Notes under the pieces: generated by a model
The model's database searches: none
What the model saw: only the letters and a program-made list of their open reading frames with translations
Told to the model about the DNA's origin: nothing
In this document: piece by piece, positions 1 through 40,038 of the stretch
Position numbering within the stretch: position 1 is the stretch's first letter
Layout: each line of letters opens with the position of its first letter
Position numbers and translations under genes: made by a program
Virus record (IMG/VR): IMGVR_UViG_3300049893_000346
Location: 1-40,038 of that record
DNA: 40,038 nucleotides
Direction: 5' to 3' (one strand)
DNA from: a virus

Positions 1-126
1 ATTTACTGATAGCTACGGTCTTTCTGTATGGGTTATTCTCAATTGTAGGAGATATATATGAAAATCGAAAAGGGCGTGCCGATTCCACCTGTGAACAGCC
101 AGTTCCTGAGCTGGCCGTTCGGCCAG
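1..126. repeat. Left copy of 126-bp terminal direct repeat
   Basis: Bases 1-126 are identical to 39905-40030. The repeat carries the stop-proximal spacer of the last rightward gene and the first 23 codons of the gene at 58. Both copies read into the same genes, so this is the redundancy of a circular or circularly permuted assembly rather than a separate element. Whether the virion DNA has a true short terminal repeat cannot be told from one contig. Confidence 0.9.
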
Positions 127-276
127 ATGGAGGTCGGTGATTCGTTTGAGGTTCCGCTCGATAAGCGAGAGCGATGCCGGAGCGCTGTCAGTTCCTATAG
201 CAGACAGCACCCCGGTTTGAAGTTTACTGTTCAAAAGACTGGTGACGATACTTGGAGATGTTGGAGGACAGCATGA
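58..276 (+). CDS. Small conserved phage protein (DUF7303-like)
   Basis: A 72-residue protein starting at an ATG with AGGAG at 47-51, six bases upstream. It opens MKIEKGVPIPP and then has WPFGQMEVGDSF, a pattern I know from small uncharacterised proteins of many tailed phages (DUF7303-type). It is probably a cytoplasmic early protein; no enzyme motif is visible. It lies in the rightward early operon that starts at 39069 and crosses the contig junction. Its stop overlaps the start of the next gene (ATGA). The family assignment is from memory of the motif, and the function is unknown. Confidence 0.8.
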   Translation: MKIEKGVPIPPVNSQFLSWPFGQMEVGDSFEVPLDKRERCRSAVSSYSRQHPGLKFTVQKTGDDTWRCWRTA

Positions 277-401
277 AGCCGTACCACGCGAAGAATAAGA
301 GAGTCAGTCGCTGCCCCTGCTGTGCGAGTAAGTACGCTGGAAAGAATAAGTCCGGCAAGCATCGCGCTCGGCAGCTTTCTAGGAAGGAGTGCATTGTATG
401 A
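273..401 (+). CDS. Small basic CxC-C zinc-knuckle-like protein
   Basis: A 42-residue basic protein (MKPYHAKNKRVSRCPCCASK at the start) whose ATG overlaps the stop of the upstream gene, a translational-coupling arrangement. A CPCC cluster at residues 14-17 and a late Cys could bind zinc, but the ligand set is incomplete. Its stop overlaps the next start in the same ATGA manner. It is supported mainly by the tight operon geometry. Function unknown. Confidence 0.55.
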   Translation: MKPYHAKNKRVSRCPCCASKYAGKNKSGKHRARQLSRKECIV

Positions 402-607
402 CAGGTTGGAACTTACCCCCTGGATGTACTCCCGCAGATATAGACCGGGCTGCGGGAGCACTCGTCCGCTGTTCCGTATGCGGACGAGAATTTGAACCAA
501 GCGCAGAGCAAGAGGAGGCGTTCGAAGAAACTGAAGAATGGGTATGTAATCGCCAGATGTGTCAAGATCCAGATTATCTACATGACTTAAAGAGGGATGA
601 AGGATGA
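398..607 (+). CDS. Small zinc-finger-like hypothetical protein
   Basis: A 69-residue acidic protein. I start it at the ATG at 398, which has AGGAAGGA at 381-388 in good register and overlaps the upstream stop; the in-frame GTG at 389 has no such site. CSVC near residue 25 and later cysteines (VCNRQMC) suggest a zinc-binding fold. The C-terminus DYLHDLKRDEG overlaps the next start. Function unknown; it belongs to the early operon. Confidence 0.65.
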   Translation: MTGWNLPPGCTPADIDRAAGALVRCSVCGREFEPSAEQEEAFEETEEWVCNRQMCQDPDYLHDLKRDEG

Positions 608-783
608 AATTCAAACTCGAAGAAATTGAAGCCGTCATGGAAGATATGGAGGGCTTCTGTATTAAGTGTGGGCATCAACAGTCTGGTGTAGAGCCAGACG
701 CCCGTAAGTACAAGTGTGAAGACTGTGGAGAGGACGCAGTCTACGGAGCCGAGGAACTTATAATCATGGGGCTTGTGGAGTAG
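604..783 (+). CDS. Conserved small phage zinc-ribbon protein
   Basis: A 59-residue protein with two CxxC pairs (FCIKCGHQQ and KCEDCGED), the layout of a zinc ribbon. The segments SGVEPDARKYKCEDCG and YGAEELIIMGLVE are typical of a small family found in many tailed phages and carried near replication genes. The start ATG overlaps the preceding stop. It could contact nucleic acid or protein through the ribbon. No enzymatic role is visible. Confidence 0.75.
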   Translation: MKFKLEEIEAVMEDMEGFCIKCGHQQSGVEPDARKYKCEDCGEDAVYGAEELIIMGLVE

Positions 784-834
784 CTTCCTAACTTGTGCCG
801 TGCTACCCTGTACAGGTTAGCAAAGGGAGATACT

Positions 835-1002
835 ATGGTAGATATCAATGGATATATTTTCCCAGATCGCGTGTGGGAAAAGTCCAAAAATGGATGGTAT
901 TCACGCGAATGTACTAAAGATGATGATAAACGTAGAGCGTTATTAGTTAAGGAGTTAGAAAGTGCAAACCGTAACGGAACATTGGAAGAAAGCAAAGGCT
1001 GA
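835..1002 (+). CDS. Hypothetical protein
   Basis: A 55-residue protein beginning MVDINGYIFPD. The ATG at 835 follows AAAGGGA with suitable spacing; the frame is open back to 793, but only through a TTG without a ribosome site. It is rich in charged residues, with no signal, membrane segment or known motif. Its last 41 bases overlap the next gene. Function unknown. Confidence 0.55.
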   Translation: MVDINGYIFPDRVWEKSKNGWYSRECTKDDDKRRALLVKELESANRNGTLEESKG

Positions 1003-1381
1003 TTTAGAAGCAGCCGAGAAATACCTGGATCAATACGATAGTCTAATAAGTCTGCTTCAAAACAGGGGCGTCACGCTACACTACACGGATTTCTCGAACG
1101 GTACGCCTACCTATGCGATAACTGGGAACAAAGAAACGCTAAACGAATTATTCCGGTGCTTGCGTCGGGTGGGGTACAAACTGAGCGAATATGCCCAGAA
1201 GCCCCAAGAGAAACAGACTTACTGGACTGCTTTTTGGGATCATGAAAATGGGTCGCGCATCTTTACGTCCTTTAGTTCCACGGCTTGTCGCCAAGTTAAA
1301 GTCGGTGAGAAGCAAATTACCGTGGACGTCTACGAAACAGTGTGCGACGATGGAAATGTTAGTGTACCTGAAGCCGTATAG
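962..1381 (+). CDS. Hypothetical early protein
   Basis: A 139-residue soluble protein starting at GTG 962, with GGAG about seven bases upstream inside the previous gene. The N-terminal 30 residues (HWKKAKADLEAAEKYLDQYD) are predicted helical and coiled-coil-like. The middle (LHYTDFSNGTPTYAITGNKE) looks like a small alpha/beta domain. No recognised family. The overlap with the upstream gene suggests coupled translation. A hairpin follows the stop. Confidence 0.6.
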   Translation: MQTVTEHWKKAKADLEAAEKYLDQYDSLISLLQNRGVTLHYTDFSNGTPTYAITGNKETLNELFRCLRRVGYKLSEYAQKPQEKQTYWTAFWDHENGSRIFTSFSSTACRQVKVGEKQITVDVYETVCDDGNVSVPEAV

Positions 1382-1588
1382 GGACTATCGAGGAGGACTG
1401 CCTTCGGGCAGTCCTCACTTGGATTGGGACGATTACTGGCTAAATGTATGGGCGCAGGTAAGGCTTAGGAATTGCTCGAGGCTTTACTTGCGGGCGGCTA
1501 TGCGCAATCCGGGGGTGGGCCGCTACCCTATGCCACCCCCTAATATGAAAACGCTGTAAACGCAAATAAAACGCTAGGAGTTATTAGT
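1382..1588 (+). other. Gene-free stretch with two hairpins
   Basis: About 200 bases without a convincing gene. The first hairpin (1393-1416) has a 10-bp stem closed by a C(UUCG)G tetraloop. The second has GGGGGTGG (1511-1518) pairing with CCACCCCC (1533-1540) across a 14-base loop. Neither is followed by a clean U run, so they may be processing or stability elements, or weak terminators. A frame open through this stretch exists but has no ribosome site and no protein character. Confidence 0.5.
1393..1416 (+). terminator. UUCG-tetraloop hairpin after the first gene block
   Basis: The stem is 1393-1402 with 1407-1416 and the loop is TTCG, an exceptionally stable tetraloop. It follows the stop at 1381 by 11 bases. 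There is no poly-U tail, so factor-independent termination is not assured; it may instead protect the 3' end of the upstream transcript. Confidence 0.45.
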
Positions 1589-1903
1589 ATGAAAGTTAGA
1601 ATTGTGCTGTGTGTGAGTATAAAGGATGCTTTGGAATTGGGCAAGCTCTTCGAGAATTTGAAGATAGAACCCCAGACTATGGAATTTGTTAAGAATGGGA
1701 AAGTAGCGGCTGTGAAGCGAGCACCTATTCGCAGGACGCGCCTAAACGATACCCAGATACAGGATATTCTTAACGTAGTAACGTCTGGTAAGAAATACAG
1801 TATGGAGAAGTTGGCGAAGCAGCACCACTGTTCCCCAGAGACTATTCGCCGCATCGCAAAGGGAGAACATCCTAAACTCAAGAAGCTTGTAGGAAAAGCC
1901 TAG
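1589..1903 (+). CDS. Helix-turn-helix DNA-binding protein
   Basis: A 104-residue basic protein, ATG with AGGAG ten bases upstream. The C-terminal half has a resolvase/Hin-type helix-turn-helix: RRTRLNDTQIQDIL (first helix), then YSMEKLAKQHHCSPETIRRI (turn and recognition helix), then KGEHPKLKKL. The N-terminal 45 residues are unassigned. It stands alone between two hairpins and a promoter, which fits a regulator of the replication block just downstream. It is the only clear HTH protein I see in the genome, so it is a candidate reader of the GTACAGAT operators; that link is inference. Confidence 0.75.
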   Translation: MKVRIVLCVSIKDALELGKLFENLKIEPQTMEFVKNGKVAAVKRAPIRRTRLNDTQIQDILNVVTSGKKYSMEKLAKQHHCSPETIRRIAKGEHPKLKKLVGKA

Positions 1904-1916
1904 CCTGTGGTATAAT
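1887..1916 (+). promoter_or_regulatory. Sigma70-type promoter of the replication block
   Basis: -35 TTGTAG (1887-1892), 18-bp spacer, perfect -10 TATAAT (1911-1916) with an extended TGG before it. Transcription would start near 1923, inside a small inverted repeat (TCCCC/GGGGA, 1921-1936) in the leader. It precedes the gene at 1955. The -35 differs from the TTGC type shared by the other promoters in this genome. Confidence 0.75.
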
Positions 1917-1954
1917 AGCGTCCCCGCTATAGGGGAATCAACGGAGTAATGAGT

Positions 1955-2692
1955 ATGAGTACAGAAGTAGTCAGTTGGGAAAATAAACTTGCAGAAGATG
2001 CGAAGGCGGTTGCGGAGCTTTACCGCCCGAGTGTTGGTCGTATTGGGTTTAAGTCCGGAGTTATGACCTACGCCGGGAATGTTATTCCTGGAAATAAGAC
2101 GCAAGTGGTAGTCCTTGGAAGTGCGTTTGAGCGTAACTTCTATACAGGGCGGTATGACCCAGATAAATTGGTCAACCCGTCATGTTTCGCTATGGGGCTT
2201 ACGAATGAAAATATGCTCCCCCATGCGGAGGTTCCTACGCCGGAACATGAGAACTGTAGGGATTGTCCTCGCAATGAATGGGGTAGTGACTTACAGGGGC
2301 GAAAAGGAAAAGCGTGTAAGGAAATTGTACGGCTGGCTCTTCTGCCCGCCAGCGCGGTAGAGTCCGCAGAGGCAGTCGCCAAGAGCGATCTTGCCATATG
2401 TAAGCTCCCCGTAACCAGTGTCCGGAATTGGGGCAGCTATGTGAATAAGCTGGCTACGATGATTAATCATCCACCGTGGGCGGTAGTTACGGAAATATCT
2501 CTTACACCCGACGCTAAGACGCAGTTCAAGGTCAACTTCCAAGAAGTAACTGCGATTAAGGATGTAGAGATTCTTGGAGCCATCAACGGACGGATTAAGG
2601 CAGCTCAGGATATTTTGCTTACCCCGTATGACTATACGAAGGAAGCACAAGAGCCTGAAAAGGCCGACGCCGGTAAGAAGAAAAAATACTGA
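1955..2692 (+). CDS. Probable single-stranded DNA-binding-type phage protein
   Basis: A 245-residue protein directly ahead of the DNA polymerase. I choose ATG 1955 because GGAG at 1943-1946 lies 8 bases upstream; the ATG at 1949 would be too close. The middle has a Cys/His cluster (PEHENCRDCPRNEWG, with a later Cys in KACKE), a likely zinc site. A lysine-rich tail follows an acidic stretch. Proteins of this layout next to phage PolA are often annotated as ssDNA-binding or replication accessory proteins. The position supports this, but no OB-fold signature is certain. Its stop overlaps the polymerase start (TGATG). Confidence 0.6.
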   Translation: MSTEVVSWENKLAEDAKAVAELYRPSVGRIGFKSGVMTYAGNVIPGNKTQVVVLGSAFERNFYTGRYDPDKLVNPSCFAMGLTNENMLPHAEVPTPEHENCRDCPRNEWGSDLQGRKGKACKEIVRLALLPASAVESAEAVAKSDLAICKLPVTSVRNWGSYVNKLATMINHPPWAVVTEISLTPDAKTQFKVNFQEVTAIKDVEILGAINGRIKAAQDILLTPYDYTKEAQEPEKADAGKKKKY

Positions 2693-4455
2693 TGATTACA
2701 GTAGACTTCGAAACGGAGTCTATTGTAGGTAATCCACTGGTGAATCCTCCAGTGCCGGTCGGGGTTGCCCTCTACGTCGAGGGCAGCCCCCCGGAGTACC
2801 TTCCAATAGACGCAAATTCAAAAGAGAAACTGCGCCAGATATGGGGTGGTAATGAACCATTACTGTTCCACAATGCGCCGTTCGACTTATCAGTAGCTGA
2901 GCGCCATCTAGGACTACCTCACCCACGCGATTGGCGGCGCGTTCACGACACGGTGTTTCAGGTATTCCTGCGTGATCCATACGCGGAAAGCCTTAGCCTG
3001 AAACCAAGTGCTGCGAAGTATCTGGGGATGCTACCGGAGGAGCAAGATGAACTTCGTGACTGGATCTTGGCTAATACTCAAGCGCTCAAGACGAATTGGG
3101 GAGGCTATATATCGAAGGCACCGTTTGAGTTGGTATCAAAGTATGCGGTGGGGGATGTACTCCGCACTCATGGGCTTTATGCCGCTCTCTCCCCCTCTAC
3201 ACCTACTGCCGCCTATGACCGTGAGAGACGCCTTGCGCCGATACTTACGGAATCCTCAAGACATGGGATACGAGTTGACCGTGCGGCGCTTGAAATGGAT
3301 ACAGAGCAAGCCAGAGCCGCTTTACAAGGAGTGGACGAGCTCATACGACAGAGACTTAATGCACCGGGACTAAACCCTGGAAGTGGTTCGCAGCTCGCGG
3401 CGGCGCTTAAGTCCTCGGGAGTAATGACGGAGTTTAAGAAGACCCCCACGGGTCGGGACAGCACTAGCAAGAAGAATCTGCTGGCGACCTTGCCCGATAA
3501 AGAACTACTCGAGATATTGGTGTACCGAGGTACTCTCGAGACCATAGTCGGCACCTTTATGGAACCGTGGTTGGAATTCTCTCGCGCCGATAACAGACTT
3601 CACACAAATTGGAACCAAGTGCGCGGTGAGGAGCAACCCGGATATAGTAAGGGTACGCGAACAGGGAGACTAAGTAGTGACCACCCGAATTTCCAAAACC
3701 CCCCTAAGGAACCGCCACCACCGCCGCCGGAAGGGTTCTCGCCAATACCAGAAATGCGAAAATACCTTCTACCAGAAGAAGGTCACAAGTGGATTATGCG
3801 AGATTTCTCCGGTCAAGAAGTTAGAGTCCTCGCACATTTTGAGGATGATATCCTTCTTGCGGCGTATAAGGAAAACCCAGACCTAGATCCACACGCATAC
3901 GCTCAAGAGTTAATCCGCCAGAAGACTGGCAAGACCTACGAACGTAAGGCTGTCAAGATTACTGCTTTCTCTGTTATTTACGGAGCTGGTGGGCAAAAGA
4001 TTGCTGACAGCCTCGGGGTAAGTTTGCAGGAAGGCTACGAGATTAAGAATGCCTATCTTGCAGCATTCCCCGGAGTAGGGGATCTACAGAGAGGTACGTC
4101 GGCGGCTGGCCGGTCGGGGGCTGGTATCACAACATGGGGTGGACGGCACTACCATGCCGAACCGCCTAAGATGGTAAACGGGAAGTACAGGTCGTTCGAA
4201 TACAAGTTGTTGAACTACCTCATTCAAGGCAGCTCGGCTGACCAAACGAAACAGTGCCTTAATGACTGGTACGAAGTAAAGGACAGCGACACCATATTTC
4301 TCGCTACGGTACATGACGAAATAAATGCGTCAGTGCCGGAGGATATGACAGAACGGGAGATGGAAGTGTTGCGGGTATCTATGGACCAAGACCTGTTTGA
4401 CTGCCCGATGAAGTCGGCAGGCGCAGTAGGAAATTCCTGGTGGGAGGCAAAATGA
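2692..4455 (+). CDS. polA-like: Family A DNA polymerase with 3'-5' exonuclease
   Basis: A 587-residue replicative polymerase. The exonuclease domain shows DFET (residues 5-8), FHNAPFD (59-65) and YAVGD (151-155), the three DnaQ-like acidic motifs. The polymerase domain has TGRLSS (324-329), motif A MRDFSGQE with Asp371, motif B with Arg418, Lys422, Phe426 and Tyr430, and motif C VHDE with Asp542 and Glu543. There is no 5'-nuclease domain, as is usual for phage enzymes. Phe426 aligns with E. coli Pol I Phe762. A proline run (341-346) lies before motif A. Translation is coupled to the upstream gene. It would copy the genome and accept the hydroxymethyl-dUTP made by the cassette at 7.9-10.4 kb. 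Confidence 0.95.
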   Translation: MITVDFETESIVGNPLVNPPVPVGVALYVEGSPPEYLPIDANSKEKLRQIWGGNEPLLFHNAPFDLSVAERHLGLPHPRDWRRVHDTVFQVFLRDPYAESLSLKPSAAKYLGMLPEEQDELRDWILANTQALKTNWGGYISKAPFELVSKYAVGDVLRTHGLYAALSPSTPTAAYDRERRLAPILTESSRHGIRVDRAALEMDTEQARAALQGVDELIRQRLNAPGLNPGSGSQLAAALKSSGVMTEFKKTPTGRDSTSKKNLLATLPDKELLEILVYRGTLETIVGTFMEPWLEFSRADNRLHTNWNQVRGEEQPGYSKGTRTGRLSSDHPNFQNPPKEPPPPPPEGFSPIPEMRKYLLPEEGHKWIMRDFSGQEVRVLAHFEDDILLAAYKENPDLDPHAYAQELIRQKTGKTYERKAVKITAFSVIYGAGGQKIADSLGVSLQEGYEIKNAYLAAFPGVGDLQRGTSAAGRSGAGITTWGGRHYHAEPPKMVNGKYRSFEYKLLNYLIQGSSADQTKQCLNDWYEVKDSDTIFLATVHDEINASVPEDMTEREMEVLRVSMDQDLFDCPMKSAGAVGNSWWEAK

Positions 4456-4649
4456 TTAAAGACCACAAGCAGAAACCAAGCCCAGATTTGCATAATTACA
4501 TGAAGATCCTAATGCGAAAGTTTGAAGAAAACATCGCACCGGGGGTTCACCATGTGGAGGTGCTTCACGATCCATGGTGTGCTTTCCTCAATAATAAGGG
4601 AACGTGTAACTGTAATCCAGAAATAGGTAAAATTACGAGGGAGCAATAA
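4452..4649 (+). CDS. Small conserved phage protein
   Basis: A 65-residue protein. The ATG at 4452 overlaps the polymerase stop and has GGGAGG just upstream; the in-frame GTG at 4440 lacks a site. The C-terminal part VEVLHDPWCAFLNNKGTCNC, followed by NPEIG, resembles a short family seen in many phages, with three cysteines that may bind metal. Function unknown. Its stop overlaps the next start (TAATG). Confidence 0.65.
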   Translation: MIKDHKQKPSPDLHNYMKILMRKFEENIAPGVHHVEVLHDPWCAFLNNKGTCNCNPEIGKITREQ

Positions 4650-4741
4650 TGGAAGACGTACTTCAATGGATTTTCATTGGTCTCGTGTTGGGGTACACTA
4701 TGGGGAGTGATCTCTATGATCTTTGGAAAGGCAAAAAGTGA
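4649..4741 (+). CDS. 30-residue single-pass membrane micropeptide
   Basis: The ORF reads MEDVLQWIFIGLVLGYTMGS followed by a short charged tail ending KGKK. Residues 5-19 form one hydrophobic helix; the positive C-terminus suggests N-out, C-in topology. The start overlaps the preceding stop, which is the main evidence that it is translated. It could be a small inner-membrane effector. Function unknown. Confidence 0.5.
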   Translation: MEDVLQWIFIGLVLGYTMGSDLYDLWKGKK

Positions 4742-4841
4742 AGTCCCCTGTATAGGATTCACTGTACACTTCGGTAAAGAATGGCGGGTACATCTGCGCC
4801 TGTGGAAGCAGACCTTTTACGTTGAAAAGAGAACTAAGTGA
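4716..4841 (+). CDS. 41-residue basic hypothetical protein
   Basis: ATG 4716 lies inside the membrane micropeptide gene in another frame, and the stop overlaps the GTG start of the nuclease gene (GTGA). The protein (MIFGKAKSEVPCIGFTVHFG at the start) is basic with an aromatic-rich C-terminal half. The coupling at its 3' end is the main support. Function unknown. Confidence 0.45.
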   Translation: MIFGKAKSEVPCIGFTVHFGKEWRVHLRLWKQTFYVEKRTK

Positions 4842-5485
4842 CTGTACTATCTTACAGCAAGTGGTCAACTTACGATAAGTGTCCCCGTCAGTATAAGTAC
4901 CGTTATCTGGACAAGCTGCCGACCCCCAAGTCCGCAGCTATGTCTAGGGGTACTATGATCCATGATTCTGTAGAGCAATTCCTTAAGGGAACTGCGGATA
5001 GACTCCACGATGTAATCCACGATTACTACGTCAACTACTTCGAAAAGTTGAAAAGTCTGGGGGCCAAGGCGGAGGAGAAGTTTGCCTTTACAGACGATTG
5101 GCAGCCGACAGAATTTGACGACCCTAATGCGATGGTGCGGGGCGTGATAGATATCATCATGCCCCCGCAGCCCGACCACGTTCATATATTCGAACTTAAG
5201 ACGGGGAAGGAGTACGATGACCATGTACTCCAACGATTCCTGTACGCTACGGCAGGGATGTGTCAGCACCCCGAGGTTAAGGATGTTCATGTTACGAACA
5301 TATATCTAGATCAAAAATCCAACAAGGGCGAGAAGTACACCCGCGATTTCGCCGAGTTTATGAAGGATACTTGGAAGCGGCGATTTACGAAAGTGCGGGA
5401 GGATACAGACTTTACAGCGATGCCGAGCGTAGCTTGTGATCGTTGCCCCTTCTCGCGGGGCGCAGGAGGCCCCTGTGAATTCTAG
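4838..5485 (+). CDS. RecB/Cas4-like PD-(D/E)XK nuclease with predicted Fe-S cluster
   Basis: A 215-residue nuclease starting at GTG 4838. It opens SYSKWSTYDKCPRQYKYRY, the RecB/Cas4 signature. It has His42 (RGTMIHDSVE), Asp105 (RGVIDII), Glu119-x-Lys121 (FELKTGK) and Gln132 (LQRFLYA), the full PD-(D/E)XK set. Cys15 with Cys200, Cys203 and Cys213 matches the four-cysteine 4Fe-4S arrangement of Cas4/AddB-type nucleases. It is likely a 5'-3' or end-processing exonuclease in replication or recombination, working with the VRR-NUC and helicase genes that follow. The ends of the three genes overlap, so they are one translational unit. Confidence 0.88.
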   Translation: MTVLSYSKWSTYDKCPRQYKYRYLDKLPTPKSAAMSRGTMIHDSVEQFLKGTADRLHDVIHDYYVNYFEKLKSLGAKAEEKFAFTDDWQPTEFDDPNAMVRGVIDIIMPPQPDHVHIFELKTGKEYDDHVLQRFLYATAGMCQHPEVKDVHVTNIYLDQKSNKGEKYTRDFAEFMKDTWKRRFTKVREDTDFTAMPSVACDRCPFSRGAGGPCEF

Positions 5486-5843
5486 TGAATGGGCTAGGGA
5501 GAAGAAAGTTTGTGAACACGCTGAGAAAACTGGTTGGCTCATTCTTAAGTTTACCCCCGATGGACAGCGCGGCTGGCCCGATAGACTATTCATCAACCAG
5601 TATGGAGTCCATGTATATATCGAATTTAAACGGCCAGCGGAGCGCCTTAAACGTCTACAAGCGTATCGCTTGTGGCAGCTACTTTCACGGGGATGCTACG
5701 CCTATGGGCCGATTGATACAGTAGAACACGGAAAGGCAATTCTAGACACCCATGTTGACGAAACAAGAGTGGATTCCCCACGAGTACCAGCTTTCTGCAT
5801 TAAAATTGATGCTGAGTCAGGGGAGCGTGGGGCTATTTCTTGA
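5475..5843 (+). CDS. VRR-NUC domain nuclease
   Basis: A 122-residue protein. I start at GTG 5475, five bases after AGGAGG (5464-5469) and inside the preceding gene. The family pattern is clear: SSEWAREKKVCEHAEKTGW, GWPDRLF (Asp36), YIEFKRP (Glu50, Lys52), then LQAYRLWQLLSRG. This is the compact phage VRR-NUC fold, a PD-(D/E)XK nuclease known to cut branched DNA or to be fused to or paired with SNF2 helicases. Here a SNF2-type gene follows and overlaps it by 92 bases. It probably resolves replication intermediates. Confidence 0.88.
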   Translation: MNSSEWAREKKVCEHAEKTGWLILKFTPDGQRGWPDRLFINQYGVHVYIEFKRPAERLKRLQAYRLWQLLSRGCYAYGPIDTVEHGKAILDTHVDETRVDSPRVPAFCIKIDAESGERGAIS

Positions 5844-7155
5844 TCCAGGACTAGGCAAAACGTCTATATGTCTGTCAGGATTCAAGATATTGAAGCAGAA
5901 GGGTTATGCGCATAAAATGCTGATTATTGCCCCGCTGCGTCCCTGTTACGCAGTCTGGCCTACTGAGATTGAGAAGTGGGAAAACTTTAAGGAACTAACC
6001 TACGTCATTGTTCACGGCCCCAACAAGGAGGCAGCTATCCGTGCCGACGCAGACATCTATATCATCAACCCAGAAGGACTTGTCTGGCTCCTTAACGAAC
6101 AAGATGCTAGATATAAGCTACAGGATTTCGATGTACTTTGTATTGACGAATCAACTAAATTTAAAGATTCTGGCACTAAACGATTTAAGGCACTTAGACC
6201 TCATGTCAAGCGATTTAAAAGACGATGGATACTCACAGGTACGCCAGCGCCTAACGGAATTGCTGACTTGTTTGGACAGATATTCATCCTCGACATGGGC
6301 AGGGCTCTTGGAAAGTACGTCACCCACTTCCGCAACGAATACTTCTACCGAGGGTACAGCAACTACGAATGGATCCTCCGCCCCGGAGCCTTTAGAGAAA
6401 TCACAGATAGAATTGCCCCTTTAGTCTATCAGTTAAATGCTGAGGACTACCTTAAAATGCCGGAACTTATAGAGACTAACATCTATATAGACCTGCCCCC
6501 CAAAGCGAAACAAGTGTATGGGGATATAGAAAATAGTTTCATTGCTATGCTAGACGCGGGGGATATAGTCGCCGCGAATAGCGCGGTCGCCGGGGGTAAG
6601 TGTCGGCAAATAGCGAACGGAGCAGTATATCTTGAGGATGGAACTTACACTATACTTCATGAGGAAAAACTGGATGCGCTTGAAGACTTACTTGAAGAAC
6701 TATCCGGCAAACCTACGCTCGTCCTTTACGAATTTCGTCATGATTTGGAGAGACTGCAACGACGATTTCCGGACGCACAGACAATTAGTTCCGGTACGCC
6801 TATTCAAACCCTTGAGAACATTATCTTACGATTTAACACGGGACAGATACCTGTATTATTGGGCCATCCCGCTTCCATGGGGCATGGCCTTAATCTTCAA
6901 GGCTCGTGCCATCACGTCGTATGGTTTGGTATCCCATGGAACTACGAGCACTACGATCAAGCTATTCGACGAGTATATAGACAAGGTCAAAAGAATGAGC
7001 ACGTTTATATCTACCATATAGTAGCGAGGGATACAAAAGACGAAGACGTAGCCTCCGTCCTTAAACTCAAAGATAAGACTCAAGCGCAAATAAATGAAGC
7101 TATCGCGAGGCACCGGGCTGGTACACTGGCCCCTGTACCAGTAAAGGCGGGGTGA
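5752..7155 (+). CDS. SNF2-type superfamily 2 DNA helicase/translocase
   Basis: A 467-residue ATPase. It has the N-terminal PHEYQLSAL motif, Walker A DPGLGKT (31-37), motif II IDES (131-134), motif III LTGTP (161-165), and near the C-terminus the motif VI run QAIRRVYRQGQ. The HGLNLQGS segment is motif V of SNF2 enzymes. Phage proteins of this class often pair with VRR-NUC nucleases and are thought to remodel or translocate on dsDNA during replication. The ATG at 5752 has only a distant Shine-Dalgarno (AAAGG), so expression probably depends on coupling to the overlapping upstream gene. Confidence 0.92.
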   Translation: MLTKQEWIPHEYQLSALKLMLSQGSVGLFLDPGLGKTSICLSGFKILKQKGYAHKMLIIAPLRPCYAVWPTEIEKWENFKELTYVIVHGPNKEAAIRADADIYIINPEGLVWLLNEQDARYKLQDFDVLCIDESTKFKDSGTKRFKALRPHVKRFKRRWILTGTPAPNGIADLFGQIFILDMGRALGKYVTHFRNEYFYRGYSNYEWILRPGAFREITDRIAPLVYQLNAEDYLKMPELIETNIYIDLPPKAKQVYGDIENSFIAMLDAGDIVAANSAVAGGKCRQIANGAVYLEDGTYTILHEEKLDALEDLLEELSGKPTLVLYEFRHDLERLQRRFPDAQTISSGTPIQTLENIILRFNTGQIPVLLGHPASMGHGLNLQGSCHHVVWFGIPWNYEHYDQAIRRVYRQGQKNEHVYIYHIVARDTKDEDVASVLKLKDKTQAQINEAIARHRAGTLAPVPVKAG

Positions 7156-7364
7156 TGGAAATAGATATGTTGATAACAATGAACGAGGAACAGGAAATAT
7201 GGGTACACATCAAAAGTGAAAGGGCTAGAGCGGAATTTAGGTTGCTAGGACTGCCAGACGAAGAACATAGTATAATGATAGGAATGCCTATCGATCAGTT
7301 TATTGATATGCTTCCTCCTGACATGGTTTACCAGATCGTTGCAGACAAAAAAGATTTGCATTGA
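7155..7364 (+). CDS. Hypothetical acidic protein
   Basis: A 69-residue acidic protein (MEIDMLITMNEEQEIWVHIK at the start). The ATG at 7155 overlaps the helicase stop (TGATG). No motif is recognised; it has alternating hydrophobic beta-like segments and a proline-rich C-terminal turn (DMLPPDMVYQI). It closes the replication operon, with a new promoter right after it. Function unknown. Confidence 0.6.
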   Translation: MEIDMLITMNEEQEIWVHIKSERARAEFRLLGLPDEEHSIMIGMPIDQFIDMLPPDMVYQIVADKKDLH

Positions 7365-7367
7365 GTA

Positions 7368-7396
7368 TTGCAACCGAAAAAGTCTTGTGCTATTTT
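7368..7396 (+). promoter_or_regulatory. Extended -10 promoter of the basic-protein gene
   Basis: -35 TTGCAA (7368-7373), 17-bp spacer ending in TGC, -10 TATTTT (7391-7396). The start would be near 7403, giving a leader of about 50 bases before the ATG at 7454. It has the same TTGCnn / TGC-TAnnnT design as four other promoters in this genome. Confidence 0.75.
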
Positions 7397-7453
7397 ACGC
7401 AAACGCTAGGTAGGGGACTATCTAGCCATAACAAACCACTAGGAGCATCTAAA

Positions 7454-7762
7454 ATGCCTGAAGCAAACGTTCAAAACATTACCCCTCCGTCCAACAAAGA
7501 CGCCAAGGCGCAGAAGGCCCCCAAGGAGCCGAAGCCCAAGAAGGAAGGCGCTGCGAATCGTTCTAGCTTTGCCGCGCTGTACCCGAAGGAAGCTTCGCTG
7601 AAGCTGCTGGTCACTGAGAACCCCAAGAAGGCCGGTAGCAAGTCCTTTGAGCGCTTCCAGCACTACTTCACCAGCAAGACCGTTGGTGAGTTTCTGTCTA
7701 AGGGCGGCACCTATGGCGACATCGCCTACGACATCGCCCGTAAGCGTATCCAGGTCGGGTAA
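7454..7762 (+). CDS. Basic, lysine-rich protein of a conserved phage/bacterial family
   Basis: A 102-residue protein with AGGAG (7441-7445) eight bases before the ATG. Residues 13-32 are a Lys/Ala/Pro tail (KDAKAQKAPKEPKPKKEG). The C-terminal 60 residues have the pattern LLVTENPKKAGSKSFERFQH, then VGEFLSKGG, then DIAYDIARKRI, which I recognise as a domain shared by small phage and proteobacterial proteins of unknown role. The codons are more G+C-rich and uniform than those of its neighbours, and it has its own promoter, so it is likely made in quantity. A DNA-binding or nucleoid-like role is a guess from its charge. Confidence 0.75.
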   Translation: MPEANVQNITPPSNKDAKAQKAPKEPKPKKEGAANRSSFAALYPKEASLKLLVTENPKKAGSKSFERFQHYFTSKTVGEFLSKGGTYGDIAYDIARKRIQVG

Positions 7763-7933
7763 AGGTATGCGAGAGCCGTGCCGGATGGTCTCCGGTTAGA
7801 CCCACGGCAAAGGGACAGGATACCCCCAAGCATGGGCTGAGTGTGGAAACTTAGCCCCCCTCTGGCCCCGGAGGCGAAATGTCCTAGGGCACTTTATCTC
7901 CTTATAGGAGATAAACTTACCAAGAGGAGTACC
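7763..7933 (+). ncRNA. Structured leader ahead of the base-modification genes
   Basis: This is 171 bases with no gene and four nested or serial stems. GCCGTG (7775-7780) pairs with CACGGC (7803-7808) and encloses CCGGA/TCCGG (7781-7785, 7791-7795). GGGCTGAG (7834-7841) pairs with CTTAGCCC (7850-7857). TTTATCTCC (7893-7901) pairs with GGAGATAAA (7907-7915). The last stem lies just before the ribosome site of the glycosyltransferase. It could be a leader with regulatory folding, or a terminator and processing region between two transcripts. No known riboswitch class was recognised. Confidence 0.4.
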
Positions 7934-8761
7934 ATGGAAATATTAATTCTAACCCGTGGCCGTCCTAATCGTCAAACAACCTTTGATCATCTACCTCCAG
8001 AAATACAGAAAAAGGTTATCGTCGTTTCTCAACATGGGGAACCAAAGATAAATCGCGAATGTAGACACGTTAATTCCCCACGAAGCGTTACGGGGATCGC
8101 AGATAAGTGTCAATGGGTTGTAGAGAATTTTGGCCCACGAATCTGTATGCTGGATGATGACCTAGTATTCGCTACTAGGCGCAGGGACGACCCGACTAAA
8201 TTTGTAGAGTCTGGGCGTGGTGAGATTCTCACCATGTTTGCGGACATAAACGCACAACTAGATAATTACGTCCATGTCGGCGTTAGTGGCCGCGAAGGGG
8301 CGAACTACAATACAGATGAATACGACGAGTGCGTCCGCATGACCCGTATCATGGCCTACCGCGCTGACGTACTGGTAGACCAGGATATTCGGTTTGACCG
8401 GGTGCCTGTAATGCAAGACTTTGATGTAACGCTGCAATTATTACGGAAAGGCTACCCCAATCGCGTACTTAACTGGATAGTACATAACCAGAATGGTAGC
8501 AATACGGACGGCGGCTGTTCGCTGATACGTACGGATGAAGTACAGGCGGCAGCGGCGAACAGGCTTGCAGAACTACATCCCGGATTTGTTACTGTAGTCA
8601 AGAAACAAACTAAGAAAGCATGGGGTGGGAAGGAGCGTACTGATGTTAGAATCGGCTGGAAGTCAGCATATAAATCCGCGAGGAATGTTCGTCTATTGGA
8701 TCAACGAGAGGGAGAGCATTCGCAAGAAGAAAGAAGCGGGGCTACCGAAACCGTGGAGTGA
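7934..8761 (+). CDS. TET-associated-type glycosyltransferase (TAGT family), predicted DNA base glycosylation
   Basis: A 275-residue GT-A-like transferase. The ATG at 7934 follows AAGAGGAG. It begins MEILILTRGRPNRQTT, the nucleotide-sugar-binding loop typical of this group. It has CMLDDDL (residues 71-77), the metal-binding DxD-type motif, VMQDFDV (149-155) as the acceptor-side acidic motif, and WIVHNQ with His174. The family was described by sequence analysis as associated with TET/JBP oxygenases and other phage DNA-modification genes, and is predicted to put sugars on hydroxymethylated pyrimidines in DNA. No TET gene is present here; the partner is the hydroxymethylase at 9457. The last 119 bases overlap the next gene in another frame. 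Confidence 0.8.
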   Translation: MEILILTRGRPNRQTTFDHLPPEIQKKVIVVSQHGEPKINRECRHVNSPRSVTGIADKCQWVVENFGPRICMLDDDLVFATRRRDDPTKFVESGRGEILTMFADINAQLDNYVHVGVSGREGANYNTDEYDECVRMTRIMAYRADVLVDQDIRFDRVPVMQDFDVTLQLLRKGYPNRVLNWIVHNQNGSNTDGGCSLIRTDEVQAAAANRLAELHPGFVTVVKKQTKKAWGGKERTDVRIGWKSAYKSARNVRLLDQREGEHSQEERSGATETVE

Positions 8762-9473
8762 CGACCCGGTATTCCAGGAGACATATTTCTGTAACGTGCG
8801 GCGGGAGGATGACCGTGTCACCCGCTGGCTCCGCGCGAATTGGTTGGTGGACGATAAGAACTACGAATTCGCGATGGTAATGGCTCGGTTAATTAATAGA
8901 CCAGAATCACTAAAAAAGATAGGATATCCAGACACTATATTTTGGGATTGTGGTGGGTTAGAAAATGTCCACTACGCCGCTAGAACCCTAAAACCCTTCT
9001 GGGGAAATGCCTACGTTGTAACTACCCACGGCCAGCGTATGGATAAGCTCGAGTACCTTTTAAACGTGCTACAGGCCGCTTCTAAGGTGCTACCAATGGT
9101 AGGCTTGCCCCCCACCTGCCAAGCGTACCACAGCGCATTTAAAACGCTAGAAGGGTTTGGTGACTTCATGGCGGCGCAGGTCGTCGCGGACTTAAAGAAC
9201 ACCTGTTTCCATCCTCTTGCGAAAGCCACAGATTGGTGGGGTTTCGTAGCACCGGGGCCGGGGAGCATACGGGGGATGCAGTGGTATTTCAGCGGCCCCG
9301 TGCGGAACTTTAAGGACGGGATTGACAGAATACGGCACGATATTGCAGGTAAATTAGAGATAAATATCTGCAACCAAGATTTGCAGAATTGTCTGTGTGA
9401 GTTTGATAAGTATATGCGAGTCAAATTCGGTACAGGGCGCAGTAAGAGGAAGTATAATGGCCGTCACAATTAA
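8643..9473 (+). CDS. aGPT-PPlase / 5-hmdU-kinase-helical-domain DNA hypermodification protein
   Basis: A 276-residue protein. The ATG at 8643 has AAGGAG (8630-8635) seven bases upstream, well inside the glycosyltransferase gene. Key segments are YWINERESIRKKKEAGLPKP, then WSDDP, CNVRREDDRVTRW, GFGDFMAAQVVADL, a Pro-Gly-Ser-x-Arg-Gly turn and CLCEFDKYMRV. I recognise this as the helical superfamily containing the alpha-glutamyl/putrescinyl-thymine pyrophosphorylases and the helical part of 5-hmdU DNA kinases. Members act on activated 5-hydroxymethyluracil in phage DNA; characterised ones transfer amino acids. There is no Walker A motif, so it is not itself the kinase. The clade within the superfamily is uncertain. 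Confidence 0.8.
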   Translation: MLESAGSQHINPRGMFVYWINERESIRKKKEAGLPKPWSDDPVFQETYFCNVRREDDRVTRWLRANWLVDDKNYEFAMVMARLINRPESLKKIGYPDTIFWDCGGLENVHYAARTLKPFWGNAYVVTTHGQRMDKLEYLLNVLQAASKVLPMVGLPPTCQAYHSAFKTLEGFGDFMAAQVVADLKNTCFHPLAKATDWWGFVAPGPGSIRGMQWYFSGPVRNFKDGIDRIRHDIAGKLEINICNQDLQNCLCEFDKYMRVKFGTGRSKRKYNGRHN

Positions 9474-10425
9474 TGCCCGAAATGCAGAAGAAGCGTACCA
9501 CGAATGCCTTTGGAAGATAAAGGCTCACGGCAATAAGGAGCGAAGTCGAAATGGGGCAGTTATCACAATTCAGGAGCCAGTAATCCTCAGTATCTACAAC
9601 CCGATTGAACGGGTGCTATTTAATGAGGCTCGAGACGCTAACCCGTTCTTCCATGTTATGGAATTTGTATGGATGCTTGCAGGCTCCGCAGGTGCGGGGT
9701 GGATTTCACAATTCAATAGACGGATGCAAGAGTACGCCGACAAGGGAAGTATCCATGGAGCCTACGGCTGGCGGTGGCGATACGCATTTAACCGAGATCA
9801 AATCGCAATTACCATATCTAAATTACAGGCAAACCCATATGATCGAAAAGCCGTAATCGCGATGTGGGATGCAGACCTGGACTGTGAAACGTGGGCTAAT
9901 GATCATCCCTGCAATACCCATATCTACTTCCGCATCGTTAATGGGAAGTTAAATATGACGGTATGTAACCGCTCTAATGACCTTATATGGGGGATGCTCG
10001 GGGCGAATGTCGTCCATATGACTCTACTCCACGAACTGGTAGCTTTGGAAGTTGGGGCAGAGATAGGGGTCTATACTGTGATGACGAATAACCTCCACAT
10101 ATATGAGCATCACTGGCACTATTTAGAAAGTATAGCCGCCCCCCGATACTACGATTATTCAACTTCTCCCCTACTCACGGGCGGAGAAAGTTACGACGAC
10201 CTAGCCGATGATTGTAGTGATTTTCTTCATGAATCTACTCTTCCCAGCTACCGAACAGAATGGATGGCTAACGTCGCGGGACCAATCTATAGGGCGTGGC
10301 AGAAACGTAAGATGAAAGAACCCTATCTTTCCATATTGGAAGAAATCCATGCTCAGGATTGGCGAGTAGCCTGTCGCGAATGGTGCGAACGTAAAGACCT
10401 AGCATTGAACAAGGGGGCGGTGTAG
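9457..10425 (+). CDS. Thymidylate-synthase-like dUMP hydroxymethylase (5-hmdUMP synthase candidate)
   Basis: A 322-residue TS-fold enzyme. The ATG at 9457 has GAGGA six bases upstream and overlaps the previous gene by 17 bases. The nucleophile is Cys152 in HPCNTHIYF. The phosphate and pyrimidine site is NRSNDLIWGM (Arg172, Ser173, Asp175) and GANVVH, where Asn184 aligns with the TS asparagine that selects uracil; dCMP hydroxymethylases carry Asp there. NNLHIY gives His214 and Tyr216. PCN replaces the PCH usual in cellular TS, as in phage base-hydroxymethylases. The reaction would be dUMP plus methylene-THF to 5-hydroxymethyl-dUMP. A plain thymidylate synthase remains possible, but the two modification genes upstream favour the hydroxymethylase. 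Confidence 0.85.
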   Translation: MAVTINARNAEEAYHECLWKIKAHGNKERSRNGAVITIQEPVILSIYNPIERVLFNEARDANPFFHVMEFVWMLAGSAGAGWISQFNRRMQEYADKGSIHGAYGWRWRYAFNRDQIAITISKLQANPYDRKAVIAMWDADLDCETWANDHPCNTHIYFRIVNGKLNMTVCNRSNDLIWGMLGANVVHMTLLHELVALEVGAEIGVYTVMTNNLHIYEHHWHYLESIAAPRYYDYSTSPLLTGGESYDDLADDCSDFLHESTLPSYRTEWMANVAGPIYRAWQKRKMKEPYLSILEEIHAQDWRVACREWCERKDLALNKGAV

Positions 10426-10426
10426 T

Positions 10427-10735
10427 ATGGGCAAGGTAACAAAAAGGGCATCTAAGATGGTACGTCCAAACGACAAGCAAATTGGTGGAAACCACTACCG
10501 AGGCAAGGGTGGGTGTCCGTACTGTGGTAAGGAATTACAACATTGGGACATCGCCTGGAGCTTTGGGTTTGACTTTTTCCAGTATATTATCACGAAATGG
10601 GTATTTCGCTGGAAAGACAAGGGTGGTGTAGAGGATCTTCACAAGGCCCGCCACGCGATTGATAAGTATATCAGCCTAGTGGCCGAAGAAGATGATGGTA
10701 GTGCGCCGACAAGGCGCTATGTAGACCAAGGCTAA
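10427..10735 (+). CDS. DUF3310 protein
   Basis: A 102-residue protein with the DUF3310 core: KQIGGNHYRG at residues 18-27, LQHWDIAWSFGFDFFQYII, then KWVFRWKDKGG and DLHKARHAIDKYI. An added CPYC knuckle sits between the first two blocks. The domain is common in phages and also occurs near nucleotide-metabolism genes such as the T7 1.7 nucleotide kinase. It follows the hydroxymethylase by one base, so it may act in nucleotide supply for the modified base; that role is inference. The terminator comes next. Confidence 0.85.
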   Translation: MGKVTKRASKMVRPNDKQIGGNHYRGKGGCPYCGKELQHWDIAWSFGFDFFQYIITKWVFRWKDKGGVEDLHKARHAIDKYISLVAEEDDGSAPTRRYVDQG

Positions 10736-10789
10736 TGAGTAGTACCACGAAGTTCACTCGTGCGCCTTCGGGCGACCTTAGTACCCCGA

Positions 10790-10821
10790 GCCTGCCGGGG
10801 TGTGAGCGGCAGGCACTTTTT
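10790..10821 (+). terminator. Intrinsic terminator of the replication/modification operon
   Basis: GCCTGCCG (10790-10797) pairs with CGGCAGGC (10807-10814) around a 9-base loop, followed by AC and five T. A smaller CGCC-TTCG-GGCG hairpin lies just upstream (10763-10774). This is a textbook factor-independent terminator closing the main rightward operon. Confidence 0.85.
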
Positions 10822-10862
10822 GCAGAGCAAAAGAAAATTTCACAGGAAAAATTGGTGGGGAT

Positions 10863-11102
10863 ATGACTTCCAAGCGCCCGCTGCTGGAACTGGCAGAACT
10901 TTCTGGCGATCTTCGCATCGCTGAAATCCTCCGCGCTGCCGATGCGTTATTGGAGGGTCCGTTTATCAAACGTAACAGCGGGTACGAGTGCCGATTCTGC
11001 GGTAGCCGTTGGCAGACCTTCAGGGATTTTCCTCACCATGATGGTTGCCGATTGCCTGAATACCAGCGCGCCGTCGAGGCATGGGAGCAGGCGAATGACT
11101 GA
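10863..11102 (+). CDS. Small zinc-finger protein, first of a five-gene cassette
   Basis: A 79-residue protein, ATG after GGTGGGG. It has a CRFCGSRW pair and then FPHHDGCRL, a Cys2-His/Cys pattern consistent with a zinc finger like those of many small phage proteins. Codons are more G+C-rich and less A/T-ending than in the operon before the terminator. No promoter of the genome's usual type is evident, so it may live on terminator read-through. Function unknown. Confidence 0.7.
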   Translation: MTSKRPLLELAELSGDLRIAEILRAADALLEGPFIKRNSGYECRFCGSRWQTFRDFPHHDGCRLPEYQRAVEAWEQAND

Positions 11103-11178
11103 GCTACAGGCGACCCTCCTTATATTCGGGGTTTTCTTCATCATCGGCCTACTGATTGGCAGGAGGCTGTTCCCATGA
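11095..11178 (+). CDS. 27-residue single-pass membrane micropeptide
   Basis: The ORF reads MTELQATLLIFGVFFIIGLL and then a short basic tail (IGRRLFP). Residues 7-21 are one hydrophobic helix with a positive C-terminus. The ATG lies in the end of the upstream gene and the stop overlaps the next ATG, so it sits in a coupled chain. It is likely inner-membrane. It lies next to the lysis genes of the opposite strand, but nothing ties it to lysis. Confidence 0.55.
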   Translation: MTELQATLLIFGVFFIIGLLIGRRLFP

Positions 11179-11399
11179 GCCTCGCTGATGACCTGCGCCA
11201 CGTTGGGCGCATACTGATGACGGTATGGGCAGACGAGCATGGGGCAGAGGTAAAAACAATCCGCCGCACCCTCGCCCTCGTTGAACTGGTCGAGCAGATG
11301 CCGCAGCCTGCTGTCTATTCTTCTGGTGAAGGGACGAACAGCTACGAGGATCCTTCGTTGGTTGAGTGGGCCACCAAGGTCAGGGAGGCGGTGAAATGA
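11175..11399 (+). CDS. Hypothetical protein
   Basis: A 74-residue soluble helical protein (MSLADDLRHVGRILMTVWAD at the start). The ATG overlaps the stop of the membrane micropeptide (ATGA) and its own stop overlaps the next start, so it is translated as part of the chain. No known motif. Confidence 0.65.
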   Translation: MSLADDLRHVGRILMTVWADEHGAEVKTIRRTLALVELVEQMPQPAVYSSGEGTNSYEDPSLVEWATKVREAVK

Positions 11400-11569
11400 G
11401 CGACATAGACATTCAAGACCCTAACGAGGCCATCCGTGAACTGCTCATGCGCATCGCCGAACTGGAAGCCGAGAACGCGAAGCTGCGCATGGCAGAGGCC
11501 GAGGCAATGGCACTCGTCATCAACCACGAAGGGCGCATCGAGAGGCTCACCGAGGATGCGCTGAAATGA
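11396..11569 (+). CDS. Short coiled-coil protein
   Basis: A 57-residue acidic protein. Residues 15-45 (LLMRIAELEAENAKLRMAEA onward) form a leucine-zipper-like heptad pattern, so it probably dimerises. It is coupled on both sides by ATGA overlaps. Function unknown; it could be an adaptor or inhibitor peptide. Confidence 0.65.
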   Translation: MSDIDIQDPNEAIRELLMRIAELEAENAKLRMAEAEAMALVINHEGRIERLTEDALK

Positions 11570-11652
11570 AGACTATTCTTTGGGTCTATGCCCGCGAGGC
11601 TCTTATCATTATTTGGGCGCTTTTTTGCCTCGGAGTGATCCAGGTGGGATAG
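11566..11652 (+). CDS. 28-residue single-pass membrane micropeptide
   Basis: The ORF (MKTILWVYAREALIIIWALF at the start) has one hydrophobic helix from about residue 11 to 25. Its ATG overlaps the previous stop. Its last 44 bases overlap the tail of a leftward gene, so at least one of the two 3' ends is under double constraint or one ORF is spurious. Confidence 0.45.
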   Translation: MKTILWVYAREALIIIWALFCLGVIQVG

Positions 11653-11845
11653 GCCGCTTCGGGTTCATCTTACGCATCTTACCGCCACCCTTCTGAACCT
11701 TGCGGGTAATGCGGTCGGCATCCTCGGCGGTAAGCTTCACCGAGTCTTCGGTGAGCATGTCGTTCCACTCTTTCCACCACTTCTGTCGTAGTGGGTGGCG
11801 CTTTACCTTTAAGAATATTCTGCCAAACCGATAGCTAATCGGCAT
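11609..11845 (-). CDS. Basic hypothetical protein, last leftward gene
   Basis: A 78-residue basic protein from ATG 11845 (MPISYRFGRIFLKVKRHPLR at the start; the C-terminus is rich in Lys, Pro and Gly, with KMRKMNPKRPIPPGSLRG). The frame stays open to a GTG at 11872 and a TTG at 11878, none with a good ribosome site. It follows the endolysin and ends convergently with the rightward cassette. The protein-like composition argues for a real gene; the weak start and the overlap argue against. No function assigned. Confidence 0.45.
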   Translation of the reverse strand: MPISYRFGRIFLKVKRHPLRQKWWKEWNDMLTEDSVKLTAEDADRITRKVQKGGGKMRKMNPKRPIPPGSLRGKKAPK

Positions 11846-11917
11846 GGTGGGGCGAAGACAGACAACAGTCACTGTCAAGGGCAGGACGCATGAAACTGTC
11901 GCCTGCTCCGCCCCGTG

Positions 11918-12289
11918 TCATTCTGGTAATTGCCAATGAGGCATATCTATAAATTTCTTCCAATCCCCACCCCATGCTATCGGAGTACCAAGTCGCCTAG
12001 CTGCATCCTTAATGTAGGGGGCGAGGTTGCGGTACACTTCTGGTCTCCAAGTCAACTTACCTTCGTAAAGAGCTCCTATGTCTACAGCGTGTCCAGTAAG
12101 GTGTCGAGATCTAAGAGTACGGGTAGCCCCCTGAGCATAGAGTTCCTGTTGCCGGGCCAGCGTACGAACACCTTCCAAAACTACAAAGTCTATGGGAGTA
12201 AGTAGAATGGCTAGTTCTACAACCGCAACAAGATCGGGGTGTACCCCGGCCAACGCCGCACGACTTCGTTTACCTAGTTTAAATGACAT
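11918..12289 (-). CDS. M15-family endolysin (L-alanyl-D-glutamate-type peptidase)
   Basis: A 123-residue zinc peptidase. It has EGVRTLARQQELYAQG, then SRHLTGHAVD with zinc ligands His63 and Asp70, and MPHWQLP with the third ligand His118; Asp115 is the likely catalytic acid. The length and the start MSFKLGKRSRAALAGVHPDL match the single-domain phage endopeptidases of the T5-lysin/Peptidase_M15_4 type, which cut the peptide stems of peptidoglycan. There is no signal peptide, so it needs the holin. No Shine-Dalgarno precedes its ATG; instead a long stem-loop lies 11 bases upstream. Confidence 0.92.
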   Translation of the reverse strand: MSFKLGKRSRAALAGVHPDLVAVVELAILLTPIDFVVLEGVRTLARQQELYAQGATRTLRSRHLTGHAVDIGALYEGKLTWRPEVYRNLAPYIKDAARRLGTPIAWGGDWKKFIDMPHWQLPE

Positions 12290-12299
12290 TGTTTTAAAT

Positions 12300-12368
12300 G
12301 CGTTATAGGGTGGGCAAAAGTACCCCTGCCCTTACCCCTACCCACCCTACAAAGATTGCCTATAACGC
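12300..12368 (-). promoter_or_regulatory. Stem-loop leader of the endolysin gene
   Basis: GCGTTA (12300-12305) pairs with TAACGC (12363-12368), and TAGGGTGGG (12306-12314) with CCCACCCTA (12341-12349), a 15-bp stem interrupted by one bulge. A TATAAT box (12369-12374, minus strand) touches its upstream edge but has no clear -35. With no ribosome site before the endolysin, the structure may set the timing of lysin synthesis. Confidence 0.5.
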
Positions 12369-12393
12369 ATTATACGCAGCCCACTTACGTCAA

Positions 12394-12441
12394 CTACCGC
12401 TTCTTTGGGGGCCTTTTGCCCTTTTTGCTTCCACAAGGCAT
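12394..12441 (-). CDS. 15-residue Lys/Arg-rich micropeptide
   Basis: A minimal ORF (MPCGSKKGKRPPKKR) whose ATG at 12441 has a perfect AGGAGG (12455-12450) eight bases upstream, one of the strongest ribosome sites in the genome. Seven of its 15 residues are Lys or Arg. It sits between holin and endolysin genes. The ribosome site is the evidence; it may be a real peptide, or a leader whose translation opens the endolysin stem-loop. Confidence 0.5.
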   Translation of the reverse strand: MPCGSKKGKRPPKKR

Positions 12442-12460
12442 CTTATACACCTCCTACAGA

Positions 12461-12643
12461 TTACTTGCGTTTCAGGGTGGTAAGGGTAGTGATGACCCGC
12501 ATAATGATCATAGCTGCATACGGAACAGCCTCGTGTAGAGTCTGCTCGATACCTGCTACGTCGCCATTTACGATCTTCCATACGAACAGCGCAATCGCTA
12601 CGATGTAGGTCTTATAGCCATCCAACTTTTGAAAAAACTCCAT
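12461..12643 (-). CDS. Putative holin
   Basis: A 60-residue membrane protein. GYKTYIVAIALFVWKIVNGD and AVPYAAMIIMRVITTL form one strong and one amphipathic hydrophobic helix, followed by a basic tail (TLKRK). Size, position two genes before the endolysin and the DGYKTYI-type start are typical of small phage holins that release the lysin. The start overlaps the stop of the upstream membrane protein. Confidence 0.75.
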   Translation of the reverse strand: MEFFQKLDGYKTYIVAIALFVWKIVNGDVAGIEQTLHEAVPYAAMIIMRVITTLTTLKRK

Positions 12644-13104
12644 CAGTCATGCTCCTTTGCTACTTTAACACGAAGATCACTAATCGCTTGGTCTTGTCTC
12701 TGCATGGCGTTTTGAAGAGATATTATCCACTCCTTATGCCACTCAATCTCTTTATTCTGCGCCCGGTCTTCCGCCTGTACAGCACCAAACAGGCTGGAGA
12801 GTTCCCGTATATCCAAACCATGCTGATGTACGTCCCCATCCAGGGGATTTACCCTTAACGTGAGGACAAGCCAGAGAAGCGCGCCAACCGCGCTAATAGT
12901 CCCGATGGCTGGCGCCCAGAGGGTTGCTTTAGAAGGAGCTCTTGCCGCTTCTTTTTCAATACCAGCAAGTCTAGCCTCGATGTTTGCAATGACTTCTGCG
13001 TAGGCTTTTTCCGCTTCGTCCCGCCTCGAGCTGCGCTCCTCGCTACGTTCAATGAAGGCGTGGAGCTCGGCTTCGAGTCTTTGATGGTCTTTACCATTAT
13101 TCAT
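12643..13104 (-). CDS. Lysis-region membrane protein with flanking coiled coils
   Basis: A 153-residue protein with GGAG (13114-13111) six bases before its ATG. Residues 5-55 are a charged helical coiled coil. About 62-85 (LWAPAIGTISAVGALLWLVL onward) is a single membrane helix, and 105-150 is a second helical segment. The layout (helix, membrane helix, helix) is not that of a standard Rz spanin, whose membrane helix is N-terminal. It may be an accessory holin or spanin-like protein. It is operonic with the holin. Confidence 0.6.
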   Translation of the reverse strand: MNNGKDHQRLEAELHAFIERSEERSSRRDEAEKAYAEVIANIEARLAGIEKEAARAPSKATLWAPAIGTISAVGALLWLVLTLRVNPLDGDVHQHGLDIRELSSLFGAVQAEDRAQNKEIEWHKEWIISLQNAMQRQDQAISDLRVKVAKEHD

Positions 13105-13115
13105 CCCCTACTCCG

Positions 13116-15095
13116 TCATGAGGCATTCTCGTAGCATCCCCTTGTGGGAGTCGCCACGGTAACAGTATCCCCAGCAAGATCAGTCAACGCGCCAAGTCCT
13201 AGATTTGTTCCCTTATTCGTAGTAGTTAGATTAGTATCTGGTCTACCCGTGGTAAGGTTGCAATATCCTGCAGTCGTTACAGCATTCGTATTTGAATCGA
13301 GACCATTTCCGGTTAATCCATCAATATAGCAATATGATGCAGTTTCTAATGAAGATATGCTGTATCCAAGTCTCCACCAACGTACGAAGTTACAATTCGT
13401 AAGTGTGAGTGTACCAGTAACATCGTCTGCATACATATCGCCACGAGATGTTCCACTTCCAAGTCCAAGGAAAGTACAGTTCTGGGCTGTGAATGTATCT
13501 CCAGCGCCGGGTGCGCAGAATTGTAAGTTCGATGCTCCTGCGGACATACCTGTGTAATCAATCAAACAATATCTGAGCAATACCGTTTCGCCAAGAACGT
13601 AGCTAAGATAGGAAGCATTTGTAGAGATAAATGTACATCTGATTCCAGTAAGTGAACTACCTGTCTGCAATACCGACGCCGCAGCAAAACAATCATCAAA
13701 TGTACATCCAGTTAGAGTTGCAACAGTCGAACCGCCAGACGCTTCGCTAATCGCAAGCCCGCCGGAATCTGTGAAGGTGCAATTCAATGCAGTGATATTT
13801 ACCGTATTTCCCGCGCTGGGGTGACAAGCGAGGTGATTATCTGATCCTGTAAAGGAACAATCCTCTAAGTAGAGGTTGACATTTCGCGAACAGAAGATTC
13901 CATCATCTCCATCCCCACGAGCATCTACCCCTACAATCCCATAAAGTTCAATATCATGCACCGCAGAGCCAGCAGCGGCTCCAAACTTCATCCAGTCACT
14001 TCCTGAAGTAAGGTTTTGATTTTGTATTTGGAGATTATCAAAACGTAGGTATGTTCGATTTGAACAATCAAATGCAGACGTAGCAGTTTGTTCACAGTCA
14101 AATATCGGTTTAGCCCCGACGCCATAAGCTCCGAATACAATTCTATTGCCCGACGTACCGTCAATACTCGGTGTAATGGGTAGACTGCCGGATGTCCATG
14201 TCTCTCCTCTACGGAACCCGACTCTGTCTCCGGGACTCAGTAAGCTAAGAAAAGAGTTAACATCACTATTCGGATTAATAACGCTACCGCTTCCATTAAT
14301 TACCCCGACAGTGTTACTGACGTAATAGTCAAATGAGGTGTCATCAATATCTGGCCCTTCACCGACCGAGGTCCAGTTACTGCCAGACCCCTGATTAGTA
14401 CCGGCCTGCCAGCCTAGATAAGTCTGTGTTCCGCCATAGAATACAATGGGTGTCACGCCGGGCGCATTTCCGGTAGCCCCAAGATTACGAGCTGTACCAC
14501 CATTCCAGAAATCATAGGTGCTCGGGGTGATATAGTGAGCTGAAGTAGCTCCGGTGGTAATCCAAGCAAGTCGAGCACCGCCCTTGAAGTAGGCAGCGGC
14601 CCCTATAGTGCTGAATATACGATAGCCAGTAGCGTTATAGTTTTGGAAGGCAAATCCCCCGCTTCCCCAAGCCGTTGCTGTCTGTGATAGTACACCATTG
14701 ATCCAGATTGACATGGTGCTATTACCAGAAGATGCAGCACATCTTCCGGCTATCTGAATACAGTTCGGTTGTTCAAGAAGTAAATTCTGTGTCGGAGTAG
14801 TGAGCGCCGGTCCATTGACTCCAGCAAAGCTCACAGCTACACCAGAACTACTCGCAGGGATGTAGATTCGAGCTGTCGTAGCTGCGTGAAAAATAGTTTG
14901 AGAGCCAACATTCAAAAAAGCAGGGTCTATCCAAAAAGCTGCTGAAAAATATTCAACATTAGTACCGAATGGATTATTCGCAATAGACATTGCATCGGAG
15001 TTACCGTCAATGATAACTCGCGTATGTTCTGGATAAGCCGCCGCCCCGACACGGCCAAAGGAATTTCCCCAGATATTAGCCCCAAGACCTAACAT
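13116..15095 (-). CDS. Tailspike: LamG-like N-terminus with right-handed beta-helix
   Basis: A 659-residue virion protein. Residues about 25-200 look like a concanavalin/LamG-type jelly roll (EYFSAAFWIDPAFLN, MSIWINGVLSQTA). From about 265 on there are repeated short beta turns (VNLYLEDCSFTG, VNITALNCTFTD, VATLTGCTFDD, FTAQNCTFLG, LTLTNCNFVR), the coil-by-coil signature of a parallel beta-helix. This is the architecture of tailspikes that bind and often cleave surface polysaccharide. No catalytic pair can be named. It is adjacent to the spike-base-like gene upstream. Confidence 0.8.
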   Translation of the reverse strand: MLGLGANIWGNSFGRVGAAAYPEHTRVIIDGNSDAMSIANNPFGTNVEYFSAAFWIDPAFLNVGSQTIFHAATTARIYIPASSSGVAVSFAGVNGPALTTPTQNLLLEQPNCIQIAGRCAASSGNSTMSIWINGVLSQTATAWGSGGFAFQNYNATGYRIFSTIGAAAYFKGGARLAWITTGATSAHYITPSTYDFWNGGTARNLGATGNAPGVTPIVFYGGTQTYLGWQAGTNQGSGSNWTSVGEGPDIDDTSFDYYVSNTVGVINGSGSVINPNSDVNSFLSLLSPGDRVGFRRGETWTSGSLPITPSIDGTSGNRIVFGAYGVGAKPIFDCEQTATSAFDCSNRTYLRFDNLQIQNQNLTSGSDWMKFGAAAGSAVHDIELYGIVGVDARGDGDDGIFCSRNVNLYLEDCSFTGSDNHLACHPSAGNTVNITALNCTFTDSGGLAISEASGGSTVATLTGCTFDDCFAAASVLQTGSSLTGIRCTFISTNASYLSYVLGETVLLRYCLIDYTGMSAGASNLQFCAPGAGDTFTAQNCTFLGLGSGTSRGDMYADDVTGTLTLTNCNFVRWWRLGYSISSLETASYCYIDGLTGNGLDSNTNAVTTAGYCNLTTGRPDTNLTTTNKGTNLGLGALTDLAGDTVTVATPTRGCYENAS

Positions 15096-15341
15096 TTACC
15101 GAATTCCCCAAAGGTCAGCATCCGCCACAGTCGTATTCGTTCCATTTATACCATTAATATAAAATGGGATAATAAATGGGGCTGTGTCTATAGGAATAAG
15201 CGCAGTTACTCCCCCCACTATAACTTCAACATCCCCAATGGCACAAACGAGTAATCCTCGAAGAGGGGGATTATAAGTTGGATTCCCCGCCTGCACGATA
15301 GGTACGATTTGACTTCCAAACATCAAATGAGAAGTAGACAT
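15096..15341 (-). CDS. Small spike-base-like protein
   Basis: An 81-residue beta-rich protein (RGLLVCAIGDVEVIVGGVTA, then PIDTAPFIIPFYINGING and TNTTVADADLWGIR). It resembles the short spike base proteins of other phages, with a ring-like beta domain ending in a T-x-x-A motif. It lies between two tailspike genes and abuts the downstream one, which supports a role in spike attachment or trimer assembly. The AAGGA ribosome site fits the ATG at 15341. Confidence 0.55.
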   Translation of the reverse strand: MSTSHLMFGSQIVPIVQAGNPTYNPPLRGLLVCAIGDVEVIVGGVTALIPIDTAPFIIPFYINGINGTNTTVADADLWGIR

Positions 15342-15350
15342 AAATATTCC

Positions 15351-17108
15351 TTAAGTTTGAGTCCCTACAATAGTTCCATCAGTATCGCTGGAAGGGGCGC
15401 TGGTCTTAATTCGCAGTCGGTTAGACGAATCCACCCACAGGTGGATCGTACCGAACTGGACGTGCTTACCATTCCACGCCCCGTCCCCGAGAATTACATT
15501 ATTCCCCGCCGAGACAGGCTGAATATCTATATTGGTAGAATCGCTTCCACCCTCTATCAAGACGTCCGTACCAGCGGATTTAATACCTATCTTTACATAA
15601 GGGCGAACTACTCCGGCGGCACTGCCAAAGACCTCTAACGCAGGAGCTGGATTTTTAGTATTGCCGTAGAATAAAGAAATAGATTCATCAGTATCTGTAT
15701 CGCAAGAGTTTAAGTACCGAAGTCCATCTATAAACTCCCCGCTGCTAGAATTAAACCCGCTAATTCCCGTAACCGCCACACCCGTCCCACCCCAGTCCGC
15801 CGAATTAGACGACCGGGACACAGCACCAGAATAAACATAGGTATTTGATTTTACGTTGAAAAAGCAATAACTCGCATCTGCCAAACAAACAAATGGTTCT
15901 GGAGGTTGAGCTCCAACAGGTATATCGTCTGTAGGGTACTCTACAGAATCATCACCGATGAACCCTGTCAGTGTAACCCCGCGACACTGATTCTCGGCAT
16001 ACAGTAGTGCAGTCCACTCAGTACCTAGCGTATATTCCCACGAAGATCTACCAAAATAACAATTCGTGTAACTGTCGTTATGAAATCCAGAAAGACTGCC
16101 ATGCCCTGTTTCAGCCATTATACCGTAGCGAACTCGTGTCCAATTTCCATTGTTGACAGAAATATTGAACGGCTGTTCCCAATTATTTGTTCCACTAATG
16201 GGGATATGGTAGATCCCCGCGTACATACTATCAAACGCAGGACTTTCGAAGTGGTTTCTAGCGTTAACAAAATCTGTACCGTCATCTCCAGCAAGGAGAC
16301 CAAATCCAATCTTAGTCGCCGTATAGCGATTAGCAAGGGTCGTACCGCCCACGAACTGACAGTTGATAAACCGATTGTTGGTAGAAGAAGCGGTAGATGC
16401 TTGAAGTAAAACCCCCGCCGTTCCATTAATAAAGTCAACCTTTAACCCTTCCCACTGACCGCCACGCATACCGTCTATTACAATCGCGTACCCAAGATTA
16501 TTTATACCCCCGACCGTGCCAGTGACATAACTTACAATGGAGGATCCCGGTTCGCAAAACAAGTTAACCGTAACCGGATTATTACCACTATCATAATCGG
16601 CACTATTTACATAGGCGACGTATATCTGCGTAGTGATCTTGTAATTTCCACCAGCGCAGATAACCGGCCATTTTCCAACACTCTCCGCAGAGACATTAAA
16701 CGCCGTCTGTACTGCCGTGGTGTCGTCAGTGCTCCCATTTCCTACACCACCGTACCTGCGAAAATCCGCAGGGGGGTACTCATAGGCATCGGGGGTAATA
16801 CTCAGCGCAGTTTCTTCATCAGTAATCGCGTAAACTAACCCACCCGCCGGATTGGTAGTGGCAATCGTAACATTGGGGGACAATGCAGTAACGACGTATT
16901 CTCCAGAATCCGCGTATGCTTCTGTTTCCAGATCAAGATTCGTAACTACCGTGATATTAATAATGTCGCCAAGATTAAGGTTAGCAACAGAATCATTGAA
17001 ATAACCAGTAGCAGACGCGGATGCTAGGGAATCATCACTTTTATATCCCCAAAAGTTCCCCGTGCCTGCACTGGCAATGGACTTGAAATATCTAGACCGG
17101 AAAGCCAT
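15351..17108 (-). CDS. Tailspike with pectate-lyase-like beta-helix
   Basis: A 585-residue virion protein. After a 105-residue N-terminal adaptor it has FRRYGGVGNGSTDDTTAVQT, the pectate-lyase superfamily (Pectate_lyase_3) entry motif, then coils of a right-handed beta-helix (NNRFINCQFVGG, VTLTGFIGDD) up to about residue 460. The C-terminal region (VQFGTIHLWVDSSNRLRIKT) resembles a chaperone or trimer-tip domain. It is a predicted capsule or LPS depolymerase. The start overlaps the preceding stop (TAATG) with AGGA upstream. Confidence 0.85.
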   Translation of the reverse strand: MAFRSRYFKSIASAGTGNFWGYKSDDSLASASATGYFNDSVANLNLGDIINITVVTNLDLETEAYADSGEYVVTALSPNVTIATTNPAGGLVYAITDEETALSITPDAYEYPPADFRRYGGVGNGSTDDTTAVQTAFNVSAESVGKWPVICAGGNYKITTQIYVAYVNSADYDSGNNPVTVNLFCEPGSSIVSYVTGTVGGINNLGYAIVIDGMRGGQWEGLKVDFINGTAGVLLQASTASSTNNRFINCQFVGGTTLANRYTATKIGFGLLAGDDGTDFVNARNHFESPAFDSMYAGIYHIPISGTNNWEQPFNISVNNGNWTRVRYGIMAETGHGSLSGFHNDSYTNCYFGRSSWEYTLGTEWTALLYAENQCRGVTLTGFIGDDSVEYPTDDIPVGAQPPEPFVCLADASYCFFNVKSNTYVYSGAVSRSSNSADWGGTGVAVTGISGFNSSSGEFIDGLRYLNSCDTDTDESISLFYGNTKNPAPALEVFGSAAGVVRPYVKIGIKSAGTDVLIEGGSDSTNIDIQPVSAGNNVILGDGAWNGKHVQFGTIHLWVDSSNRLRIKTSAPSSDTDGTIVGTQT

Positions 17109-17884
17109 TACAGTGCGCTCCTATATGCAAACATAGACCCTGTAATGGTCGCCGTTCCTGCACCACTAGATATATTAGCGAATAATTCGAAGTAATCATT
17201 CGTTGCCATAGCTATAATTCCGGATGCACAAAATGCCGAATAGTCTCCTGTAGTGGCGATATTGGCGTACATTTGATTTACAATCGGAACAATAGATGTT
17301 CCGTTTTTATAGACTCGTAAATCTACTCTACCTGTAGTGGTTTTCGTAACTACTCCAGTGACCTGAACATTATACGTGGCGGGTTTAAGAACTCTAAGTA
17401 GGTTATTGCCATAATCTTCATTTACTTGGTAAGGATTTCCAGAAATACCTGAACCAGTAACCTTAGCATAGGAACCAGCAGTAGTGAAAGATACAGCAGT
17501 CCACGTAAGTCCCCCAACTCCGGATATGGCTAGATTAACATTTGAGCTAGTAACCGCCTGAGGAAATTCTACTCCTGAAGTAGTAGCTGTCGCTACGAGC
17601 GTACCTCCAGCAGATATACCAAGTTGGTCTCCAGCTATGCTATAGAGTCCAGTATTCGTATCCGTAGCAAATGTAATTCCGGGATTAGCAGCACTCCCCG
17701 CTAACGCTTTAAACTGTCCGGTCATCGTTCCCGAACCGTCGTGTCGAAACGACTGTGCCAACGTCGCGGCTATATCGTCACGTAGCGTATTCCATTCCGT
17801 AATTTGGAACGTATCCGCCGCAAGAGGCCCCGCCCAATTACCAATGGAACCCCAAGCAAAATCATTTCCTGCACCACGAGGCAT
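17108..17884 (-). CDS. Tail fibre protein
   Basis: A 258-residue protein. The N-terminal 60 residues (NTLRDDIAATLAQSFRHDGS) are helical, then a GTMTGQFKALAGSAANPGIT segment and a short beta-prism repeat of the T(G/N)-rich kind seen in fibre shafts. The C-terminal 120 residues form a C1q/TNF-like beta-sandwich (TTGRVDLRVYKNGTSIVP, then YFELFANISSGAG). It probably links the tail to the spikes or contacts the host. GGAG lies seven bases before the ATG. Confidence 0.75.
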   Translation of the reverse strand: MPRGAGNDFAWGSIGNWAGPLAADTFQITEWNTLRDDIAATLAQSFRHDGSGTMTGQFKALAGSAANPGITFATDTNTGLYSIAGDQLGISAGGTLVATATTSGVEFPQAVTSSNVNLAISGVGGLTWTAVSFTTAGSYAKVTGSGISGNPYQVNEDYGNNLLRVLKPATYNVQVTGVVTKTTTGRVDLRVYKNGTSIVPIVNQMYANIATTGDYSAFCASGIIAMATNDYFELFANISSGAGTATITGSMFAYRSAL

Positions 17885-17885
17885 T

Positions 17886-19589
17886 CTAGTTCTCCGGAAT
17901 TTCAGCAGCGGTTAGACCGGCTGCGATTTGTTGAAGTAATTGCGGGTTTTTACGGATAGCTTCGGCAAGAGCTTTCTGTCCGCCAAGTTCGCCAACAAGT
18001 GCTCGTTGGAACTTTTCAGTTCCTGCAAGTTTCAAAGCTCCATACCCTAACCCTGCGAGTTTCGCAGCCGCTGGACCTCCGGCAAGCCACGCCGTCGCTC
18101 CCACCGAACCAAGGGGGAGACCAGTACCAATCGTAGTCTTGTACCCGCCCAGAATACCGCCAGGATTTTCGCCCACGGCTTGCTCGGCAAGAGTAGCAAA
18201 TCGCTGCATAGGTGCCTGATTACCCGCTATCGTAGAATCAGATCCTTGAATATTGGCTACGAGATTTCGCGGAGTAAACTTACCGAACTGACTCTTAGCA
18301 TCTGCAATCGCTCCACGGGTGACGGCCCACTCGCCCCATTCATCATCAACGAGCTGCCACATATCCTTCCAGTCATCTGGCTTGCCCATACTAGGATGAC
18401 GGTACTTAGTCGTCATACCCTTTATAGAATCCATCAACTTCTGGACTTGCTGACCTCTAAAGCCAGCAGTTCCACCAAATGAATTCCTTAGAGCCTTCAA
18501 CTCGGTGTACAGGTCAACTAGGGTATCTCCACGGATAACCTTTGCTCCGCTATTACTGCGAACTACATCCCCAAGAAGTCTACGAAATCTCGTAGCTACC
18601 TGTGGGTCTTTGATGGATCGCAGAACAGCCCCAACTTCGCGGTCAAATGCTTGGCCCTTCAAACTGATAGCCTTATCCGTCACTTTCCGGCGAATAAGGT
18701 TGATACCTTCTTCAATGGTATCACTCCAAACTTGCGGGTTATCGTTAATGTCGGGGATAGCCCGTCCTGCGTTCTTTAAAGCCTGAATAGCAACGTGCGG
18801 AGCGCCCACTTCGCCAGCGATTCGGCGGACAACTGCCTGTCCTGCCTCTTCTTGAGCTTGAATTGCGGGAGACGACCCAAGTGTATCGGCTAACGCACCG
18901 TAGACTTTTCGTATCCATCCAGGTTTCGCACTCCGTCCAAGAGGGATATGTAGGCCGGGGGCGTATTGATCCCTAAACTGAATAAACTCATCAGATCGGC
19001 TGGCAAGGCCCGTTCCCGCCTTACCAAGAGCATTGACTAGTCCAGTCGTTAGGCCGCCGATACCGGCACCGAGAGCAGCGGCTGAACCCCTATCCCCAGG
19101 ACCAGCACTTAGAGCGCCACCCACGGCCCCGCCTAATGCGTTAGGGAGTACACCTCGCAACATAGGTACAAGGGTAGCGGCCCCCCGTGTAGCGAGCGGT
19201 AAAGCCCTCCCTGCTGCGCCTGCGAGCGCTCCTACACCCATAGTTACCGGCGCGGTTGCGGCGGTCTGCCCAATGAAATCCCCAATAGCTCCCTCAGTCG
19301 TATCCATTAGGGGCTTATCTAGTTCACGGGCAGCGTTGTAGTCCTCATCGCTCATTAGACCCGTCACATTGGCAGCGCCTCGGGCGAGGTGTGATAACCC
19401 CCGTCCCACCCCCGCCCGGAGGCGCTCACCAGTCCCCATCCCTATAGTGGGGTCGTAACTTTCCTGTTCCTTAGCGATATTAGCGGCATTACGAGCCTTG
19501 TAATCCCGCATATAATCATTCGCGGCCTGTTGGGGGGTGAACCCCTCTTTGACCCGAATGACTGCGCCATTTGGAAGTTTAATCTTCAT
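17886..19589 (-). CDS. Internal virion (DNA ejection) protein, Gly/Ala-rich
   Basis: A 567-residue protein. The start MKIKLPNGAVIRVKEGFTPQ is a short motif common at the N-terminus of phage ejection proteins. Residues 105-205 are long Gly/Ala-rich hydrophobic stretches (MGVGALAGAAGRALPLATRG, then ALGAGIGGLTTGLVNALGKA), able to enter membranes. A second such stretch is near 500-525. The middle is helical. Position among tail genes and composition fit a protein ejected to form the DNA channel across the envelope. The ATG overlaps the previous stop. Confidence 0.75.
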   Translation of the reverse strand: MKIKLPNGAVIRVKEGFTPQQAANDYMRDYKARNAANIAKEQESYDPTIGMGTGERLRAGVGRGLSHLARGAANVTGLMSDEDYNAARELDKPLMDTTEGAIGDFIGQTAATAPVTMGVGALAGAAGRALPLATRGAATLVPMLRGVLPNALGGAVGGALSAGPGDRGSAAALGAGIGGLTTGLVNALGKAGTGLASRSDEFIQFRDQYAPGLHIPLGRSAKPGWIRKVYGALADTLGSSPAIQAQEEAGQAVVRRIAGEVGAPHVAIQALKNAGRAIPDINDNPQVWSDTIEEGINLIRRKVTDKAISLKGQAFDREVGAVLRSIKDPQVATRFRRLLGDVVRSNSGAKVIRGDTLVDLYTELKALRNSFGGTAGFRGQQVQKLMDSIKGMTTKYRHPSMGKPDDWKDMWQLVDDEWGEWAVTRGAIADAKSQFGKFTPRNLVANIQGSDSTIAGNQAPMQRFATLAEQAVGENPGGILGGYKTTIGTGLPLGSVGATAWLAGGPAAAKLAGLGYGALKLAGTEKFQRALVGELGGQKALAEAIRKNPQLLQQIAAGLTAAEIPEN

Positions 19590-20410
19590 TCGTCTATCAG
19601 CTCGTATGAAGTGGGAGCTTGGGGATTTTCATCCTCGGGCATACCCTCAGCCACATACGGCTCAAGGAGACCCTGAACTGCGTCGGGGCCAAACTGCTCC
19701 GCATAAGCATTGAGGTCTGACTTTAGCTTAGGTTCAGTTCGTTGAATAAGAGTACTGAAAAAAGCATCCACCTGTTCTGGGGTAGCGTCTTTCCCAAGAG
19801 TAATACCTTCCCAACGAGAAATCTCAGGGCCAGTCAGCGCGCCACCATAAATAGAGTGCCGATACTTCGTTTCATAAAAATCTTCAAAGTCACGCCGCCA
19901 TTTCTGGAACTCAATATTTTCTTTGTTCGTAAGCATGGGCGCGTACCGAGCAGACCACTGTCTAAAAGTACCCGAACCAGGAATCTTACTAGCCCACTCA
20001 GGCTTAAACCTACTTCTAAGATCATTCAGGGCTTTAGTCATATCCAGCCCTTCCTGCACCTGCTTCTGCCAAGCAACAGGGATGTGAGTACGTCTAGATC
20101 CAAGGCGACCGGCAAGGGTAGCTTCAATCTGTTTACCCTGGAGACCCTCCATGGCGCGATAGTGCTTATCACGACTTTCACGATCCAACTGCGCCTGCTT
20201 CATCTGCTCAAGGTAATACTGGCGATTAATGCCCTGCTGACGCTGAGCACTGACATTCTGGAAAAGTTGTTGTCCGGCAGGGGCAAGCGCCCGATCACCA
20301 GTCATGCTCATCAGCATACCCAGAGCTTCGCGATTGCGGAGCTTGCCCGCAATCGCAGCTTGCTGTTCAGGAGAAAGGCTGCCGAAAACTAGATCATTAA
20401 AGTCGGCCAC
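19586..20410 (-). CDS. Internal virion/structural protein
   Basis: A 274-residue helical protein. I start at GTG 20410 (reading ADFNDLVFGSLSPEQQ after the start), which has GGAGGG just upstream and lies 14 bases inside the preceding gene; the frame is open further but without a site. Gln/Arg-rich helices span residues 40-120 (VSAQRQQGINRQYYLEQMKQ). No enzyme motif. It is one of four consecutive genes that look like ejection or internal core proteins. Confidence 0.65.
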   Translation of the reverse strand: MADFNDLVFGSLSPEQQAAIAGKLRNREALGMLMSMTGDRALAPAGQQLFQNVSAQRQQGINRQYYLEQMKQAQLDRESRDKHYRAMEGLQGKQIEATLAGRLGSRRTHIPVAWQKQVQEGLDMTKALNDLRSRFKPEWASKIPGSGTFRQWSARYAPMLTNKENIEFQKWRRDFEDFYETKYRHSIYGGALTGPEISRWEGITLGKDATPEQVDAFFSTLIQRTEPKLKSDLNAYAEQFGPDAVQGLLEPYVAEGMPEDENPQAPTSYELIDE

Positions 20411-21074
20411 GATACCCTCCAAACCCAGTAGAAGGTTGCTCAGCCGTAGGGTCTTCACCACGAAGGATCTTAGCCAGTAAATCCCCAAACTTATTCCGCT
20501 CTTCCTTACGCCGAGTACGAATACCCTCCCGGGATTCCCGCCCTTTCTTTCGTTCGTCGTACCCACGATACTGACGAATGCCCGCAGCAAGAGCTTCAAG
20601 AGGATTGGCAGCTACATAGACTCGACCCGCCTGACGACCTTCAGGGAACTGAGTCTCAATATCCTTCTGCGCCTGCGCGATAATATCCTCGTTAGCCGCC
20701 TGCTCATCTTCCAGAGCACCTAGTTCGCCGATATTGCTACCCATCGCCTGAAGATAGGCAGACATGGGGTCAGTCTCAACCTGCCCTGTAGGAGCTTGGG
20801 AAACAGGGGGAGCTGTCGTCGCTCCAATAACCCCCGTGGGGGATTTTGGAGTCTCTACACCTGTTCCAACTACCCCATAGCTCGTATCTACTCCCCCCAA
20901 TTGAGGAGGTGAAGGATTAGGTAAAGTCGCGGCCACGGGGCGATACCCCGGCATCCGTGGAGTAGTCTTGGGTTTCATCTTTGAATACGACCCCGGACCT
21001 TCGTAATCCCACATAGAACGGAGTAAGCCCGCAATACGTTCGTTTATATTGGGTTCACCATTAGACCACGGCAT
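20397..21074 (-). CDS. Virion-associated hypothetical protein
   Basis: A 225-residue protein: a proline/glycine-rich, likely disordered first 100 residues (KPKTTPRMPGYRPVAATLPN), then a charged helical C-terminal half (GYDERKKGRESREGIRTRRK). It is of the same class of flexible internal proteins as its neighbours and is in operon with them. Function inferred from position only. Confidence 0.6.
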   Translation of the reverse strand: MPWSNGEPNINERIAGLLRSMWDYEGPGSYSKMKPKTTPRMPGYRPVAATLPNPSPPQLGGVDTSYGVVGTGVETPKSPTGVIGATTAPPVSQAPTGQVETDPMSAYLQAMGSNIGELGALEDEQAANEDIIAQAQKDIETQFPEGRQAGRVYVAANPLEALAAGIRQYRGYDERKKGRESREGIRTRRKEERNKFGDLLAKILRGEDPTAEQPSTGFGGYRGRL

Positions 21075-21076
21075 CG

Positions 21077-22018
21077 TTAGACTCCTGCAAACATTCCGGG
21101 AATTTGACCGATTCCAGAGATCATACCCTGTAGAGCGGCCTGTTCGGCGTTAAACTTATCAAGTGCTGATTGTCCAGTCATCTGGGCAGCGCCGAGGTAA
21201 TTAGTCGGCTGAGCAGCCCCCGCTCCCTGGAAGCTAGGCATACCGGGAAGTGCGACCTGCTGACCAGCCATGATCGCATTGATCTCATTCAGGTTCATAC
21301 CCCGCTGTTGCATCATTTCAGCAATAGCCTGCTGGCGGAGTTGATTCTGGTAAGCTGAACTACCTTGCTGCTGACCTTGAATCTGCCCACCCATACCAAT
21401 CTGGTTAGCCATCTCCGCGCCGCCGCCAGTAATCGCACCGAAGATAGCTTGATTATAAGCGTCATTACGATCACGCCCCATATCAGCCATAGCCTGACTG
21501 TATGGAGAATCGCCAATATTCAGCCCCATGTTCGCCAGACGGGTGCGCTGCTGCTCTTCACGCTGCTGCCACATCGGGTCAAGTCGTGAAGCTGCACGTC
21601 CGTACAGCGCATTCTCCTGACGAGTACGGAAGTCTTCCAAGTTACCATATTCAGGAGCACTTACGGAAGCACCGGCAGCGGGGAGGTTGCCCCAATCGGC
21701 TGGATTCGCAAAGTCCTGCTGAAGTCGTCCGGTCAACTGTTCGCCAAGACGAGAACGATCCCGCTGCAACCGCAACTGAGACGACAGAGCATTCTGCGCA
21801 TCCGGAGTAAGTTGAGTACTCTGCGTCCACTTATTAAGATACTGCCCAGTGACAGGATCCCACTGAGGTGTAGAAGACCACTCAGACTTACCGAATGGAG
21901 TAAGCTGCGTCGGGCGGTTAGCCCAAGTCTGCTGTTCAATAACTTCACGCCCAGATTTACCCATCTGCTCAGCAGCTTGAGTATAGTCTGGAGCTGAAGG
22001 TGCTGATTTACCACCCAT
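21077..22018 (-). CDS. Conserved podovirus internal/structural protein
   Basis: A 313-residue protein with a recognisable start (MGGKSAPSAPDYTQAAEQM, then QQTWANRPTQLTPFGKSEW), a pattern repeated in structural modules of many short-tailed phages. Two long Gln-rich helices follow (DPMWQQREEQQRTRLANMGL, then AIAEMMQQRGMNLNEINAIM). It is probably a minor virion or ejection component. Confidence 0.7.
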   Translation of the reverse strand: MGGKSAPSAPDYTQAAEQMGKSGREVIEQQTWANRPTQLTPFGKSEWSSTPQWDPVTGQYLNKWTQSTQLTPDAQNALSSQLRLQRDRSRLGEQLTGRLQQDFANPADWGNLPAAGASVSAPEYGNLEDFRTRQENALYGRAASRLDPMWQQREEQQRTRLANMGLNIGDSPYSQAMADMGRDRNDAYNQAIFGAITGGGAEMANQIGMGGQIQGQQQGSSAYQNQLRQQAIAEMMQQRGMNLNEINAIMAGQQVALPGMPSFQGAGAAQPTNYLGAAQMTGQSALDKFNAEQAALQGMISGIGQIPGMFAGV

Positions 22019-22440
22019 TACATTCCTCCAAACATCCCCGGAACTTTCATCTTAGGAAGTTGCGGGGTTGGATTATATGACTGCTTCTGTGGAAGTTGAT
22101 TCCACTTATATTGCTGCATCGGGTTCGCCTGTGGCAGAGGGGGTGGCGGTTCCATCGTATTCTGGAACGGCCACTGGGGAACTTGAAGGGGTGCAGTCTG
22201 TACCGGAGCCTGCAGATTACCCGGTTCCGGATACAGCTGTCTAATCTGGTCAGCAAGTACAGTCTGCTGCGGGTATTTCATTCTCTTTAGGCCCAACATT
22301 CCAGGGCCACCGCGATTATTAAGATAATGAGCACCGCCATGTCCAGTAATGTTAAGGGGGTCTAGTACTCCGCCGACAGTACGTTTCGTTACATTACCAA
22401 CCTTCTTTACCGCCCGCTTAACGAATTTACCGAGACCCAT
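22018..22440 (-). CDS. Small basic virion protein
   Basis: A 140-residue protein. I start at ATG 22440, eight bases after AAGGA; an in-frame ATG at 22449 has no spacing. The N-terminus is a basic amphipathic helix (MGLGKFVKRAVKKVGNVTKR) and the rest is Pro/Gln-rich and probably disordered. A short basic helix followed by a flexible tail suggests a membrane- or DNA-contacting virion peptide. It overlaps the acetyltransferase gene by 14 bases. Confidence 0.6.
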   Translation of the reverse strand: MGLGKFVKRAVKKVGNVTKRTVGGVLDPLNITGHGGAHYLNNRGGPGMLGLKRMKYPQQTVLADQIRQLYPEPGNLQAPVQTAPLQVPQWPFQNTMEPPPPLPQANPMQQYKWNQLPQKQSYNPTPQLPKMKVPGMFGGM

Positions 22441-22834
22441 ATGCGTCATCCTTAGTCATCTGTGTAACCACAAAATCCACTCCATCCTTGTAGCCGTCCT
22501 TAAGACGGTAGATCTCTTTCATACCGACGTGGTTGTTGAATTTGAGTGCTCTTTTATTATCAGCGGGGGTAAACCCGAGGACCATCTTTCTCCCCGACTG
22601 ATTGAATACATAATCCTTAAGAGCATCCACAAAACCGTGACGGAGCACCATAGGGCTATCAATAGCAATATGGACACTACACGCATTATATGACCAACTA
22701 TCAAAAACAGCCGCCGCCAAAATCTTTCCAAAGTCATCTTCAGCAACGACTCCTTTAGTATCTTCGCAAAGGGACGGCTTGGCCCGCTCAGCGATCCAAT
22801 TCCAATGCTTGGCCTGGAGAGCGACAAACTTCAC
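22427..22834 (-). CDS. GNAT-like N-acetyltransferase
   Basis: A 135-residue protein with the GNAT-type fold seen in many podovirus structural modules: ILAAAVFDSWSYNACSVHIA (beta strands), LRHGFVDALKDYVFNQSGR (helix), VLGFTPADNKRALKFNNHVG (cofactor-side strand and helix with Asn), and GMKEIYRLKDGYKDGVD. The acetyl-CoA loop is not of the classical RxxGxG/A form, so activity is uncertain. It is coupled to the tail protein upstream. It could modify a virion or host protein. Confidence 0.7.
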   Translation of the reverse strand: MKFVALQAKHWNWIAERAKPSLCEDTKGVVAEDDFGKILAAAVFDSWSYNACSVHIAIDSPMVLRHGFVDALKDYVFNQSGRKMVLGFTPADNKRALKFNNHVGMKEIYRLKDGYKDGVDFVVTQMTKDDAYGSR

Positions 22835-24567
22835 AACAGCCCTCCTTGATCTACCATAGCGACGAACCCGACCAAAGAAGTCTGGGAATGGGTTGTCGTG
22901 TGAAGTGCGATACTGAGGAACTTGCCCATTCCAGCCGCACCTGCGAGTTTGGAATATGGGAAATTAGAACCTTCTCCCCATTGAGCATCACCCCAAGTCG
23001 CTGTACCCCATATGGAATAGTTCGGGGGATCTACATACCCAGACACTACCTCTAGATAATCGTCTATATCGAAGTCGTATCTTGCTCTAACCTTAAATAG
23101 TGGTCTGTCTCGTGACAAGAAATAGGGACGAATAAAATGAATTCGCTTATTCGCACCTGCGGATTCGCCACCTTGGTACGACATAAGGATAAGTGACGTT
23201 ATACGTTCCCCACTCTGCTCCGTCTGTTCATCATCACTATGTCCAGTGAGTTTGTAGACCCCACCTTTTTTACCAGAAATACGCTCATCGGTGCCGATGT
23301 ATAGGGAATCTTTCCAAACAGCCATACATCGCATAGGTACTCCAGTCCACTGCGCCCACGCGCGAGTAGACGTACTCATTATATACTGTCCATAAACCCC
23401 ACCGACTTCAGTCTTGGGGACAGAAATAATGATGATACCTAGGGATTCAAAGTTGGTAAGCTGCCAACCTACTTGATTAATCTTAGCAACTAAGTCTTGA
23501 TATAAATAGTTCGTAATCTTTCCGGTAATGTATGCAGGACGAACTCCAGGATCTATACCCTTAAGAAGTTGTCCAACAGATAAGACTCCATAACTGCACA
23601 AGAGATATAGATCACCTCCTGACTCACAAGCATATCGGCGACCTTTCGGCACTTTACCGATAGTCCAGACACCCACTAGATTAAACGAGGCGGGATCCGA
23701 TGTTATTGCGTCAGGATCAAATCCTTGATACACAACCACATCACCCATTGAGCTAACACCGACGAGATAATCGTCAATGCCAGAACCTGCATCTAGTGTG
23801 TAGTTATGGAGGGTGGACATAAATCCACCCTGACGGAACTTATTACCGAACTGAATGAGTTTCGCAGCAGCAGACGCTCCAGTAACGAACTGACTTACAG
23901 GGAGATACCAGACGTAACTAGAGTCTCGTTCAATAAACCAAACCCGATTCTTCCACACTGTAACATAGACAAATTTGGTAGGGTCAATCTGGGTCGTTAC
24001 TGTCGCATCTTCCTGAATACAGGCAAGAGGGCTGGCTCCGGGGTACGCTGACGTTCCACGAGTAATCTTCCGCCAATATACCCCCGCCGGAGCGGAGGGA
24101 TCAAAAATGTAGAGGCCATTGACCTCATCACACACCAGAAGATACTTACCTCCCGGCGTCGTAAAGGTAGTATAGGAACAGTACCCCGCATTTCCAGTCT
24201 TAGTCGTAAAAGTGAGCGCAGTCGCAGGCGTTAGGTCGTACCCATCAGATTCTTGGGCGATGGGGGTAGTGATATTATAGATACCCTCTTGGGTAGCAGC
24301 AAATAGATAATCCTGAGTACCAGCCTCTACAGTACCGTGAAAAGGAATTATAGTCCTTACTTGGGTAGATGCAGCAGTAAATCCGTGGGCTACTTCGTCG
24401 TAACCGGGACGTACTTCAAGTCCGTATTCACGAGGAATATAGTTATAGATACGAATAGCTTCGTTGGGAGACATCCCAACAAGAGAATCCAACGCATTAA
24501 TCCCACCCAACGGAGCGGGTATGGAGACAGCCGTCGTTCTCTGCTCAGCGACGGCAGCTAGACTCAC
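22831..24567 (-). CDS. Tail nozzle/stabilisation protein (beta-propeller-like)
   Basis: A 578-residue beta-rich protein. The start reads SIPAPLGGINALDSL with ALDS-x-x-xMSPNEAI, the entry sequence of phage tail tubular or stabilisation proteins of the P22 gp10 / T7 gp12 class. Repeated blade-like strands follow (DYLFAATQEGIYNIT, KYLLVCDEVNGLYIFD, GDLYLLCSYGVLSVG, DSLYIGTDERI). It should form the lower part of the short tail. The ATG overlaps the stop of the adaptor gene. Confidence 0.8.
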   Translation of the reverse strand: MSLAAVAEQRTTAVSIPAPLGGINALDSLVGMSPNEAIRIYNYIPREYGLEVRPGYDEVAHGFTAASTQVRTIIPFHGTVEAGTQDYLFAATQEGIYNITTPIAQESDGYDLTPATALTFTTKTGNAGYCSYTTFTTPGGKYLLVCDEVNGLYIFDPSAPAGVYWRKITRGTSAYPGASPLACIQEDATVTTQIDPTKFVYVTVWKNRVWFIERDSSYVWYLPVSQFVTGASAAAKLIQFGNKFRQGGFMSTLHNYTLDAGSGIDDYLVGVSSMGDVVVYQGFDPDAITSDPASFNLVGVWTIGKVPKGRRYACESGGDLYLLCSYGVLSVGQLLKGIDPGVRPAYITGKITNYLYQDLVAKINQVGWQLTNFESLGIIIISVPKTEVGGVYGQYIMSTSTRAWAQWTGVPMRCMAVWKDSLYIGTDERISGKKGGVYKLTGHSDDEQTEQSGERITSLILMSYQGGESAGANKRIHFIRPYFLSRDRPLFKVRARYDFDIDDYLEVVSGYVDPPNYSIWGTATWGDAQWGEGSNFPYSKLAGAAGMGKFLSIALHTTTHSQTSLVGFVAMVDQGGLL

Positions 24568-25301
24568 TGATTGATCCCCGTAACGTACTCAGGATCAATA
24601 TAGGGGAAACTGTACTTCTGCACGATGCTAATAGATCTTGCGGGTACATCTCGACCTGTTACTCGATTAAACGCCGCCGTAAACTCCGCCGCCGCCGTAG
24701 TCGTATCAAATCCCTTAGCTGATAAAAAGCGAAGTTTGAGCATCTTAATGATCATCATTGAGTCATACAATACTAGATCGTCTGTATGTGCAACGTAATC
24801 ATAGTATTGCGTATTGGACGGAGCGTACACCCATCCACGAGAAACATATTCATAATAGATAGTAGCGTAGGGATTCGTACCAGACGCAGGGGGAGTGGGG
24901 TAGACCTTGATGTAATCACCTTGCAGCCGGAAAGCAGTATTCGGTGTGGAGGTAATACCTTCAGCCTGTGCGAACTGCCATTGTTGCGGACTCCAAGGTC
25001 CCTCAAGAGGGAACGTCGTCGTACGATTCCACTGACTTTCGTTTACAAACCGATCAAAATCTTCGGGGATAGCGTAAGAACCGCTATCCCCGTAATTTAC
25101 TGTAATAGAACCTTCTTTAATCAATCGTTGCCACTGATGTGCCGAAATTAATTCCCGACCAGCAGTATTTAAGTGATGCTGTAGCTGTATCTGTGCTTCA
25201 TCTTCACTGGCGTATGGATCGGCATCTGGTATAATTCCGCATTCATACGCGGTTCCCCGGATAACTTCCGCAGCGGTGATGTAGCGATTGAAGTTACTCA
25301 T
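24564..25301 (-). CDS. Head-tail adaptor / tail tube A-like protein
   Basis: A 245-residue protein: helical first 60 residues (AAEVIRGTAYECGIIPDADP), then a beta-rich domain with YAIPEDFDRFVNESQW and RLQGDYIKVYPTPPASGT, and a C-terminal helix. This arrangement is typical of phage gp4/gp11-like adaptors bound under the portal. Its order between decoration and nozzle genes agrees. Confidence 0.75.
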   Translation of the reverse strand: MSNFNRYITAAEVIRGTAYECGIIPDADPYASEDEAQIQLQHHLNTAGRELISAHQWQRLIKEGSITVNYGDSGSYAIPEDFDRFVNESQWNRTTTFPLEGPWSPQQWQFAQAEGITSTPNTAFRLQGDYIKVYPTPPASGTNPYATIYYEYVSRGWVYAPSNTQYYDYVAHTDDLVLYDSMMIIKMLKLRFLSAKGFDTTTAAAEFTAAFNRVTGRDVPARSISIVQKYSFPYIDPEYVTGINQ

Positions 25302-25851
25302 CGTCCTCTTCTAATTTGGACTTCAGCAACGCAACGGTTTCCTGCAATTCCCTAATTTGAGCATCGCGCTCTGCTAACTCAGCACGAACACGCTCAAACG
25401 GAGCACGTTCCTTAAGGCTATCCAAGTAAGCCTGTGCCTTCTGCTTAAGTGCTTGGAAAGCAACAAACTTCTGCCCATGTGCATCAGTTACCGACGCGAG
25501 CTGTTCCACCGTAAATATATTGAAAAACTTAAGTTCCTCAACTTGGGAACGTGAAATTCCAGGCCACTCAGCAAGTGGAAATCCAGTAGGCTTTTGTTCT
25601 TCACGGCGTTTGAATTGCTCATACTGTTTATAGTATCTACGCTTATCTTGAGCCGTTGCAGGACGTTCAATCACATCTCGAGTTCCCGCAACAACCGCCC
25701 GTAAATACTCATAATCCTTATAGACAGGACGACCTTCTAGCTTACTCGCTGTTTCGTCTTTATCTGTGTAGTAGTAGAAACTGACAAAGAGGCCCGCGTC
25801 CCTATTGGGGGTAACATCAAATCCTGCATCTAAAGTAGCTAAGTCATTCAT
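25294..25851 (-). CDS. Conserved head-module protein with helix-hairpin-helix-like motif and coiled coil
   Basis: A 185-residue protein. The N-terminal half is beta/alpha (GLFVSFYYYTDKDETASKLE, then YEYLRAVVAGTRDVIERPAT). Residues 90-125 (GISRSQVEELKFFNIFTVEQ) look like a helix-hairpin-helix. The last 40 residues are a coiled coil. I have seen this pattern beside coat genes in other phages without an assigned role. It follows the terminator-like hairpin after the decoration gene, so it is expressed less than the coat. Confidence 0.65.
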   Translation of the reverse strand: MNDLATLDAGFDVTPNRDAGLFVSFYYYTDKDETASKLEGRPVYKDYEYLRAVVAGTRDVIERPATAQDKRRYYKQYEQFKRREEQKPTGFPLAEWPGISRSQVEELKFFNIFTVEQLASVTDAHGQKFVAFQALKQKAQAYLDSLKERAPFERVRAELAERDAQIRELQETVALLKSKLEEDDE

Positions 25852-25868
25852 ATCGTGCCCTTAAAGTA

Positions 25869-25890
25869 GAAGGGGGCCGAAGCCCCCTTC
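25869..25890 (-). terminator. UUCG hairpin after coat/decoration genes
   Basis: On the minus strand a 9-bp stem GAAGGGGGC / GCCCCCTTC closes on TTCG. The following sequence (TACTTTAAGG) is only moderately T-rich, so it is probably a partial terminator or 3' stabiliser that keeps coat and decoration mRNA high relative to downstream tail genes. Confidence 0.7.
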
Positions 25891-25902
25891 GTTATCACCA
25901 CA

Positions 25903-26400
25903 CTAATCAGCAAGAGCGTTATTCGTAAACGGATAGCTGATTTCCATCTCTGCCAAGCCCGTAGACGGTGTATCGATTGCAGAAGCGCCCTTACAATTCT
26001 GCACACGATCACCTGCCACAACCGCATCATCCACACTACCCGCTGTCGCTGTAAGATACACGTTGCCATTATCCGCAAAACTAGCGAGCACCTTACCGAC
26101 AGCCTTGCCGTAGATCTGATACCAGCCGTAGGTACTGGCGACAGTAGCAGCCATCGCAACAGCAACGGGGCCAATAGCATCCGCTACGGTGAGCGCAGTA
26201 GTATGATCATCCTGGTTATAGTGAACCCAAGACCCTACGGCAGTCGAAGCGACTCCAGTAAGGAAGATGAACTCACCTACTCCGTAAGCCGTACTAGACT
26301 TATCTACTGCCTTAATTCGAGTTCCAAGCGAGAACTCTGCAGTAGTGTAGACTTTGGTAATGTCCGCGCCGATAACATCTTGTGAAACCCAATTAGCCAT
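25903..26400 (-). CDS. Head decoration-type protein
   Basis: A 165-residue beta-rich, Ala/Val/Thr-rich protein (FSLGTRIKAVDKSSTAYGVG, ending SYPFTNNALAD). It lies directly downstream of the coat gene under the same promoter and before the strong hairpin, the usual place for a capsid decoration or stabilisation protein. No fold can be named with certainty. Confidence 0.7.
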   Translation of the reverse strand: MANWVSQDVIGADITKVYTTAEFSLGTRIKAVDKSSTAYGVGEFIFLTGVASTAVGSWVHYNQDDHTTALTVADAIGPVAVAMAATVASTYGWYQIYGKAVGKVLASFADNGNVYLTATAGSVDDAVVAGDRVQNCKGASAIDTPSTGLAEMEISYPFTNNALAD

Positions 26401-26415
26401 GTTGATATACTCCTA

Positions 26416-27465
26416 TTAGGTGGCAGCGTTACCAACACGACCCTGGAACTGCAGACCCGAGCAGGTCATGTTACCCGCCCAAGCAAGAATCTGCACCTCA
26501 GCGTCCTGGTTCACCGCGTACCGCTTATTTGGTGAAAGAGGAACCATGTTACGCTGCGCATGAGGACGATAGTGGATGTAATTCGTATTAAGGAAATACA
26601 TCGTTCCGCCAGTAATGGGGCTACCGTCATTCTCAGCATCGCCCGCATAGCCGCCGATACCACCATCCAGCACAACATCCGCATCCATGAACTTCAGCGA
26701 TGGGAACCCAAGACCAGCCTGATCTGTAGAAGTAAACCGCTGAATATCCTGGAGACCGCCAATGTACGCCGTCCACAGAATATTATCCGTGATAATAAGA
26801 TCCGGACGATCCATACCCCGAACAAGATTCGACCAACAGAGGTTCATTGCTTCTTTAAGGTTCGCATACGTCGGAGTCGTATTCGCAGTACCAACGCACT
26901 CAGCGTAATACTGACGCCAGAATGTCGTAATACCAGTAGATGCGCGAGTAATTCCACCATACGATCCTGTGGAAATACGTCCGTTCGACGTACCAGCGGT
27001 CAACGCAGCGCCGAGACCATCAATGGACTTAGCACCACCAATACCCGCAGACGCATCGCTATACAGACCGGCGGAAATATAGTTCGCCATCGTTGATTCG
27101 GCAACTTCCAGACGACCTTCCATAAGGTCAATCATCTGTTCCTTGCCAGCATTCTGCAACTGCTCGAGACCAGAAATAACAACCGGAACAGCAAGCTGCT
27201 TAATTTCAAACTCTGCCGCCGAAATAACATCGCTGGCGGCGACAGGCAGAACATCATATCCTGCATACCATCCCGCGTTGCCGTTCTCAGCAAACGAAAG
27301 TTCCTGGATAATTTTACGACCACCAGAAAACGTCTTGATCTTACCGCGCTTCTTGAGCCGCGAAAGCAAGGCATTATTCTTGGTTACGTTATCAGCGATA
27401 GAACGGCTACGCGACTCAATCGTCGTAGCTATAATATCGCTGTAATTAGAATTTGGAAAAGACAT
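26416..27465 (-). CDS. Major capsid protein
   Basis: A 349-residue coat protein. It has SRSIADNVTKNNALLSRLKK, then GGRKIIQELSF, WYAGYDVLPV, and AVPVVISGLEQLQNAGKEQM, the pattern of a large family of tailed-phage coat proteins with the HK97 fold. The P-domain-like segment has DLIITDNILWTAYIGGLQDI. It is preceded by its own promoter and a structured leader with GAGGAG six bases before the ATG. The scaffold gene is upstream and the decoration gene downstream. Confidence 0.9.
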   Translation of the reverse strand: MSFPNSNYSDIIATTIESRSRSIADNVTKNNALLSRLKKRGKIKTFSGGRKIIQELSFAENGNAGWYAGYDVLPVAASDVISAAEFEIKQLAVPVVISGLEQLQNAGKEQMIDLMEGRLEVAESTMANYISAGLYSDASAGIGGAKSIDGLGAALTAGTSNGRISTGSYGGITRASTGITTFWRQYYAECVGTANTTPTYANLKEAMNLCWSNLVRGMDRPDLIITDNILWTAYIGGLQDIQRFTSTDQAGLGFPSLKFMDADVVLDGGIGGYAGDAENDGSPITGGTMYFLNTNYIHYRPHAQRNMVPLSPNKRYAVNQDAEVQILAWAGNMTCSGLQFQGRVGNAAT

Positions 27466-27471
27466 TTAGAT

Positions 27472-27546
27472 CTCCTCAAGTGGTTGAAGTTTACCGCTAC
27501 TTCGCGCATGAGTCATTGCGACTTGCGCCTACCGAACTTGAGGAAA
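27472..27546 (-). promoter_or_regulatory. Structured leader over the coat-gene ribosome site
   Basis: On the minus-strand RNA, TCCTCAAG (27544-27537) can pair with CTTGAGGA (27480-27473), which covers most of the GAGGAG ribosome site (27477-27472). Between them is a hairpin: GCGCA/TGCGC (27528-27524 with 27508-27504) extended by AGTC/GACT (27523-27520 with 27514-27511) around a 5-base loop. The fold could gate or stabilise coat mRNA. Confidence 0.5.
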
Positions 27547-27586
27547 TCTTCCCAGAAGGGATGCGACTCCTAGTCCATGGGGCGCG

Positions 27587-27615
27587 AGTTTAGCATACAA
27601 TTTTACGGAATGCAA
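27587..27615 (-). promoter_or_regulatory. Coat-gene promoter
   Basis: Minus strand: -35 TTGCAT (27615-27610), 17-bp spacer ending in TGC, -10 TAAACT (27592-27587). Start near 27580, giving a leader of about 115 bases. It is of the same TTGCnn / TGC-TAnnnT type as four other promoters here, and it gives the capsid gene its own transcript within the structural operon. Confidence 0.75.
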
Positions 27616-27619
27616 GCCC

Positions 27620-28651
27620 CTAACGGGTATTTTTTGCCATCGCTGCCAGAAGAGCACTACGGATATCTCCACCACCATCCCCCGCAGATTTTGGAGCTGG
27701 TGAGCCAGATATACTACTAGACGCCGCCCGTGCTCTGTTAATATCTACAGCAGGAGCAAATTTCTGTCGCTGTACGATTTTTGAGATTTCTGGGTGGGCG
27801 AGACAGGCTCGGTCGTAGGCTTCTTGGATAGACATTTGTCTTCCGCGCTTTGCCGCCATATCAAGTAAGTCAGCCATGTCTTCCCGAACTTCCTCAAAGT
27901 ACTCAGCTTTTCCAGATTCAATAAATTGCTCAATCGTTTCATTTGCTTCTTGATAAAGTTGCTGTTGAGAAAACTGTTCCTGCTGTTGCTGATACTGTAA
28001 CATCTGCTGGAGAGGAGCCAACTTCTGGTTAAGAAGTTCCTCAAATTGACTTGTAGGGTTCACCGCCGTCTGGGCATTCCCCGCAAGAATACCATCTAAA
28101 GTAGGCAAATCTACTCCGTAGTACTCGATGAGTTTCGCAATCGTCGTAGCTCGCTGGACAGTTGTCCCCATACGTAGGGTATTAGCAGTCTGCAGAAGAT
28201 TACTAACTGCCACCATCGGATCCGTAACCCCCTCGGCAGCCATTGAGGCCCGATAGGGTTCAATAGTTCGGGCAAAGGTATCAGCGAAGCGAGATTTTTC
28301 GGCCGCTTGCTGGAGTCCAATGTTGATTTCTCGTTCACGGCGATTTATCTCCGCTCTAGCTTCCGGAGGAAGTGATGACCAACGTTCTTTAGCCCCCGCT
28401 TTCCAAGAAGCTGGAGGTTTATCCTTAACAACAGGCTCTTCCTTCTTTTCCGCAACTACAGGTACTTCGCTTGATTCCTCGTCTTGTCGTAATGTCGCCT
28501 TTTCTTCCGGTTGTTCCTTTGAGTCAACAACATCGTCGACTTGCGGAGTTTCTGGCTCTGTAGCAACAGACTCCGTAGGTTGCTCGGTAGGTTCATCAGT
28601 CTTCCCCTCTGCCATAGCCCCTTCTAGGGCTTCACGAATTGAACTTGCCAT
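27620..28651 (-). CDS. Scaffolding protein
   Basis: A 343-residue protein immediately ahead of the coat gene. The first 90 residues are acidic and disordered (Glu/Thr/Pro-rich). The middle has KAGAKERWSSLPPEARAEIN, the usual phage scaffold motif, followed by a long Gln-rich helix near 215-240. A short basic C-terminus (IRSALLAAMAKNTR) would bind coat subunits. Composition, size and position are those of a capsid assembly scaffold. Confidence 0.85.
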   Translation of the reverse strand: MASSIREALEGAMAEGKTDEPTEQPTESVATEPETPQVDDVVDSKEQPEEKATLRQDEESSEVPVVAEKKEEPVVKDKPPASWKAGAKERWSSLPPEARAEINRREREINIGLQQAAEKSRFADTFARTIEPYRASMAAEGVTDPMVAVSNLLQTANTLRMGTTVQRATTIAKLIEYYGVDLPTLDGILAGNAQTAVNPTSQFEELLNQKLAPLQQMLQYQQQQEQFSQQQLYQEANETIEQFIESGKAEYFEEVREDMADLLDMAAKRGRQMSIQEAYDRACLAHPEISKIVQRQKFAPAVDINRARAASSSISGSPAPKSAGDGGGDIRSALLAAMAKNTR

Positions 28652-28962
28652 TATCTCTTCCTTTGTTTATCCCAAGCCTGTTTTAGAGCCTCGACACGAT
28701 CTACTTTAGGTGCGTCGTACCGTTTGCGAGGTTTTTTCCATTCTTCCCTAAAATCGTCAGCCCACGTGACCCGATGCTTCTTAAAATGTTCGCGAAATCC
28801 GGATCTACCATGAATAACAGTACCATCTATAGGGGAAACTGTATCGGGTAGATCCCCAAAAATAAGAGGACTATTTCGTTCCTTCGGTCCGTGTAATTCC
28901 ATCCACTCATCCTCAGGTATCCAGTTATGTGGTGGATTGGGATTTGCTCTGTACCGCTTCAT
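28651..28962 (-). CDS. Hypothetical head-module protein
   Basis: A 103-residue basic protein (NPNPPHNWIPEDEWMELHGP, then TVIHGRSGFREHFKKHRVTW). The GRSGFREH segment recalls short proteins found between portal and scaffold in other phages. The ATG has GGAG seven bases upstream and overlaps the portal gene end by 38 bases. Role unknown, presumably head assembly. Confidence 0.65.
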   Translation of the reverse strand: MKRYRANPNPPHNWIPEDEWMELHGPKERNSPLIFGDLPDTVSPIDGTVIHGRSGFREHFKKHRVTWADDFREEWKKPRKRYDAPKVDRVEALKQAWDKQRKR

Positions 28963-30985
28963 TCTTAATCTCCGCCGCCTCTTCCTGTTGTTCCAGTTTC
29001 TGTTCGCCCGCTATGGCGTCCATAGAGAGTTTTTCACGCATCTGTTGCATTTCCATCATATGCTTTTCTCGATCCTGCATCATCTCTTGTATGAATTTCT
29101 CTCTATCTTGCTGGAGTTCCATCTGTGCTTTCATAACATCAAGCTGCATCTTCTCACGCTCGAGCTGCATCTCTTGCTGCATCCTCTGGCCGTCAGCCTG
29201 GAGTTCCGCCTGCATTTTCTGCATCTCAGCCTGTGCCTTCACCATAGCAGGGTCGGGCGGTTGAGGCGGCGGATTCTGTGCCGCCTCAAGAACCTGCTTC
29301 GCTGCTTGGTCGAGGACAGCCTCAATATTATCGCTTCCTTTAAAGCCCGCCAGCCCCCATTTGAGAAGCTCCAATAACGTAGGTAAGGAGTTGGGGAGTC
29401 TCTCCAACATGGGGGCGGCGGACTGCATAAAGGTGGCGAGGGCGGTGATATATCCAGTACGCTCCTGCTGGAGCGCCTGATAATCAACCATCGCCATAGA
29501 CTCGGGGCGTACGGACAAGCGCCAGATCATATCTTCGTCGCTACGCAAGAGTTGGAGGGCTGGCCCCGCCAATTCTGCGTCCGGCGTATTCATGATATTA
29601 CTGGACTTAAGGATCATCTCGTCGCTACAGTGCTTTGAGACAAGTTCTGCCTTAAGACGAATGAGGTCCGTACCGAACCTCGCGAATTCATCCTGAAGAG
29701 CCTGTAACCGTACCGAGGCGAATTTCGCTTTAATGCTCTGCTCAGTCGCCGAAACTCGATCCGAACCCTCGGCCTGACCGCGCAATATATCACTAAGCCC
29801 CGTAACCTGATAAAGCAACGCAATCTGTTCACTACGTAACTCCCGCAATTTATCTAGAGTATTGACAACCTGCTCCAGTGGGAACCAGTCAACTACACCC
29901 TTCAACCCGCTCTTTTCGCCGAACATCGCCCAATTCTCTACTGGAATCATACGATTCTCAGCAGTTTCCTCAAGCATACGCTTAAGTTCAGGAATACTCT
30001 GATCGTACGCGCCCACAACGCGACACGCGATAGTCAACTTAGAAATTCGCGTATGTAAGATATCAATTTCGTTATATAGATCCTGAGCCAACAAGAAGTC
30101 AGCCTTAGGGACAAGTAACTTCGTGGTGACATTAGACATCATGGGACGCGGGGCCGGGAAGAAATTCCGCAGTCCAAGGGTATCATCCTTAGAGTCAAGG
30201 ATATTAATCATTCCCTGCGCCCACCAATAGACTTTTTTATTCTCCTTATTCCAAATCTCCCAAATTTCGCCTTTTTGGAAGGTGTCTTTCTCGCCGTCAC
30301 CGCCCTTTTCAGTGGCGAGGGGGACAGCCTTAGCCTTCTCCTCTCCAAATCGGGCAACAAGTTCATCATAGGTTAAGTAGCTGCGAAATGCTATCCAACG
30401 AACTTCATGCCACGTTCTAGCATACGACCACCGGAAATCTTTCCAATGCGTATAGTCAACCGCAGCACGTTCACGCGTAATACGCGGTTCGAGAAACTCA
30501 GGGGCTAATTCTACACCATCCTCACTATAAACGGCGGGGACTGTAACATCCTCAAATTCGGCTTCATAACGGACTCGCGCCACACCGAGTCCGGTAAGAA
30601 GTTTATCGTCTAGCGCAGTACGAAGTACCATCGCGTAGTCGTCATCAGGACGCTCAATATCAGCATTGAGAATACGATCGTATATATTCGAAGCAACTCT
30701 GGCGACGTCGTCATTTTGGTCATCAAAACGTCGCGAGAAATCCACCCGAGGAACTTGTCCATAAAGCATTGACCGTATTGTGTTGATGCCAGAATGAAAA
30801 AGGTTAAGTCGGGACGTGTCGTCAAACGCATCATCGCGTTTGTCCAAATATCGGTCTACAACTTTATCTCCCTGTTCCCAGAATTTTTCTAGAAACTTAC
30901 AGCTAGTCTCCATCTCTGCAGACCAACGTTCTTGCCATCCCTTCGGGGTATCCTCAAATTTTTTACGAGAGTCCGACTTATCCAC
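28925..30985 (-). CDS. Portal protein
   Basis: A 686-residue portal of the large podovirus type. WSAEMETSCKFLEKFWEQGD opens the clip and stem region; LNLFHSGINTIRSMLYGQVP, VRYEAEFEDVTVP and LLYQVTGLSDILRGQAEGSD are portal core motifs. The last 130 residues are a long Met/Gln-rich coiled coil, matching the helical barrel that P22-like portals extend into the capsid. It lies next to TerL and ahead of the scaffold. It starts at the junction with the TerL stop. Confidence 0.9.
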   Translation of the reverse strand: MDKSDSRKKFEDTPKGWQERWSAEMETSCKFLEKFWEQGDKVVDRYLDKRDDAFDDTSRLNLFHSGINTIRSMLYGQVPRVDFSRRFDDQNDDVARVASNIYDRILNADIERPDDDYAMVLRTALDDKLLTGLGVARVRYEAEFEDVTVPAVYSEDGVELAPEFLEPRITRERAAVDYTHWKDFRWSYARTWHEVRWIAFRSYLTYDELVARFGEEKAKAVPLATEKGGDGEKDTFQKGEIWEIWNKENKKVYWWAQGMINILDSKDDTLGLRNFFPAPRPMMSNVTTKLLVPKADFLLAQDLYNEIDILHTRISKLTIACRVVGAYDQSIPELKRMLEETAENRMIPVENWAMFGEKSGLKGVVDWFPLEQVVNTLDKLRELRSEQIALLYQVTGLSDILRGQAEGSDRVSATEQSIKAKFASVRLQALQDEFARFGTDLIRLKAELVSKHCSDEMILKSSNIMNTPDAELAGPALQLLRSDEDMIWRLSVRPESMAMVDYQALQQERTGYITALATFMQSAAPMLERLPNSLPTLLELLKWGLAGFKGSDNIEAVLDQAAKQVLEAAQNPPPQPPDPAMVKAQAEMQKMQAELQADGQRMQQEMQLEREKMQLDVMKAQMELQQDREKFIQEMMQDREKHMMEMQQMREKLSMDAIAGEQKLEQQEEAAEIKNEAVQSKSQSTT

Positions 30986-32346
30986 TAAATTCTCCTAGAA
31001 ATTTTGGGGACGGTGTCCCATATATCATTAAGTGTCATATTGGTCAACAACCGCCCTTTTTCATCTCGTTTGCCCGTGTAGAGCCAGGACTTATCAACCT
31101 TTTTCTTTTGCTCGACCATTTCTTTCTTGCGGATTAATTTGTCCTTGGTGACAAGAGCAAAATACCTAAATGCGTCCGCCCCGTTTGACGACCAGTCGTG
31201 GAGGGGAGTATCGCTGAAAATCTTCTTTACTTCGTCGTACTGTCTGCGGTATGCCCGCAGCGCCTCGATTCCATCTTGGCACCGGACGGCGTCGAACCAG
31301 CAATTCGGGAGGACCAGTCGAGCTGCGTCAATTCCGTGCTGGACGTCGAGTCGGGGAGCAATTCGCACAGGAAACTTTTCATGTAGGAACTGCTCAACAG
31401 TGGATCTTCCTGTTTGGAGGCTCTTCGCCACGGCGTCATGAGGGAGCCATATCGTAGAGTACTTGTATCCCTTATATCGTAAGAGGTCGAAGTAAAACTG
31501 GAGGGGTTGCGAATGGTGTTCTTCATAATCTATAACCGCTATGCCATCAGGACGATATTGCCAGAACCAGTAAGCAGATGAGTCAGTGTAGCCCAAATCG
31601 CTGGAAACTTCCACAGGAAAAGCAGGATCATAGTCCACAGTAGCAATCTGCTTTTTCTGTTCAAGTACGTTAAGAATCGCAGCGTAGTATGTCCCAAGGA
31701 CTGCGGCTGAGAAATCACACTCCATCTCCTGTTTCCACTCTTCCTCGCTCATTTGAGCGCGGAGCTCCTGGAGCTCCTCCATAGGAAGAATACCCGTCTC
31801 GCTGGCCTTTAGTTCAACAAAAAGCCAGTTCTTTTCCTTCTTAGCTCGCTCCGCTATATCGTGGAAGTGGTTCTTTCCCTTGGGGGTTCCAATGAAAACT
31901 GCCCATCCCTTACGATCAGCCAGTGTAGGGAGCACGACGGATCCCCAGAGACTAGGACGGGTATCTCCATATTCATCGATGACAACTCCGTCAAAATACA
32001 GCCCTCGTAAGGCGTCCGGGTTGTCGGCTCCGAATAGGGATATCTTAGCCCCGTTAATGAGGGTGACTGTGAGGGCTGATTCACTGACTTTCTCCGTTAC
32101 GGGTTCCGCATAATCTTTGAGGTACTGCCACGCAACCTCCTTCGCCTGGCGGTAGAAGGGGGCGATGTAGGCATACTTCGGGTTTTTCTTTCTCGTATAT
32201 AGCGCGCGAGTAATGAGTTCATTTACACAGGCGACTGTCTTACCTGCTCGGCGATGAGCGACGATACAGGCCCATCGCACCTGCCTATCATGCAAAGGCA
32301 TGAAGTGAGGGCGGGGGGAGTAGGTAAGTTCAGCGACTGCGCTCAT
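30985..32346 (-). CDS. terL: Terminase large subunit
   Basis: A 453-residue packaging motor. Walker A is AHRRAGKT (residues 30-37), Walker B VVIDEYGD (Asp124, Glu125), and the coupling motif is FIGTPKGKNHF. The RNase-H-like nuclease has Asp250 and Asp255 (SSDLGYTDSSAYW), Asp304 (LPHDA) and a late Asp in NGADAFRY. The ATG overlaps the stop of the preceding gene. It cuts and pumps DNA with the portal. Confidence 0.93.
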   Translation of the reverse strand: MSAVAELTYSPRPHFMPLHDRQVRWACIVAHRRAGKTVACVNELITRALYTRKKNPKYAYIAPFYRQAKEVAWQYLKDYAEPVTEKVSESALTVTLINGAKISLFGADNPDALRGLYFDGVVIDEYGDTRPSLWGSVVLPTLADRKGWAVFIGTPKGKNHFHDIAERAKKEKNWLFVELKASETGILPMEELQELRAQMSEEEWKQEMECDFSAAVLGTYYAAILNVLEQKKQIATVDYDPAFPVEVSSDLGYTDSSAYWFWQYRPDGIAVIDYEEHHSQPLQFYFDLLRYKGYKYSTIWLPHDAVAKSLQTGRSTVEQFLHEKFPVRIAPRLDVQHGIDAARLVLPNCWFDAVRCQDGIEALRAYRRQYDEVKKIFSDTPLHDWSSNGADAFRYFALVTKDKLIRKKEMVEQKKKVDKSWLYTGKRDEKGRLLTNMTLNDIWDTVPKISRRI

Positions 32347-34019
32347 TCGTCCTTAATCTCTTCCCACGGGACGTTATAATCCTCATTCTTACGCTGAGTT
32401 ATAACTTTCGTAGGCCGTTCTGCCATACTGTTCCAACGATAGGTTCGTATGTTGCTATCTTTACTCGTTAGTCGTACAGGGATTCGTTTATCCCCATACC
32501 CTTCTTCGATCAGGCGCATCATGCGGTGGCGACCCTCATGTCCCCCCACGCGAACAGACCCGTCTTCAAGACTATCTACATAGAGGAATGGAACTTCATT
32601 GAATTTCTTGCCCCCAATACGGAAATCCCTAATTCTCTCCTGTTTTGAGAGAGATCCTGGGCTTTTTGGATCCACTTTCTCGGAGAGTTGCAGAAATTCA
32701 TTGGGTGTCATGTAAACTGTCGTACTTCGCGAATTGCCGCTTACATCCCCCCGTAGTCTAGATATAGCATCTTCGTCAAAGAAGTCCTCAATGCGGACTT
32801 TTGGGTCCGCAATACCCCCGACTATAGGCTTATCCCCACCTTTGAGGGGTGGTTTAATCTCCGAATTTATACTTTTTAAGAAATTCTGCACAGCTACGTC
32901 GCTGATATTCTCCGCATCTTTTAATTCTTTTCCAGTAGGGGTACGCTCCCATTGACCCATCCAATTTTCTATCTCCCCCTTACTAGGAAAAGCATATGTT
33001 GGAGAGATTTTTTCTAGTTTTTCCCGTTCTGTAAGTGATTCACTAATTTCCCGTAAACGTCTTTGATCGTAATATTGGTGAATTGCTTGTGGGAATTGCC
33101 TACGTTGTTCTGTCGTCATGTATCGTCGTTGCTGTGTACCTCTGGCTTCTCGTTCCCCGTAATTCGCCGTATATGGAAAATTACCTTGAGCGATATTAGC
33201 TCCTTTTGATTTCCATCCCTCTAATTCTTGAATATAGTGTTGAAGTTCATGCAATATCAATCCCTTCGCACTATCTCTACTAAGTCTAGAATTAAGTTTA
33301 ATTGTCATCTTATTGGGGTTAAACAATCCCCCGTTAACTTTAGAGGAAAATATAAGTTTGACATCCTTTAGTTCCGGGTATCTGGCAAAGAGTTCTGGGT
33401 GATCAATAAAATTCCCAACAGTCGTTATTCGCTGCGTTTTCCCTGGTCTAATCTGCATCGTAGCATCACTGATTTCCATCCGGTATTGCGGATCCCCTTT
33501 AGGATACCACATCCCTGTTTCTTTAAGAACTTGGAGTTTTGACTTGCCCGCCCGTTCTAACTCCATAGCTTTTTGAAGAGTATCTAATTCCTTTATCGTC
33601 ATACCCCTTGCGCCGATAACCATCCCTCTCTGTTTCCCCATCGGCCCACGGGCGGGGGGCAGTCCTGGTCCACCGGCGAATGGTTTCAACGCCGCGCGAC
33701 TTCCCAGTACCGCGAACGTGGTGGGGAGGATATTTTCTCCAATAGTCTGTCCAGCGGGGGTGTCCGGCATGATCGCCCGAGGGGCGGTCATTACTTCGCC
33801 GAGTTTAGACAGTATCCACTGAGCTTCCGGAGTTGTGGGCTGATAGGTTCGTTTATTGCGGACTTGCTCTATGTATTTAGCCTGTTCTTCCGCTGGAGCG
33901 TCGGGTTTGAGAAGTACTCCTATCCCCGCCTCCAAGTCCGCAGCACCTCCGCTAATTAGAGAAGCTAGTGTCTCACTTAGAGGCGTGACATGGGGAGGGC
34001 GAGAAAAACGACTACTCAT
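32343..34019 (-). CDS. Polyvalent-type protein with HExxH metallopeptidase-like domain
   Basis: A 558-residue protein between TerS and TerL. Residues 165-200 (ETGMWYPKGDPQYRMEISDA) match the LPD23-type domain of large polyvalent proteins. It continues with FIDHPELFARYPELKDVKLI and a zincin-like HELQH (257-261) followed by YGEREA, a possible third ligand. A late segment GGHEGRHRMMRLIEEGYGDK resembles a ParB-like nucleotide-binding motif. Such proteins are usually delivered with the genome to act early in the new host. The position between terminase genes is unusual. Host target unknown. Confidence 0.72.
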   Translation of the reverse strand: MSSRFSRPPHVTPLSETLASLISGGAADLEAGIGVLLKPDAPAEEQAKYIEQVRNKRTYQPTTPEAQWILSKLGEVMTAPRAIMPDTPAGQTIGENILPTTFAVLGSRAALKPFAGGPGLPPARGPMGKQRGMVIGARGMTIKELDTLQKAMELERAGKSKLQVLKETGMWYPKGDPQYRMEISDATMQIRPGKTQRITTVGNFIDHPELFARYPELKDVKLIFSSKVNGGLFNPNKMTIKLNSRLSRDSAKGLILHELQHYIQELEGWKSKGANIAQGNFPYTANYGEREARGTQQRRYMTTEQRRQFPQAIHQYYDQRRLREISESLTEREKLEKISPTYAFPSKGEIENWMGQWERTPTGKELKDAENISDVAVQNFLKSINSEIKPPLKGGDKPIVGGIADPKVRIEDFFDEDAISRLRGDVSGNSRSTTVYMTPNEFLQLSEKVDPKSPGSLSKQERIRDFRIGGKKFNEVPFLYVDSLEDGSVRVGGHEGRHRMMRLIEEGYGDKRIPVRLTSKDSNIRTYRWNSMAERPTKVITQRKNEDYNVPWEEIKDE

Positions 34020-34350
34020 CCAACGTGCTCCTGGGAAGTACCATCTTTACCACTTTCTCATTCGCCTGCGCGAGTTCGGTACTGGCTTGGCTCGGGAGCA
34101 GACGTGCCCAGAGGGCAGCGAATTTCCCGTAATTCTCATCACTAGATGATGCCCACTGAGCAAGTCGAGGGGTTCCCCCAACTAACTCGAAGGCATCCAT
34201 AAAAGATTCAACTACACGACGACGGTTGAACTCACGGGGGAGACGAGCTTTTCCATTTTCTTCTATTCTCGTCCCATGAATTTCGAGAGTTCTTTCGTAT
34301 TCCTCTCTAGGAATGAACTCTACGACGTTGTTCTCTTTCTCTTCGCTCAT
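34012..34350 (-). CDS. terS: Terminase small subunit (probable)
   Basis: A 112-residue protein from ATG 34350 (MSEEKENNVVEFIPREEYER at the start). RRRVVESFMDAFELVGGTPR, then LAQWASSSDENYGKFAALWA and RLLP, is a helical pattern I associate with small terminase subunits of podoviruses. It heads the packaging operon. There is no ribosome site; a promoter -10 ends eight bases before the ATG, so the mRNA should be leaderless or nearly so. Confidence 0.7.
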   Translation of the reverse strand: MSEEKENNVVEFIPREEYERTLEIHGTRIEENGKARLPREFNRRRVVESFMDAFELVGGTPRLAQWASSSDENYGKFAALWARLLPSQASTELAQANEKVVKMVLPRSTLDE

Positions 34351-34358
34351 GGTGCGGG

Positions 34359-34387
34359 AGCATAGCATACGCTGGCGCGGTTTGCAA
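34359..34387 (-). promoter_or_regulatory. Promoter of the packaging/structural operon
   Basis: Minus strand: -35 TTGCAA (34387-34382), 17-bp spacer ending in TGC, -10 TATGCT (34364-34359). The start would fall at about 34353-34350, on or next to the ATG of the terminase small-subunit gene. It belongs to the same class as the promoters at 7368, 27587, 38971 and 39010. Confidence 0.72.
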
Positions 34388-34541
34388 GTATCTAGTACAT
34401 GATTTCACATAGATTGTGGTGGAATGGGAGGCAAGACAAACCAACCCAACCCGAGGGGGCAACACCGGGGGGCCTTTTTTGCGTTGCAGCACGTTTGGGT
34501 TTGGCAGGGGCCGCTGCCGCATAGCAGCATTATTGCAGCGC
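34388..34541. other. Gene-free spacer before the Ala-rich gene
   Basis: About 150 bases with no convincing gene on either strand. It holds a G-rich run with a T6 stretch on the plus strand (near 34467-34480) and a repeat of TTATTGCAGCG (34529-34539) that recurs at 34928-34938 on the other side of the Ala-rich gene. No further signal is recognised. Confidence 0.4.
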
Positions 34542-34574
34542 AAAAAGGCCGCTAGGCTGTTACACCTAGCGGCC
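34542..34574 (-). terminator. Intrinsic terminator of the Ala-rich gene
   Basis: On the minus strand, a perfect 10-bp stem GGCCGCTAGG / CCTAGCGGCC (34574-34565 with 34556-34547) with an 8-base loop is followed by TTTTT (34546-34542). It is 18 bases after the stop of the gene at 34592, so that gene is a separate transcription unit. Confidence 0.85.
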
Positions 34575-34591
34575 CGTACCTACGTTACAGC

Positions 34592-34900
34592 CTACTTAGC
34601 AGTAGGCTTGGCAGGTGCCGCAGCAGGCTTGGCAGGCTGTGGCGCTGGTACAAACCAGCCGTTGCGGCCAATAGCATGGCCAGCAAACAGCCCATCACCG
34701 GCTGCGTTACAAGCTGCCTTAAGTACCGCACCAGTAGCGCCAGCCGTACCGGCAGCGGCTTGCATAGCAAGTAGCTTGCGGTTGTTACTGTGTGCCGCGT
34801 CCCCTAAGGCAGCAATAGCGGCTTGCGCCTTAGCAGCAGCCGCTATGCCCTTGGCGCTTATAACGTACACGGTAGTAGGGTTTACCTTGGTGGTAGCCAT
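34592..34900 (-). CDS. Ala-rich hypothetical protein with its own terminator
   Basis: A 102-residue protein, about one third Ala (GIAAAAKAQAAIAALGDAAH, then an Ala/Pro/Lys tail PAPQPAKPAAAPAKPTAK). AGGTG precedes the ATG. The start MATTKVNPTTVYVISAKG suggests a short beta strand before the helices. Codon use is markedly G+C-rich and unlike the neighbours. It is flanked by short repeats and a strong terminator, so it looks like an independently acquired unit. Function unknown; the charge and tail are those of small DNA- or protein-coating proteins. Confidence 0.7.
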   Translation of the reverse strand: MATTKVNPTTVYVISAKGIAAAAKAQAAIAALGDAAHSNNRKLLAMQAAAGTAGATGAVLKAACNAAGDGLFAGHAIGRNGWFVPAPQPAKPAAAPAKPTAK

Positions 34901-35344
34901 GTTGTTTACACCTAGTAGTATGCTGCGTTATTGCAGCGTATGTAGTTTGCGCCTTTGCCAGCACGTTAGCAAGTACCCTAGGCCACTTGTTACAAATTGT
35001 TACAAATGCCCTGTGGCACGGTTTTTGCCTAGCAAGTAGTGTGCCATGCTGCGCTGCGGCGGCCAGGCCACGCGGTAGTTACGAACCAGCACTACGGAAC
35101 CCATTACTACGGAACTCGAGAACGCGAAGCGCGTTCAGAGGAAACTGGATTCCGACTCCGACTCCGAGCGTACGATTCCGGAAGACTCCGATCCGAGTTC
35201 CAATTAAAGCGATCGATATTCGGTTCCGATCCGAGGGGCAGGAGGAGGATATCCTAAGAGGGGGATCTAGCCATTCATTACGCGAACTCGAGACTCCATT
35301 ATGGTCATTTTCGAGTGCCAATTTTTTGGCTTTTTGGGTGGTGT
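34901..35344. other. Repeat-rich gene-free region left of the iterons
   Basis: This stretch has no gene I can support. It contains a tandem TTGTTACAAA duplication (34988-35007), a GAACGCG/CGCGTTC hairpin (35119-35135), two copies of CTACGGAAC (near 35090 and 35107), two copies of GAACTCGAGA (about 35112 and 35284) and the TCCGA cluster listed separately. A long frame runs through it on the plus strand but has no ribosome site and a non-protein-like composition. Confidence 0.5.
35151..35234. repeat. TCCGA repeat cluster
   Basis: Seven TCCGA copies lie within 84 bases (35151, 35157, 35163, 35187, 35192, 35225, 35230). The first three are six bases apart, and two pairs form the longer TCCGATCCGAG. 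They sit about 110 bases from the GTACAGAT iterons and may be a second protein-binding array of the same origin region. Confidence 0.6.
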
Positions 35345-35588
35345 GTACAGATAGTACAGATTGTACACATGGTTTAGGTTGGGAAAAACCTTGCGCGCGT
35401 ATGGGCGCACACATAAGAATACATAAAATCGTTGTACATCTGTACATTCTATATATTCTTTGCTTAATTAACAAGCACTTAGACCTGTACAGATCACCGT
35501 ACAGATACTATGTACAGATACGTACAGATAAGCCTCTTTTGGCTCTTTTTACTCAAATGAGTCCGTAGGCGGATAAAAGTTATACACA
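35345..35588. other. Putative replication origin with GTACAGAT iterons and DnaA-type box
   Basis: Six direct copies of GTACAGAT start at 35345, 35354, 35487, 35499, 35512 and 35522, and one inverted copy is at 35438-35445. The four right-hand copies are 10-13 bases apart, about one helical turn. An A+T-rich segment (35410-35475) lies between the groups, and TTATACACA (35580-35588) matches the DnaA-box consensus TTATnCACA. Iterons, A+T-rich DNA and a DnaA box are the parts of a theta origin. It lies in the only long gene-free stretch of the genome, in the replication half. The function is inference from these parts. Confidence 0.6.
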
Positions 35589-35629
35589 AAGAGTACACAG
35601 GAAGCATATTCCCCCTTTTATGCAGCTCT

Positions 35630-35917
35630 TTATGCAGAGGGGTATTCCTTTCCCTCTTGTTCAGCACAAGCCCGTTCATGCCAATCCATATCGCCGTAGT
35701 ATTCCATTACGTCCCGAAGCCACCTCCCGTATCCGCCTGCCGAGGGTATATAGTTCACCAAGGTACAGCGGAACACCTTATCACACCCCTCTTCCTCCTT
35801 TACCCATTCCTCCATTTCGGCCACCGCCTCCGCCAACGAGTCATAATCGTAATACTCAGTTTCGATGGGGTAGTCCGCCCTGTTCGTAATAGCTTCCACA
35901 ACTAGAAGGTATTTCAT
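35630..35917 (-). CDS. Hypothetical acidic protein
   Basis: A 95-residue acidic protein (MKYLLVVEAITNRADYPIET at the start, then SLAEAVAEMEEWVKEEEGCD). The ATG overlaps the preceding stop (TAATG) and has AGGAG nine to ten bases upstream. Aromatic- and Glu-rich, no known motif. It is the last gene of the leftward early block and is next to the origin-like region. Confidence 0.65.
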   Translation of the reverse strand: MKYLLVVEAITNRADYPIETEYYDYDSLAEAVAEMEEWVKEEEGCDKVFRCTLVNYIPSAGGYGRWLRDVMEYYGDMDWHERACAEQEGKEYPSA

Positions 35918-36150
35918 TACCAGCTCTCCTCATCCTGCTCCTCTTGCAACGAAACCCTCTCGTACCACTCCATATCCCCCTCGTCCTCATAAGCTGCCGG
36001 AATGGGCTTCCTCTGCTTTGCTTCGCACTCGGGGCATTGGTTCACACCTCCGTAAATGGAAGTGCTGCCACAGGGGAGCATGACCACCTTAGCCGAATAG
36101 CGGGTGGGAATAGTGACCCCGAACTTCTTACCGCATTTCACGATGTGCAT
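35917..36150 (-). CDS. Small CxxC protein
   Basis: A 77-residue protein from ATG 36150, eight bases after GAGGAG; the frame is open further upstream but without a site. It has CGKKFGV and CGSTSIYGGVNQCPECEAKQ, four cysteines in the order of a zinc ribbon, and a very acidic C-terminal third. The C-terminal DMEWYERVSL echoes DMDWHERACA of the next gene, so the two may be related. Function unknown. Confidence 0.65.
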   Translation of the reverse strand: MHIVKCGKKFGVTIPTRYSAKVVMLPCGSTSIYGGVNQCPECEAKQRKPIPAAYEDEGDMEWYERVSLQEEQDEESW

Positions 36151-36161
36151 CTTAGTACTCC

Positions 36162-36395
36162 TCAGTTCGTCATGTAGTGGTGGAACCCGTAACCGCAGCG
36201 TCGGCACATAACCTCCTCGCTGCCATTCTCAGCGTCGGCCCAACTCTCATATTGGTGGCCGCGAACCTTGCAGGTGAGGATAATGGCCAGCGCCTGCAAA
36301 TAAGCCCACGCTGCGCGAAGATAGGGAACTCTGCTACCTTCTGCCATCTTGTAGTAGTGAGCCTCGAACTTGAAGTCTTCCCAAATCGTTTTCAT
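36162..36395 (-). CDS. Small membrane-associated zinc-binding-like protein
   Basis: A 77-residue protein. After AAGGG it starts MKTIWEDFKFEAHYYKMAEG. Residues 28-42 (AAWAYLQALAIILTC) are hydrophobic. They are followed by CKVRGHQYESW and VMCRRCGYGFHHY, a Cys/His set common in small phage proteins that precede a short hydrophobic stretch. It may be a zinc-binding membrane-proximal protein. Role unknown. Confidence 0.65.
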   Translation of the reverse strand: MKTIWEDFKFEAHYYKMAEGSRVPYLRAAWAYLQALAIILTCKVRGHQYESWADAENGSEEVMCRRCGYGFHHYMTN

Positions 36396-36417
36396 GTTAG
36401 TACCCTTTCAGTTAGGT

Positions 36418-36457
36418 GGCCCGTGCCACTATGTACAAGGTACACAGCAGCACGGGC
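36418..36457 (-). terminator. Intergenic hairpin between small early genes
   Basis: GGCCCGTGC (36418-36426) pairs with GCACGGGCC (36449-36457), a 9-bp G+C-rich stem around a 22-base loop that contains TGTACAAGGTACACA. No U run follows on the minus strand, so this is probably an RNA-stability element rather than a full terminator. Confidence 0.5.
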
Positions 36458-36472
36458 CGAAGCAAGCTATAG

Positions 36473-36808
36473 CTAAGGGAAGGCTGCGAGCAACTGTTCC
36501 TCCACATCGTCAGCCGTAAAATCCACATTACGGAACCATTTGTAATTTCCCTTACCTTTTTCAGCTTCAAGAATGGCGGTAAGGGCGCCAGAGACCATAG
36601 CGCCTGGAATAGTGAAAGGGCCGCAAGGACCTCCGGAGTAACAAGATCTAATGTCCGTAAATACTTCCTCCCCATCCCCTATCCAATGCGCGAAGTGTTC
36701 TTGTATAATACCCGCCGCTGTTAGAGCTTGGATATCGGTGTATTTTGTTTCACCACTAGCCATATCTGCAACAACGCACCGTTGGCCGAACGTGTAGTTA
36801 GATTTCAT
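36473..36808 (-). CDS. Hypothetical protein
   Basis: A 111-residue protein from ATG 36808 (MKSNYTFGQRCVVADMASGE at the start), seven bases after AAGGG. A longer version from 36895 would overlap the primase gene and lacks a site. It has beta strands in the first half, then AGIIQEHFAHWIGDGEEVFT and a Gly/Ala turn. No known domain. It follows the primase-helicase with a small GTAGCA/TGCTAC hairpin between them. Confidence 0.65.
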   Translation of the reverse strand: MKSNYTFGQRCVVADMASGETKYTDIQALTAAGIIQEHFAHWIGDGEEVFTDIRSCYSGGPCGPFTIPGAMVSGALTAILEAEKGKGNYKWFRNVDFTADDVEEQLLAAFP

Positions 36809-36873
36809 AATTAGCCCTTTGTAATCAGTAGCACCAGTGCTACCTTGTATATAGTGTGCCACAGCACCACCAT

Positions 36874-38835
36874 CTATGCACTTATGTCGGGCCATTCCTT
36901 TAAATCTGCTTCGGCAGCTTTGTTCTGCCATTCGTCTTCCCTATTACGAATAATCCAATATCGATTCGGTTTACGCCCCGCCAGCCGAACAAATTTCCCC
37001 CCACCGACCTGATTAAACTTATCGCCCAACGCCCGCCCGAGGCGAATAAGGTCTCCCCTATCGGGCATGGAGTTCGTCCACACGAACCAGAGCTCCTCAG
37101 TAGTAAAAATCGAACGGCCAGTCTTATGTAAAAAGACCTCGGGGTCTTGGTATAGATCGTAAGCAAAATTCTCCTCACCACTACGAGCACTCGAGACCAT
37201 CTTACTTTTGATGTCGTTCATGGGAGGCATATAATACGGATCGAACGAAGAAAGGTCCATATGCTCTAGCCAGAACCGTAAGGACGCCAGCCCGTCCGCT
37301 TCCAGCCATCCAATGTATTCCTTCCACCAACTCGATTCACCCGTGTAGTGGATTTTTGGTTCAAATGATACGACCAAGTTCCGCCTCTCGGCGTCGTCCA
37401 TTGGTATCGATCCCAGCTCGTTAGTCGTGAGAATGAAGACCGCAGTATTGTCCACTTCATACTGTTTAACGTTCTTTGCATTAACCATGATCCTTGGAGA
37501 CGTCGTGTATCTTTTGAGCTTAGCGACCTCACCCTTCGAGACTTTGTGGAGGTCGTCAATAATGACGAGTTCCTTTTGGGCAAACGACGAATTAAAGTCA
37601 TTTGAAAAATCTACCATGTCGATATTTGAAGAATTAGATGGCCCCAATATACGGGAAATCGTTTGTGCCAATAGACTCTTTCCTGTTCCCACTTGACGAG
37701 AGACAAAGATGAAAGTTTTTTCGAGCTTAGTCCCCCGATTTTGAAGAATCCAAGCGAATGACTGAAAGAGTAAGGTTCGAATTTTGTCATCTGGGATGGC
37801 GTTTTCATAGACTCTAAGGAATGGAGATATATCGCCTTCGGCGGCTACGGGGCCGGTATCGCGCCAAAAGTTATAGAACTCTCTTTCAACAAAAGGATCC
37901 CTTCCCGGTAGATAACTGCATTGTGGAACCACGCTACGCGTAGAATCTGCAAGCCAAAGACGGGAACCTTCAACTAACTTCTCCCCGAGCCACACTTTCT
38001 TATGGGCTTCAAGTAACCCGGTAAATTCGGCTCTAGTATAGAGCTGTCCAGTATCTTTTTTGATTATTGCGGGCGGGTGTTCACAAACACAATACTTCTC
38101 ATTTAACTCATCGATCAGTTTCTCTACATCGGTAGCAGCGGCTTCCTCTAATTTTATATCTTCTATCTTGCCGCCCGAAGCTATGTAATCATCTACTCCC
38201 CATTTCCCACCGTTCGGGGGATCAGGTAAATCGCCCCAGAGTATCTCTAAATCAGCCCAGCGATCTCTTAACCCCTTAGTGAGTAATCTGCGAGCTGCTG
38301 CAACGGATGGGTTGGTTCGTACGTCGTTGTCGAAGAGGATGATGACCCGCTTTGCTCGATCGATAGCCTCAACTGGGAAGCCGGGGACGAACTGTCCGCG
38401 AACATAGAAGCATGAAACTCCATTTCCCCCGATACTGTATCGTCCTGTTTGCGAAAGCACGATAGCCTTAAGGACGGATTCGCATATGAACACGTCCCCA
38501 GCGTCGTCAAGTTCAGCGAGCGGAGAAACGTAAGCCCGGACTGGACGTCCGTTCGGGCATTGGAGTTTATGTTCGGCAATTTGTCCAAATGATCCAACAT
38601 ATCTACCAAACCATCGAACGGTCGCATATGGTTCTTCTCCTTCTATTATAGGGTAATGGAATATTATTCCTAATCTTTTATCCATTGAGTCCTTGGGGAG
38701 ACCAAGAACTTCGCGGCACTTGAGCGGGCCAGCGATTTCAATACCAACCTTAGAGTAAATTAGTTCATTAGTCAGCCCGCGTTGCTGTAGATAAGATTTT
38801 AATGTCTTAAAATCCTGGGCGGGTTCAACGATCAT
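36874..38835 (-). CDS. Primase-helicase (TOPRIM/DUF3854-like plus superfamily 3 helicase)
   Basis: A 653-residue replication protein. The N-terminal third has VFICESVLKAIVLSQ (Glu119), IGGNGVSC and VIILFDNDVRTNPSVAAARR (Asp169, Asp171), a TOPRIM-like fold of the DUF3854 kind. The C-terminal half has Walker A QVGTGKS (381-387), Walker B LVIIDDLHK (Asp427, Asp428) and the sensor FILTTNE, as in D5/P4-like superfamily 3 helicases. It would prime and unwind DNA at the origin. AAGGGG precedes the ATG. It is driven by the leftward promoter at 38971, behind an attenuator-like hairpin. Confidence 0.85.
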   Translation of the reverse strand: MIVEPAQDFKTLKSYLQQRGLTNELIYSKVGIEIAGPLKCREVLGLPKDSMDKRLGIIFHYPIIEGEEPYATVRWFGRYVGSFGQIAEHKLQCPNGRPVRAYVSPLAELDDAGDVFICESVLKAIVLSQTGRYSIGGNGVSCFYVRGQFVPGFPVEAIDRAKRVIILFDNDVRTNPSVAAARRLLTKGLRDRWADLEILWGDLPDPPNGGKWGVDDYIASGGKIEDIKLEEAAATDVEKLIDELNEKYCVCEHPPAIIKKDTGQLYTRAEFTGLLEAHKKVWLGEKLVEGSRLWLADSTRSVVPQCSYLPGRDPFVEREFYNFWRDTGPVAAEGDISPFLRVYENAIPDDKIRTLLFQSFAWILQNRGTKLEKTFIFVSRQVGTGKSLLAQTISRILGPSNSSNIDMVDFSNDFNSSFAQKELVIIDDLHKVSKGEVAKLKRYTTSPRIMVNAKNVKQYEVDNTAVFILTTNELGSIPMDDAERRNLVVSFEPKIHYTGESSWWKEYIGWLEADGLASLRFWLEHMDLSSFDPYYMPPMNDIKSKMVSSARSGEENFAYDLYQDPEVFLHKTGRSIFTTEELWFVWTNSMPDRGDLIRLGRALGDKFNQVGGGKFVRLAGRKPNRYWIIRNREDEWQNKAAEADLKEWPDISA

Positions 38836-38918
38836 AAGTACCCCTTGTTTTTCCTAGTACATTGGGGTACAATGACCTACATCGGTTAGGACCCCCATCC
38901 CTAATCCTAATCGACTTC

Positions 38919-38953
38919 AAAGGCTCGACGTTGTCCTCCAGCGTCGGGCCTTT
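38919..38953. terminator. Bidirectional hairpin in the primase leader
   Basis: The 5' arm 38919-38930 and 3' arm 38942-38953 form 12 bp with one T-G pair; the loop is 11 bases. Runs of T or A flank both sides, so it could stop transcription either way. It lies about 15 bases downstream of the leftward start and so may act as an attenuator of the primase-helicase gene while blocking rightward read-in. Confidence 0.65.
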
Positions 38954-38970
38954 TCTTTGCGTGTTCGCTT

Positions 38971-39000
38971 AGTATAGCATGGGGGTGTACAGATGCGCAA
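38971..39000 (-). promoter_or_regulatory. Leftward promoter of the replication operon
   Basis: Minus strand: -35 TTGCGC (39000-38995), 18-bp spacer ending in TGC, -10 TATACT (38976-38971). A GTACAGAT site (38987-38994), identical to the origin iterons, abuts the -35 inside the spacer, the position expected of a repressor or autoregulatory initiator. Confidence 0.75.
38987..38994. promoter_or_regulatory. GTACAGAT operator-like site
   Basis: An exact eighth copy of the iteron, here with the longer context TGTACAGAT shared with the copies at 35345, 35487 and 35512. It lies between the -10 and -35 of the leftward promoter and 16 bases from the -35 of the rightward promoter, so one bound protein could affect both. 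Confidence 0.6.
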
Positions 39001-39009
39001 TATTCTTTA

Positions 39010-39038
39010 TTGCCTCGTAAACTGCACCGTGCTAGTAT
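39010..39038 (+). promoter_or_regulatory. Rightward early promoter
   Basis: -35 TTGCCT (39010-39015), 17-bp spacer ending in TGC, -10 TAGTAT (39033-39038). Start near 39045, 24 bases before the ATG at 39069, with AAAGGAG between. Back to back with the leftward promoter (nine bases between the two -35 boxes). Confidence 0.75.
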
Positions 39039-39068
39039 GTACCTGTTACTACTAAAGGAGCTAAGTAC

Positions 39069-39290
39069 ATGTTCTTTTCAAGCAATCCCAATGATTTGAT
39101 TTTTGACGCGGAAGCGTTTTATGTTGAACAAGGGCGGGCGCATCCGTTTACACCCACGGACAACTGGGAGTCGGGCTGGTATTTCTGGTTCTGCCAACCC
39201 GGTTGCCTGCCGGACAACGACGAACCCTTTGGCCCATTCGAGTCTAAGGAAGAGGCAATTCACGCTTGCAGGGAGATGGTCAATGACTGA
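39069..39290 (+). CDS. Hypothetical early protein
   Basis: A 73-residue protein, the first gene after the rightward promoter, with AAAGGAG about nine bases before the ATG. It is aromatic-rich and acidic (NWESGWYFWFCQPGCLPDND, then PFGPFESKEEAIHACREMVN). The FGPFxSKEEAIxxA segment is like that of several short uncharacterised phage and bacterial proteins. As the first rightward product it may act on the host. Function unknown. Confidence 0.7.
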   Translation: MFFSSNPNDLIFDAEAFYVEQGRAHPFTPTDNWESGWYFWFCQPGCLPDNDEPFGPFESKEEAIHACREMVND

Positions 39291-39558
39291 AATAGCTGTG
39301 ATTACGAGACCCGACGGTTCTTCTCTCAAAGTTTACATCCTTATGCCGGGGGAGAATTTCCCTCGCTTTGGGGGTAGTTCACGAGGGCTCACCGTAACGA
39401 AAACCCCGTCTCTCATTATTAGCGAGAACGGACCGTGGGGTAGGCATGATACAGAGTACGATATCCATAACAAGAAGATATGGGCTTTTATACTGCGCCA
39501 CGCCGCCAACATCGGGCATACTGTGGAGATAGCTTCAAATGACGTATTGGAAGTTTAA
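39283..39558 (+). CDS. Hypothetical early protein
   Basis: A 91-residue protein from ATG 39283, which overlaps the previous gene by eight bases and follows GGGAGA. Mostly beta (MTEIAVITRPDGSSLKVYIL at the start), with a C-terminal helix. No motif. It is coupled to the upstream gene and overlaps the next by 20 bases. Confidence 0.65.
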   Translation: MTEIAVITRPDGSSLKVYILMPGENFPRFGGSSRGLTVTKTPSLIISENGPWGRHDTEYDIHNKKIWAFILRHAANIGHTVEIASNDVLEV

Positions 39559-39787
39559 AATCGACGGTCGTCCATCCGTTTACGCCTACGACAGTTATGA
39601 GTATTGTCGTGAAGTAGCAGGGGGCGAAGCTGAAATAGTTGAGGTTGAGTTACGAAGTGGTGAACAAGGAGTACAGTGGTATGAACGAAACGATAGTGTT
39701 GGACAAGCCGGAGCAGATTTACCTGTACCGTCTGTCAGTCCTGAAGGCGGGGCTGAAGCTCGAGAAGATGGGATTGAAGAGGGGTAA
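39539..39787 (+). CDS. Hypothetical early protein
   Basis: An 82-residue acidic protein. Residues 1-45 (MTYWKFKIDGRPSVYAYDSY at the start) look like a compact alpha/beta unit. From about residue 48 it is a Gly/Glu-rich tail whose DNA also encodes the next gene in another frame, so the tail may be a by-product of that overlap. GGAG lies 10 bases before the ATG. Confidence 0.55.
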   Translation: MTYWKFKIDGRPSVYAYDSYEYCREVAGGEAEIVEVELRSGEQGVQWYERNDSVGQAGADLPVPSVSPEGGAEAREDGIEEG

Positions 39788-39905
39788 AGGCCCGAGCTGC
39801 TATTCCCAGATTAAACACGAGTTTGGACTAAAGGGGTCTATGGAAAGTGTCTATACTCAATTCTGCGAATTTATTGAAAAAGAACGTGGAAGACTTGGTT
39901 ATTGA
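39681..39905 (+). CDS. Conserved small phage protein
   Basis: A 74-residue helical protein from ATG 39681, with AAGGAG nine bases upstream. LDKPEQIYLYRLSVLKAGLK, then LEKMGLKRGKGPSCYSQIKH and EFGLKGSM is a pattern I know from small early proteins of many tailed phages, with no assigned function. It overlaps the preceding gene by 107 bases in another frame. The stop is at the contig junction; the next gene of the operon is at 58. Confidence 0.75.
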   Translation: MNETIVLDKPEQIYLYRLSVLKAGLKLEKMGLKRGKGPSCYSQIKHEFGLKGSMESVYTQFCEFIEKERGRLGY

Positions 39906-40030
39906 TTTACTGATAGCTACGGTCTTTCTGTATGGGTTATTCTCAATTGTAGGAGATATATATGAAAATCGAAAAGGGCGTGCCGATTCCACCTGTGAAC
40001 AGCCAGTTCCTGAGCTGGCCGTTCGGCCAG
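39905..40030. repeat. Right copy of 126-bp terminal direct repeat
   Basis: Identical to bases 1-126; it joins the contig ends and places the gene at 58 directly downstream of the gene ending at 39905. It supports a genome unit of about 39,904 bp. Confidence 0.9.
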
Positions 40031-40038
40031 CTCAGGAA
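40003..40038. other. Fold-back palindrome at the right contig end
   Basis: TTCCTGAGCTGGCC is followed by GTTC and then by its exact reverse complement GGCCAGCTCAGGAA, which ends the contig. The matching left copy (97-126) continues differently after GGCCAG. The last 8 bases are therefore an inverted copy of nearby sequence, most likely an assembly or amplification artefact seeded by the natural CTGGCC-GTTC-GGCCAG hairpin. Confidence 0.85.

Follow-up and report, generated by a model that had tools for sequence, protein, structure and literature searches.

In phages, thymine hypermodification has been elucidated for routes beginning with phosphorylation of 5-hydroxymethyluracil (5-hmU). Pseudomonas phage M6 makes 5-aminoethyl-dU (PMC6449724). 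Its proteins are split in current Pfam among PF18724 (ADDT; gp51), PF18748 (P-loop 5-hmdU kinase; gp54) and PF18723 (HMUDK_hel; gp55, formerly called aGPT-PPlase clade 2). Sugar transfer is known for 5-hydroxymethylcytosine (5-hmC), where the T6-type TAGT adds glucose onto glucosyl-5hmC in DNA; this enzyme, the T6 beta-glucosyl-HMC-alpha-glucosyltransferase, has a predicted GT-A fold (PMC13216743). The same work lists a TAGT without an alpha- or beta-glucosyltransferase in 288 of 753 phage genomes and leaves the role of these solitary TAGTs open. A sugar on a modified T is not new chemistry, since the DNA of Bacillus phage SP-15 contains glucosylated 5-dihydroxypentyluracil (PMC5977210) and base J of kinetoplastids is glucosyl-5-hmU (PMC4150806). 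The published note on Brevibacterium phage LuckyBarnes assigns it a predicted dCMP hydroxymethylase (PMC6588365).

Here we describe a phage locus in which a TAGT, an HMUDK_hel protein and a thymidylate synthase (TS)-fold enzyme are encoded by overlapping genes. What is new is that HMUDK_hel, across 121 phage loci, pairs with a kinase or a sugar transferase, never with both. The pattern suggests that thymine modification has a sugar branch, still largely uncharacterised, which runs parallel to the known route and in which the hydroxymethylase and the helical protein are retained and the kinase is replaced. Phage glycosyl-5-hmU produced by a TS and a TAGT did not come up in a literature search that did not extend to Iyer 2013 or Lee 2018/2022; one of these papers may already have noted HMUDK_hel beside glycosyltransferases.

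A three-gene block in an essentially complete phage genome

The stretch of DNA analysed (the window) is 40,038 nt long and is classed as linear in IMG/VR. Both contig ends carry a 126-bp direct repeat, beyond which lies an 8-base fold-back tail. On this evidence the record looks like a whole genome, circular or terminally redundant, with a unit of about 39.9 kb. Because the repeat marks the phage genome as essentially complete, gene absences in the window are informative. Megablast of the first 20 kb against phages gave no match. The relevant features are:

1-126, identical in sequence to 39905-40030, no strand: direct repeat, overlap of the contig ends
7934-8761, plus strand: TAGT-family GT-A glycosyltransferase (PF20691), predicted to attach a sugar to 5-hydroxymethyluracil in DNA
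8643-9473, plus strand: HMUDK_hel protein (PF18723), all-helical and without a P-loop, predicted to assist the sugar transferase by recognising DNA or the base
9454-10425, plus strand: predicted TS-fold dUMP 5-hydroxymethylase (Pfam Thymidylat_synt, PF00303, and active-site residues)

The three ORFs are arranged head-to-tail between 7934 and 10425. In the Pfam search the ORF spans 7934-8761 (TAGT), 8625-9473 (HMUDK_hel) and 9397-10425 (TS fold) all scored above the curated cut-offs; the likely starts are at 7934, 8643 and 9454. TAGT matched PF20691 with E 5.6e-11 (43.2 bits, cut-off 27.5), HMUDK_hel matched PF18723 with E 8.5e-31 (107.8 bits, cut-off 25, profile positions 6-277 of 281) and the TS-fold protein matched PF00303 with E 7e-24. 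PHROG assignments agreed (842 for TAGT, E 2e-43; 5131 for the TS fold, E 1e-92). These searches confirmed the three families that an earlier note had named from the letters alone; none of the three proteins fell into an unrelated family.

Shine-Dalgarno sequences precede the ATG at 7934 (AGAGGAG) and, by about 8 bases, the ATG at 8643 (AAGGAG). Because of the latter, the 119-nt overlap between TAGT and HMUDK_hel given in the note holds. The conserved HMUDK_hel domain begins at 8685, leaving an overlap of at least 77 nt whichever start is used, and overlaps of 74-86 nt between the TAGT stop and the HMUDK_hel domain recur in four relatives (L011, L013, L014 and L019). The second overlap, put at 17 nt in the note, was found to be 20 nt counting the stop codon (9454-9473). 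A chance origin of the block is untenable, as the identical set is found in dozens of phage contigs.

Exchange of kinase and sugar transferase beside HMUDK_hel

Scanning viral contigs with HMUDK_hel initially yielded 69 loci. Of 50 loci put through whole-record Pfam searches, 47 had a TS, 16 a TAGT, 13 the kinase and 6 ADDT; TAGT occurred with the kinase in none of the 50 and with ADDT in none. Profiles derived from the first-scan families were applied to a second, larger scan, resulting in 121 non-redundant HMUDK_hel loci. TAGT is present in 60 of them and another glycosyltransferase or candidate in 18 more, for a total of 78 of which the TAGT count is the firm part because the other label is weakly based; 33 loci have the kinase and 10 have neither. 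The weak family matches behind that label are to Glyco_transf_4 (7e-5) and Glycos_transf_1 (1.3e-4), one member each, and a second group (GTX) has no glycosyltransferase family match at all. Kinase and any glycosyltransferase are found together in 0 of the 121 loci (Fisher p 4e-21, relatedness ignored). ADDT is present in 14 loci, 13 of them with the kinase and none with a glycosyltransferase.

Placed on the HMUDK_hel tree, the kinase label must have changed at least 10 times along well-supported branches. In the 10 independent contrasts, kinase and glycosyltransferase never changed in the same direction and changed in opposite directions 8.3 times on average (sign test p ~0.008). With 62 rows, a first test by independent contrasts had too little power (p 0.125), which led to the larger sample. 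TAGT usually takes the kinase's slot directly upstream of HMUDK_hel, a position occupied by TAGT in 46 of 61 cases and by the kinase in 24 of 33. The exchange is apparent among close relatives of the window protein: the order is kinase/HMUDK_hel/TS in L090, L093 and L097, TAGT/HMUDK_hel/TS in L091 and GT4-like/HMUDK_hel/TS in L009 and L043.

In the complete circular genome ctUhy936, a TAGT and a TS of the dUMP type are the only parts present. With kinase, ADDT and HMUDK_hel all missing there, the simplest reading of this genome is that its TAGT acts on 5-hmU directly, and HMUDK_hel would be dispensable in some phages.

Further gene combinations were observed in the survey. Two loci (L065 and L070) each contain two tandem HMUDK_hel ORFs, with no kinase or glycosyltransferase detected. 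Glycosyltransferase-like and sulfotransferase-like ORFs accompany HMUDK_hel and TS in kinase-free loci of L052 (9-3019), L053 (10867-12711), L040 (10783-12532), L063 (4735-6479) and L076 (11467-13588); the sulfotransferase-like ORFs match PF13469 with a best E of 9.5e-6, and those shown fall below the cut-off. In L052 an APS kinase (E 1.9e-12) is found as well, and a PIG-L de-N-acetylase scores above its cut-off. Gene content of this type hints at a sulfated, perhaps amino-sugar, DNA modification in these loci. Radical-SAM/SPASM proteins adjoin glycosyltransferase/HMUDK_hel/TS in L032 (7479-8531), L053 (12680-13660), L061 (8200-9108), L159, L160, L161 and L112, where further tailoring of the sugar or base is possible. 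Finally, a family of about 315 residues (FIVNGPxAFC...QNDY) lies beside HMUDK_hel in kinase-free loci (L040, 11588-12532, and relatives); it gave no meaningful Pfam or PDB match and is a candidate for a new glycosyltransferase family.

Predicted roles of the three proteins

The structural model of HMUDK_hel is all-helical (pLDDT 90.7). That the protein is the kinase itself was rejected, a P-loop being present in 0 of 156 ORFs of the family. The motif LCEFDKYxR is invariant among 56 HMUDK_hel sequences, and so are a number of acidic residues, D183 of the aligned domain among them. In BFVD, the model matches 5-hmdU DNA kinase helical-domain proteins of RSL1 and PhiW-14. The partial-length match to the 637-aa SP10 protein F8WQ30, named 5-hmdU DNA kinase, suggests, only indirectly, that HMUDK_hel may be fused to a kinase there. 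Of the model's top 24 PDB matches, 23, among them all of ranks 1-16, are helix-hairpin-helix (HhH) DNA glycosylases, mostly in DNA complexes; these matches are weak and none is significant by itself (best E 0.086, probability 0.84, TM mostly 0.3-0.46). Sequence-profile searches with HMUDK_hel gave no match to the HhH DNA-glycosylase superfamily, and PDB sequence searches with M6 gp55 and with the HMUDK_hel profile gave no meaningful hit. The modelled fold is suggestive of a DNA-binding, base-flipping ancestry.

HMUDK_hel occurs with phosphoryl and glycosyl transferases predicted for the same hydroxyl; its task should therefore be common to both partners, most simply base access. It appears to be a common element that works with exchangeable modifying enzymes. 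Tentatively, and with somewhat more doubt than belief, we go further and picture HMUDK_hel not as part of the kinase but as an adaptor of general use that arose from a base-flipping DNA-glycosylase fold and would present 5-hmU in duplex DNA to the P-loop kinase, TAGT, GT4-like transferases and then perhaps sulfotransferases. In that case the most frequent outcome among phages with this adaptor would be glycosylated 5-hmU DNA, as yet undescribed (78 of 121 sampled loci, against 33 with the kinase). The resemblance to HhH glycosylases and the invariant acidic residues would also fit a catalyst, such as a base-excision or second modification enzyme. We regard this as unlikely: a glycosylase acting on the phage's own modified base would harm the phage, and one family serves kinase and glycosyltransferase systems alike. 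Such a role would alter only the part played by HMUDK_hel and is compatible with glycosylated 5-hmU.

The AlphaFold2 model of the window TAGT (pLDDT 93.1) has as its best PDB matches GT-A nucleotide-sugar transferases (Foldseek, E 3.5e-6, probability 1.0), including TarP, B4GALNT1, RmlT and GalNAc-Ts. A DDD motif, the acidic metal/nucleotide-sugar motif, is invariant among 25 TAGT relatives and present in 82 of 85 ORFs. These relatives were gathered via HMUDK_hel neighbourhoods; a single-sequence scan of viral contigs with the window TAGT gave no match, and a PDB sequence search with it gave no meaningful one. No Tet_JBP dioxygenase, the context from which the TAGT family takes its name, was matched anywhere in the genome. 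This is no bar to TAGT membership: assignment to PF20691 is by sequence, and the TAGT of T6-type phages likewise pairs with a TS-fold hydroxymethylase. Family, fold and intact motif lead to the prediction that the window TAGT puts a sugar on the hydroxymethyl group of 5-hmU in DNA. Its action there as first transferase stays a prediction since the sole TAGT assigned to DNA, the T6 type, acts on already glucosylated 5-hmC.

A GT-A fold alone does not specify the acceptor, and two of the best structural matches, TarP and RmlT, decorate teichoic acids. The TAGT could accordingly modify a protein or host surface polymer, with the TS-fold enzyme giving only dTMP or free 5-hmU and HMUDK_hel acting separately. 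The overlapping genes, the gene order kept across many phages and the replacement of TAGT by the 5-hmdU kinase in one slot argue against this arrangement, which we consider distinctly unlikely.

The residues of the TS-fold protein bear on which base is modified. At the positions of E. coli ThyA C146-H147 it has Cys-Asn (PCN), with Asn at N177 and Met at W80. The same combination is present in SPO1 gp29, annotated as a dUMP hydroxymethylase, and M6 gp58 agrees. T4 dCMP hydroxymethylase requires Asp179 for cytosine (PMC6400193); the window protein lacks this Asp and has Asn in its place. A sequence by itself may fail to distinguish a synthase from a hydroxymethylase (PMC5977210); with these residues as an indication, we predict a dUMP 5-hydroxymethylase. 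The Cys-Asn/Asn type is shared by 109 of 113 TS proteins of HMUDK_hel loci. Two others, in L064 (8884-9954) and L069 (8802-9806), have a cytosine-type look (Cys-Thr/Asp, as in a dCMP hydroxymethylase) and stand beside TAGT and HMUDK_hel, so the TAGT and HMUDK_hel pairing is not strictly uracil-specific; they suggest that HMUDK_hel can serve 5-hmC glycosylation too.

Glycosylated 5-hmC in the window phage, with a dCMP hydroxymethylase supplying a TAGT as proposed for LuckyBarnes (PMC6588365), would accord with the substrate of the T6-type TAGT (PMC13216743) and with the residues of L064 and L069. We hold it to be improbable given the Asn in place of Asp179 (PMC6400193), the PCN and Met shared with SPO1 gp29 and the predominance of uracil-type TS proteins in HMUDK_hel loci. 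In LuckyBarnes itself (L078, an isolate) a single block at 5601-9616 encodes a TS, two TAGTs and HMUDK_hel, the last being gp38, annotated only as hypothetical; the TS of this phage has uracil-type residues, unlike the published prediction.

Searches of the window with PF18748 and PF18724 gave no match at E 10, and our own kinase and ADDT profiles gave none on the circularised genome. Relatives of radical-SAM proteins that neighbour such genes were absent from the genome, as were TET/JBP and a T4-type alpha-glucosyltransferase. With both ADDT and 5-hmdU kinase absent, an amino-acid-type modification was rejected. In a genome that is essentially complete, these absences lead us to predict a glycosylated base and not an amino-acylated one. 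The earlier note had expected a hypermodified thymine, probably glycosylated or amino-acylated. A 5-hmU-type base elaborated by a sugar transferase stands; the amino-acylated form does not, and neither does the amino-acid-type transferase said to be encoded as well, for that enzyme is PF18724 (ADDT), a family distinct from HMUDK_hel. The note's view of an amino-acid- or amine-type thymine (M6, ViI or PhiW-14 style) that is glycosylated as well can draw on HMUDK_hel being part of the M6-type machinery and on a fold that HMUDK_hel and ADDT may share (weak match in BFVD, E 1.4e-3; E 0.001 at probability 20% in another comparison), and is very improbable in a genome without 5-hmdU kinase, ADDT or radical-SAM relatives, the more so as kinase and ADDT never accompany a glycosyltransferase in the 121 loci.

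A proposed kinase-free sugar route and its relation to known systems

We think it probable that the three genes form a kinase-free, sugar-based thymine hypermodification pathway. The TS-fold enzyme would make 5-hydroxymethyl-dUMP, which host or phage kinases would convert to the triphosphate and the phage polymerase would incorporate into DNA. As its family, fold and motif suggest, TAGT would then use a nucleotide-sugar as donor and glycosylate the hydroxymethyl group in DNA, yielding glycosyl-5-hydroxymethyluracil, a relative of base J. HMUDK_hel may aid TAGT in reaching or recognising the modified base in duplex DNA, as partner exchange and the glycosylase-like fold would suggest; in M6-type phages it would do the same beside the P-loop 5-hmdU kinase. 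The product presumably protects the genome against restriction and other DNA-targeting defences.

This reading provides a functional hypothesis for HMUDK_hel and suggests a possible acceptor for part of the solitary TAGTs recorded in phage genomes (PMC13216743). If it is true, J-like bases would be widespread in bacterial viruses, with relevance to restriction, CRISPR, glycosylase defences and DNA-labelling enzymes. LuckyBarnes being an isolated phage, the prediction of a sugar route is testable.

With the M6 pathway (kinase gp54, HMUDK_hel gp55, ADDT gp51 and TS gp58) the window shares a dUMP-type TS and HMUDK_hel encoded by neighbouring genes; it differs in that no kinase, ADDT, PLP enzyme or radical-SAM enzyme was found and in having TAGT in the kinase slot. 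LuckyBarnes gp38-gp41 likewise combine TS, TAGT and HMUDK_hel in a block with no kinase or ADDT, with two TAGTs against one in the window. T-even 5-hmC glucosylation, represented by the T6 TAGT, has in common a TS-fold hydroxymethylase and a DNA sugar transferase of PF20691 and GT-A fold, whereas in the window the hydroxymethylase residues are uracil-type, no T4-type alpha-glucosyltransferase is found and an HMUDK_hel partner is present. SP-15 shares a phage modified thymine bearing a sugar (glucose) and differs in its dihydroxypentyl side chain, flavin-type (Thy1) synthases and teichoic-acid-like 10-gene cluster. Base J belongs to the predicted product class, a sugar on 5-hydroxymethyluracil. 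There, T in DNA is oxidised by JBP dioxygenases and a different transferase is used, whereas in the window, which has no TET/JBP, 5-hmU would come from the TS-fold enzyme.
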